Positions 1 to 45,852 of a stretch of 45,852 nucleotides of DNA are shown one piece after another. Source of the DNA: an uncultured Flavobacteriales bacterium. GTDB taxonomy: Bacteria; Bacteroidota; Bacteroidia; Flavobacteriales_G; Salibacteraceae. How positions within the stretch are numbered: the first letter of the stretch is position 1; every line of letters starts with the position of its first letter. Location of the stretch: NCBI GenBank assembly GCA_913062955.1, contig CAJXZP010000024.1:1-45852 (forward strand), read 5' to 3'. The translations under genes were made by a program, and so were the position numbers. The notes under the pieces were generated by a model that had not been told where the DNA came from, searched no databases, and saw only the letters and a list, made by a program, of their open reading frames with translations.

Positions 1-3000
1 GTACCCATTCATTCCGGAGTTTAAACAACGTTTAATATCCGTGCTTAAAACACTGGCAGTTAATGCGATGATGGGGATGTTGCATAAAGGCGATTCCAAT
101 TTCTCTCGGATATATTTTGTGGCTTCTATCCCATCCATTTTCGGCATTATTACATCCATTAATATTAAATCATATGCATGAATTTTTATCATATCTAAAA
201 CCTCCTGCCCGTTTTCTACAGTTTCAATATGCACTTCGGAAATCAATTGTTTCAGGGTATCAATAGCGACAATTTGATTGTATTCGTTGTCCTCAGCCAA
301 TAAGATTCTAATCCCGTTTAAAGCCGTAGTATCGCTAATGGAGTCCTTGGATATTTTTTTTATGTCGTGGGTAGAAGCTATTTCAAAAGGAAGGGTAACG
401 GTAAATTTAGATCCTTCATTGAGTTTGCTGAAAACCTGGATATTTCCTTTTTGTAATTCGACCAAGGTTTGCGAAATAGCCAATCCTAAACCGGTACCTC
501 CAAATTTTCGAAAAGTACTAGTTTCTACTTGATGAAAGGATTGAAATAACTCCCCTATTTTATCCGATGGTATACCAATTCCAGTATCACTTACTTCAAA
601 AATCAGCGAAGTATTCATAGGTATCATTTTGGATACTTGAATATGAACCGTTCCTGTTTCGGTAAACTTAATGGCATTTCCACACAGGTTTATTAATACT
701 TGAACGAGTCTAGCTGGATCTCCCACTACTGCTTCGGGTACCGAGTCGGATATATGGGTGGTAAACGTTAATCCTTTTTCTTCGGCCTTGTAACGTAAAA
801 CATTATACACCTGTTTAATCACATTGGATACACGAAAGGGTATATGTTCCAATTCCATTTTTCCAGCTTCGAGTTTACTTAAATCTAGAATATCATTAAT
901 AATGACCAACAAGTTTTCTGACGACTGTTGCACACCATTTAAGTACTTCCGTTGTTTGGCATTTAAATCGGTGTCTAAAGTTAAGCTAGTCATTCCCAAA
1001 ACAGCATTCATAGGGGTTCTGATTTCATGACTCATATTTGCCAAAAATTGCTGTTTAAATTTTTCGGAAAGTTCTGCTCTTTCTTTTTCTCTTCTATATT
1101 CCTGCGTTCTTTGAGATACTTGAAGTTCTAATAAATCCGTTTGCTGTTTGAAGAGGTTTACACGGTAGGTATTATACAAGAAAATAAGAACGCTTGCTAA
1201 AAAACCACAGGTAATATAGAACCAATTGGTTTTCCAAAAGGGAGGCAGAATTGTAAATTTAAACTCCGAGGGTAAACCACACATTTCACTGATCCCGCAA
1301 CTAGTGACCAAGAATGTATATTCACCCGGACTCAAGTTTCGATAATCTATTTTGCTAGTGGAGTGGAGTTCACTCCAATTTTCTTCTAAGCCCTGTAAAA
1401 TGAACTTGTATTTAGCTTGATTTTGTTCATTTACATACATCCCTGAAAAATGAAAGGTCAAATTATTCTGATTATAGGGTAATTGCAAATTGGAAGGAAT
1501 CAAATAGGGAGGGACCAAACTATCCCATTGGAACCCAAGATTGGATTCCTGAGGTTCTTTTGTACCCGAAATGTAGAAGGAATCCGTATTTGGGATCCAC
1601 AAAGTATCCCCTAGAGGGAGTTTATTTAGGGTCCAATTGATGGATGTAAATACACGTGGTTGTGACATAATGTCAATAGAAGTGATGAATGTGGGGTTTA
1701 TACTAGATTCAAGAATCTTGGGAGACAAAACAGTAATTCCATCATTATTACCCAACCATAGATCCCCATTTTCTGTTACAAGGTTTGCATTTTGATTGAA
1801 GTTAATGGAAGGAAGCCCTTGGGTTTTATCGAATGTTCGAATACTTCCAGTGGATTGATCAATAGTAGTTAAAGATTTGTTTTTTGTTAAAAAAACGGTG
1901 TTATTGCTGATTAGAATATTACTTATGGTATGATCATTTAATGATTTGTTTAGACGTATATGTTCTAATTTTTGATGGGGTAAAGAGTACTTGAAAAGAC
2001 CGTGTTCATCGGTGCCAATCCAAACATTATCTAAACTATCCGTTAGTATACAGTTTATTCGTTCACCATAGGTATATCCTGTTAAGGGTAAACTTTCCAG
2101 ATCACTTCCATTATTTATTATCCGTAATACACCTGTTCTGGTGGCGAGCCAAGTTTCATTTGGAGACACAAACTCTAGGGTGAGGTAGGATTGGTCAAGT
2201 GTGCCATTTATATTTTTCGCCAAACGTAACTGATGGGTTTGAGGGTCATAAATGTTCAACCCACCCAAGGACGCAATCCAAATCCCCCCTCGGTGGTCTT
2301 CTTTGATTTGAGTGATTTGGTTGTGCCCTAAGCCTTGACTTTGGGTGATTTGATTCAACGTTTTGGCTACGGGATCATATATTAATAAACCGTTAGCAAT
2401 GGTTCCAATATAAATTATTCCGGTACTGGATTGAAATAGAGCTTGGGCCGATTTGTTGCAAAAAAATTGTGCGGGTTTTAATGGCGTGATTAAGCCCCTT
2501 TTTGGATCGTAAATGTCAATCCCTACTTTGCCAGCAATCCATATATTCCCTTTGGAGGTTTCCAATAATGCGGAGTAATTTCGAGCGGTAAACCCATTGT
2601 TTGGACCAAACCTTTTCAATTTACCTAATTGATTATTGAGAATGTTTATCCCATTAAATCCGCCTAACCAATGTTGGTTTTTGTTATCAAAAAATTGAAT
2701 AGGAATGTATTCGCTACTCAAACCATTATTCTTTGAAATTGTTTTTATTTTTTTATTCTTACGATCTAAAATTACCAGTCCTTTATGCCGTGTGCCCGCA
2801 TAAATTAGGCCCTTAGTGCTTTTGGCTAAGGACAGTATGGAATATCCAGGAAACCCCATTCCTGGTTCGTAAATTTGGAGAATCTTCTTTTGTTCATCAT
2901 AATGATAAAGTCCTTCTTGATAGGCGATATAAAAGGTGTGACTAGAGTCCTGTAATATAGCCTCTGCTGGAGTTTCACTAAAGCCTGCCTTTGGAGATAG

Positions 3001-3909
3001 GTACGTGAGTGTGGATTCTTTTTGGTTAATAATGGAAACTCCCTTAGGGCCACCCGTCCATATTCTATGACTTGAATCTTCGAATACCCTTCTAACGTTA
3101 TTTGAAGGTAAACCAATTTGCATTGAGAAATGAGTGATTTTTTGTTTGGCTTGATTAATTAAATACAAGCCTCTTCCTGTTCCGAGCCAGATACGATCGG
3201 TGTGATCAATATGAACTTTAAATCCAAAGTTTTCGTAAAGCCAGTTTTCATTATTTACATGGGAAATGGTATTGTTTTCTTTATTAATAACATCCAAGCC
3301 AGAAAATGTACCGACCCAAATCAGTCCCTTTGAATCTTGGGCAATGGTCCATACCCGTTTATCACTTAAGCCATGACGTTTTTTATAGGTATAACTATGT
3401 TCACCGTCATAAACCGAGAGCCCTTCATTTGTCCCAATCCAAATTCTACCAAGATGATCTTGCATAAAGCAGTTTACGTTAGAACCATTAATCACACCAT
3501 GCTCCTTGCTAAATATTAGAATAGGTTCATCGGCCATTAATTTCATTTGGGGTAAGGAAGTTTGGACTTTTTCAGGTGAACCTAAGAGGTATGTTTTTAG
3601 CTTTAATGTTTGGGTAGGAAGTTGGGCCCATTGAAAATGTTGGGTATCTGACTTTTGGATTAGTACTTGTTTTTGAATGGGTGATTTTTGGTGCTTTTCA
3701 AATTGATTGCTATTCATTTTATGAGAAGCAAATTGATCAATTGAAAAGGAGTGTAGAGTAGGGGTTACCTGAAATGTTTTCCAGTTTAAAGCCTGACCTT
3801 TTTTCCATTCGGGAGCGTATTTTACGGCCTCAACTAAAGGGGTTTCTTGAATGGAAAAACCGCTCATAATTGTAAGAATTAGAAAAAAAAGCCCCCCTTT
3901 TTTGTACAT
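1..3909 (-). CDS. Hybrid two-component sensor histidine kinase/response regulator (3' end cut off by window)
   Basis: I translated this frame directly; it is open from ATG at 3909 to the window edge (1303 codons). A signal peptide leads into a long periplasmic region with many two-component-regulator propeller repeats (WIGT, WLGT and similar, about residues 140-800). A Y_Y_Y-like domain (about 815-867) and a membrane segment (about 896-916) follow. The DHp H-box NMSHEIRTPMN has its phospho-acceptor at His961. The ATPase domain shows an N box (NLCGNAIKF), DTGIGIP and GGTGLGLAI. A receiver domain begins near 1222 with LAEDNEYN and the acceptor Asp1252 in LMDVIMPKMDG. Proteins of this layout sense extracellular ligands, often glycans, and control nearby genes. 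Whether an AraC-type DNA-binding domain follows the receiver cannot be seen. No SusC/SusD pair lies on the visible side. Function class is certain, ligand unknown. Confidence 0.95.
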   Translation of the reverse strand, partial: MYKKGGLFFLILTIMSGFSIQETPLVEAVKYAPEWKKGQALNWKTFQVTPTLHSFSIDQFASHKMNSNQFEKHQKSPIQKQVLIQKSDTQHFQWAQLPTQTLKLKTYLLGSPEKVQTSLPQMKLMADEPILIFSKEHGVINGSNVNCFMQDHLGRIWIGTNEGLSVYDGEHSYTYKKRHGLSDKRVWTIAQDSKGLIWVGTFSGLDVINKENNTISHVNNENWLYENFGFKVHIDHTDRIWLGTGRGLYLINQAKQKITHFSMQIGLPSNNVRRVFEDSSHRIWTGGPKGVSIINQKESTLTYLSPKAGFSETPAEAILQDSSHTFYIAYQEGLYHYDEQKKILQIYEPGMGFPGYSILSLAKSTKGLIYAGTRHKGLVILDRKNKKIKTISKNNGLSSEYIPIQFFDNKNQHWLGGFNGINILNNQLGKLKRFGPNNGFTARNYSALLETSKGNIWIAGKVGIDIYDPKRGLITPLKPAQFFCNKSAQALFQSSTGIIYIGTIANGLLIYDPVAKTLNQITQSQGLGHNQITQIKEDHRGGIWIASLGGLNIYDPQTHQLRLAKNINGTLDQSYLTLEFVSPNETWLATRTGVLRIINNGSDLESLPLTGYTYGERINCILTDSLDNVWIGTDEHGLFKYSLPHQKLEHIRLNKSLNDHTISNILISNNTVFLTKNKSLTTIDQSTGSIRTFDKTQGLPSINFNQNANLVTENGDLWLGNNDGITVLSPKILESSINPTFITSIDIMSQPRVFTSINWTLNKLPLGDTLWIPNTDSFYISGTKEPQESNLGFQWDSLVPPYLIPSNLQLPYNQNNLTFHFSGMYVNEQNQAKYKFILQGLEENWSELHSTSKIDYRNLSPGEYTFLVTSCGISEMCGLPSEFKFTILPPFWKTNWFYITCGFLASVLIFLYNTYRVNLFKQQTDLLELQVSQRTQEYRREKERAELSEKFKQQFLANMSHEIRTPMNAVLGMTSLTLDTDLNAKQRKYLNGVQQSSENLLVIINDILDLSKLEAGKMELEHIPFRVSNVIKQVYNVLRYKAEEKGLTFTTHISDSVPEAVVGDPARLVQVLINLCGNAIKFTETGTVHIQVSKMIPMNTSLIFEVSDTGIGIPSDKIGELFQSFHQVETSTFRKFGGTGLGLAISQTLVELQKGNIQVFSKLNEGSKFTVTLPFEIASTHDIKKISKDSISDTTALNGIRILLAEDNEYNQIVAIDTLKQLISEVHIETVENGQEVLDMIKIHAYDLILMDVIMPKMDGIEATKYIREKLESPLCNIPIIALTASVLSTDIKRCLNSGMNGY

Positions 3910-3983
3910 CACTCTAGTTAATTACATGATTAAAGGGTCGCGTAAATGAACATCGAAATATTGTAAGTAGGCGTATTGTGAAT

Positions 3984-4010
3984 AGGTTGAATATGGAATT
4001 GAATCAACCT
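3984..4010. repeat. Inverted repeat in the divergent kinase/acetyltransferase gap
   Basis: AGGTTGA (3984-3990) is mirrored by TCAACCT (4004-4010) across a 13-nt spacer. It sits between the divergent sensor kinase and acetyltransferase genes and has no T tract, so an operator-like role is more plausible than a terminator. A 7-bp arm can occur by chance. Confidence 0.35.
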
Positions 4011-4065
4011 AAAGCACCGTAGTAGTTATGCCTATTTATATGCTGAATGTCATAAAGATAGGGAT

Positions 4066-4096
4066 TTGTTTTGAGTATAATGTTATCCTATGTTTG
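4066..4096 (+). promoter_or_regulatory. Bacteroidota-type promoter of the GNAT gene
   Basis: TTG at 4066-4068 and TATGTTTG at 4089-4096 are 20 nt apart and fit the Bacteroidota -33/-7 consensus (TTG, TAnnTTTG). The ATG of the acetyltransferase lies 27 nt after the -7 box. Confidence 0.6.
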
Positions 4097-4122
4097 TTAA
4101 TTAACGATTTAAAATAGGACGA

Positions 4123-4608
4123 ATGACTTTGGAAACCAAAAGATTGATTCTACGACCCTTTTCAGAACAGGATGCTCCATTCTTGTATGAATTGAATAAG
4201 GATGCATACGTAATGAAGTTTACGGGTGACACCCCATTTTTAAACGAAGCGGAGGCCTTGGAGTTTATTAGGAATTATGATCATTATTCATGCTATGGGT
4301 ATTGGAGGTGGACCGTGGTAATAATGGAAACCAAAGAAGTCATTGGATGGTGTGGTTTAAAGTATCATGACGAAGGTTATATAGATATAGGCTTCCGTTT
4401 ATTTAGACGCCATTGGGGCAAGGGTTACGCTACAGAGGCAGCCAAGGTATCGGTCATATATGGTAAGGAAACATTAAAATTATCGCCCATTTGGGGGCGA
4501 GTAGCTAAAGATAATGTGGCCTCCATTCGAGTGCTGGAAAAAATAGGTATGAAATATTTTAAATCCGATAGTTGTGATGGGATAAAGGATGCGTTATTTT
4601 ATCGGTAA
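4123..4608 (+). CDS. GNAT family N-acetyltransferase, RimJ/RimL type
   Basis: The 161-residue protein begins with the typical METKRLILRPF-like strand (here LETKRLILRPFSEQD). It has the acetyl-CoA binding motif around GKGYATEAAK and the late motif NVASIRVLEKIGMK, as in the Acetyltransf_3 branch (RimJ/RimL, SpeG-like). Such enzymes move an acetyl group from acetyl-CoA to an amine on a protein N-terminus or small molecule; the substrate cannot be told from sequence. The gene stands alone, with its own promoter and a strong terminator after the stop. The family call is secure, the substrate unknown. Confidence 0.9.
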   Translation: MTLETKRLILRPFSEQDAPFLYELNKDAYVMKFTGDTPFLNEAEALEFIRNYDHYSCYGYWRWTVVIMETKEVIGWCGLKYHDEGYIDIGFRLFRRHWGKGYATEAAKVSVIYGKETLKLSPIWGRVAKDNVASIRVLEKIGMKYFKSDSCDGIKDALFYR

Positions 4609-4617
4609 CAATCCAGG

Positions 4618-4653
4618 AATCAGAAGGAGCCAATTTGGCTCCTTCTGATTTTT
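4618..4653 (+). terminator. Rho-independent terminator after the GNAT gene
   Basis: A perfect 14-bp stem (AATCAGAAGGAGCC, 4618-4631, with 4636-4649) has a 4-nt AATT loop and runs into a short T tract. It separates the GNAT gene from the convergent DUF1254 gene. The minus-strand side lacks a T tract, so it probably works mainly for the plus strand. Confidence 0.85.
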
Positions 4654-4654
4654 G

Positions 4655-6199
4655 TTATTGGATTAGTTCTGGGTCTCCAGGCTTCCATGATTTATCATAA
4701 AATGTTTCCAAGGGACCATATAACCTAAATATGGTATTCCATGTTTTATTGGGTACGGATTGAATCCAGTTGTTTTCCATACCTACAGGTGGTTTAGGAC
4801 TAATGTATATATCAAAGGAACCGTCTTTGTTTTTGATTAATCCTTCCCTGTTGTTATCTAGCCCTGGAAAACGCTGATCCGTTTGAAGCATTGCTCTGGT
4901 TTGATTATCATACAAAGTAAAAGACCAAAAGTCTTTCGCAGGAACATTTGGGGGTAAATGAATTTTGTAGGTTTTACTTCCATCTAATGCATTTCCCTCA
5001 TTATCTAAATATCCAATTAAATATTGCGAACCTTTACCTACAAATTTTAACGCCATGGCTGGGGTAATACCCGTGGCATAAAAATGCATATATACTCTAG
5101 AGTCTAATAAACGAGCTCCATTCTTCATGAAGTCATAGCGGCCTTCTACAAAAGGATTGGTCCACATTCGTTCTCCTGGGTATACGTACTGGCGTATGTC
5201 TTTGGGGCGAGCGGTTAATGCTCTTGCAGTTACCGATCCAATTTTGGCTGCTTCCGTTAAAATGCCTTTCATTCGTTTATCAGGAGCGAATTCTTTTCCC
5301 TTTTCAATTCCAATACTCGCCAATAAACCTCTAACTTCGGGTTCCAATCCCGTCAATGGTTCCTTTTGAATGACCGTATTTAGTTCTTCCCAAAATCCAA
5401 AATCCATACGATGAATGGTGTTATTAAATTTTCCGGATACATTGACAAATTGCATTACCGGTGGATTTTCAGCTTGGGAGAGTGGATATATTTTAAATTT
5501 TGTTTTGGTTTCATCTATAGCAGGTTTTGGGGATCCACCCTTTTGAAATCCTCTCCAAATCACCCAATTTCCATGAGTTTGTGATTGGGCTACATGATAA
5601 CCCTCTGGGATCGTTCCTTTATAACCCGGTGGCAGAATGAGGAATTTTCCTCCCTGACCTTTATCCGGACCCAGATTGCCAAAATCAGTAACGAACTGAA
5701 ACCAAGCATCATCAATAAATCCTAGAACGTTTGAAGGAGTCTCAATGACCATAGGCTCATCGCCTAACTCCAACCAACTGGCCATATAAACGGATACGGT
5801 ATTCGGGGTTAGCCATAATGCTCTGGAATCCATTAACTCTTCAAAAAGAAGTGCGGTGGAATTGGCCGGACCAAATTCAAGCATTCCCCTTTTTAATCCT
5901 TCCATGGAAGCTACCTGGATGGTAGAAAGAAAAGCCTGTGTAGCACGTTGGAGATCTAAATTATCATATACTTTTTGAGTAGTAGCAATATCTGGAACAC
6001 CATCAAAAGAGGTCAAGGTACCCAACGAAGTTTCTAATACATCGGGAGTCGCAATTCCTGGGGGAGTTTCGGTGGTCATTTTCATAGAAGGAGGGCTGTC
6101 AGGTAGGGGGGGACTATTTACAGCCTTCTTTTCCGAATTTTCACATCCCATAAAAAGAGTGACTGTCAAGGCAGTCAAAAAAAAAGTTTTGGTGTACAT
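4655..6199 (-). CDS. DUF1254/DUF1214 domain lipoprotein
   Basis: The 514-residue protein starts with a lipoprotein signal peptide ending in LFMGC (lipid-modified Cys19) and a proline-rich linker. The N-terminal half matches DUF1254 (sections such as FGPANSTALLFEELMDSR and WVIWRGF). The C-terminal part matches DUF1214 (YDFMKNGARLLDSRVYMHFY, KDFWSFTLYDNQTRAMLQ, WNTIFRLYGPLETFYD). This two-domain architecture is widespread in bacteria and has no firmly established reaction. The signal places it in the envelope, tethered to a membrane. It is monocistronic by spacing: 52 bp separate its start from the YwbE-like gene upstream. Family assignment is strong, function unknown. Confidence 0.9.
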   Translation of the reverse strand: MYTKTFFLTALTVTLFMGCENSEKKAVNSPPLPDSPPSMKMTTETPPGIATPDVLETSLGTLTSFDGVPDIATTQKVYDNLDLQRATQAFLSTIQVASMEGLKRGMLEFGPANSTALLFEELMDSRALWLTPNTVSVYMASWLELGDEPMVIETPSNVLGFIDDAWFQFVTDFGNLGPDKGQGGKFLILPPGYKGTIPEGYHVAQSQTHGNWVIWRGFQKGGSPKPAIDETKTKFKIYPLSQAENPPVMQFVNVSGKFNNTIHRMDFGFWEELNTVIQKEPLTGLEPEVRGLLASIGIEKGKEFAPDKRMKGILTEAAKIGSVTARALTARPKDIRQYVYPGERMWTNPFVEGRYDFMKNGARLLDSRVYMHFYATGITPAMALKFVGKGSQYLIGYLDNEGNALDGSKTYKIHLPPNVPAKDFWSFTLYDNQTRAMLQTDQRFPGLDNNREGLIKNKDGSFDIYISPKPPVGMENNWIQSVPNKTWNTIFRLYGPLETFYDKSWKPGDPELIQ

Positions 6200-6251
6200 G
6201 TGCTGGAGTTTGTTTAGGAATTAAAGGTAAGCAAAAGGAAGTTCATTTTTG

Positions 6252-6473
6252 TTAGTCCACATCTTCCATTAAGACCCATTTTACACGACCAATTTCTCCC
6301 GTATCAATACGAACCTTAACGCCATGAGGATGTTGTGGGGATTTTGTTAAAATACGATCTACTAACCCCTCGGTCAGTTCGCCTGTTCTTTGATGATGTT
6401 TTTGTACTATTTCAACTAAAGCTCCCTCAAAAATATTTTTACGAAGGGTTCCGGTAACTCTTTTATCGTCCAT
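6252..6473 (-). CDS. YwbE family protein (DUF2196)
   Basis: The 73-residue protein resembles Bacillus YwbE: GALVEIVQKHHQRTGELT, ILTKSPQHPHGVKVRI and a final GRVKWVL strand. YwbE-like proteins are small, cytosolic and functionally uncharacterised; the fold looks like a small beta-barrel. The start ATG is preceded by TACTTTTG with only 4 nt between, so its mRNA may be leaderless. Length agrees with the family. Confidence 0.85.
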   Translation of the reverse strand: MDDKRVTGTLRKNIFEGALVEIVQKHHQRTGELTEGLVDRILTKSPQHPHGVKVRIDTGEIGRVKWVLMEDVD

Positions 6474-6477
6474 CGTT

Positions 6478-6485
6478 CAAAAGTA
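6478..6485 (-). promoter_or_regulatory. -7 box directly before the YwbE start
   Basis: TACTTTTG reads on the minus strand and ends 4 nt before the ATG at 6473. By the usual placement of this box, transcription would start at or within a base of the A of ATG. Confidence 0.5.
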
Positions 6486-6572
6486 TTTTTTTTTTCTATT
6501 TTTTACGAATCCTCTGTTTTAATAATCATTATTTTGGACCCGATAAAAAATTAAAACCAAAAATCAATAAAA

Positions 6573-7025
6573 ATGAAACATGTTTTTTTTGCGCTTAGCC
6601 TTGTTTTACTATTCGGATGTGGTGACTCCAACTCAACAGAAGGTAATTCAGATGAATTACTAGTATCCAATTTCATGAAGGATACCCGAAGCCTTGAACG
6701 TGCCAATTATAGTAATCCTATAGAGGCATTTGAAGAATTTGCACGGGAAACTGCAAGTGAAACGATGAGGATTAATGAAGGGAATTTACCTGAATTTTTA
6801 GAAATTGGAAAAAGTTATTCTTCAGGGGTTATTGTGGTTGGAAACCATACCATTGTGAAAATTGTAGACTTTGAAAAGTGTAAGGAATCGGGTTCATGGG
6901 GGGCTTGTATGCCATTTGGCGAAGGCTATATCAAAAGAGGAGACCTAGAATTTAAAAAGGAATACATCAATCAGATTATTGGACGTCCAGATGATCAAAA
7001 AAGAATGGGGTATTTATTCAAATAA
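6573..7025 (+). CDS. Small hypothetical lipoprotein
   Basis: The 150-residue protein has a clear lipoprotein signal (MKHVFFALSLVLLFGC, Cys16) followed by an acidic, serine-rich linker. The mature part has two cysteines close together (EKCKESGSWGACMPFGEGYI), which could form a disulphide in the periplasm. I recognise no family. It is a single gene followed by a strong bidirectional terminator. The start is fixed by the signal peptide. Confidence 0.75.
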   Translation: MKHVFFALSLVLLFGCGDSNSTEGNSDELLVSNFMKDTRSLERANYSNPIEAFEEFARETASETMRINEGNLPEFLEIGKSYSSGVIVVGNHTIVKIVDFEKCKESGSWGACMPFGEGYIKRGDLEFKKEYINQIIGRPDDQKRMGYLFK

Positions 7026-7036
7026 GAAATGTCAAA

Positions 7037-7078
7037 GCATAAAAAATCCCGTAGTGAAAACTACGGGATTTTTTATGC
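7037..7078. terminator. Bidirectional terminator between lipoprotein and lolA-like genes
   Basis: GCATAAAAAATCCCGTAG (7037-7054) pairs perfectly with 7061-7078 around a 6-nt loop, with A and T tracts on opposite sides. It can therefore end both convergent genes. The core ATCCCGTAGT/ACTACGGGAT is found again at 33481-33507. Confidence 0.9.
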
Positions 7079-7089
7079 CTTGTATTTTA

Positions 7090-7749
7090 TTAATCTCTTA
7101 AATCAATCACATCATCCATATTAGATGGGTCAAACACAAACATTGCGTTTTCCATAGCTTGATCATTTCTGATCACTTTTAGGTCGTAAGTATAGGTATT
7201 TCCATCTTTACTAAATATCTCAATTCGAGCCATTTGGTTAGTAGCCGGATTAACATATACTTTAATGGTATGGTATGATTTACCTCCACCTTCTGGAAAT
7301 AATTTAATCATGTGTACTTTCTTACTATCAATGGTCGTTTCATTTCCATATAAGTAATTGAATCCGTTTTCATAAATACTCAATAGGGTAGAAGGGCTAA
7401 CGCTTTCTTCTTCGTCATCGCTAACGGCATCGGTAATTTGACATTCACTATCATCTAGCATTACCGTCCAAAGAGTTTTACCATCACTGTAACGTTCAAT
7501 TCCAGGAAATTCTAATTTGTACTGGTCTGATTTAATCCAAACTTTACCGTTCTGGGTTTCGTCAATAGCATTTGGTTTGTTAACAATTCGGTAACTAAAT
7601 TCCATGTAAATAGTGGCATGAGATTTCGTTTCTGCACTCACTTTATCCAATATTTCTTTGGCTTTCGGGTCCTTTGGATTTTCGTTTTGACTGTATCCCA
7701 TTAATGAAGTGGATAGGGCTACAAGTACTAATAATGCTAGTTTTTTCAT
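7090..7749 (-). CDS. lolA: LolA-like outer membrane lipoprotein carrier protein
   Basis: The 219-residue secreted protein (signal peptide ending near MGYSQ) has the LolA/LolB-like pattern: an N-terminal helix (KAKEILDKVSAETKSHATI), then alternating strands (GKVWIKSDQYKLEFPGIERYSDGKTLWTVML) forming a half-barrel. LolA ferries lipoproteins from the inner to the outer membrane. Placement directly after ftsK is a common Bacteroidota arrangement and supports the call. It lies 68 bp after ftsK and has its own TACCTTTG box in that gap, so it can be transcribed separately. The gene name is by family; carrier activity is inferred. Confidence 0.85.
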   Translation of the reverse strand: MKKLALLVLVALSTSLMGYSQNENPKDPKAKEILDKVSAETKSHATIYMEFSYRIVNKPNAIDETQNGKVWIKSDQYKLEFPGIERYSDGKTLWTVMLDDSECQITDAVSDDEEESVSPSTLLSIYENGFNYLYGNETTIDSKKVHMIKLFPEGGGKSYHTIKVYVNPATNQMARIEIFSKDGNTYTYDLKVIRNDQAMENAMFVFDPSNMDDVIDLRD

Positions 7750-7786
7750 GTGTTTGTGTGTTATATTCTAATCTAGAAATACCGTG

Positions 7787-7794
7787 CAAAGGTA
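7787..7794 (-). promoter_or_regulatory. -7 box of the lolA-like gene
   Basis: TACCTTTG followed by CACGG reads on the minus strand, 37 nt before the ATG at 7749. The extended TAnnTTTGCA form recurs at other promoters in this window. Confidence 0.5.
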
Positions 7795-7817
7795 CTATAT
7801 AAACTGTGGTAGATATT

Positions 7818-10472
7818 TTATGAATCACCACCTTTCAAAATGTGAGCCAAAGAAGCTTCATCTGTAACCAATACATCGCGCCCCTTACTCCCCGAAAAAG
7901 GGCCTATAATTCCTGCGGCTTCTAATTGGTCGATAATTCTACCTGCACGATTGTATCCTAATTTTAATCTTCGTTGAAGTAAAGAAGCAGAACCGGATTG
8001 ATGTTGAACAATAATCTTTGCGGCATCATCAAACAAAGCGTCTCTATCTTCGGATGACATATTGTTTTGAGTACTGGAAGATTCACCTACGTACTCCGGT
8101 AATAAGAAGGCATCTGAGTAGCCTTGTTGCTCGCCAATAAAATCACATATTCTTTCTACTTCAGGAGTATCTACGAAGGCACATTGCAATCGGATAATTT
8201 CATTTCCAGGGGAGAAGAGTAAATCTCCTCGACCAATTAACTGATCGGCACCCCCAGAATCCAAGATGGTTCTAGAGTCAATTTTAGAAGTAACTCTAAA
8301 TGCCAAACGAGCAGGGAAGTTGGCCTTAATCATACCCGTTATAACGTTTACGGAAGGCCTTTGGGTGGCTACAATTAAATGGATACCAATAGCACGAGCT
8401 AATTGAGCCAAACGTGCAATAGGGGTTTCTACTTCCTTGCCAGCGGTCATAATTAAATCGGCAAATTCATCAATAACCAATACAATATATGGAAGGAAAC
8501 GATGTCCGTTCTCGGGATTCAACTTTCGTTGTACAAATTTCGCATTATACTCTACAATAGTACGTGTCATGGCATCTTTCAATAAATCATAACGCTGATC
8601 CATTTCAATACATAAGGAATTTAAGGTAGCGACTACTTTTTGAGTATCGGTAATAATGGCTTCCTCCGTATCTGGAAGCTTAGCCAAATAATGACGTTCA
8701 ATTTTGTTGTATAAGGTAAGTTCTACCTTTTTTGGATCTACTAATACAAACTTCAATTGCGAAGGGTGTAACTTATATAACAAGGAAACCAAAATAGCGT
8801 TCAAACCGACCGACTTACCCTGTCCGGTAGCACCAGCCATTAGCAAGTGAGGCATTTTAGCCAAATCGGCAATGTAGGATTCGTTAGTGATCGTTTTACC
8901 CAAAGCTATCGGAAGTATCATGTCTGAATTCTGAAACTTATCGGAAGCCAACATGGTTTTCATCGATACGATTTCCGATTTTTTGTTAGGGACCTCAATA
9001 CCAATGGTTCCTTTTCCTGGGATAGGGGCAATGATTCGAATACCCAATGCGGATAAACTTAAAGCAATATCGTCTTCCAGATTTTTAATCTTAGAAATAC
9101 GGACTCCTGGAGCAGGGACAATTTCGTATAAAGTTACTGTGGGGCCAATAACTGCTGAGATTTCAGAAATCTCAATTTTGTAGTTCTTTAGGGTGGTAAT
9201 GATTCGAGTTTTATTATCTTCCAATTCGTCCCTATCGATTTCAATTCCGGTATCCCCAAAATCCTTTAATAAATCTAATCCAGGTTTTTTGTATTTGGAA
9301 AGGTCCAACTCCGGATCGTAATCGCCAAACTCTTTGGCTAAATCACGAATTTCCTTGTCGTCTAAAACTTCTTCTTTTTCACCCACAATGGCTTCAATTT
9401 CTACCGCTTCCGTAACTACCGATTTTGGAACTTCTTTTACATGGGTTGAAAGGGAAATAGATTCGGTCGCATCTTGAACTTTTAGCTTTTCTTTCGGTGC
9501 AATGGGTGGAACCGATTCAACGGGTACTTCCTCCACTTTAACAGGAGTGACCGGTTCTAGAACAGGGGCTAAATTTACCTTTTCGACAGGTTTTTCTTCC
9601 TGAACGTCTAAATTCACCGGTTCCTGTTTCTCAATATGATTGGTATACTCTAATATTTTCTCCGTGGGAGCTTCTTCAAGCTCTAGTTCGACTTCCTTTG
9701 GTACGTTTTCCGTAGTTAATACTTCAGGTTCTGTCATTAATTCAGGAGCCGGTTCATGAATGGGACGGCCATTGTAATGATTTATAGCCAATTCCTCATC
9801 CAATTCCTCTTGTAAGGGGTCCTCTCCTGGCGGTGTACTGTTGGATGGTGCAAAGGCTGTTTGGAGCGATACATTAAAGTTGATAAGAATAAATGCAGCC
9901 AATACAAACAGAAGGAGTAGAAATGCACCTACGGAGCCGATAGACATGTTTAAAAAATGAGTAAGGGCATGGCCAATACCACCGCCCAACATTAAGGTTG
10001 CATCCGAGGTAAAAAGAAATGCCATGAAAGGAGGTAACCAAACCAGTACAAAAACACTGTATTTGAAAACTTGTTTACTCGGGAAAATGGAGGTGTGGAA
10101 AAGAGCCTTTATTCCCAAACGACACACAATAGGAACAAAGATAAATGCAGCCAAACCGAACCAGTCTCCAAGAAACTTTTGGGAGAGTACCGCTCCAAAT
10201 TTCCCTAACCAGTTTCGAACCTCTTGTGTACCGAGTTCATCAATTCCCGTTTTTAGAATATTTTGATCATAGTTTCCCGTAAACAAAAATGAGGTAAAGG
10301 CCACCAACATGATTAGCGACAAAAAAATGAGAGCTAGTCCAAGACCAATTCTTATTTTTTCTGAATTTATTCCACTAAAAATAGGTGATTTTGATTTTTT
10401 CTTATCCTTTGATTTTAAAGGAGTTTCCGTTTTGGAAGTACCGTTTTTTGGTCTATTCGTTTTCTTAGCCAT
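7818..10472 (-). CDS. ftsK: DNA translocase FtsK/SpoIIIE
   Basis: The 884-residue protein has about four N-terminal membrane segments (roughly residues 40-205), then an acidic Glu/Pro/Val-rich linker (about 215-390). The RecA-like motor follows, with Walker A AGATGQGKS near residue 547, Walker B LVIDEFADL near 669, and the ATQRPSVNVITGMIKANFP segment typical of FtsK. The C-terminal gamma winged helix ends the protein (SASLLQRRLKLGYNRAGRIIDQLE). FtsK sits at the division septum and pumps chromosome DNA through it while activating XerCD recombination at dif. Length and order are normal for the phylum. It is followed by the lolA-like gene. Confidence 0.97.
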   Translation of the reverse strand: MAKKTNRPKNGTSKTETPLKSKDKKKSKSPIFSGINSEKIRIGLGLALIFLSLIMLVAFTSFLFTGNYDQNILKTGIDELGTQEVRNWLGKFGAVLSQKFLGDWFGLAAFIFVPIVCRLGIKALFHTSIFPSKQVFKYSVFVLVWLPPFMAFLFTSDATLMLGGGIGHALTHFLNMSIGSVGAFLLLLFVLAAFILINFNVSLQTAFAPSNSTPPGEDPLQEELDEELAINHYNGRPIHEPAPELMTEPEVLTTENVPKEVELELEEAPTEKILEYTNHIEKQEPVNLDVQEEKPVEKVNLAPVLEPVTPVKVEEVPVESVPPIAPKEKLKVQDATESISLSTHVKEVPKSVVTEAVEIEAIVGEKEEVLDDKEIRDLAKEFGDYDPELDLSKYKKPGLDLLKDFGDTGIEIDRDELEDNKTRIITTLKNYKIEISEISAVIGPTVTLYEIVPAPGVRISKIKNLEDDIALSLSALGIRIIAPIPGKGTIGIEVPNKKSEIVSMKTMLASDKFQNSDMILPIALGKTITNESYIADLAKMPHLLMAGATGQGKSVGLNAILVSLLYKLHPSQLKFVLVDPKKVELTLYNKIERHYLAKLPDTEEAIITDTQKVVATLNSLCIEMDQRYDLLKDAMTRTIVEYNAKFVQRKLNPENGHRFLPYIVLVIDEFADLIMTAGKEVETPIARLAQLARAIGIHLIVATQRPSVNVITGMIKANFPARLAFRVTSKIDSRTILDSGGADQLIGRGDLLFSPGNEIIRLQCAFVDTPEVERICDFIGEQQGYSDAFLLPEYVGESSSTQNNMSSEDRDALFDDAAKIIVQHQSGSASLLQRRLKLGYNRAGRIIDQLEAAGIIGPFSGSKGRDVLVTDEASLAHILKGGDS

Positions 10473-10500
10473 ATGGATCCCTGCAATTTGCTGCTTATTT

Positions 10501-10508
10501 CAAAAGTA
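10501..10508 (-). promoter_or_regulatory. -7 box upstream of ftsK
   Basis: TACTTTTG on the minus strand lies 28 nt before the ftsK ATG. I see no good TTG at the expected -33 distance. Confidence 0.4.
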
Positions 10509-10774
10509 AACGTTGATTTATGTGCTTGAAATTTTAGTTGCGGTTAGTTTTCACCACGGTTATTAACAATTTGAAGGATTTGTTTTTGGTAGATGATCAA
10601 GTATTTTCCGAGTGGTATAACCAACCAAAATTGGTAGGATTATACGGGTTTAAATAGCGTTTAAAATCCATTTGCCGTTTTCCCATTTTAAGCAAGAATG
10701 GTCCTTATTCAACTAGCCCAAAATAGTGACCGGTCCACGACTGATTAATAATAAAGTGGCGTATTTATTTTTTT

Positions 10775-10808
10775 TAGATTAGGCTAATGATTTATTTAGT
10801 CTAATCTA
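10775..10808. repeat. 13-bp inverted repeat downstream of the alkD-like gene
   Basis: TAGATTAGGCTAA (10775-10787) pairs with TTAGTCTAATCTA (10796-10808), with one G-T pair and an 8-nt loop. It lies 22 bp past the stop of the alkD-like gene. On that gene's strand it is followed by A residues, not T, so it is not a standard terminator. Confidence 0.6.
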
Positions 10809-10829
10809 ATAGCTAAGTGATTTTGTTTG

Positions 10830-11537
10830 TCACACGGCTTTTGGTCTGTAAATATTTCTAGGGTAATCTAATATTTTTACATTCTCACCCGAAAGTTCTT
10901 TAATGGCATCTTTTGCTATCCATTGGGCTGATTTATGGTTCATTTCAAGAATTTTATGCGCACAAATTAAGGCTGCCTTGTTTAAATCTGGATTCCGTTT
11001 ACCAATACTTCGTAAAGCCCAATTCACGGCTTTTTTCACGTAGATTCTTTGGTCATCCGAGGCATTTAGGATTAATGGGATAAAACTTTCGTAAACGGAA
11101 TTGGACGCATTTTTATCGGCCATGCAATAGGAGGAAAGTGTGGCAAATGCGGCCCGCTTTTCAAACTCATTTTTTCGGGTTGCCCAAGAATTTATCTTAG
11201 ATACGGCAAAGGGCGTTTTAGAAAAGAGTCCCATGCAAAAGGAATCACAAATTTCCCAATTTTCAAAAGTGGGTATCCAGGCTTCCATTTGTGCTTCAGT
11301 TATGTCTTTTGGTTTTAAAATTTTGCTACCTAATAATCGGCCTTCGTAAATATTAGAATCAATCAATTCAAAGGCTAATTGGGGTTGATGACCAATCTTT
11401 TTAGCCAATAATTTCAGATCACTATGATATATTCCCAAAGATTGGTGCGCTATAATTCCAAATTTTTTTCTTTTGAATTCCACTTTTTCCGGATTGGATA
11501 AAGCGTTTAATTCTTTAATGACCTCTTTAATTTTCAT
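10830..11537 (-). CDS. DNA alkylation repair protein, AlkD-like HEAT-repeat glycosylase
   Basis: The all-helical protein (235 residues from ATG 11537) matches the DNA alkylation repair family (AlkC/AlkD): repeated helix pairs, NWEICDSFCMGLF with the conserved Trp and Asp, and KKAVNWALRSIGKRN with the conserved Trp and Arg. AlkD removes N3- and N7-alkyl purines by wrapping DNA in its HEAT-like superhelix. I chose ATG 11537 rather than an in-frame TTG at 11567, because that TTG lies inside the promoter -7 box (11565-11572). The gene is monocistronic. Enzyme class is likely; substrate range is inferred from the family. Confidence 0.88.
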   Translation of the reverse strand: MKIKEVIKELNALSNPEKVEFKRKKFGIIAHQSLGIYHSDLKLLAKKIGHQPQLAFELIDSNIYEGRLLGSKILKPKDITEAQMEAWIPTFENWEICDSFCMGLFSKTPFAVSKINSWATRKNEFEKRAAFATLSSYCMADKNASNSVYESFIPLILNASDDQRIYVKKAVNWALRSIGKRNPDLNKAALICAHKILEMNHKSAQWIAKDAIKELSGENVKILDYPRNIYRPKAV

Positions 11538-11564
11538 ATTCCATAATAAAGGTTGTAATTCCGT

Positions 11565-11596
11565 CAAAAGTAATGGAGCACATCCAGGGATTCCAA
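11565..11596 (-). promoter_or_regulatory. Promoter of the alkD-like gene
   Basis: On the minus strand TTG (11596-11594) and TACTTTTG (11572-11565) are 21 nt apart, close to the Bacteroidota -33/-7 layout. The predicted leader to ATG 11537 is about 24 nt. This fixes the start of the gene. Confidence 0.6.
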
Positions 11597-11695
11597 AGGG
11601 ACTAATGAATTTATTAAAATTGATTTAATTCTGAGTTAACCTGAATATCCAATGGTACGATTAGTATTGCACGACTAACTACCAAAACGATCGAT

Positions 11696-12154
11696 ATGGT
11701 TACAAAACATAAAGTGGTGTTGACTTCTGCTTCTTTCATGTTCGCTCTGATGCTGCTGTTTGAATTCACCAAAGAACAAGTGTTTAAAGGTGGTTTGTCC
11801 CCATGGCAATCCCATTGGATAACCATCCTATTTACCACAAGTATTGCTTTTGTTATTACTATTTTCTCCGTGAAAAAGGTATTGAATCTGGAAGAGAGAG
11901 AGCAAGATGTTTCTCTAAAGGAAGAAAAATTAAAAACAATTGGTCATGTGATGCGAGTGGTTTTCCATCATGTGAATAACCTATCCAATAGCTTATCCGT
12001 TATAGAGTTGGAAATGAAAACTATAAACTCCGTAAGCGATAGTACACTGGTCACTTTAAATCGCAGTATTCGAGGTACCACTTCAGAGTTGAGCAGGTTG
12101 GAGCAAATTGAAGATCCATTTGATGAAGAGGCATTTAAAATTAAATATAATTAA
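11696..12154 (+). CDS. Small membrane protein with histidine-kinase-like helix and no ATPase domain
   Basis: The 152-residue protein has two membrane segments (about residues 8-24 and 41-60) and then a charged helix (EEREQDVSLKEEKLKTIG). A segment HVMRVVFHHVNNLSNSLSV follows, which looks like the H-box helix of histidine kinases (compare the HHVNNL/HDFNNLL style). A second helix is rich in Thr and Ser, and the protein ends with an acidic tail. No N, G1 or G2 box follows: the reading frame stops about 60 residues after the putative H box, and the next gene has its own signal peptide. It could be a dimerisation or phosphotransfer-type partner of another kinase, or a decayed kinase. Function is inferred only. 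Confidence 0.7.
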   Translation: MVTKHKVVLTSASFMFALMLLFEFTKEQVFKGGLSPWQSHWITILFTTSIAFVITIFSVKKVLNLEEREQDVSLKEEKLKTIGHVMRVVFHHVNNLSNSLSVIELEMKTINSVSDSTLVTLNRSIRGTTSELSRLEQIEDPFDEEAFKIKYN

Positions 12155-12174
12155 TTAATAAGACTGGGTATTCC

Positions 12175-12182
12175 TATTTTTG
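12175..12182 (+). promoter_or_regulatory. -7 box of the pafA-like gene
   Basis: TATTTTTG ends 11 nt before ATG 12194 (17 before ATG 12200). It lies in the 39-bp gap after the small membrane protein, so the phosphatase can be transcribed separately. Confidence 0.45.
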
Positions 12183-12193
12183 AGGCCCATTTA

Positions 12194-13852
12194 ATGTGTA
12201 TGAAAAAAGTATTGTTCGTGGTAACCGTGACTGTATTCGCAGCCTGTTCCGTAAAAAAATCATCCGAAAAGAAAGTTCTAAATTCTCCGAAACTGGTGGT
12301 GGGTGTCGTAGTTGATCAAATGCGCTACGATTATTTAACTCGTTTTGCCTCAAAATTTTCTGAAAATGGGTTCAAGAAATTGATGCAGGAAGGCTTTAAT
12401 TGCCAGGAGCATCATTTTAGTTATATGCCTACTTATACCGGACCGGGGCATGCATCTGTTTTTACGGGTACCACACCTCAAACACATGGAATCATTGCCA
12501 ATGACTGGTATAATAAAAAGTTAAAAAAGTATGTGTACTGCGCAGAAGATACCTTAGTAAAAAGTGTAGGGGGTGATTTTGAAGGTGAAAACCGATCGCC
12601 AAGAAATTTGTTAGTGACTACCTTAGGTGATCAAATTAAGTTGAAGTCCAATGGAAAAGGAAAGTCTATTGGGATATCGATAAAGGATAGAGGAGCTATT
12701 TTACCCGCAGGAAAGATGGCAAATGCTGCCTTTTGGTATAGAGGTGGTACGGATGGATTAATGATATCTTCCACCTATTATATGGACGATTTGCCAAATT
12801 GGGTGAGGGAGTTTAATACTCAGAAACTACCAAATAAGTATTTAAATCAAAACTGGGAAACACTATTACCCATTGCTGAATATACCGAATCTCATGGGGA
12901 TGATAGTCCATATGAACATAGTATTATGACCGGAAAGAAACCCGTATTTCCTTATGATTTAGTGGAAGGTCAAAAGGAGCACGGTTTAAGTTTATTGAAG
13001 GAAGTGCCTTTTGGAAATGATTATTTATTAGACTTTGTTAAAGCCACCATTAAAGGGGAGAGTTTGGGAAAAGACACTATAATGGATTTCTTATCCGTAA
13101 GTTTTTCTAGCCCCGATTACATTGGACATGATTATGGTCCAAACTCCATTGAAATAGAAGATACCTATTTACGATTGGATCAAAATATTGCGGATTTGAT
13201 TGCTTATCTTAATAAAAATGTGGGAGAAGGGGAGTATGTACTTTTTCTAACCGCTGATCATGGGGTGGCACAAGTTCCACAAGAGTTGAAAGATCAAGGT
13301 GCAACGGTAGGATATTACAACGATTCCACAATTCTAGCCCGTGTGAAGGAAGAATTATTTACAAAATATGGAGACTCAAATTTAATTGAAAATTATTCCA
13401 ACTATCAGTTCTTTCTGAATCATGATCTAATAAAAACAAAAGGCTTAAAGTCGAAGGAAATTTCCCATTTAGTTTTAGTAACAAGCTTGGAGATCCCCGG
13501 TGTTAAATCGGGTTTATTCGGTACTGATCTTAGTCGTAAATATTTTTCAAATGGGATGAATCGCTACGTTCAAAAGGGATGGAATATGCAACGCTCGGGA
13601 GATGTTACTTTGATTATGGAACCGGGATGGTTATCCTCTAGGTATGAGCACAAGGGCGGCACAAGTCATGGTTCACCATGGGCTTATGATACACATGTTC
13701 CTCTTTTATTTTTCGGGTTAGGAATAAATTCCGGAAGTAGTTCGTTGAAAAAGACTTGGGTGGAGGATATTGTGCCGACCATTTGTAACTTAATTGGAGT
13801 TCAGGCTCCTATGGGGAGTTCAGGTACTACAATTTCGGAAGTATTGAAATAA
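12194..13852 (+). CDS. pafA: PafA-type alkaline phosphatase (type I phosphodiesterase/nucleotide pyrophosphatase superfamily)
   Basis: The 552-residue lipoprotein (signal peptide, Cys18) hydrolyses phosphate monoesters outside the inner membrane. The PafA active-site set is present: Asp41 in VVVDQMR, nucleophile Thr82 in YTGPGH, Asn103 in IIANDWYN, and the monoesterase signature Lys164/Arg166 in ISIKDRGAIL. The remaining metal ligands are visible in SSPDYIGHDYG, TADHG and GTSHGSPWAYDTH. The positions nearly coincide with those of Elizabethkingia PafA, which argues for a phosphate-insensitive monoesterase rather than a diesterase. ATG 12200 would give a more typical signal peptide (MKKVLFVV) and is an equal candidate start. 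The gene name is by homology. Confidence 0.92.
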   Translation: MCMKKVLFVVTVTVFAACSVKKSSEKKVLNSPKLVVGVVVDQMRYDYLTRFASKFSENGFKKLMQEGFNCQEHHFSYMPTYTGPGHASVFTGTTPQTHGIIANDWYNKKLKKYVYCAEDTLVKSVGGDFEGENRSPRNLLVTTLGDQIKLKSNGKGKSIGISIKDRGAILPAGKMANAAFWYRGGTDGLMISSTYYMDDLPNWVREFNTQKLPNKYLNQNWETLLPIAEYTESHGDDSPYEHSIMTGKKPVFPYDLVEGQKEHGLSLLKEVPFGNDYLLDFVKATIKGESLGKDTIMDFLSVSFSSPDYIGHDYGPNSIEIEDTYLRLDQNIADLIAYLNKNVGEGEYVLFLTADHGVAQVPQELKDQGATVGYYNDSTILARVKEELFTKYGDSNLIENYSNYQFFLNHDLIKTKGLKSKEISHLVLVTSLEIPGVKSGLFGTDLSRKYFSNGMNRYVQKGWNMQRSGDVTLIMEPGWLSSRYEHKGGTSHGSPWAYDTHVPLLFFGLGINSGSSSLKKTWVEDIVPTICNLIGVQAPMGSSGTTISEVLK

Positions 13853-14109
13853 ACCCATGCGCATCCTAAACGAAACTTAGGGGTTTAGTATTCTGGTACA
13901 TTTTTTATTAATTCCGAAATAGTACAAGCCGTACTATTTTGGAATTGGAATATATCCCTGAATAAATTTGGGTAATGGTTGTAGTGATTTCATAGCAATT
14001 AGGTTTTAAGATTGTAATTATTATCACGAAAAATACCTGTTTGGTGTTGGTTTAGTGGGGTTTGTATCTGGAATACAACTTTTTTTATGAAATTTCGTTA
14101 TTTTATATT
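13853..14109. other. Intergenic region after pafA
   Basis: These 257 bp contain no gene I can support. The main structure is the inverted repeat at 13910-13946. Confidence 0.5.
13910..13946. repeat. 16-bp inverted repeat after pafA
   Basis: AATTCCGAAATAGTAC (13910-13925) pairs with GTACTATTTTGGAATT (13931-13946) around a 5-nt loop, with a single G-T pair. T residues lie before it on the plus strand and there is no T tract after it, so it is a poor terminator. It may be an operator or a processed RNA hairpin. Confidence 0.7.
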
Positions 14110-14370
14110 ATGAAAGGAACAGAAGAAACACGCGATGGGGCACGTCTACAGATTACTCCTTCAGAAAGGGAAACTCAATTAATTGATTTATTTGTTGAAA
14201 TGTGCTTTTTTGAAATTAGAAGCCCAGCCGTCCTGTATCAATTTAAACTCGTTGCTCAAAAATTAGAATATACCGATACGGAAATTGAAAGAGTAGTTTC
14301 TGTTGGAAAATCAGAATATGAAAAGATGTATAAGGATATTGAAAAGCAAATTATGGAATCCTTTTCCTAA
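14110..14370 (+). CDS. Short hypothetical protein
   Basis: The protein has 86 residues from ATG 14110 (MKGTEETRDGARLQITPSER). The frame extends upstream to a TTG at 14062, but that stretch is hydrophobic and atypical, so the ATG is preferred. It is soluble, helical and charged, with no membrane segment, and I do not recognise a family. Its stop overlaps the stop of the convergent MFS gene by 4 nt (14367-14370), so the two transcripts must overlap at their 3' ends. Confidence 0.65.
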   Translation: MKGTEETRDGARLQITPSERETQLIDLFVEMCFFEIRSPAVLYQFKLVAQKLEYTDTEIERVVSVGKSEYEKMYKDIEKQIMESFS

Positions 14371-15545
14371 TACCTTCTTTGCGTACCGAAGAAGTGAAAA
14401 TGTATGAGGTAAGCACAAGCAGTAAAGGCGGTAAGAGCCCCAAAACCAAAAGCATAATTAAACATTTGGTCATTGTTTCCGTAAATATACCCAGATACAA
14501 TAGCCCCAGTACCAATGCCAAATTCTAAAAACATATACAAGGTAGACATGGCACGCCCCCGGAGTTTCTCGTGACTACGGTCAATCGTCCATGCAAAAAT
14601 GGTCGGACTATTCATTCCTGCTGCTAATCCAAATAGAATTCCTCCAGCGTAAAATATGGGTGCAGAGGTAGCCATACTAATAATCGTTACAGATACCCCT
14701 ATTAGAAAGGAAGAGGTAATTAATACCGGAACTCGTCCATATTTGTCGGAAACCTTTCCTGCAATAAAACGTACGGTTATAGAAGATACCACAAAAATGG
14801 AGAAAAATGTTCCTCTATTCCCAATTCCTAAATGATCGCTTAAATCCGGAATTAGTGTAAGTATAATTCCAAATGGAATAGTTGTTAGTAAAAAGGTTAT
14901 GGCTACCGGGAGCACATCCTTTTCAAAGAAATCGTTGAATTTTACTTTCAATAATTTGAAGTGCATTTTTTGCTTGTTGGGCAAGGTTTCTTTCATCCCC
15001 ACAATTACCGCAACAGACAAAAATGACATAAACGCAGATAAATAAAAGACCCCATTTATTCCAATATAAGTAGAGGCATAAGATCCAATCATGGGGCCAA
15101 TAGCCATACCCGAACTGGCAAATACACCGTAAACTCCCATGGCTTCCCCCCGTTGTTTTGGGCTCACTATATCGGATATATAAGCGGCAGTTGCCGTAGG
15201 TTTAAACCCCGTAGAAAACCCATGAAATAAACGGAGGAAAAAGAATCCAGTAACTGTGGCCATTACGGGGTATAAAACTCCGGCTAATAAGGCCACGAAT
15301 GCGCCAACTATCATTACTGGAATGCGACCGATGGTATCGGTCAATTTTCCACTAAATGGACGCGAAATCAATGCGGTTAAAGTAAACAATGAAATGATTA
15401 AACCTTTATACTCGCCACCTCCCAAAGATTCCAAATAGGTGGGGAGCTCAGGAATCATCATATTAAAACTTCCAAAAAACAAAGATGAACTAAGGCATAA
15501 TAGCCAAAATTGCTTATCCGTTTTATAGTTTAACTCTTCTTTCAT
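14367..15545 (-). CDS. MFS transporter
   Basis: The 392-residue protein has about 12 membrane segments in two halves. The loop 2-3 signature is RPFSGKLTDTIGRIPVM in the first half and is repeated as RFIAGKVSDKYGRVPVL in the second. The RLFHGFSTGFKPTATAAYISDIV stretch is typical of drug/sugar efflux members of the major facilitator superfamily. It is an inner-membrane, proton-coupled carrier; the substrate cannot be told. Its -7 box (15560-15553) ends 7 nt before the ATG, suggesting a very short or absent leader. It is monocistronic and divergent from the AIM24-like gene. Confidence 0.92.
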   Translation of the reverse strand: MKEELNYKTDKQFWLLCLSSSLFFGSFNMMIPELPTYLESLGGGEYKGLIISLFTLTALISRPFSGKLTDTIGRIPVMIVGAFVALLAGVLYPVMATVTGFFFLRLFHGFSTGFKPTATAAYISDIVSPKQRGEAMGVYGVFASSGMAIGPMIGSYASTYIGINGVFYLSAFMSFLSVAVIVGMKETLPNKQKMHFKLLKVKFNDFFEKDVLPVAITFLLTTIPFGIILTLIPDLSDHLGIGNRGTFFSIFVVSSITVRFIAGKVSDKYGRVPVLITSSFLIGVSVTIISMATSAPIFYAGGILFGLAAGMNSPTIFAWTIDRSHEKLRGRAMSTLYMFLEFGIGTGAIVSGYIYGNNDQMFNYAFGFGALTAFTACAYLIHFHFFGTQRRY

Positions 15546-15552
15546 CGTGGCG

Positions 15553-15560
15553 CAAAATTA
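15553..15560 (-). promoter_or_regulatory. -7 box directly upstream of the MFS gene
   Basis: TAATTTTG followed by CG reads on the minus strand and ends 7 nt before the ATG at 15545. The spacing implies a leader of only a few bases. Confidence 0.45.
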
Positions 15561-15595
15561 GCACGATAGTCGAGGTTAAGGCTTCTCAAAACCAC

Positions 15596-15603
15596 TATAT
15601 TTG
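15596..15603 (+). promoter_or_regulatory. -7 box of the AIM24-like gene
   Basis: TATATTTG lies 27 nt before the ATG at 15631, in the divergent gap with the MFS gene. Confidence 0.5.
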
Positions 15604-15630
15604 TGAATACACTTATTAATAAAACCAATT

Positions 15631-16434
15631 ATGCAATCACACGAAGTTGACTATACCATTACCGGAGATGATATTCAATATGTTGAAATTGAATTAGATC
15701 CACACGAAGTGGTTATGGCCGAACCCGGGAGTATGATGTATATGAAATCTGAAATAGTGATGGAAACTGTTTTTGGCGATGGTAGTCACCAATCGGACAA
15801 CAGTTTTATGGGTAAAATGTTCTCCGCTGGCAAACGAGTTCTAACGGGTGAAAACTTATTTATGACCGCTTATAAAAATGAAGGATATGGGAAATCACAT
15901 GTCGCTTTTGCTGCTTCTATGCCCGGTAAAATTATCTCTTTAGATTTATCTCTGTATAATAACAAAGTAATTTGTCAAAAAGATTCCTTTTTGTGTGCTG
16001 CTAAGGGAGTACAAGTTGGCATTGAATTTAATCGCAAAATTGGCGTAGGTTTATTCGGAGGAGAAGGTTTTATCATGCAAAAACTGGAAGGTGACGGGAT
16101 GGTTTTTGCGAATGCGGGTGGAACTATTAAAAAGATGGAATTAGGTTCAGGTGACATCTTAAAAGTAGATACCGGCTGTTTGGTTGCATTTACGGGAGAG
16201 GTTCAATACAATATTGAAATGGTGAAAGGAATTAAGAATGCGCTATTTGGAGGTGAAGGTTTGTTCTTGGCCACATTACAAGGTCCCGGAACCATTTGGA
16301 TTCAATCCTTACCTTTTAGTCGAATGGCGGATCGAATTGTTTCTTCGGCTCCAAAAATGGGGGGTAGGTCCAAAGGAGAAGGAAGTGTTCTTGGTGGATT
16401 GGGTAATATGGTAATGGGTGATAATAGTTTTTAA
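15631..16434 (+). CDS. AIM24/TIGR00266 family protein
   Basis: The 267-residue protein is a beta-rich AIM24-like protein: VEIELDPHEVVMAEPGSMMYM, LTGENLFMTAYKN, GLFGGEGFIMQKLEGDG and the repeat IKNALFGGEGLFLATLQGPG. A glycine-rich tail ends it. Bacterial members are cytosolic and trimeric with unknown function; the mitochondrial relative AIM24 affects inner-membrane organisation. It ends exactly one base before the AI-2E transporter start (TAA then ATG), so the two are co-transcribed and probably translationally coupled. Family is certain, function unknown. Confidence 0.92.
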   Translation: MQSHEVDYTITGDDIQYVEIELDPHEVVMAEPGSMMYMKSEIVMETVFGDGSHQSDNSFMGKMFSAGKRVLTGENLFMTAYKNEGYGKSHVAFAASMPGKIISLDLSLYNNKVICQKDSFLCAAKGVQVGIEFNRKIGVGLFGGEGFIMQKLEGDGMVFANAGGTIKKMELGSGDILKVDTGCLVAFTGEVQYNIEMVKGIKNALFGGEGLFLATLQGPGTIWIQSLPFSRMADRIVSSAPKMGGRSKGEGSVLGGLGNMVMGDNSF

Positions 16435-17538
16435 ATGGAAATAACTAAAAAGAAGCTGTTTCATTGGACTTTAGTAGGTATAGGGTTGGGACTCTTATAT
16501 TTTTCTAACCTGGTATTACTATACATTACTATTTCGTTGGTTTTAGCTTTAATGCTTAGCCCATTGAATCAGGGTTTAAGAAAAGTGAAAATTAAGGGCT
16601 ATGGATTTAATGAACCCGTTGCTGCGGGTTTATCACTTATTATGGTCATTAGTTTTGTGGTCATGATGGTGAACATTTTTGTTCCTGTAGTGTCGCGGGA
16701 GGCCAGTTTATTGGCGCAGTTGGACATGGATGACTTTTATGAATTGGTGGAACCAGAGCTAAAAGCGGTGAGTGGTGTATTAAAGAAAATTGATTTTGAT
16801 CCAAATGATGAAGAACGTTCTGAGAAAGAAATAATTCAGGATATGTTATTAGGGAAACAACATTTGGATACGGTACCTCGATTCTTTTCAGGGTTGGCTA
16901 CCGGAATAGGAGGGAGTTTAATCACCATTTTCGCTGTTTTATTCATTACCTTTTTCCTTTTAAAGGATGATAATTTGTTTAATAATTTTGTGAATTCTTT
17001 AACCGATGATGAAAACTCGATAAAAGTTAACCACGTTCTGAATAAGGTGAAATCAACCCTAAGTCGTTATTTTATTGGCATCGCAATTCAAGTATCCATA
17101 ATTACCACTTTGGTGTCTGTGGGCTTGAGTTTATTTGGGTTTAGAAATGCAGTTGTAATTGGGTTGTTTGCGGGTATTATGAATGTTATTCCCTACGTAG
17201 GTCCGCTAATTGGTTTGGCTTTCGGATTACTGATTGGTGTTTCAACCAACGTTGACCTGGCTACGGATAGTAGTTTTTATACCCTAATTGGTGAGATCTT
17301 ATTGGTTTTTGGAATGACGCAAATGGTAGATAATTTTTTTACACAACCGGTGGTATTTTCTAAAAGTATTAATGCGCATCCTCTAGAGATTTTCTTAGTG
17401 ATTTTAATTGCCGGAAATATTTTTGGTATTTCGGGAATGATTATCGCCATCCCTTTGTATTCCGTCATTCGAATTATTGCAAAGGAATATTACAGCGATT
17501 CAAAATTCATTCAATTTATGACTTCCAGTATGGATTAG
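16435..17538 (+). CDS. AI-2E family transporter (PerM-like)
   Basis: The 367-residue inner-membrane protein has about eight membrane segments. It shows the family pattern: two early segments (LVLLYITISLVLALMLSPLNQGL), a soluble middle part, and then the conserved GIMNVIPYVGPLIG and late DNFFTQPVVFSKSINAHPLEIF motifs. The family includes TqsA (AI-2 export) and Na+/H+ antiporters, so the substrate here is open. It follows the AIM24-like gene with no gap and is ended by a strong hairpin terminator. Confidence 0.92.
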   Translation: MEITKKKLFHWTLVGIGLGLLYFSNLVLLYITISLVLALMLSPLNQGLRKVKIKGYGFNEPVAAGLSLIMVISFVVMMVNIFVPVVSREASLLAQLDMDDFYELVEPELKAVSGVLKKIDFDPNDEERSEKEIIQDMLLGKQHLDTVPRFFSGLATGIGGSLITIFAVLFITFFLLKDDNLFNNFVNSLTDDENSIKVNHVLNKVKSTLSRYFIGIAIQVSIITTLVSVGLSLFGFRNAVVIGLFAGIMNVIPYVGPLIGLAFGLLIGVSTNVDLATDSSFYTLIGEILLVFGMTQMVDNFFTQPVVFSKSINAHPLEIFLVILIAGNIFGISGMIIAIPLYSVIRIIAKEYYSDSKFIQFMTSSMD

Positions 17539-17557
17539 AAGGGGGGAAGTATTAAGC

Positions 17558-17597
17558 ACAAAAAAGCCGATGAAATGATTTTCATCGGCTTTTTGTT
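17558..17597. terminator. Bidirectional terminator between AI-2E and DUF1573 genes
   Basis: AAAAAGCCGATGAAA (17561-17575) pairs perfectly with TTTCATCGGCTTTTT (17580-17594) around TGAT. A and T tracts on both sides let it end both convergent genes. Confidence 0.9.
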
Positions 17598-17607
17598 TTG
17601 TATTAAT

Positions 17608-18171
17608 TTATTTAATCTCTTCAACCTCTTGAACGTTAGCCGAAATTGTTAAACGAGTATCTTTGGGTAGCGTGTTAGCGATAACAGTAACCGTTTTGTT
17701 TTGTAATCCTTTTTGTTTCCCTGGTTTGTAAACAACTCTAATCTCACTGGATGCACCTGGAGCGATTGGCTCTCTAGGAAATTCGGGTACCGTACACCCA
17801 CAAGATCCAGTTGCGGTTTCAATAATTAATGGTTTATCACCGGTATTTGTAAAGTTAAACACATACGTATTTTCAGAATTTTGATCAATGGTACCAAAAT
17901 CATGGGCCATTTGATTAAATGAAATTGAAGTTGGATTGTTTACTTGTTGCTGCAATTGCGTAGATGGAACACCGGTAATGGATTGGTCAGCAATAATTTG
18001 AGTGTTACTTCCCGGTATGTTTTGAGCGGTAGGAGTGGTTGTTCTTTCCGTTTTTCGAGGACGTTCCGTTCTTCTTGAAGGAGTAGGGTCCTTAAAAAAT
18101 GTTCCGTAAAGTACGGTAGCCGCAATTAATACTAATAGGCCCGTTTGAATGCTTTGAATATTTTCTTTCAT
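17608..18171 (-). CDS. DUF1573 domain protein
   Basis: The 187-residue protein has an N-terminal membrane segment (about residues 9-25), a basic/Thr-rich linker, and a C-terminal DUF1573 domain. Its marker segments are AHDFGTIDQNSENTYVFNFTNTGDKPLII, then the Cys-Gly-Cys turn ATGSCGCTVPEFP. The domain is an immunoglobulin-like fold common in secreted Bacteroidota proteins, with no known activity. The anchor suggests it sits in the periplasm on the inner membrane. A TATATTTG box lies 19 nt before the ATG. Confidence 0.9.
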   Translation of the reverse strand: MKENIQSIQTGLLVLIAATVLYGTFFKDPTPSRRTERPRKTERTTTPTAQNIPGSNTQIIADQSITGVPSTQLQQQVNNPTSISFNQMAHDFGTIDQNSENTYVFNFTNTGDKPLIIETATGSCGCTVPEFPREPIAPGASSEIRVVYKPGKQKGLQNKTVTVIANTLPKDTRLTISANVQEVEEIK

Positions 18172-18190
18172 TTTTTGGATTTATTTGTCA

Positions 18191-18198
18191 CAAATATA
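18191..18198 (-). promoter_or_regulatory. -7 box of the DUF1573 gene
   Basis: TATATTTG reads on the minus strand, 19 nt before the ATG at 18171. Confidence 0.5.
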
Positions 18199-18255
18199 AT
18201 TTTTTACCTGACTAATCTTAAATTAAAATAGTTGCCAGATAGTTATTTTTTTTTA

Positions 18256-19848
18256 TCAATAATCTAATTTCAATATCTTGAAAGTTTTATCCTCCATTAC
18301 TTCTAAAGCTTTATTGAATGCATCATCTGAAGCATTCACCACTCTATAAAACTCCGTAGATGTCCATAGGTTAGTGGCCATTAACGCTTTCACGTTCATT
18401 TCAATTACCCGCTTCGAATGGGCTATTTGTTCATCATTACGTTCAATTCCCTTTTCGGTGGCTCTTGAAATAATTTCTTCCATCATTTCATCCGTTAATA
18501 TAAAGTCATGATTAAAGGTCTCAAACGTAGGATATTTCTTTTTTAAATCATTTCTATGAAGATCTAAATAGTCCAGGTTATAGGTATACAAAATTCCCTT
18601 ACGAATAAGTTGTCCAAGGTATGCGGATGTTTCCGTGGTATCTAGTGGAATAAATATATCCGGCATGATTCCTCCACCACCATAAACAGTTCGTTTTAAT
18701 TTTAAAGTCTCAAACTTTAATGAATCCGGGAATTGGATGGAATCAGAATTCATAAGTTCTCCATGTTCGTAGCGTTTATTCACCTCGTTGTAATAATCTT
18801 CTTTCCCCTCAGAGTAATCTCGTTGAATGGAACGACCCGCAGGAGTGTAGTACCTGGAAATGGTTAAACGTATAGCTGATCCATCGCTTAACTCAAAAGG
18901 CTTTTGAACCAACCCTTTTCCAAATGATTTTCTACCAATTATGAGGGCTCTATCCCAATCCTGAACAGCTCCCGAAACAATTTCACTGGCAGAAGCCGAA
19001 CCTTCATCAATCAGGAGGACCAATTTTCCCTTTTTGAAAGTTCCTCTATTACTTGAACGGTATTCGTCTCGTGGAAATGCTTTACCTTGGGTGTATACAA
19101 TCATTTTATCCTTTTCAAGGAAGTTATCAGCCAATTGAATGGCAGTACGTAGGTATCCACCTCCATTTCCTCTTAAATCGAGGATTAAGTTTTCCATTCC
19201 ATTCTTTTGTAAGGAATCCAAAGCTTTTCCTACTTCATTCATACTTTGGGCTGCAAAACGATTTAACTTGATGTAACCCGTAGTTGGACTAGCCAAATAG
19301 GCAGCATCCATACTATAAATTGGAATTTTATCTCTTGTTATTTCAAATTCTAAAAGCTCGGTCTCACCAGAACGAAGGATTTCAACCGTTACTTTTGTGC
19401 CTTTTTTTCCTCTTAAATGTTCGGCAACATCTGTATTGGTAAAACCAATACCTGCGACTATTTTTTGATCGATGGTAATAATTTTATCGCCTGCACGAAT
19501 TCCTAATTTTTCCGAAGGTCCTCCTGCAATTGGGGATACCACAGTGATGGTATCATGTAAAATATTAAATTGAATTCCTACCCCTTCAAAATTACCTTCT
19601 AAAGGTTCATTCATTTTTTGTAAATCCTTTTTAGAGATATATACCGAGTGGGGATCCAACTCTTTAAGTACGGATTTAATGGCCGTTTCGGTTAACTTTT
19701 CCGAGTCTACAGAATCCACATACGCCAATTGTACATAACGCATGAAGGTTTCCAGTTTCTTTAATTGTTCTTGATCTTTGGTTTGAGCAAATCCAATATT
19801 GGATAATAGGAGCAGAGCCCCAATAGCAAAAATTTGTATCTTCTTCAT
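18256..19848 (-). CDS. C-terminal processing peptidase, S41 family
   Basis: The 530-residue secreted protease has a signal peptide (cut near GFAQ), an N-terminal helical part with ELDPHSVYI, and a PDZ domain (about residues 85-165, GVGIQFNILHDTITVVSPI). The catalytic core carries LILDLRGNGGGY and the Ser/Lys dyad: Ser286 in GSASASEI and Lys311 in FGKG. Such enzymes cut C-terminal tails of periplasmic proteins. It lies 63 bp downstream of the outer membrane SPOR protein gene on the same strand, so read-through is possible. The family is certain; targets are unknown. Confidence 0.95.
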   Translation of the reverse strand: MKKIQIFAIGALLLLSNIGFAQTKDQEQLKKLETFMRYVQLAYVDSVDSEKLTETAIKSVLKELDPHSVYISKKDLQKMNEPLEGNFEGVGIQFNILHDTITVVSPIAGGPSEKLGIRAGDKIITIDQKIVAGIGFTNTDVAEHLRGKKGTKVTVEILRSGETELLEFEITRDKIPIYSMDAAYLASPTTGYIKLNRFAAQSMNEVGKALDSLQKNGMENLILDLRGNGGGYLRTAIQLADNFLEKDKMIVYTQGKAFPRDEYRSSNRGTFKKGKLVLLIDEGSASASEIVSGAVQDWDRALIIGRKSFGKGLVQKPFELSDGSAIRLTISRYYTPAGRSIQRDYSEGKEDYYNEVNKRYEHGELMNSDSIQFPDSLKFETLKLKRTVYGGGGIMPDIFIPLDTTETSAYLGQLIRKGILYTYNLDYLDLHRNDLKKKYPTFETFNHDFILTDEMMEEIISRATEKGIERNDEQIAHSKRVIEMNVKALMATNLWTSTEFYRVVNASDDAFNKALEVMEDKTFKILKLDY

Positions 19849-19911
19849 ATATTAAAAAATTAGCCCGCCAATACGAATTGACGAGCTATTAAAATTGTAA
19901 TAAGACTGTAT

Positions 19912-21993
19912 TTATTTTTCTAGCATTTTAAGTGCTTGTGCAGCTGAAATCATTTTTCCATAGTAGACTCCAACAACGTAACATCCTTCAAATCCCTTGT
20001 TTAAAAGTTCTTTTTTATAAGCTGTTGCTTCTTTATAACTAGAAAATGAACCGGCAACATATCGGATGTATTTATCCTTACCTTTCATTTGATCAACGTT
20101 ACCCAGTTCCATGTATTGTTCTAAAACTGCGGTAGGGATTTGACTTCTAAAGGATCCTAATTGAACTTTAAATTTTAGGTTTTCCTTTTGATCACTGGTC
20201 AATGCGTCTGTAGATGTAATTCCAGCAGTTTGGTTTTTATCCAAATTAATAGCGCCTAAATTATTTAATGAAACTCGATTACCATTTCTGAAAGCCACTA
20301 CAAAGGCTCCATTAAATCCTTCGGATAGAATATTTATTTTGGCAATGGCAGCTTCCTTATAGGAAACATAAGAACCGGTAAAATACCTTATATATCCATC
20401 ATCAGATACCACTTTAATAATTTGGGCTAAATCTCTAAATCTATTCTCATCTGCTTTTTGGGTAAATGCACCTACTTGTACACGGTAAATTATTTCTCCA
20501 TTTTCCGTTTCACCTGCCCATTGTTTGGCGGTGAATTTTGGGGTGTCACCCGTCACCTTAGTAATCTCTTTTTTACGGTTAATCCGTACAATATCTGTTG
20601 GGGTAATACCCTCTTTTTGAAGTTGCCTTTGTCTGGCTTCCGCTTCTTCCTTGGTGTCGTAGGAGCCTACAGTCACAATTATTTTGCCATTTTCATCGTA
20701 TGTATTTACATCCTCAACACTTAAAATGTTGTTGACCATGTCTGCAGGGATTTCTCCTTCAAATTCACCAATACCTATGGAGTATTTCTCTTTATTGACA
20801 ATTCCTCTACGTTGAACCTTGCTAGCAATGACTTGCATGGTATAAGTTTCCGCGGTGATGGGGGAGAAGTTACCCGTGGTGTCATATAATCGGTCGTAAT
20901 GTGCTTGTCTATCGGCATCCGAAATGGTTACACCTAAAGAATCTACTTGGGCATTGACTGCCGACATTAATTCATCATCTCGATAATTGGGTACACCATC
21001 CTTATCGGTATCTACCGGACATCCTTTTAGGTCTACCTCGGCTCCAAATGGAGTTTGTAAACACTCATCAGCCCAATCAATAACGCCATCTTGATCTTCA
21101 TCGGCATTCATATCAATGTCAATAAAATCATCCATTGCATCATCAAATGCATCTCCCTTTTTTCTAAAGTTATAGGCAATGGATACGGAAGTATATAAAA
21201 TATTATCCATCGCAGCATCTCCTTCAAAGTTTCCGGAATTTTGACCTACTCCATCCAACAAATCGGTAGAGGTAAAGTGATAGGTTAATGCGGCACCAAA
21301 TTTCCAATTATCTGTTATGTATAAATTTGCCCCCACCGTTACAGGTATGGAAATACAAAAAGTATTGTAATCACCTAGGTCATATAATTCAGAATTCTTG
21401 ATGTCGGATTCGTAGTAATAATCCCGGTCAATTCGAACGGCAACATCTGAGTTGACAGAATTTTCGGGTAAATTCCGTATGGAACCATCACTCCAATAAT
21501 GATAATATACATTATCCGTACTATACAAATCTGTTTTTGAATTGAAACTGATAACTTCAAATCCTACTCCGATTATGGGTTCGAAAATTCTATCTGGTTT
21601 TAAGAAGTTAGCAAAATTATAGGTGAAACCGGCACCCGCTGAAAGTAGGGTGGATTGAAAATTTAAGTTTCGTGTAAGTGACCTTTCGTTTGCCGAAATT
21701 TGCCCGCCCCATGCATTAATATTAAATTCTAAAAAATGTGTTATGGGTTGTCTAAAGGCTAAATGAAATCCAAATCTACTCGTAAGAGGGGTATTAAAAG
21801 TATTGTTTTTATTTAATTCACCGTAATAAGATAGCGTTCCTAAGCCCACCTCAAAAAATGGGTTAGAATTTTCCATGATTGATTTGGCTCCTGTTGTACG
21901 GGTAGAGTCATCGGTGTTAACTGTTTCATCTTGAGCCATAAGCTCGTTACAAAACAGTGTTGTCAATAATAGTAGCGTGAAATAATTTTTCAA
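19912..21993 (-). CDS. Outer membrane beta-barrel protein with thrombospondin type 3 repeats and three SPOR-like modules
   Basis: The 693-residue protein has a signal peptide (ending near NELMAQ), then a beta-rich barrel-like region (about residues 35-285, GLGTLSYYGELNKNN ... VSIAYNFRKKG). Ca-binding TSP3-type repeats follow (about 293-345, DEDQDGVIDWADEC, DTDKDGVPNYRDDE). Three repeated modules start near residues 384, 501 and 606; the last two open with YRVQVGAF and FKVQLGSF and contain YIRYFTGSY/YIRYVAGSF. Proteins with TSP3 repeats often end in OmpA; here SPOR-like modules take that place, suggesting peptidoglycan contact. The start is TTG (21993), because no ATG or GTG is available before the signal peptide. 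Exact role unknown. Confidence 0.85.
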   Translation of the reverse strand: MKNYFTLLLLTTLFCNELMAQDETVNTDDSTRTTGAKSIMENSNPFFEVGLGTLSYYGELNKNNTFNTPLTSRFGFHLAFRQPITHFLEFNINAWGGQISANERSLTRNLNFQSTLLSAGAGFTYNFANFLKPDRIFEPIIGVGFEVISFNSKTDLYSTDNVYYHYWSDGSIRNLPENSVNSDVAVRIDRDYYYESDIKNSELYDLGDYNTFCISIPVTVGANLYITDNWKFGAALTYHFTSTDLLDGVGQNSGNFEGDAAMDNILYTSVSIAYNFRKKGDAFDDAMDDFIDIDMNADEDQDGVIDWADECLQTPFGAEVDLKGCPVDTDKDGVPNYRDDELMSAVNAQVDSLGVTISDADRQAHYDRLYDTTGNFSPITAETYTMQVIASKVQRRGIVNKEKYSIGIGEFEGEIPADMVNNILSVEDVNTYDENGKIIVTVGSYDTKEEAEARQRQLQKEGITPTDIVRINRKKEITKVTGDTPKFTAKQWAGETENGEIIYRVQVGAFTQKADENRFRDLAQIIKVVSDDGYIRYFTGSYVSYKEAAIAKINILSEGFNGAFVVAFRNGNRVSLNNLGAINLDKNQTAGITSTDALTSDQKENLKFKVQLGSFRSQIPTAVLEQYMELGNVDQMKGKDKYIRYVAGSFSSYKEATAYKKELLNKGFEGCYVVGVYYGKMISAAQALKMLEK

Positions 21994-22062
21994 TGAAATT
22001 ATGTTTGTTATTTTAACCCTAGGTCTGTGGCTAAAGTAATCAAATATTGGATATTACTAAAA

Positions 22063-23346
22063 TTAGTTCACCCATTTCTGATTAGTGATCATCAAAGCCT
22101 CTTGTACGGTTATTCTATCTCCGTTATTATAGGCTACCACAAACGGGCCTTGGAAATCATAGTCTTCTTTATGATTCTGGCGTAAATCTCTGGCAGATAC
22201 GTAATTATCAAAACCTCCTGTTAGGTATTTTATCCATCCATTGTGTGAGTCTACTTGAACAGTACCTAAGTAATTAAATCTTTTTTGAAAGTAACTTTTG
22301 GTTTCTACTGATTTTCTAGAAGCCATAACCTGGACCTTATAGATAACCCCATTTTCTGGAGTTGGGACTTGAGTAACAGGAATGGACTCTACTTCTTGTT
22401 TTGGGGTTTCTTTTTCTGTTGGAGTTGGAATAACTTCAGTCAAAATAGGTTCCTCTTTGGCTTCCAATACAGAGTCTGTTTCCACTGGAACAATTGGATT
22501 AGTGCTTTCTGCTAAATCGGGTTCTTCTATATCTACAAAATCAATGGCATCCGGGTTTTCAATTTTAATTTTTTGAGATGAACCTTCGTGAATAAACGCA
22601 AATTCACCCGATACGGACGTAATGTTTTTGGATTCTGCTTGGGTTAAATCTATGAGGTAGGAAACAGAAATATCATTTTTATCTTCGGGGAAATTCATCC
22701 ATACAAATTTGACTTTGGTATCCAATATACTAAATACCGCATCACTCGTAGATTCCGGGGTTACATCAGAATTACGTGGAATAATATCTTGAATTTTGGC
22801 AAATCCAGAAATGTTAGCGTAATGAATATCAAGAGTGACTTTATATAAGTTGGCATCCATGTTTTTTATGGTTCTTTGTATGGTTACTTCCGCTTCAGGG
22901 ATTTCCTCTACAATAATTTCTTCTTTACCCATAAATACGGTTCTGGAAGGTAGATCAACGGTCATTCTTTGGTTTTCATCTAAATATGAAAATGTACCTC
23001 CCACCTTTAGTTCCTTTAGTTCAGAGTCGGTAACAACCACCTTATATGATATTTCAAAAATGCGATCCTCTGGAAGGGTCATCCATACAAATTTGGCTTT
23101 ATTATCTTGAAAATTGAATTTTGCAATTCCCTTTTCAACCGCGGTGGCGGTTACACCTTCGGGAAGGACGACTTGGAATTTCGCATAGCCTTCTATGGTA
23201 CTTTTATCAATGGTCACCGTAACCATGAATTCGTTCCCTTCTTCTACACGGTCGGGTAGGGATTGCTCTAGAGTAACATCTTCTAATAAAAAATTAAAAA
23301 ATATTAGGGTTACTAAATTTAATGTGAATGCCAGAATTTTAAACAT
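22063..23346 (-). CDS. Secreted protein with two tandem beta-sandwich repeats and a SPOR-like module
   Basis: The protein has 427 residues from ATG 23346. A signal peptide or anchor is followed by two related domains of about 110 residues. The first carries GYAKFQVVLPEG and KFVWMTLPED, the second GFAKIQDIIPRN and KFVWMNFPED, which shows an internal duplication. A Pro/Glu/Val linker leads to a C-terminal SPOR-like module (VIYKVQVMASRK, GWIKYLTGGF, GPFVVAYNNGDRI) clearly related to those of the next gene downstream. The in-frame GTG at 23370 overlaps the TAGATTTG promoter box, so the ATG is the likely start. The 69-bp gap to the downstream barrel gene fits co-transcription. Confidence 0.82.
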   Translation of the reverse strand: MFKILAFTLNLVTLIFFNFLLEDVTLEQSLPDRVEEGNEFMVTVTIDKSTIEGYAKFQVVLPEGVTATAVEKGIAKFNFQDNKAKFVWMTLPEDRIFEISYKVVVTDSELKELKVGGTFSYLDENQRMTVDLPSRTVFMGKEEIIVEEIPEAEVTIQRTIKNMDANLYKVTLDIHYANISGFAKIQDIIPRNSDVTPESTSDAVFSILDTKVKFVWMNFPEDKNDISVSYLIDLTQAESKNITSVSGEFAFIHEGSSQKIKIENPDAIDFVDIEEPDLAESTNPIVPVETDSVLEAKEEPILTEVIPTPTEKETPKQEVESIPVTQVPTPENGVIYKVQVMASRKSVETKSYFQKRFNYLGTVQVDSHNGWIKYLTGGFDNYVSARDLRQNHKEDYDFQGPFVVAYNNGDRITVQEALMITNQKWVN

Positions 23347-23369
23347 AGTCCTTACGGTTGGTATGTTCA

Positions 23370-23377
23370 CAAATCTA
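23370..23377 (-). promoter_or_regulatory. -7 box of the tandem-repeat SPOR gene
   Basis: TAGATTTG on the minus strand ends 23 nt before ATG 23346 and overlaps an upstream in-frame GTG, ruling that codon out as the start. Confidence 0.5.
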
Positions 23378-23457
23378 CCCTCTGAATGAAGACGAAATAG
23401 GGAAAGTAACCCGTAATTACAAACAGAAATCTGTTAATAAAAACGGGTTGTAATAGA

Positions 23458-24165
23458 TTAAAAATTAGGTGATAATGAAGATTTTCGATAGAAGTCCTCA
23501 ATTTCCTGTACGGCTTCTTCGGTGGTATCTACTACTTTAAAAAGAAACATATCGTTTGGAGATACGGTTTGTTCTCCTTTAAGAAGGGAAGATTTAATCC
23601 ACTCCACTAAACCCGACCAGAATTCTTTTCCTACTAATACAATCGGAAATTTACCGATTTTTTTGGTTTGAATTAAGGTCATGGCTTCAAACAATTCGTC
23701 CAAAGTGCCAAATCCTCCTGGTAAAACAACAAATCCTTGGGCGTATTTGACAAACATTAATTTTCTGACAAAGAAATAATCAAAATTGATGAGTTTGTCT
23801 TGATCGATGTATTTATTATGAAATTGCTCATGGGGTAATTCAATGTTTAAACCCACGGATGGACCTCCTGCTGAAAATGAGCCTTTATTAGCGGCTTCCA
23901 TAATACCTGGACCACCTCCAGTAATTACACCGTAACCTTTATCCGTAAGTTGGTGGGCAATATCCGCAGCTTGGATATAAAACTTATTGTCGGGTTGGGT
24001 TCGTGAAGAACCGAAAATAGAGACACATGGACCAATACGACTTAATTTCTCAAAACCTTCTACAATTTCGGCCATCATTTTAAAGACTTGCCAAGAATCG
24101 TTGGTTTTAATTTCATTCCATGTCTTATGATTTAAAACGGTTTTAATTTTTTCTTTTTCTGTCAT
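23458..24165 (-). CDS. LOG family protein (TIGR00730, Rossmann fold)
   Basis: The 235-residue cytosolic protein has the LOG signatures GGGPGIMEAANKG (83-95) and PGGFGTLDE (149-157), the nucleotide-binding and catalytic motifs of cytokinin riboside 5'-monophosphate phosphoribohydrolases. In bacteria these release adenine-type bases from nucleoside monophosphates or act on related nucleotides. Only 3 bp separate it from murQ upstream, so it is the last gene of that operon. Family certain; the physiological substrate is not shown. Confidence 0.92.
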   Translation of the reverse strand: MTEKEKIKTVLNHKTWNEIKTNDSWQVFKMMAEIVEGFEKLSRIGPCVSIFGSSRTQPDNKFYIQAADIAHQLTDKGYGVITGGGPGIMEAANKGSFSAGGPSVGLNIELPHEQFHNKYIDQDKLINFDYFFVRKLMFVKYAQGFVVLPGGFGTLDELFEAMTLIQTKKIGKFPIVLVGKEFWSGLVEWIKSSLLKGEQTVSPNDMFLFKVVDTTEEAVQEIEDFYRKSSLSPNF

Positions 24166-24168
24166 AGT

Positions 24169-24975
24169 TTATGATTTGTGAGCGTCAACAGCTGCCCGAA
24201 CGCTTCCATACTTTAAAAGTAAAGAATTTGCGTTATCGTAATCAATATTTAACGCTTTTTGAACCATTAAAGTACCTCGGTCGACTAACTTGTTGTTACT
24301 AAGCTGCATATCTACCATTCGATTCCCTTTTACCCGTCCTAATTGAATCATTACCGAAGTAGAAATCATATTTAAAACCAATTTTTGAGCCGTACCTGAT
24401 TTCATTCGAGTACTTCCAGTAACAAATTCAGGACCTACCACAACTTCAATCGGGTACCGAGAATTAAGAGCTAGTGGCGAACCTTCGTTATTCGTAATAC
24501 AACCGGTTAGGATATTTAATTCATTGCATTTCTTTAGAGCTTCTATTACATATGGTGTGGTACCTGAAGCTGCAATACCAATAACGCTGTCCAAGGAAGA
24601 TATTTTAAATCCCTCCAAATCTTCAAAACCTAAATGACTACTGTCCTCCGCAAATTCAACCGCTTTTCGAATAGCAGAATCCCCACCCGCTATAATTCCT
24701 ACTATAAGGTCTTGTTCTACTCCAAAAGTAGGAGGGCACTCCGAAGCATCAACCACTCCCAAACGACCACTTGTGCCAGCTCCTAGGTAAAATAAGCGGC
24801 CTCCTTTTTGCATTCGTTTGACAATCTCTATGACCAAAGGTTCTATTTGAGCAATGGAATTTTGAACTGCAGAAGCGACTTTTTGATCTTCTTCATTAAT
24901 TCCTTGCAATAATTGAAGTACTGATTTTTGATCTAAATCAGTATGATTGGATTCTTGTTCCGTAGTTTTAATCAT
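24169..24975 (-). CDS. murQ: N-acetylmuramic acid 6-phosphate etherase
   Basis: The 268-residue enzyme cleaves the lactyl ether of MurNAc 6-phosphate to give GlcNAc 6-phosphate and D-lactate in peptidoglycan recycling. Visible features are the SIS-fold phosphosugar site GAGTSGRLG, the catalytic Glu79 in ASECPPTFG, the second acid Glu110 in EFAEDS, and the family motif GSTRMKSGTAQK. Length is slightly shorter than the E. coli enzyme (298) because the C-terminal helical part is reduced. It lies in a minus-strand run with a LOG protein 3 bp after it. No kinase gene for the pathway is nearby. Confidence 0.95.
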   Translation of the reverse strand: MIKTTEQESNHTDLDQKSVLQLLQGINEEDQKVASAVQNSIAQIEPLVIEIVKRMQKGGRLFYLGAGTSGRLGVVDASECPPTFGVEQDLIVGIIAGGDSAIRKAVEFAEDSSHLGFEDLEGFKISSLDSVIGIAASGTTPYVIEALKKCNELNILTGCITNNEGSPLALNSRYPIEVVVGPEFVTGSTRMKSGTAQKLVLNMISTSVMIQLGRVKGNRMVDMQLSNNKLVDRGTLMVQKALNIDYDNANSLLLKYGSVRAAVDAHKS

Positions 24976-25051
24976 ACTGCAATTTTAGACTAACCAAGGG
25001 CGGGTTTTGATAATAGTGGGAACTAATAGTTCACAATTAAGTATGGGAAAC

Positions 25052-25621
25052 CTAGTCGGTAATTTTAATATTGTGTTTGGTTAATAAGCCCAAAAGCCCA
25101 TCCTGACTAAATTTAGCACCATTCATATAATTACGGTCGGGATCAATGGCAAAATTCACCGAGTTTGAAAAATCGGTTTGTTCTAAAATTGAATTATCAA
25201 ATTGGGCATGGAGTAAATTACAATCCGTTACTCGCCCTTTTTCTATGGTTGATTGCACAAAGTCGACTTCCTCCAAATTACAATGGGTAAATGAAGTGCC
25301 CTTTATTTTTAATTGATAAAACGAAGCAAAGTTTAATTGACAGTTGTTAAATTGAAACTCCAACAAAAATGTATTACATACACTAAAATCTATTCCTAAC
25401 ATTTTGCAATTTTCAAATTGAATATCTCTAAATGCCGTATGGTCAACCTTAATATTGGATAGGTTACAATTTGAGAACTGACATTCAATAAAATTAAATT
25501 GGGATAAGTGAGAGCCTTCAAAATTACAGTTTGTGAATTGACAGTCTTCGTATTCTCCTTTTATTAACGCAATAGAAGTGAAGTCCATATTGGCGTATTC
25601 TTTAGACTCAAAATTGTCCAT
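25052..25621 (-). CDS. Pentapeptide repeat protein
   Basis: The 189-residue protein consists almost wholly of A(D/N)LXX-like pentapeptide repeats (CQFTNCNFEGSHLSQFNF, CQFSNCNLSNIKV, CNLLHAQFDNSIL), which fold into a right-handed quadrilateral beta-helix. It is unusually rich in Cys-Gln/Asn steps. Some family members (Qnr, MfpA) mimic DNA and protect gyrase; others have no known role, and nothing here decides between them. Its ATG overlaps the meaB stop by one base (TAATG), so the pair is translationally coupled. Confidence 0.9.
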   Translation of the reverse strand: MDNFESKEYANMDFTSIALIKGEYEDCQFTNCNFEGSHLSQFNFIECQFSNCNLSNIKVDHTAFRDIQFENCKMLGIDFSVCNTFLLEFQFNNCQLNFASFYQLKIKGTSFTHCNLEEVDFVQSTIEKGRVTDCNLLHAQFDNSILEQTDFSNSVNFAIDPDRNYMNGAKFSQDGLLGLLTKHNIKITD

Positions 25622-26682
25622 TAGTCCTTTGATTTAATTCCACTTAGGTAGAGACTCATTAACTCTTGAGAACCAGCATAGGGAGTTTTTTCACCATTAA
25701 TTACCTGGTCGGTAATGGAGTCTAAGTTTTCCTTTACTTCTTGTTGTTCGTAGAAACATGTTTTTAAGGAAGATTCAAGCTGATCTAATAACCAAGTTTT
25801 AGCTTGTTGCTTTCTACGTTTTTCGAACCATTTATTATCGCTTTGATGTTGTTTAAAGGATTGGATAGTATGCCATACTTTATCCATACCTGTATTTTCA
25901 ATTGCCGAACAAGTTCCTGCTATGGGAGTCCAGTTGTCTTCACGGGCAGGAAAAAGATGTAATGCATTCCGATAGGCTTGAGCTGCCTTTCGAGACATTA
26001 ATTTATTATCACCATCTGCTTTATTCACAAACAAAGCATCAGCCATTTCCATGATTCCTCTTTTTATTCCTTGAATTTCATCGCCAGCCCCAGAGAGCAT
26101 GAGTAACAAGAAAAAATCAACCATTTCCTTTACCAAGTACTCGCTTTGACCCACACCCACTGTTTCTACTAAAACAACCTCAAATCCAGCTGCTTCACAT
26201 AGTAAAATGCTCTCCCGAGTAGCGTTGGCTACTCCTCCTAAAGATCCCGAAGCAGGGGAGGGGCGTACAAATGCTAATGGGTCGACTGAAAGTAAGTTCA
26301 TTCGAGTTTTATCTCCCAATATACTTCCCTTGGTTACGTTTGAACTTGGATCAACGGCTAGTACAGCGGTTTTTATTCCTTGGTTAGTCAGCATTTTGCC
26401 GAAACTTTCAATAAATGTGCTTTTACCAACTCCGGGTACACCTGTAATTCCAATACGAATTGATTTACCCGTTAGGGGCAAAATTTGATGGATTACTTGG
26501 GTGGCTATTTCCTTGTGGCGATCTAAATTGCTTTCCACTAAAGTAATAGCCTTCGCTAAAAAATGAGGGTCACCTTTTTCAATACCTGCCACTAATTCTT
26601 TAACCGTTAGGAAATTGTTCTGCGATTTTAAGAATCGCTCAACAGCCTGGGATTTTGCAGCGTCTGACTTTGAAGACTCCAT
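25621..26682 (-). CDS. meaB: Methylmalonyl-CoA mutase-associated GTPase MeaB
   Basis: The 353-residue G3E GTPase has the P-loop GVPGVGKST (81-89), AVDPSSNVTKGSILGDKTRM, VETVGVGQSE and FVNKADGDN (base-specifying NKAD). MeaB guards adenosylcobalamin loading of methylmalonyl-CoA mutase and protects it from inactivation. The mutase genes are not in this window. It starts 9 bp after the small lipoprotein gene and overlaps the pentapeptide gene by one base, so all three probably share a transcript. Confidence 0.95.
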   Translation of the reverse strand: MESSKSDAAKSQAVERFLKSQNNFLTVKELVAGIEKGDPHFLAKAITLVESNLDRHKEIATQVIHQILPLTGKSIRIGITGVPGVGKSTFIESFGKMLTNQGIKTAVLAVDPSSNVTKGSILGDKTRMNLLSVDPLAFVRPSPASGSLGGVANATRESILLCEAAGFEVVLVETVGVGQSEYLVKEMVDFFLLLMLSGAGDEIQGIKRGIMEMADALFVNKADGDNKLMSRKAAQAYRNALHLFPAREDNWTPIAGTCSAIENTGMDKVWHTIQSFKQHQSDNKWFEKRRKQQAKTWLLDQLESSLKTCFYEQQEVKENLDSITDQVINGEKTPYAGSQELMSLYLSGIKSKD

Positions 26683-26691
26683 GACTGAAAG

Positions 26692-27066
26692 TTATTTGCG
26701 GAAGCTTTGATTCCAATCAATTATTTCTTCCTCGCAATCACCTGATCCCTCAATTTTTTTGTGAATAATCCCGTCATAGGTGTTGCCAATGGTAATGTAG
26801 TTTTTTTCAACCCAATTTTTTGAGGTTTTTACGTCCCGTATGTCCTCCAAATTTTGTACTTTATTAGCGTAAGAAATAGTTCCGTCAAAATCAACGAGAA
26901 CAATCATATGATTTTCATTTTCAGGATCGGGCAATATATCCAGGATCGTCATATTGAATTTTTCTTCATTATATTCACATGGTCCCTCCTCAGAATTGGA
27001 TTGACATGAATTAAACGTTAATAAGATGGCTACTATAGCGAAAGAATAAAAGCGATTTATGTACAT
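26692..27066 (-). CDS. Small hypothetical lipoprotein upstream of meaB
   Basis: The 124-residue protein has a lipoprotein signal (LLTFNSC, Cys21). The short mature domain is acidic, with two further cysteines (GPCEYNEE and GDCEEE) that could pair. I see no known family. It appears to be the first gene of the meaB run, with 9 bp to the next start, though a functional link is not obvious. Confidence 0.7.
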   Translation of the reverse strand: MYINRFYSFAIVAILLTFNSCQSNSEEGPCEYNEEKFNMTILDILPDPENENHMIVLVDFDGTISYANKVQNLEDIRDVKTSKNWVEKNYITIGNTYDGIIHKKIEGSGDCEEEIIDWNQSFRK

Positions 27067-27166
27067 ACTTTATGACTGTGTAAATTCAATGTTAAGAAAC
27101 CGCAATTTAACACTATTTGCTCGGAAAATGTACGTTTTATCTATTCAGTTAACTGTTAAATATTAG

Positions 27167-27174
27167 TAACTTTG
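27167..27174 (+). promoter_or_regulatory. -7 box of the beta-barrel gene
   Basis: TAACTTTG followed by CACGC, of the TAnnTTTGCA type seen at several genes here, lies 22 nt before the TTG start at 27197. Confidence 0.55.
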
Positions 27175-27196
27175 CACGCATTATAAATCACACCTA

Positions 27197-28492
27197 TTGT
27201 CATTAAATCAAAATTTAAATGGTTCAAATAAACGGGACGACTATTCTAGTTCCGTTCACTTCTTAAAAGGTGTACACCTTTTAAGAGCTATTGTTTTGGT
27301 TGTTTTGTTAGGGAGTATGGATTTTAATTTAACTTTAAAGAATGATCCAGTTTCCCATAGTGTAATAAAGTGGGCGAATAGTTTTGTTCTTGACAACGAT
27401 TTATTAAGTCCACAATTAAGTGTTTTAAATAGTTACTCCCTAGCTTCCAATACCCAATTAATAGAGGGGGGCGAATCTACCATGGTTCCGGAAGGGTTTT
27501 TATCTAATAAGATTGAACCTAGTTCGAGTAGATCCAATTTGAAACCTACCATTAAATCAGATGAATTGAGTTTATATCTACCCACCAAATCTTTTTTTGA
27601 TTTGTTTATTATTGAAAATGGTGCGACTCGTATTTTAGTCAACGATTTTGATGGTTTGCATAGGTCCAGATCTAATGTTCGTTTACTTGAGCCAGAAGAA
27701 TTTTATTCGGTGTTAATTGATCAAGGTTCTCCAAGCATTGAAATTAAGGGGTTTACAAAAAAGTGGTTTTTTTCGGGCGCTATTGGCCCTCAATTAGTAA
27801 GTGGTACCATTGCTCAACCAAAATCAAATTTATACCAAGAGCTAACTGGATTGAATGAAATTATTTCCAGTTCAGAAGGTTCAAATACATCTACAAATAA
27901 CGCATCCTATGGTGTTTTGGTAAATCTTGGTTTTCGAATTGCCAAAAATTGGGATGTAATTTCGGGTTTGAAATATTCTGTTTTTAATGGGAAACAAACT
28001 GCTTATTATGATTCTGAGGTAATCCGAAGACAAACTATTTATACCGTTGTGGCTACTCCTGGAGCGGAAGGTGAAATGAATTATAGTACGCATGAAGAAG
28101 AGGTGGAGTATACCAATTATTTTTCCGACACCCTTCGTTTAAATTATAGGTTATCTACTTACGAAGTTCCCTTATTGATTCGGTATAACAAAAGTTTTGG
28201 TAAATGGAATGCTTTTGCGAGTACAGGTGTTTCGGGGGTTTTCAAAACCCGTTATAATTCGACCTATATTTCTAATGAAATTGGAATGGGATCAATTATT
28301 ACGGAGGACTTTGGTTTTAGTGCCATTAATGTTAATCTTGGAATGGGAATGGCGTATTCCATAACGAAGGATTTAAGCTTTCAGTTATCCTCAAACTACT
28401 CTAAAGGTATACCGGTGTATCGATCGTCCATTTTTCAATCCAAGGTATATACTTTGGGTGTATATACGGGATTTACGTATTGGTTTAAATGA
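27197..28492 (+). CDS. Outer membrane beta-barrel protein with N-terminal membrane segment
   Basis: The 431-residue frame starts at TTG 27197, 22 nt after a good -7 box. A 27-residue polar stretch precedes a hydrophobic segment (HLLRAIVLVVLLGS, about residues 27-40). A low-complexity Ser/Asn-rich region (about 45-185) follows, then a C-terminal barrel domain from about residue 187 (WFFSGAIGPQLVSG ... YTLGVYTGFTYWFK) ending in an aromatic residue pattern like outer membrane proteins. Either the hydrophobic part is a signal peptide with a long n-region, or it stays in the inner membrane and the protein bridges both membranes. A 26-bp palindrome lies inside codons 22-30. Function unknown. Confidence 0.75.
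   Translation: MSLNQNLNGSNKRDDYSSSVHFLKGVHLLRAIVLVVLLGSMDFNLTLKNDPVSHSVIKWANSFVLDNDLLSPQLSVLNSYSLASNTQLIEGGESTMVPEGFLSNKIEPSSSRSNLKPTIKSDELSLYLPTKSFFDLFIIENGATRILVNDFDGLHRSRSNVRLLEPEEFYSVLIDQGSPSIEIKGFTKKWFFSGAIGPQLVSGTIAQPKSNLYQELTGLNEIISSSEGSNTSTNNASYGVLVNLGFRIAKNWDVISGLKYSVFNGKQTAYYDSEVIRRQTIYTVVATPGAEGEMNYSTHEEEVEYTNYFSDTLRLNYRLSTYEVPLLIRYNKSFGKWNAFASTGVSGVFKTRYNSTYISNEIGMGSIITEDFGFSAINVNLGMGMAYSITKDLSFQLSSNYSKGIPVYRSSIFQSKVYTLGVYTGFTYWFK
27261..27286. repeat. 26-bp perfect palindrome inside the start of the barrel gene
   Basis: TCTTAAAAGGTGT (27261-27273) is followed directly by its exact reverse complement to 27286, with no spacer. It lies about 87 bp downstream of the -7 box and encodes the residues just before the hydrophobic segment. 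It could be an operator for a dimeric regulator or an RNA hairpin affecting translation. Confidence 0.9.
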
Positions 28493-28498
28493 TCATTT

Positions 28499-29743
28499 TT
28501 AGCAAATTACATCAATAACCTTCCCTTTTAATCTTTTCCCTAAGAGAGGTGTGTTTTTTGACTTTGAACGTAATTGAGATGCCGATACTGTCCATTCCAT
28601 TTCCGAATCAAAAATGGTTAAGTTAGCCGCTATTTCGGTATTTATTGCTCGTAGTTCTTGTCCGAAAATAATTCTAGGATGAATAGATACGGCTCGGATC
28701 CAAATATCGATTGGGATAAGGGGTGATAAATAAGTTTGATACAAACTATAGGTAGTTTCAATACTTGATTGTCCAAAACCAGCAATATCAAATTCGCATT
28801 GTTTCTCCTCAATATTTTGCGGATTGTGATTGGATACAATAGCGTCAATGGTTCCTTTAACAACCCCGTTAATTAACGCTTTCCTATCCTTTTCTGTGCG
28901 AAGGGGAGGGGTCACTTTATAATTGGAATCAAAACCTTCAAGGGCCGCCTCATTCCAAATTAAATTGGCGATGGCTACGTCACAAGTAACTTGTATCCCC
29001 CGTTTTTTCGCCCTTTTTATTTGGGATAAAGAATTTGCACTACTGATCGTTCTAAAATGGATAGGAGCGTCACAATATTCTGCAATGGCTAGGTCACGAG
29101 CCACCATAATTTCTTCACTTAAAGAGGGGTCCGATTTTAAACCTAAAAGCGTGCTCGAAACTCCTTCGTGCATGACCCCGTGATGCGATATTCGACTATC
29201 CGATGGATAAATAATCACCTTGCCATTAAATGTTTTGGAGTACAATAAGGCACGTTTCAGTAAATCAGGATTGGATATTGGTAATTGCCCATCCGAAAAA
29301 CCCACTGCACCAGCCAGATGTAAATCATACATTTCGGTGAAATTTTGCCCCTTTAACCCTTCAGATAGGGCTGCTAAAGGCAGTATTTCAATAGGTAAGG
29401 ATAGGTTTCTGCTTTTAATATAGTGGACTTGGGATTTGGTTTCGGTAACTGGATGCGTATTGGCTGATAATATTACGGTGGAATATCCTCCATTTTTTGC
29501 AGCTTCCGAACCAGATTCTAAATCTTCTTTGTGTTCCATACCCGGATCATTAAATTCAGCATGTAAATCTATCCACCCCGGAGAAACATGTAAAGACTTT
29601 CCTTCGATAACTTTTTTGGTTTCTTTGGAAATAGTTTTTTCTATAGAGCTGATTTTTCCTTTCTCTATTAGAATATCCATTTCTAAAGAATGGAAAGTAC
29701 TAGAAGGGTCTATAATTAGTGCCTTTTTAATCAATAAACTCAT
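28499..29743 (-). CDS. Dihydroorotase-like amidohydrolase lacking catalytic residues
   Basis: The 414-residue protein aligns by eye along its whole length with class I dihydroorotase: a composite barrel with SPGWIDLH, a central GVMHEGV, CDVAIANL and a C-terminal amidohydrolase end. Every metal-site motif is altered. DxHxHxREPG is DLHAEFNDPG (second His to Glu63, Arg to Asn65), the first middle His is Tyr179, HxxH is HFRT (Thr232), and TDHAPH is SNHNPQ (Asp to Asn305, last His to Gln309). It is therefore probably not a dihydroorotase and may be a structural or regulatory pseudoenzyme. Its ATG overlaps the stop of the BatA-type gene (ATGA), so the two are co-translated. Confidence 0.85.
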   Translation of the reverse strand: MSLLIKKALIIDPSSTFHSLEMDILIEKGKISSIEKTISKETKKVIEGKSLHVSPGWIDLHAEFNDPGMEHKEDLESGSEAAKNGGYSTVILSANTHPVTETKSQVHYIKSRNLSLPIEILPLAALSEGLKGQNFTEMYDLHLAGAVGFSDGQLPISNPDLLKRALLYSKTFNGKVIIYPSDSRISHHGVMHEGVSSTLLGLKSDPSLSEEIMVARDLAIAEYCDAPIHFRTISSANSLSQIKRAKKRGIQVTCDVAIANLIWNEAALEGFDSNYKVTPPLRTEKDRKALINGVVKGTIDAIVSNHNPQNIEEKQCEFDIAGFGQSSIETTYSLYQTYLSPLIPIDIWIRAVSIHPRIIFGQELRAINTEIAANLTIFDSEMEWTVSASQLRSKSKNTPLLGKRLKGKVIDVIC

Positions 29744-31779
29744 AATACCGAAGGTTTAAAATATCTAATCAATACAATTTCAATAGCCAAAAACAGGAGT
29801 CCAAAAAGGATAAACCATCTCCAAAGTTCAATTCCTTTTTCGTTTTGTTTAAAATCAGTACTAAAGGCGTTAATGTCTGAATTTAACACTTGGAAATTTG
29901 TAAGTCCCAGATCATCAATTTTTTGCTGTAAATCAATTGCCGAATAAGCTTCTAAGGAGGATTCTATTCGATCGTAATTAAGAGCCAAAACTGCGATCAA
30001 TTCGTTGTTTTGAGTGACATTATAATTTCCTGCTTTCTGAATTCCGTTATGTAAGGCTATAGAAATCCCATTAGAAGTAGGGATGACCTCTGGTATAAGG
30101 TCTGTTTTGAATTTGTCATTCTGTACATGAAAAATCAATTCATTGGTGTTTTGAGTATGTAGTAGAGGAATTATCTCGTTTTCTCCAATTTTTAAAGAAG
30201 AATACGTATTTACGCCACTATTAAAGCCCATTTGATAAAAGGTCGGAAGAAATATACTATGAAGACTAAAGTTTGAAAATTCTTCGTTTAACGAAATGCT
30301 AAACAGATAAACGCATCCTTTTAGGTTTTTCCATTCCGATAATATTACCTGATTATTTGCCGTGATTAAATACGGAGTGGAACTGGAATTTATTCGTGAA
30401 TCCCAGTTTTTGTAAACCGTAGGAAGATTAATGTTTTCCATTTTACCCGAAAACACTTTTCTATACAGGAGGGCTCCAAGATTGATTTTCTTAATACGTA
30501 AAGTATCCTCTTGGAGGTTTCCTAATTTTTTTATTTGTAAATTCCCGAGTAAATCATTGAGCGATTTCGGAGGGGTATCACTCGAAGGTATAAGTGTTAA
30601 ATGACCTCCATCATTGACGTATTGCGTTAAAGTGGCTATTAATCCGGTAGAGTAATTGGCTAACTCGTTGACAATAATCAAATCCTGGTTTTTCAGTTGG
30701 TTAAGGTCCAATTGATCGAATCGAGATTTGGAGTATTGAAAATAGGGTTCAAATGAAAAAGCTTTTTCAATTTTTGAGCTTCGTCCATCCGAGTATATTT
30801 CTAATACTTGAATATGCTCCCGAATATGGAAGGTGAAGTAATGCTCATTATCGTATACCACCGGATAATCCGTAATACTTATTTTGCCCGTATGCCATCC
30901 AGTACTTTTAGTATTGAATCGAATTAAAGTATCAAAATCCGATTTGGCAGGTACCGAAATGTTTACAAAAGCCTTTTGTACTCCGTCTAGTTGCAAATTT
31001 ACCTGAACACTTTCTTTATCTTCTGTACCTGTATTTTTTATGCGTAAATGAACTTCTTCTTCTTGATTAATTCTATGTACAGGATTCACAAACCAAACCG
31101 AATCGACCGAAAGGTTTTCGATAGCACCAGGTGAAATGGGAATGAGGGTATAGTTAACTAAAGTGTCATTTTCAATAGCTTCAAAATTGAATTGTGTTTT
31201 TTGAAAATCAGAAATGATATAACTCGAATAGGGCTGGCCTTTAAAAGCGGAAGATTGCCTTTTAATTATATTCGCTAAAGGCTGTGAATTTGCGGATAAC
31301 ATCACTTTCTCTAAGTGTTTGTTTAGTTCAGTTACCGGAAACAAGTGTTGCTGACTACCCTCAAATTTATTAGATAACAATTGGTGATTTACATGTTTGG
31401 GTAATTCATCCAGTAGCTGAAATGCTATTTCACGTTGAATATCGGATAGGGTACCCTCTGAATTTGAATTCTCGGAACTGAAAGAATTATCAATAAATAT
31501 AGAACTGGTTCCGTTTGATTCGTTTTTTGCTTTTTTCCCTACTGGAAAAAAAGGTTGGGCAAAAGCCAATACTAAAGCGGTAATGGCCAGCATTCTACTT
31601 ATTAAGATAAGTAAATGTTTAATGTTGGACTTGGCTTGGGTGGATTGTTTAACCTCTTTTAAAAAGGAGACATTACTGAAATAAACCTTTTTGTGTCTTT
31701 GAAAATTAAATAGATGGATGATTATTGGAATAATCAACGTAAACAATGCATAAAGAAACTGCGGATACAGGAATTTCAT
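29740..31779 (-). CDS. BatA-type membrane protein (N-terminal double-transmembrane domain)
   Basis: The 679-residue protein opens with the Bacteroidota double-membrane module: MKFLYPQFLYALFTLIIPI (first segment about 8-24), a basic loop FNFQRHKKVYFSNVSFLKEV, and a second segment about 56-78. A large extracytoplasmic region has VWA-like and beta-sandwich character (SIFIDNSFSS, a DSVWFVNPVHRINQEEEV stretch). A last membrane segment sits near the C-terminus (about 652-673). Bat proteins relate to aerotolerance and envelope assembly in Bacteroides, but this is a distinct long member. A TAAATTTG box ends 7 nt before the ATG. It overlaps the dihydroorotase-like gene by 4 nt. Confidence 0.85.
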   Translation of the reverse strand: MKFLYPQFLYALFTLIIPIIIHLFNFQRHKKVYFSNVSFLKEVKQSTQAKSNIKHLLILISRMLAITALVLAFAQPFFPVGKKAKNESNGTSSIFIDNSFSSENSNSEGTLSDIQREIAFQLLDELPKHVNHQLLSNKFEGSQQHLFPVTELNKHLEKVMLSANSQPLANIIKRQSSAFKGQPYSSYIISDFQKTQFNFEAIENDTLVNYTLIPISPGAIENLSVDSVWFVNPVHRINQEEEVHLRIKNTGTEDKESVQVNLQLDGVQKAFVNISVPAKSDFDTLIRFNTKSTGWHTGKISITDYPVVYDNEHYFTFHIREHIQVLEIYSDGRSSKIEKAFSFEPYFQYSKSRFDQLDLNQLKNQDLIIVNELANYSTGLIATLTQYVNDGGHLTLIPSSDTPPKSLNDLLGNLQIKKLGNLQEDTLRIKKINLGALLYRKVFSGKMENINLPTVYKNWDSRINSSSTPYLITANNQVILSEWKNLKGCVYLFSISLNEEFSNFSLHSIFLPTFYQMGFNSGVNTYSSLKIGENEIIPLLHTQNTNELIFHVQNDKFKTDLIPEVIPTSNGISIALHNGIQKAGNYNVTQNNELIAVLALNYDRIESSLEAYSAIDLQQKIDDLGLTNFQVLNSDINAFSTDFKQNEKGIELWRWFILFGLLFLAIEIVLIRYFKPSVL

Positions 31780-31786
31780 TAAAAGA

Positions 31787-31794
31787 CAAATTTA
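31787..31794 (-). promoter_or_regulatory. -7 box directly before the BatA-type gene
   Basis: TAAATTTG on the minus strand ends 7 nt before the ATG at 31779; no TTG is seen at the usual -33 distance. If used, the leader would be a few bases only. Confidence 0.35.
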
Positions 31795-32005
31795 TATTAC
31801 CAATAGGAAAGAGGCGTGAATTTTTCTGAGTTTTTTTGATTAATTGATAACAGTTTATTCTTGGTATGATTAGAAATAATAGTTTGGTGATAAAGGTTCC
31901 CAAAATAGCGTAAAAGAAGATGTAAATTTGCATCTATTATATTTGATAGATGTTGTTATTTGGTTAACGAAAGTGAAAGTCATAGCTAACATATATAAAA
32001 AATAA

Positions 32006-32013
32006 TAAATTTG
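32006..32013 (+). promoter_or_regulatory. -7 box of the persulfide dioxygenase-like gene
   Basis: TAAATTTG lies 24 nt before the ATG at 32038 in the divergent gap with the BatA-type gene. Confidence 0.5.
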
Positions 32014-32037
32014 AAAATTGAACTAAATAGATAAAAA

Positions 32038-33462
32038 ATGTACGTAGAACAGTTATATACCGGTTGTATTGCCGTAGGAACTTATTATATTGAATCGAAC
32101 GGGGTAGCAGCCATCATTGATCCATTAAGAGATCCAGAACCTTATATGGTGATGGCAGCTGAACGTGGTGCACAGATTAAATATGTTTTTATTACGCATT
32201 TTCATGCTGATTTTGTTTCTGGTCATGTGGATTTGGCAAAGAAAACTGGAGCAACTATTGTTTTTGGTCCTACGGCTAAACCCAATTATGATATTCATAT
32301 GGGGGAAGATGGAGAGATTTTTAATATTGGTGAAGTAACCCTTGAGTTGTTACATACTCCTGGGCATACTTTAGAGTCTTCTTCGTTTTTATTAAGAGAT
32401 GAAAACAAACTAGAACATTGTGTTTTTACAGGAGATGCTTTATTCTTAGGGGATGTTGGCCGTCCAGATTTGGCGATAAAATCGGATTTAACGCAAAATG
32501 ATTTGGCAGAAATGTTATTTGATTCTTTACGAAATAAATTAATGCCTTTGCCCGACCGAATTCTTGTATATCCAAACCATGGTGCAGGTTCGTCTTGTGG
32601 AAAAAGCATGAGTACAGATACGGTAGATACCCTAGGGAATCAGAAGTTAACGAACTATGCCTTACGAGCGGATATGACCAAAGAAGAGTTTGTTAAGGAG
32701 ATTCTTCACGGTTTAACACCACCCCCACAATATTTTCCAAAAAATGCCAAGATGAATCGTTTTGGAACAGAATCTAATTTTGACCAGGTATTAGCCAAAG
32801 GAATGACGGGCGTTGCTTGTGGTGAAATAAAGGAATGGATGAATAAAGGATATTTAATTCTAGATACTCGTGAACAAACTGAATTTCAACAAGGGTACAT
32901 TCCCGGGTCCATGTATATTGGATTGGATGGGAACTTTGCCATGTGGGTAGGGGCACTAATTGAAGATATCAATCAACCTATTATTTTAATTGCGGAAAAA
33001 GGGAGAGAACGCGAAGCCGTGACTCGTTTGTCAAGAGTAGGTTATGATAATTGCCAAGGCCATTTATTGGGCGGGTTTGAATCATGGAAAGCTGCTGGAC
33101 TTACGGTAGATACTATTCAGGTAGTTCAACCCAAGGAGATTTCCGGAATCATTGAAAAAGAAGGGGAAATTAATGTAGTAGATGTACGTGCACCAGGGGA
33201 ATGGGATGCCCAACATGTAGTTGGAGCGACACATTTTCCATTAGCGTTGATTCATTCAAACTTGAAGCAATTGGATAAAAATAAAAAAATGTACTTCCAT
33301 TGTGCAGCAGGGTACCGTTCTATGATGGCCGTAACTATCTTAAAAAACTATGGATATTCAAACGATAATTTAGTCAGTATTGATGGTGGGTTTAATGAAA
33401 TATTAAAATCCGATATGAAAGTTACGGATTACGTTTGTGCCTCAAGTACAACAGCTACTTAA
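32038..33462 (+). CDS. Persulfide dioxygenase/rhodanese fusion, CstB-like
   Basis: The 474-residue protein joins an N-terminal metallo-beta-lactamase-fold domain to two rhodanese domains. The first has THFHADFVSGH (His54, His56, Asp58, His63), HTPGHT and FTGDALFLGDVGRPDL, the ETHE1/persulfide dioxygenase pattern with a mononuclear iron site. The middle rhodanese (about 265-355) has EKGRERE where the Cys loop should be, so it is inactive. The last (about 368-465) has FHCAAGYRS with Cys422. This order (dioxygenase, pseudo-rhodanese, active rhodanese) matches Staphylococcus CstB, which turns persulfides into thiosulfate to detoxify sulfide. A sulfide regulator is not adjacent. Confidence 0.9.
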   Translation: MYVEQLYTGCIAVGTYYIESNGVAAIIDPLRDPEPYMVMAAERGAQIKYVFITHFHADFVSGHVDLAKKTGATIVFGPTAKPNYDIHMGEDGEIFNIGEVTLELLHTPGHTLESSSFLLRDENKLEHCVFTGDALFLGDVGRPDLAIKSDLTQNDLAEMLFDSLRNKLMPLPDRILVYPNHGAGSSCGKSMSTDTVDTLGNQKLTNYALRADMTKEEFVKEILHGLTPPPQYFPKNAKMNRFGTESNFDQVLAKGMTGVACGEIKEWMNKGYLILDTREQTEFQQGYIPGSMYIGLDGNFAMWVGALIEDINQPIILIAEKGREREAVTRLSRVGYDNCQGHLLGGFESWKAAGLTVDTIQVVQPKEISGIIEKEGEINVVDVRAPGEWDAQHVVGATHFPLALIHSNLKQLDKNKKMYFHCAAGYRSMMAVTILKNYGYSNDNLVSIDGGFNEILKSDMKVTDYVCASSTTAT

Positions 33463-33477
33463 CACGAAAGTTTAAAC

Positions 33478-33513
33478 AAAAAAATCCCGTAGTGAATACT
33501 ACGGGATTTTTTT
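33478..33513. terminator. Bidirectional terminator between CstB-like and S9 peptidase genes
   Basis: AAAAAAATCCCGTAGT (33478-33493) pairs perfectly with ACTACGGGATTTTTTT (33498-33513) around GAAT. Both convergent genes end here. The stem core is the same as in the 7037-7078 terminator. Confidence 0.92.
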
Positions 33514-33525
33514 ATGCGGTAACTC

Positions 33526-35682
33526 TTACAAGTTAAGTTCCACGTAATCTAGTATTTTTTGCATTAGATGAATGCGGTCTTTCCCACGAACATTATGTTC
33601 GTGACCCGGGTATTCAAAATAGTCTACTTGAACACCATTTTTAACACATTCCTTTAAAAATAAATCAGAATGTTGTTTGACCACTGTAGGATCTACAGTC
33701 CCATGAATGATTAAAAGTTTGTCTTTTAAGTCTTTCGCCCGCATCAAATTAGACGTTAACTCAAAACCTTCCTTATTGGTTTCTGGAGTATCCATATATC
33801 TTTCGGTATACATAACTTCATAATAACTCCAATCCATAACAGGTCCACCTGCAACACCTACTTTAAATTCACCTGGGTAAGAGGTTAAAAGACTCGTGGT
33901 CATAAATCCACCGTAACTCCATCCATGAACTCCAATACGTGAACCATCCACATAAGGCAGACTTTTTAAATGCGAAACTCCTGTCATTTGGTCTTGCATT
34001 TCTAATTGACCTAATTGTCTGAAAGTGGACTGTTCAAATTCAATACCTCTATTTGTGCTACCTCTGCCATCCAGGGTGTAAACGATGTATCCTTTGTTGG
34101 CAAAATGATGCATCCATAAAGAAGCGCTTGCCAACCAGTTGGAGTGTAGTAATTGTACCCCAGGTCCATTGTAAACGTAAATCAAAACAGGATATTTTTT
34201 GGTTTCATCAAAGTCGTAAGGTAAAACCATCCGTGTATGAAGTATGGTGTGACCATCATTAGCGGTTAAGGTTTCTAATCTGGTTTCTCCAATTTTATAG
34301 GCCTTCAATGGATTTTCAGCGGTCATTAAATTGCTAATAGAACCATTTCCTAATTCGACTAAATCATAAGAATTTGGTGTGGTTAAAGAAGAACTTCTAA
34401 CGATTGCAAATTTATGATTGTCTGTTAACAGAGCAGTAGAGTGGTAGGCGTCTCCTTTGGTGATTTGCTTAAAATCACTTCCTCCATTTTGATCCAAACT
34501 CGCTACATATAAGTGTTGATCAATTTTGTCTTTATCGTTACCTAAAAACCAAACCTTTCTAGAAGAGGCATCATAACCTAAAAATGAACGTACAATGACA
34601 TTCGGTGTTTCTACTTTCCAATGCGTATTTCCTTCCACATTGTACACGTAAAATTGATTTAAACCACCCAATTCAGTTTGCCATAAAAACTCGCCTTTCC
34701 CAATAAAGTGTAATCCATGAGTAGGATGTACATATTCCTTATCGGTTTCGTTTAAAATTACAGTGGTTTGATTTCCCGTTTTTACGTCATATTGATTTAA
34801 AACTAAAGAATCTTGACCTCTATTTAAACTAGCAGCATATACATACTTTTCGGATGGGTCCCAACTTAAAGAAGTTAAATAACTCTCCTTGGCATTGTTA
34901 GAGTTAAGGTAAACTACCTTTTTTCCTTTTAATGAATAAATACCAATTTTCACTTCCTCACTTGGCATTCCAGCCATTGGGTACTTGGTGGAATTCGTAT
35001 GGGCTGGACGAGTCGAATAATCAATCAAAGGATAGTTGGTAACCTGGGATTCATCTTTTTCATAAAACGCTAATGCATTTCCTTTATCACTCCATATGAT
35101 TCCCGTTTCAATTCCAAATTCTACCCTACTAACAGTTTGTCCTGCAACAATGTTTGAATTGGTATGTTGGGTCACAACGGTTTCTTCGCCATTAATAGAA
35201 ATAACTATGTTATTATTTCTTGTAAAAGCAAAATCGGCCGAACCTGGACGAAAACTATAGTTTTCACCATCTTTAGGAAGATCGGCATGCTTCGTTGCTT
35301 TTTTTGTTTTTGTATTATAAATGTAAATACTTCCAGAATAAAAGAAGTACGCTTCGTTTGGAGAAAGCCAATTGAAATTCGGTAAGCGTTTCATTGCTTT
35401 TTTGACTACTAATTGAGCCCCCAACTCTTTGGTAGTTATAATTTCGTTCTTTTCAAAACTGACCGCATCTACCCGGACCAATACTTGTTCCTTTTCCGAA
35501 TCTTCGGTATACGTATATTGCGTGGTATTTGGAATCCAGTGAAGGTTACTTAACCTTTCTGGACCTAGGGTAGACCAACCTTTCCTAACGGCATCGTTTA
35601 AGGAGAGATCTTGCTGTGCTTGGGTAAATGCTGGAACCGAAAGTAGCAGTCCCAAAGCCCCTATAAGAATTGATTTCTTCAT
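33526..35682 (-). CDS. S9 family prolyl oligopeptidase (dipeptidyl peptidase IV-like)
   Basis: The 718-residue secreted enzyme has a signal peptide (cut near FTQAQ) and an eight-bladed-propeller-type N-terminal region (about 30-480, with SWDPSEKYVYAAS and similar blades). The C-terminal alpha/beta hydrolase has Ser589 in GWSYGGF, Asp664 in HGTVDPT and His696 in PGHEHNV. Members remove X-Pro or X-Ala dipeptides from peptide N-termini in the periplasm. It is a single gene between the methyltransferase (44 bp upstream) and a shared terminator. Enzyme class is secure; exact cleavage preference is not shown. Confidence 0.93.
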   Translation of the reverse strand: MKKSILIGALGLLLSVPAFTQAQQDLSLNDAVRKGWSTLGPERLSNLHWIPNTTQYTYTEDSEKEQVLVRVDAVSFEKNEIITTKELGAQLVVKKAMKRLPNFNWLSPNEAYFFYSGSIYIYNTKTKKATKHADLPKDGENYSFRPGSADFAFTRNNNIVISINGEETVVTQHTNSNIVAGQTVSRVEFGIETGIIWSDKGNALAFYEKDESQVTNYPLIDYSTRPAHTNSTKYPMAGMPSEEVKIGIYSLKGKKVVYLNSNNAKESYLTSLSWDPSEKYVYAASLNRGQDSLVLNQYDVKTGNQTTVILNETDKEYVHPTHGLHFIGKGEFLWQTELGGLNQFYVYNVEGNTHWKVETPNVIVRSFLGYDASSRKVWFLGNDKDKIDQHLYVASLDQNGGSDFKQITKGDAYHSTALLTDNHKFAIVRSSSLTTPNSYDLVELGNGSISNLMTAENPLKAYKIGETRLETLTANDGHTILHTRMVLPYDFDETKKYPVLIYVYNGPGVQLLHSNWLASASLWMHHFANKGYIVYTLDGRGSTNRGIEFEQSTFRQLGQLEMQDQMTGVSHLKSLPYVDGSRIGVHGWSYGGFMTTSLLTSYPGEFKVGVAGGPVMDWSYYEVMYTERYMDTPETNKEGFELTSNLMRAKDLKDKLLIIHGTVDPTVVKQHSDLFLKECVKNGVQVDYFEYPGHEHNVRGKDRIHLMQKILDYVELNL

Positions 35683-35726
35683 ATTATATGTTTCTATTTG
35701 TTCGTTGTATTAATGTGGTAAAAGAA

Positions 35727-36455
35727 TCACTTACGTGTGATTTTAGCAAGGTATTGGTGGTTTTCTTCTTCAAAGATTTTAACAGCGTTAAAGCCTGCTT
35801 TTTCAGCAGCATCTTGCAAGGAATTGAAATCAATGAATAACCAGTCAAATTTCCCTCCCATTTCACCTTGAAATTCCATTTGATATTCTACTTCACCATA
35901 ATAGTCCCCATTTAAATCAATAAGAACACTCCCGTCTTCTTCTTGATACAAATGGAGTAGGTCACTAGAATCGGCAATGATTAATCCATCCTCATTTAAT
36001 AAGGTATCCACTTTTTCAAAGAAATGAGCTACCTTATCTAATTGGCCCATTACTCCAAAACCATTCATTAACATTAATATAGTATCGTATGTATCAGATT
36101 CAATGGCATAAAAGTCTTGTAACTGAGCATTCTTTATGCCATTTTCCTTCATGATTGAAACCGCCCCTTCAGAAATATCGATAGCGGTAATATCCATCCC
36201 TCTGTTTTGTAATTCCAACGAATGAATCCCCGTTCCAGCCCCCACATCTAAAATGGTACCCTTGCATAAATCAAGGGCCTGGGATTCGATTTCAGGAAAA
36301 TCTTTCTCCTTACGGAAAAACCAGGAAACAGGGTAAGCTTCTGTTTCAGCGATATCCGAATGTATAATGAGTTCTTGGTCTCCTGGATTTTCTAGGTAAT
36401 TCAATAGAGCTTTACCATAAATATCGGGAACGATGTTGTGTTTGTTATTTTCCAA
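35727..36455 (-). CDS. Class I SAM-dependent methyltransferase
   Basis: The 242-residue cytosolic protein has the SAM-binding motif I ILDVGAGTG (68-76), the acidic end of strand 2 in DITAIDIS, and LMLMNGFGVMGQL after strand 4. The substrate cannot be told. The reading frame begins at TTG 36455 (no ATG or GTG lies upstream before a stop, and the next Met is too far inside), so a TTG start is likely. It diverges from the small gene at 36501; the two starts are 45 bp apart and their promoters must overlap. Confidence 0.88.
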   Translation of the reverse strand: MENNKHNIVPDIYGKALLNYLENPGDQELIIHSDIAETEAYPVSWFFRKEKDFPEIESQALDLCKGTILDVGAGTGIHSLELQNRGMDITAIDISEGAVSIMKENGIKNAQLQDFYAIESDTYDTILMLMNGFGVMGQLDKVAHFFEKVDTLLNEDGLIIADSSDLLHLYQEEDGSVLIDLNGDYYGEVEYQMEFQGEMGGKFDWLFIDFNSLQDAAEKAGFNAVKIFEEENHQYLAKITRK

Positions 36456-36468
36456 TGCTTTAAATTTG
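36436..36468 (+). promoter_or_regulatory. Promoter of the 88-residue gene
   Basis: TTG (36436-36438) and TAAATTTG (36461-36468) are 22 nt apart; the ATG at 36501 follows 32 nt later. The box overlaps the region just upstream of the divergent methyltransferase start. Confidence 0.6.
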
Positions 36469-36500
36469 CGCGATATTACAAATGTACTTAAGTATAAATT

Positions 36501-36767
36501 ATGGCAAGTAGAAGAGATTTAAAAAGAGCAATAAATGCAGAAATTGCAGACGTTATAGATCATTGTTACGATATTGTAGCTGAATCTCCTGAAAAGGAAG
36601 CAAAAATGAACGAAATCGTAGATGCTTCCGTAGAGTTATACGATAAGATGATAATTGCCATCAATAACTATAAAACAGCCGATAATAAAGGGGCCTATTT
36701 TGCGGAAATTGAAGCTTCTTTAGAAAAAGAATTGGAAGGTTTAAATCAGAAAGTCACTAAATTATAG
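36501..36767 (+). CDS. Small conserved helical protein
   Basis: The 88-residue protein is cytosolic, almost wholly helical and charged (RRDLKRAINAEIADVIDHCYDIV, EASLEKELEGLNQKV). It resembles short hypothetical proteins widespread in Bacteroidota; I know no function. Its last codons and stop form the left arm and part of the right arm of a terminator hairpin, so transcription termination is built into the gene end. Confidence 0.8.
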   Translation: MASRRDLKRAINAEIADVIDHCYDIVAESPEKEAKMNEIVDASVELYDKMIIAINNYKTADNKGAYFAEIEASLEKELEGLNQKVTKL

Positions 36768-36778
36768 TGACTTTTTTT
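36750..36778 (+). terminator. Terminator overlapping the stop codon of the 88-residue gene
   Basis: AAAGTCACTA (36750-36759) pairs with TAGTGACTTT (36765-36774) around AATTA, followed by more T to 36778. The TAG stop is at 36765-36767, inside the right arm. Confidence 0.8.
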
Positions 36779-36789
36779 ACACAATTTAA

Positions 36790-36996
36790 ATGAAAGGTGT
36801 CGTTCCCTTTTTAGTGGTGGTTTTGGTAATTGTAATAGCCGTTTTAGGTTCGTACAATTTGAAACAGCTGGATACCATCCAAATATTGAACGAAGAGATT
36901 TTTGAACAAGCCAGATTAAGACATAATCTAGTGATGGAAAAATATGGCTTGGAAAAAAAGCTAGAAAAATTAGAACAAGATAGCCTGTCTAATTAA
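36790..36996 (+). CDS. Small single-pass membrane protein with coiled coil
   Basis: The 68-residue protein has one N-terminal membrane segment (VVPFLVVVLVIVIAVLGSY, residues 4-22) followed by a charged helix likely to form a coiled coil (EKYGLEKKLEKLEQDS). No family is recognised; the shape recalls short division- or envelope-associated anchors such as FtsL/FtsB, but the context does not support that. It begins 12 bp after a terminator and has no clear promoter, so it may depend on read-through. Its 3' end overlaps the convergent response regulator by 8 nt. Confidence 0.65.
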   Translation: MKGVVPFLVVVLVIVIAVLGSYNLKQLDTIQILNEEIFEQARLRHNLVMEKYGLEKKLEKLEQDSLSN

Positions 36997-37384
36997 CCTC
37001 CAATAGCGATTTTGTGTATTTAAGCATTTCCTTAGTTTTCAATTGGTCTATGGGTTTAACAAAGAATTTTTGTACCCCAGGATAACTTAAACAAGAATTC
37101 TGATTCTTGGAAAGAATAGACGAACTTAACATGAAAATAGTGGGAACCATTGCTTTTTCTTGTAGCAATTTCAATAATCCTAAGCCATCTAATTCAGGCA
37201 TATGGAAGTCTAACAGTACCACGTAGTCGTTTGGATGCTTTTTTAAAATATCGTAACCAATAAGACCATTGTCTGCGGTATGAATAGATCCTTTGAAACC
37301 AGCAATTTCTATATTTCTTTTAGCTAGCATCCTGGCAATTGGATCGTCATCAATAATAAGAATGTTTTTTGGGGAGTTTGACAT
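36989..37384 (-). CDS. Orphan response regulator (receiver domain only)
   Basis: The 131-residue protein is a single CheY-like receiver: acidic pocket IIDDDP, phospho-acceptor Asp59 in LLDFHMPELDG, Ser87 region in FMLSSSI, and Lys110 in FVKPID. It has no output domain and no kinase gene alongside, so it probably acts by protein contact or in a phosphorelay. A possible upstream kinase is not identified in this window; linking it to the hybrid kinase at the left edge would be speculation. Confidence 0.93.
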   Translation of the reverse strand: MSNSPKNILIIDDDPIARMLAKRNIEIAGFKGSIHTADNGLIGYDILKKHPNDYVVLLDFHMPELDGLGLLKLLQEKAMVPTIFMLSSSILSKNQNSCLSYPGVQKFFVKPIDQLKTKEMLKYTKSLLEVN

Positions 37385-37465
37385 GTTTCAAATATAGCAG
37401 TGGAACCTCTTATTAATGAAACGTTGTAATGAACTTATACTTTAACTATTGTTAATAACTAGACC

Positions 37466-38377
37466 TTATCTGACTTTTGAATTAACAAAGTTGGGTGCAT
37501 CTATCCATATTTTATCAATGATATAAATACCAATCAAAATGCACAGGCCTGCAAGGGTTTGAATAATAGGGATGTTTGTGAAATAAATAAGAATAAATGG
37601 AATAACATTCCCGATTAATACATTTCCAATCCAAAACATGTTTTTGAACTTTCCGGTCACTATTTCTTTCACTAAATCACTTTGGTGAGAGTTTTTTCGA
37701 GTTAAAAAGAATTCAATCGTATTAATAATAGCGTTTAATAAGATACCGATATGTAAAACCACATCTACATAGAAACCCCAGGTAGATCCAATTCTGAAAA
37801 TTGCATCTACAATACTGTATGCAGCTCCTCCAGCCATAATACTATGAACCAACATATGTAAGGATAACGCCAACCTGTTCCAATGGTGTTTGCGTTTGTT
37901 TCGCCCAAATAAGTAGGAGGTATATAGGGAAACGCAAAAAGCGGAAAACCCCGTGAGATAAATGAATATAAGGCTTAATATCCGCCAGTGATAGGCAATT
38001 GAAATAGCAAAAAAAGTGGTGAATATTCCAAAAAGGGTAATAACATAAGCTCCCATAACAAAAGGAGTGTTTCGACTGGGGTTTAATAAACGTTTCAAAA
38101 AAGTTGCGTAGTCCTTTATATCTCGAGCTAATAATAGGGAAGTGACGATAAGAAAAAATAATGAAATAAGGGTTCCCGTGTAAATTGCCGATGGCCTCAC
38201 CGACATAAATGGTTGTTCCAAAATATGATTTAAAAACAAACCAATAAAAAGAAGCATAAAAGAACCGCTAGAAATAGCATTGGAAAGTACATAACCAGAC
38301 GTTTTCCAATCCTCTTGAAAACTCCTGTTTAATGGCGTTTTATGACAGGTACTCCTTTTTTCCGTTTTTTCTTTCAA
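37466..38377 (-). CDS. NrfD/PsrC-like integral membrane protein
   Basis: The 303-residue protein has about eight membrane segments. Its first half resembles NrfD/PsrC subunits: W..GYVLSNAISSGSFMLLF, then LLLARDIKDYATFLKRLLNPSRNTPFVMGAYVITLFG, which parallels the WDL..P.RF...L..P...SW...GA pattern of that family. NrfD-like subunits pass quinol electrons to a partner iron-sulfur protein; no such partner gene is here. The only usable start is TTG 38377, since a stop lies upstream in frame. The gene follows the DUF5615 gene by 43 bp on the same strand. The family call rests on pattern by eye, so moderate certainty. Confidence 0.6.
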   Translation of the reverse strand: MKEKTEKRSTCHKTPLNRSFQEDWKTSGYVLSNAISSGSFMLLFIGLFLNHILEQPFMSVRPSAIYTGTLISLFFLIVTSLLLARDIKDYATFLKRLLNPSRNTPFVMGAYVITLFGIFTTFFAISIAYHWRILSLIFIYLTGFSAFCVSLYTSYLFGRNKRKHHWNRLALSLHMLVHSIMAGGAAYSIVDAIFRIGSTWGFYVDVVLHIGILLNAIINTIEFFLTRKNSHQSDLVKEIVTGKFKNMFWIGNVLIGNVIPFILIYFTNIPIIQTLAGLCILIGIYIIDKIWIDAPNFVNSKVR

Positions 38378-38420
38378 TGGAGGTAGATTGTATAAATGGA
38401 AGTCAATACAATAAATTCAA

Positions 38421-38756
38421 CTAGGCTTGAATCGTTAAACAAACAGCAACTTGCTCTTCCACAAATTCTTGGATGGAATCAAAATGTACTCTTAAAACCC
38501 ATTCCAGCTTTGTGGTAGTGATCACATCTCCTTTTATATAAATCGTTTTCGGAGATTTTTTTGAAATAATGGATAAATTTAGAAATTCTGGGTCCGTGGA
38601 TACTAGAATCATTTTTTGATCCAAAGCAAGTTTCCAAATTTCCAAATCAGAAGCATTACCAAGGGACAGCATACTTACATGTACTGAATTTGGAAAAACA
38701 TCTTCCATGCTAGCAACGATTCTTTTTCCTACGTTTTGATCTAGTAATAGTTTCAT
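38421..38756 (-). CDS. DUF5615 PIN-like toxin-type protein
   Basis: The 111-residue protein begins with LLLDQNVGKRI, the conserved acidic strand of PIN-like nucleases, and has a second acidic site in ILVSTDPEFLNL. Domain DUF5615 (Mut7-C/PIN-like) is normally encoded right after DUF433 genes, as here (5 bp gap), and is predicted to be an RNase toxin of a VapBC-like pair. Toxicity is inferred from family and context, not shown. Confidence 0.85.
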   Translation of the reverse strand: MKLLLDQNVGKRIVASMEDVFPNSVHVSMLSLGNASDLEIWKLALDQKMILVSTDPEFLNLSIISKKSPKTIYIKGDVITTTKLEWVLRVHFDSIQEFVEEQVAVCLTIQA

Positions 38757-38761
38757 AGTTA

Positions 38762-38974
38762 TTAAGCAGTAAAACTCATTTTTAATTCTCTATTAGCCGC
38801 AAAAGACAAACAGGCATTAATGTGTTCCACATTTAACTCGATATGGTCATTTAAAATGTCGGATTTCGACATCCCGGAAGCTAACCAGTTTAAAACCTCA
38901 GAAACCGTGATACGGGTACCCTTGATCACTGGTTTTCCAAATCTTTTTTCTGGTTTGATTTCAATTAGTTCCAT
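38762..38974 (-). CDS. DUF433 antitoxin-type protein
   Basis: The 70-residue protein carries the DUF433 core KPVIKGTRITVSEVLNWLASGMS followed by a helix-turn-helix-like end (ILNDHIELNVEHINACLSFA). DUF433 proteins are small winged-helix-like DNA-binding partners of DUF5615 proteins. It is the first gene of the pair and would both neutralise the toxin and repress the promoter, by family analogy. Confidence 0.88.
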   Translation of the reverse strand: MELIEIKPEKRFGKPVIKGTRITVSEVLNWLASGMSKSDILNDHIELNVEHINACLSFAANRELKMSFTA

Positions 38975-39055
38975 TCAAATTCTGTTTTTAGTAAATCGAT
39001 AGTTCCACAAAGAAAATAATATTAGGTGTAATCGGAAACATCCAAATAGAATTTT

Positions 39056-39090
39056 ATCCCCAATGTTATCAACCCTTTAGATTTGGGGAT
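39056..39090. repeat. Inverted repeat between the DUF433 gene and tkt
   Basis: ATCCCCAA (39056-39063) is mirrored by TTGGGGAT (39083-39090) across 19 nt. It lies in the 285-bp divergent region, with no T tract. Confidence 0.4.
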
Positions 39091-39150
39091 GAAAGTAAAT
39101 AAATGATTCTAATTCCCCTAGAATAATTGGTTTTTAACCGTTTTTATAAT

Positions 39151-39169
39151 TGTCAACCAATTGTTGACA
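39151..39169. promoter_or_regulatory. Operator-like palindrome upstream of tkt
   Basis: TGTCAAC (39151-39157), CAATT spacer and GTTGACA (39163-39169) form a symmetric 19-bp site, 51 bp before the tkt -7 box. It has the size and symmetry of a dimeric repressor or activator site; no regulator is identified. Confidence 0.45.
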
Positions 39170-39220
39170 GATTTTAGAATTTAATCTTTTTCAGAGGATC
39201 AAAATTAACCATCAAACCAT

Positions 39221-39228
39221 TAAATTTG
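39221..39228 (+). promoter_or_regulatory. -7 box of transketolase
   Basis: TAAATTTG followed by CAG lies 31 nt before the ATG at 39260; same extended form as other boxes in the window. Confidence 0.5.
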
Positions 39229-39259
39229 CAGCCATATTTTAAAACAAAAATTACGTCAC

Positions 39260-41254
39260 ATGTCATCAAATAAAAATATGATTGCCGAAACTGCCAAAAT
39301 TATCCGTGGATTATCAATGGATGGGGTACAAAAAGCTAATTCAGGTCATCCTGGAATGCCCATGGGTATGGCTGATATTGCAGCGGTTTTATGGACCAAT
39401 CATTTAAACCACAATCCGAACAATCCAGCTTGGTTTAATCGCGATCGTTTTGTTTTATCCAACGGGCACGGATCCATGTTAATCTATAGCTTGTTGCATT
39501 TATATGGGTACGATTTAAGTATTGATGACCTTAAAGAATTTAGACAATGGGGAAGTAAAACTCCAGGTCACCCAGAAAACTTTATGACCTCTGGAATTGA
39601 AACCACTACAGGACCTTTAGGGCAAGGGATTTCCAATGCAGTGGGTATGGCAATGGCCGAGGTTTCTTTAGCAGGTAGATATAATAAGGAAGATAATAAT
39701 ATTGTAGATCACTATACCTACTGTTTTATTGGTGATGGTGATTTAGAAGAAGGTATTTCTCATGAAGCATGTTCATTAGCTGGACATCATAAATTAGGTA
39801 AATTGGTCGTGTTGTATGATGACAATAACATCACCATTGACGGAGACACTAGTTTAAGTTTCTCAGAGGATACTTTAAAAAGATTCGAATCCTACGGATG
39901 GCATGTGCAAGCATGTGATGGGCATGATTTAGAGGCGATAGATAACGCTATTGATGGGGCTAAAGCAGAAGAGGGGAAACCTTCTTTAATTGCCTGTAAA
40001 ACCACTATTGGATTTGGAAGTCCTAAAAAAGCAGGTACTTCTTCCGCACACGGAGAGCCTTTAGGTGCAGAAGAAATTATTATAACTAAAACTAAATTAG
40101 GTTTACCATTAGTAGATTTTTACGTTTCGGATGAAGTCAAAGAGTTTTGTTTGGCTTCTGGTAACGAAGGAGTAAATGCCGAAGAAGATTGGAATATGCA
40201 ATTGGCCAATTATACCAATTTACATGCCGATGCTGCTATTGAGTTTAAAGCTTTGATTAGAGGTGGTGTGAAGGATTTCGAATTTGAAATGCCCACTTTT
40301 ACCCCCGGTAAATCAATCGCAACTAGAGGTGCTTCCGGAGCGGTATTGGATGCTATTGTGTCCAAGATTCCAAGTTTAATTGGTGGTTCTGCCGATTTAA
40401 GTCCATCGAATAAAACCTTCCCTAAATCGGAGGTCGCATTTACTCCCGAAGATAGAGCCGGTAGATATGTGCATTACGGAGTTCGTGAGCACGCCATGGG
40501 CGCTATCATGAACGGAATGTTCTTACATGGTGGAGTTATTCCTTATGCAGGTACATTCTTCGTGTTCTCTGATTATTTCCGTCCAGCCATGCGTATGGCG
40601 GCATTGATGAATGTTCAAGCTATTTATGTTTTAACGCATGATTCTATTGGTTTGGGTGAAGATGGCCCAACACATCAACCAGAATCTCATTTAGCTTCTT
40701 TACGTTCTATTCCAAATATGTCTGTTATTCGTCCAATGTGTGCCGATGAAACCGTTTATGCCTGGAAAATGGGCTTAGAAAATATAACGGGGCCAACGTC
40801 ATTGGTATTAACTCGTCAAAACCTACCTGTTTTAGATCGAACAACGGGTGTATATGCATCTGCAGAAAACGCTATGAAAGGAGCCTACGTCTTAACAGAA
40901 GACGAAGGGTTTAACGTGATTTTAATGGGATCTGGCTCGGAAGTGGAAATTGCACTAGATGCAAAAGATACTTTGAATGATGCAGGTATTAAAGTAAGAG
41001 TGGTGTCTGTACCAGCAATGGAAACATTTGAAAAACAATCGGACGAATACAAAGCATCCGTATTGCCTGATAATGGTTCGGTAAGAGTTGCAATAGAAGC
41101 AGGATCAACCATGCCTTGGTACAAATATGTAGGATTAAAAGGAGCGGTAGTTGGAATGGATTCATTTGGAGCATCCGCACCGTATAAAGTACTTTACGAA
41201 AAATTCGGGATTACTCCTGAAAAAGTAGTCAGTCTTGTAAAAGAGAGATTATAA
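39260..41254 (+). CDS. tkt: Transketolase
   Basis: The 664-residue full-length enzyme moves two-carbon ketol units in the pentose phosphate pathway using thiamine diphosphate. Visible sites are His30 in SGHPGMPMG, the cofactor motif GDGDLEEG (158-165) continuing to DDNNITIDG, the catalytic Glu near residue 410 in YGVREHAMG, and [18 protein letters not shown]. The length is that of the standard bacterial and yeast enzyme rather than the split form. It is followed by a strong terminator and then by gap, so central carbon genes are neighbours here but not one operon. Confidence 0.97.
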
Positions 41255-41257
41255 TTG

Positions 41258-41290
41258 AAAAAGGAGGATGTGAAAATCCTCCTTTTTTTT
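41258..41290 (+). terminator. Terminator after tkt
   Basis: AAAAAGGAGGAT (41258-41269) pairs with ATCCTCCTTTTT (41276-41287) around GTGAAA and runs into a T tract to 41290. Confidence 0.92.
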
Positions 41291-41348
41291 CCACTACCAT
41301 TTTCTTAACCCCAAAGAATTAGAGCTAATAATTTTAGTATTTAGAGGA

Positions 41349-42350
41349 ATGAAAAGAATTGCAATTAACGGACTGGGTCGAATTGGAAGACTAACACTTA
41401 GAAATCTATTACAAGAAAAGGATGTGGAAGTGGTTGCCGTAAATGACCTTACATCAAGTAGAACAGTGTCTCATTTGTTTAAGTACGATACCGCACACGG
41501 AATTTTCCCTGAAAAAGTATCGGCTACCGAAAACGAATTAGTGATCGGGAATCAAAAAATTGCCTATTTTAATATTAAAAATCCGGAAGAATTACCGTGG
41601 AGAGAGCTTAAGGTAGATATCGTATTGGAATGTACGGGCGTTTTCAGAACCAAAGAGGAGGCAAGTATGCATCTTAATGCTGGAGCTAAAAAAGTGGTGA
41701 TTTCAGCTCCTGCAAAAGGAGAACCCGTTCCATTTGTGGTATTGGGGGTAAATGATGAGATTCTAACTCCTGAAGTGGCTATTATTTCTAATGCTTCTTG
41801 TACCACCAATTGTTTGGCTCCTGTGGTTCAACTCATCAATGATACCTGGGGGATTTCACATGGTTTCATTACCACAACCCATGCCTATACGGCCGATCAA
41901 CGTTTGCAAGATGCTCCCCATGCCGATTTAAGAAGAGCTAGAGCAGCCGCACAAAATATTATACCAACCACCACAGGTGCTGGAGAAGCTTTAGGCGTGG
42001 TTATTCCTTCAGTAAAAGGAAAACTGCATGCCTCTGCCATTAGAGTTCCTGTAATCACGGGTTCCTTAATTGAATTAACTTGTGTGGTGAATGATTCGGT
42101 TACCGTTGAAGAAATAAATTTAGCATTTAAACGTGCCTCCAATTTGCAGTTTAAAGGAATCTTACAATACAATGAAGACCCCATAGTTTCGAGTGATATT
42201 ATAGGAAATAAGTATTCCTCTATATTTGATGCACCTTTAACCCTTGTGCATGGGGATTTAATAAAGGTGACCAGTTGGTACGATAATGAATCTGGATATG
42301 CCGCTCGTATGGCCGATTTGACGATTCGGATGGCGCAATTAACGGCTTAA
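41349..42350 (+). CDS. gap: Type I glyceraldehyde-3-phosphate dehydrogenase
   Basis: The 333-residue enzyme oxidises glyceraldehyde 3-phosphate to 1,3-bisphosphoglycerate with NAD. It has the Rossmann motif INGLGRIGR, Asp33 in VNDL favouring NAD over NADP, catalytic Cys151 in SNASCTTNC, His178 in TTTHAYT, and the S-loop DAPHADLRRARAAAQNI. It lies 94 bp after tkt, beyond a terminator, and I find no clean TAnnTTTG box; TAATTTTA is the nearest match. Bacteroidota often carry more than one gap copy, so this may not be the main glycolytic one. Confidence 0.96.
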   Translation: MKRIAINGLGRIGRLTLRNLLQEKDVEVVAVNDLTSSRTVSHLFKYDTAHGIFPEKVSATENELVIGNQKIAYFNIKNPEELPWRELKVDIVLECTGVFRTKEEASMHLNAGAKKVVISAPAKGEPVPFVVLGVNDEILTPEVAIISNASCTTNCLAPVVQLINDTWGISHGFITTTHAYTADQRLQDAPHADLRRARAAAQNIIPTTTGAGEALGVVIPSVKGKLHASAIRVPVITGSLIELTCVVNDSVTVEEINLAFKRASNLQFKGILQYNEDPIVSSDIIGNKYSSIFDAPLTLVHGDLIKVTSWYDNESGYAARMADLTIRMAQLTA

Positions 42351-42730
42351 ATAGGATCTACCTATTCTTCCATTTTTTCGCTACTAGACGTTGAAAAAAG
42401 TCGGAGGACAGATCCCTAAATAAAGTCCTGGGAAAGGGATCAAATAAAGGACGGTATAGCCACCTTTGAAGATTTGAAATCTACGATTCCTTTACTTGAA
42501 GAATAGGATCAATTGGTTATCATTTCGGATCATTTTTTTTTATCCAATTCCAGAGGTGTGTATTTATGATAGAGATAGATCCCTAGGAAGCATGGAATAG
42601 TGGCGTTGGAGTTCCTTTTGGATTCGCTTTAGGTAAGAGGCGTAGCTTTCAATAATTATTCAAACCTTAAAAAAGCTCTAAATTCTACATAATCCTTTTC
42701 CATTTTTAAAGAAGTGCTATTTTTACACCC
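42351..42730. other. 380-bp gene-free gap with GATC-containing repeats
   Basis: No credible ORF is present. GATC occurs six times between about 42355 and 42580, partly as repeated words: TAGGATC twice, and AGATCCCTA near 42410 and again near 42577. GGGATCAAATAAAGGAC and AGATCCCTAAATAAAG face each other as an imperfect inverted pair. AATTGG/CCAATT arms frame a T-rich run (about 42510-42549). No family of repeat or RNA is recognised. Confidence 0.5.
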
Positions 42731-43042
42731 GTGAAAGCATTATCGTTTCTATTAGCCATTTTTACATTTACATTATCCATGTACCCATGCGATGATGAAA
42801 TGTTGGTGTCTGAATTAGAACAGATAGAAATTCACAATGCCGAACACAATGGGCACGAACACGAACCCGGTGCCGATTATTGCTCTCCCTTTTGTGTATG
42901 TAACATTACGCATGTAGAACGCTATGAGAATCCAACTCCGAAACCCCGGCATACTTTAAATTTTGAGACGCCTAATTTTATGTATCTCGATCCATTTTCT
43001 ACACGTGTAACCGTAGATATTTTTCAACCACCTCAAGCGTAA
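42731..43042 (+). CDS. DUF6660-like small secreted protein
   Basis: The 103-residue protein has a signal peptide (MKALSFLLAIFTFTLSMYPC) and a His/Glu-rich patch (HNAEHNGHEHEPG) followed by a Cys cluster (CSPFCVC), a likely metal-binding region. This matches the DUF6660 type found just upstream of metal-efflux genes in Flavobacteriia. It starts with GTG at 42731. It lies 73 bp before the CusA/CzcA gene, so a shared role in copper, zinc or cadmium handling is likely, though the metal is not shown. Confidence 0.8.
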   Translation: MKALSFLLAIFTFTLSMYPCDDEMLVSELEQIEIHNAEHNGHEHEPGADYCSPFCVCNITHVERYENPTPKPRHTLNFETPNFMYLDPFSTRVTVDIFQPPQA

Positions 43043-43115
43043 TTCAACATTGCGTTGGATAGCTATGTCCATTAACGAATAGTGCCCTAATTTTTGTTGA
43101 ATTAATATTTTTAAA

Positions 43116-45852
43116 ATGATAACAAATATCATTACTTATTCGGTTAAGAATAAGTTAGTTATTGGGTTGTTTACCCTAGCCATTATTGTTGCTGGTTTCT
43201 GGAGTATAACTAAAGTCCCAATTGATGCCGTTCCTGACATCACTAATAATCAGGTGCAAATAATAACCCAAGCACCTAACTTGGGGACCGAGGATATTGA
43301 AAAATTTGTGACCTATCCCGTAGAAATGGGAATGTCTAATTTGCCCGGAGTAACCGAAATTAGATCGGTTTCTCGTTTTGGATTATCCCTTGTAACCATT
43401 GTTTTTGAAGATAATATGGGGACGTATTTGCCCCGACAATTGGTGTCTGAAAAACTTATCGAGGTAAAAGCAGAAATTCCGACCGGATTTGGAACTCCTT
43501 TTATGGGGCCTATTTCTACTGGTCTAGGTGAAATTTACCAGTATTCGTTAGAGGTGGATGAAGCTTTTATTGATCAGTATTCTTCCTCCGATTTAAGAAC
43601 CATGCAGGATTGGATTATTAGGCGTCAAATGGCGATGGTTCCAGGTGTGGTAGAGGTGAATGCTTTTGGTGGCGATATCAAACAATATGAAGTGGCAATT
43701 GACCCAGCCAAACTCAAAGCACATCATATTACTATGACCGATGTATTCGAAGCCTTGGAGTCCAATAATCAAAATACAGGAGGTGCCTACATTGAAAAAA
43801 ACCATCAAGCCCATTATATCCGAGGTGAAGGGTTAGCCCGTAGTATTGCCGATTTGGAACAAATTGTAGTTAAAAATTCGAATGGAATTCCATTAACCAT
43901 TAAAGATGTTGCCACGGTTCAGTTCGGAAAAGCGATCAAGTATGGAACGTTAACGAAAGATGGTAAAGGAGAAGCTGTTGGAGGGATGATATTAATGCTG
44001 AAAGGAGCCAATTCTAATCAAGTCATAAATGCCGTAAAAGAAAGGATGGCAGAAATCCAAAAAAACCTTCCCGAAGGAGTGGTAATAGAGCCGTTTTTAG
44101 AACGAGGTAAATTGATTTCCAGGACCATATCTACCGTAAGTGCCAATTTAGTGGAAGGTGCCTTAATTGTCATCTTTATATTGGTTTTATTACTCGGTAA
44201 TTGGCGAGGTGGATTAATCGTTGCCTCTACCATTCCGTTATCATTACTGTTTGCTTTTGTCTTAATGAATTATTTTGGAGTATGGGCTAACCTAATGAGT
44301 TTAGGAGCAATTGATTTCGGAATTATTATTGACGGTGCAGTAATTATTGTGGAAGGAACTGTTTTCTTGTTGGTGCATAAACTACGCTTACAACCCCAAA
44401 TGAATCAAGAGCAGAAGGATCAGTTAGCCATTGAATCATCTACAAAAATGATGAACTCCGCTTTCTTTGGCCAATTAATTGTCCTTATTGTATTTATTCC
44501 AATATTAGCATTACAAGGGGTAGAAGGAAAAATGTTTAAACCCATGGCGCTGACTTTCATGTTTGCAATGATGGGTGTTATGATTTTGTGTTTGACCTAT
44601 GTACCTATGATGTCGGCTTGGTTTCTACAAGTTAATATCAATTCAAAATTATCATTTGGAGATAAATTGATAATTAAATTGGAAAACGTGTATGAAAAGT
44701 ATCTTCTTCGATCGTTGAAATATTCGAAATGGGTGGTTGCCGGTGCCGTAATTTTATTAATCGGTTCGGGCGTGATTTTCTCCCGTTTGGGGGGCGAGTT
44801 TATACCTAAGTTGGATGAGGGAGATATCGCATTTCATGCCATATTGAAACCCGGGAGTTCTTTATCCGAAACCGTGAAAATTACCACCCAACTAGAACAA
44901 TTGATCAAATCAAATATTCCGGAGGTAAAACATGTTATTTGTAGAATTGGGGTAGCGGATGTACCCACCGATCCTATGCCTATGGATATTGCGGATTGCT
45001 TTGCGATTTTATTGCCCAAGAGTGAGTGGCGAAAGGGGATGACTAAGGCAAAACTGGTGGAAGAATTAAAAGCCCAAGTGAGTTTGGTTCCCGGTGTAAA
45101 TTATGAATTTACGCAACCCATTGAAATGCGCTTTAATGAGCTTATCACTGGGGTTCGAGAAGATGTAGCCGTAAAACTTTTTGGGGAAGACCTAGCTATT
45201 TTGGCCGCTAAAGCAGAGGAAATGGGGAAAATCATATCCACTGTGGAAGGAGTTGCCGATATGAAAGTGGAAGCTATAAGAGGTTTGCCACAAATTACGA
45301 TCAACTTTAATCGGAAAAAGATGGCGCAATATGGATTGCATATTTCAGATATTAATTTACTGATTCAAACCGCATTTGCGGGGAGTGAAGCGGGGGTGAT
45401 CTTTGAAGGTGAAAAGCGTTTCGATTTGGTGGTTAGATTAGAAAATAAACACCGGTCAGGAATTGATGATGTGCGAAAGCTATTTATTCCCTTGGCAAAC
45501 GGACATCAAATTCCAATTAAGGAAGTAGCCGATATTAGTTACGTGTCGGGCCCCATGCAGATAAGTCGCGATAATACCAACAGACGAACTTATGTAGGGG
45601 TAAATGTGCGAGGTAGAGATGTGCAATCGGTGGTATTGGAAATTCAAGAAAAACTGAATGCGCAATTGGATTTACCCACCGGTTATTTTATTAGATATGG
45701 GGGGGCTTTTGCTAATTTACAACGGGCTACGGAGCGTTTGAAATTAGTGGTTCCTATGGCCTTAGCATTAATTTTTATATTGATCTTTTTTGCCTTAAAA
45801 TCCATGAAACAAACCGTTATGATATTTATGGCTATCCCATTAGCTGCAATGG
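43116..45852 (+). CDS. CusA/CzcA family heavy-metal RND efflux transporter (3' end cut off by window)
   Basis: I translated this frame; it is open from ATG 43116 to the window edge (912 codons plus one base of about 1030-1450 expected). It begins with a first membrane helix (KLVIGLFTLAIIVAGFW) and IPTGFGTPFMGPISTGLGEI. The heavy-metal RND signature GAIDFGIIIDGAVIIVEG is near residue 400, with charged residues in membrane helix 4 that relay protons. It drives export of monovalent or divalent metal ions across the envelope together with a periplasmic adaptor and outer membrane channel, whose genes would lie beyond the right edge. Whether the C-terminus is fused to an outer membrane factor cannot be seen. 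Confidence 0.95.
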   Translation, partial: MITNIITYSVKNKLVIGLFTLAIIVAGFWSITKVPIDAVPDITNNQVQIITQAPNLGTEDIEKFVTYPVEMGMSNLPGVTEIRSVSRFGLSLVTIVFEDNMGTYLPRQLVSEKLIEVKAEIPTGFGTPFMGPISTGLGEIYQYSLEVDEAFIDQYSSSDLRTMQDWIIRRQMAMVPGVVEVNAFGGDIKQYEVAIDPAKLKAHHITMTDVFEALESNNQNTGGAYIEKNHQAHYIRGEGLARSIADLEQIVVKNSNGIPLTIKDVATVQFGKAIKYGTLTKDGKGEAVGGMILMLKGANSNQVINAVKERMAEIQKNLPEGVVIEPFLERGKLISRTISTVSANLVEGALIVIFILVLLLGNWRGGLIVASTIPLSLLFAFVLMNYFGVWANLMSLGAIDFGIIIDGAVIIVEGTVFLLVHKLRLQPQMNQEQKDQLAIESSTKMMNSAFFGQLIVLIVFIPILALQGVEGKMFKPMALTFMFAMMGVMILCLTYVPMMSAWFLQVNINSKLSFGDKLIIKLENVYEKYLLRSLKYSKWVVAGAVILLIGSGVIFSRLGGEFIPKLDEGDIAFHAILKPGSSLSETVKITTQLEQLIKSNIPEVKHVICRIGVADVPTDPMPMDIADCFAILLPKSEWRKGMTKAKLVEELKAQVSLVPGVNYEFTQPIEMRFNELITGVREDVAVKLFGEDLAILAAKAEEMGKIISTVEGVADMKVEAIRGLPQITINFNRKKMAQYGLHISDINLLIQTAFAGSEAGVIFEGEKRFDLVVRLENKHRSGIDDVRKLFIPLANGHQIPIKEVADISYVSGPMQISRDNTNRRTYVGVNVRGRDVQSVVLEIQEKLNAQLDLPTGYFIRYGGAFANLQRATERLKLVVPMALALIFILIFFALKSMKQTVMIFMAIPLAAM

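Follow-up and report, generated by a model that had tools for sequence, protein, structure and literature searches.

A degenerate type I dihydroorotase coupled to a BatA-like gene as a probable non-catalytic partner of aspartate carbamoyltransferase

The window (the whole stretch of 45,852 nucleotides that was analysed) encodes P0001, a homologue of type I dihydroorotase here termed a pseudo-dihydroorotase (pDHO). With a probability of roughly two in three, P0001 is a catalytically dead dihydroorotase that acts as a non-catalytic partner and would scaffold PyrB, the aspartate carbamoyltransferase (ATCase). Ligand residues have been lost from the protein, the source genome (G000) holds a separate dihydroorotase-type gene and is without PyrI, and pDHO is co-inherited with one type of PyrB. 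We infer a physical complex of pDHO and PyrB that would be needed for assembly or activity of the ATCase. In such a complex pDHO would bridge PyrB trimers in the way that dihydroorotase (DHO) dimers join them in the Aquifex DHO–ATC dodecamer and pDHO joins them in the Pseudomonas class A2 ATCase. The features of the gene pair are as follows; those within the pDHO gene were placed by alignment with 3d6n and by the residue tally.

28499–29743, minus strand: pseudo-dihydroorotase (pDHO, P0001), type I dihydroorotase fold, 414 residues (open reading frame, profile, alignment and model)
29740–31779, minus strand: BatA-like membrane protein, 679 residues (open reading frame and profile matches)
29740–29743, minus strand: ATGA overlap of 4 nt between the stop of the BatA-like gene and the start of pDHO
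29555–29563, minus strand: H61-A-E63 replacing HxH (α-metal ligands), with H61 kept and H63 replaced by E63
29291–29293, minus strand: D151, corresponding to the Aquifex ligand D153, kept
29207–29209, minus strand: Y179 replacing H180
29048–29059, minus strand: H229-F-R-T232 replacing HxxH, with H232 lost
28817–28834, minus strand: S304-N-H-N-P-Q309 replacing TDHAPH, with D305 replaced by N305 and H306 and P308 kept

Both open reading frames are present on the minus strand, and the first-pass annotation was right that the pDHO frame is intact and that its ATG overlaps the BatA stop. P0001 scored 322.5 bits against TIGR00857 (cut-off 279) in a profile search, and no Pfam family was matched in the Pfam profile search. 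Profile, sequence and predicted fold all identify it as a type I dihydroorotase homologue of full length. The best sequence match was the Aquifex dihydroorotase (3d6n; E 8e-78), and the same structure (3d6n_A) was the best fold match of the AlphaFold2 model (TM 0.88; mean pLDDT 80, pTM 0.85). The low-confidence segments of the model (residues 66–71, 189–202 and 309–325) each follow a former ligand motif. In the BatA-like protein the N-terminal domain was matched by PF07584 at 74.3 bits (cut-off 25.9) and by TIGR02226 at 61.6 bits (cut-off 23.05). Its layout consists of an N-terminal double-transmembrane domain, the segment D97-N-S-F-S (DxSxS pattern), which we take to be MIDAS-like, and a C-terminal transmembrane helix. 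The model of this protein (pLDDT 69, pTM 0.49) is of low confidence and therefore too weak for interpretation; its single-domain fold matches were CARDB and ThuA-like.

Six metal or catalytic residues were scored by the Aquifex reference (H61, H63, D153, H180, H232 and D305), with ligand identities taken from PMC3880350. P0001 keeps two of the six (H61 and D151) and thus lacks the residue set of a catalytic type I dihydroorotase; the substrate arginine R65 is also replaced, by N65. The degenerate motifs had been read correctly in the first-pass annotation, with the nuance that the change does not reach every single ligand, as H61 and D151 survive. Judged from its residues, P0001 is probably a pseudoenzyme with no working dihydroorotase activity.

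Homologues were sought in a class panel of 119 genomes, 101 of which carry a strong P0001 homologue, intact in one of them (G072). Weak matches in G163, G172 and G240 lie behind BatA and are degenerate. The panel therefore comprises 103 genomes with pDHO (100 strong and these three diverged; motifs were read in a subset of loci), one with an intact copy and 15 with neither. All 68 tallied class homologues keep between zero and four of the six residues (none in three, one in eight, two in 32, three in 19 and four in six); this tally leaves out L045 (intact), L106 and L119 (mis-called, truncated starts), and L046 and L047, intact by eye, also stand outside it. The 25 intact homologues, 21 of them drawn from the phylum's other classes and four from Chloroflexi, all keep the full set of six residues; this contrast is descriptive and no independent test, because visual inspection of the motifs had been the basis for choosing them. 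Among 25 homologues from outside the class, 23 look intact by motif, and pyrB lies in the short upstream flank of eight; one of these eight (L233) is degenerate. In G072 the gene keeps all six residues and stands directly behind pyrB, and no IIb dihydroorotase was found over the cut-off.

Of the 68 class members tallied, all retain H306, 67 P308 and 47 D305. This retention would suit a protein that is still an enzyme, be it a dihydroorotase with little or no metal or a related hydrolase acting on a different substrate, and a Pseudomonas PyrC paralogue free of zinc ligands is reported as active (PMC2770081). The ligand positions vary freely among members, however, unlike those of a re-tooled site, and P0001 has lost four of the six residues, D305 included, together with the substrate arginine. 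Moreover, 97 of the 103 pDHO genomes have a IIb dihydroorotase scoring above the cut-off; the six without one (G163, G167, G168, G223, G226 and G227) would be consistent with residual activity. On balance we regard a surviving enzyme as very unlikely. A functionless gene in decay would explain the missing active-site residues, and the summed branch lengths are greater for pDHO (31.0) than for PyrB (21.1) and IIb (18.3), although some wrong-strand rows would inflate the latter two values. Full-length frames nevertheless persist in most of 100 class genomes from many families, and non-catalytic positions are conserved (P279 in 68, R282 in 64 and E70 in 66 of 68 members), which makes decay hardly credible.

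The check for another dihydroorotase gene that had been proposed earlier gave a positive result. G000 holds a IIb-like gene at C52:16101-17336 (NF006688, 699 bits, cut-off 535), in which TDHAPH is kept and QxH stands instead of HxH. The earlier suggestion of a use other than dihydroorotase catalysis is supported. As an observation on the IIb-type proteins, the presumed catalytic dihydroorotase of G000 (L002:1453-2787) has Q for the first H of HxH (IDDQVHFREPG), and L149, L151 and L152 show the same change.

PyrB of G000 is encoded on contig C2 and pDHO on C24, so that the two genes are not adjacent. The best solved relative of this PyrB is the ATC of the Aquifex DHO–ATC complex, with the trimeric ATCases of the Bacillus subtilis type close behind; residues 11–300 of its 311 align to the 291-residue Aquifex chain, and short extra ends are present. 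A PyrB match was found in 102 of the 103 pDHO genomes, the exception being G163; among the 100 strong pDHO genomes PyrB is over the cut-off in 98 and fragmented in two. This figure says little by itself because 115 of the 119 class genomes have a PyrB match.

The type of PyrB is more informative than its presence. PyrBs were sampled from G000 and from 40 pDHO genomes for which pDHO and BatA had already been retrieved, and all 41 have median identities of 63–82% to one another. The six PyrBs taken from class members that lack pDHO (G012, G185, G202, G232, G234 and G249; groups f4, f71, f78 and f47, four independent lineages) all show median identities of 35–50%, in a sample that leaves out G219 (genus of G185), G241 and three PyrI genomes. 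Seven PyrBs from elsewhere in the phylum, at 59–62%, lie above those of class genomes without pDHO. In a tree of PyrB the branches leading to the foreign types are very long, and the pDHO-type PyrBs do not form one clade (three changes by program count); because of these branches the identities carry the argument instead of the tree.

Two cases stand out. In G232 BatA is kept with an unrelated gene behind it, pDHO is absent elsewhere and PyrB is foreign (38% at best), and G161 and G200 of the same genus carry pDHO; since the G232 MAG consists of 410 contigs, mis-binning is possible. The three genomes of family f68 have no PyrB, no IIb over the cut-off and no detectable pDHO, and BatA is kept; the region downstream of BatA was read in G182 and G247, the G217 contig ending there. 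PyrB occurs with neither pDHO nor PyrI in eight of 119 genomes (G012, G185, G202, G219, G232, G234, G241 and G249), so PyrB can function without either partner.

PyrI was absent from G000 (no TIGR00240 match). It is found in three of the 119 class genomes, none of which has pDHO. In the order of G176, which is probably Bacteroidales, given that a Bacteroides control genome also has PyrI, PyrI is present in 101 of 109 genomes; no P0001 match above 103 bits was obtained in the 109, and the six best matches read all keep TDHAPH. PyrI and pDHO exclude each other, and a single evolutionary event may lie behind the exclusion.

BatA was sought at 70 loci (69 pDHO loci and the intact L045). At 54 of the 69 pDHO loci it precedes pDHO on the same strand, within 150 nt in 51 and with a 4-nt overlap in 17, while the commonest gene downstream of pDHO occurs at only 10 of 68 loci; the linkage is therefore both specific and widespread. 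The degenerate motifs and the BatA neighbour, which the first-pass annotation had proposed to look for in related genomes, both recur, and the coupling it described in the window is conserved among relatives.

Such linkage could mean that pDHO partners the BatA-like protein and not PyrB, the two forming one envelope unit in which the dihydroorotase fold would have been taken up as a module for binding. In keeping with this, G163 has a very diverged pDHO overlapping BatA (L117:214-3413) and a IIb-like dihydroorotase, and no PyrB was found in this single MAG of 230 contigs, the sole genome of its family. On the stem of G172 and G240, pDHO and BatA also diverged strongly together (lengths of 2.01 and 1.60; PyrB 0.83, IIb 0.44). 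Relative to the median inner branch, however, this stem is lengthened about 28-fold in PyrB, compared with 33-fold in pDHO, 25-fold in BatA and 11-fold in IIb, so that PyrB is accelerated too. Branch rates of the four proteins were compared across 41 genomes and 79 branches: partial rho values of 0.37 (pDHO–BatA), 0.22 (pDHO–PyrB) and 0.26 (pDHO–IIb), with overlapping intervals, lean slightly to BatA and do not discriminate. BatA is present without pDHO in G182, G217, G247 and G232; conversely, G002, G007, G033 and G194 (72% complete) have pDHO and no BatA match. A shared function with BatA is not the best-supported reading because BatA persists where pDHO has been lost. By the positive-inside rule for membrane topology, the loop between the first two BatA helices is predicted to be cytoplasmic and the large domain outside, which would leave little cytoplasmic surface for pDHO. 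We consider an exclusive BatA partnership unlikely, and the simplest reading of the coupling is that it links the genes in expression.

A combination of the two partnerships, in which the BatA-like protein would hold pDHO, and thereby ATCase, at the inner membrane in a three-part assembly marked by the conserved gene overlap, is more doubtful still. If true, it would put the first committed step of pyrimidine synthesis beside envelope-sugar synthesis or the membrane-bound dihydroorotate dehydrogenase.

The origin of pDHO was considered using a homologue tree of 96 rows plus four IIb rows, with SH-aLRT as the only support measure and no bootstrap. In it 65 class pDHOs, the window's included, form one group (SH-aLRT 91). 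The long-branched L051, L052 and L117 are placed outside that group, possibly as an artefact, and three changes of the pseudo label are needed on the tree. In a phylum panel a IIb dihydroorotase is over the cut-off in 36 of 37 class genomes, against two of 111 others; the only class genome without it is G072, whose intact copy adjoins pyrB, and G087, which lies outside the class, carries both IIb and an old copy that is intact. These distributions fit, and do not prove, a takeover of catalysis by IIb followed by loss of catalysis in the older copy. The starting point would have been an active pyrB–pyrC pair, as outside the class; with IIb present in the class, the old copy would have lost catalysis, kept a structural job and been relocated from pyrB to BatA. 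Two degenerate dihydroorotase homologues from other classes of the phylum, L233 (G001; directly behind pyrB) and L249 (G096), look like separate losses, and they too are on long branches.

In Pseudomonas the pDHO gene presumably adjoins pyrB, whereas in the window it is coupled to BatA and pyrB lies elsewhere. Adjacency to pyrB is a gene-order trait and no property of the complex. A class A2 ATCase is characterized by a stable dodecamer and by a PyrB that has terminal extensions and is monomeric by itself. P0001 shares with class A2 partners the missing metal ligands, the other dihydroorotase gene in the genome and the absence of PyrI; since pyrB is not adjacent and the complex here is a proposed one, we describe P0001 as functioning in the manner of class A2 partners and stop short of counting it among the proven members. 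The first-pass annotation had mentioned non-catalytic dihydroorotases that support ATCase and had set against them that pyrB is not adjacent. The gene order stands as described, but the comparative data strengthen the precedent, because PyrB resembles the Aquifex ATC, pDHO tracks the type of PyrB and L233 follows pyrB elsewhere.

The Pseudomonas aeruginosa pDHO (PyrC'/PyrX, class A2) is described as a dihydroorotase homologue without zinc ligands that is inactive, yet required for ATCase activity (PMC7053772), with a separate active dihydroorotase in the genome (PMC2770081), as is presumed for the separate gene of G000. The Aquifex aeolicus class A1 complex (3d6n, 4bjh) supplies the closest solved chains for both P0001 and PyrB. 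According to PMC3880350, its DHO and ATC form a dodecamer and association orders the DHO loops; in contrast to P0001, the Aquifex enzyme is an active DHO with its ligands complete. Fungal CAD (URA2; Chaetomium 5NNL) likewise has a dead DHO fold joined to ATCase (PMC7053772, PMC12524618), although there the DHO-like part is a domain of a multifunctional eukaryotic protein. The Pseudomonas PyrC paralogue reported as active, which is Zur-linked, resembles P0001 in lacking zinc ligands and differs in that activity (PMC2770081). In the open-licence papers searched, none was found joining dihydroorotase and BatA, or on a Bacteroidetes pDHO.

Automatic annotation likely names P0001 homologues dihydroorotase in many class genomes because the TIGR00857 cut-off is passed. 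If P0001 is a scaffold for PyrB, these genomes hold a dead scaffold at this position and another gene carries out the dihydroorotase reaction, and most of the class would use a class A2-like ATCase and one order PyrI. With the exclusion of pDHO and PyrI and the swap in G232, the question of why ATCases need non-catalytic partners becomes open to direct test in a relative that can be cultured.

Several smaller observations accompany these results. The pyrB frame of G000 (L058:3497-5000, contig C2) is directly preceded by another gene, which we assume to be PyrR-like. A natural PyrB–DHO fusion, considered for the long frames L046, L047 and L048, was rejected, since by eye the N-terminal extras resemble chance open reading frames of GC-rich DNA. 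Contig C95 of G163 carries a short near-copy of the pDHO end. L051 and L052 (G172 and G240; one genus, family f58) show extreme divergence of pDHO and BatA, with PyrB also faster; divergence is milder in G209, from that family too. At 10 of 68 loci (L079, L106, L110–L112, L118, L119 and L121–L123) the gene behind pDHO, on its strand, is glycosyltransferase-like, and in G072 (L134) a similar gene was seen by eye near BatA, pDHO not being there. In the window itself, positions 32038–33462 (plus strand) encode, by eye, an N-terminal metallo-β-lactamase-like part followed by rhodanese-like repeats.
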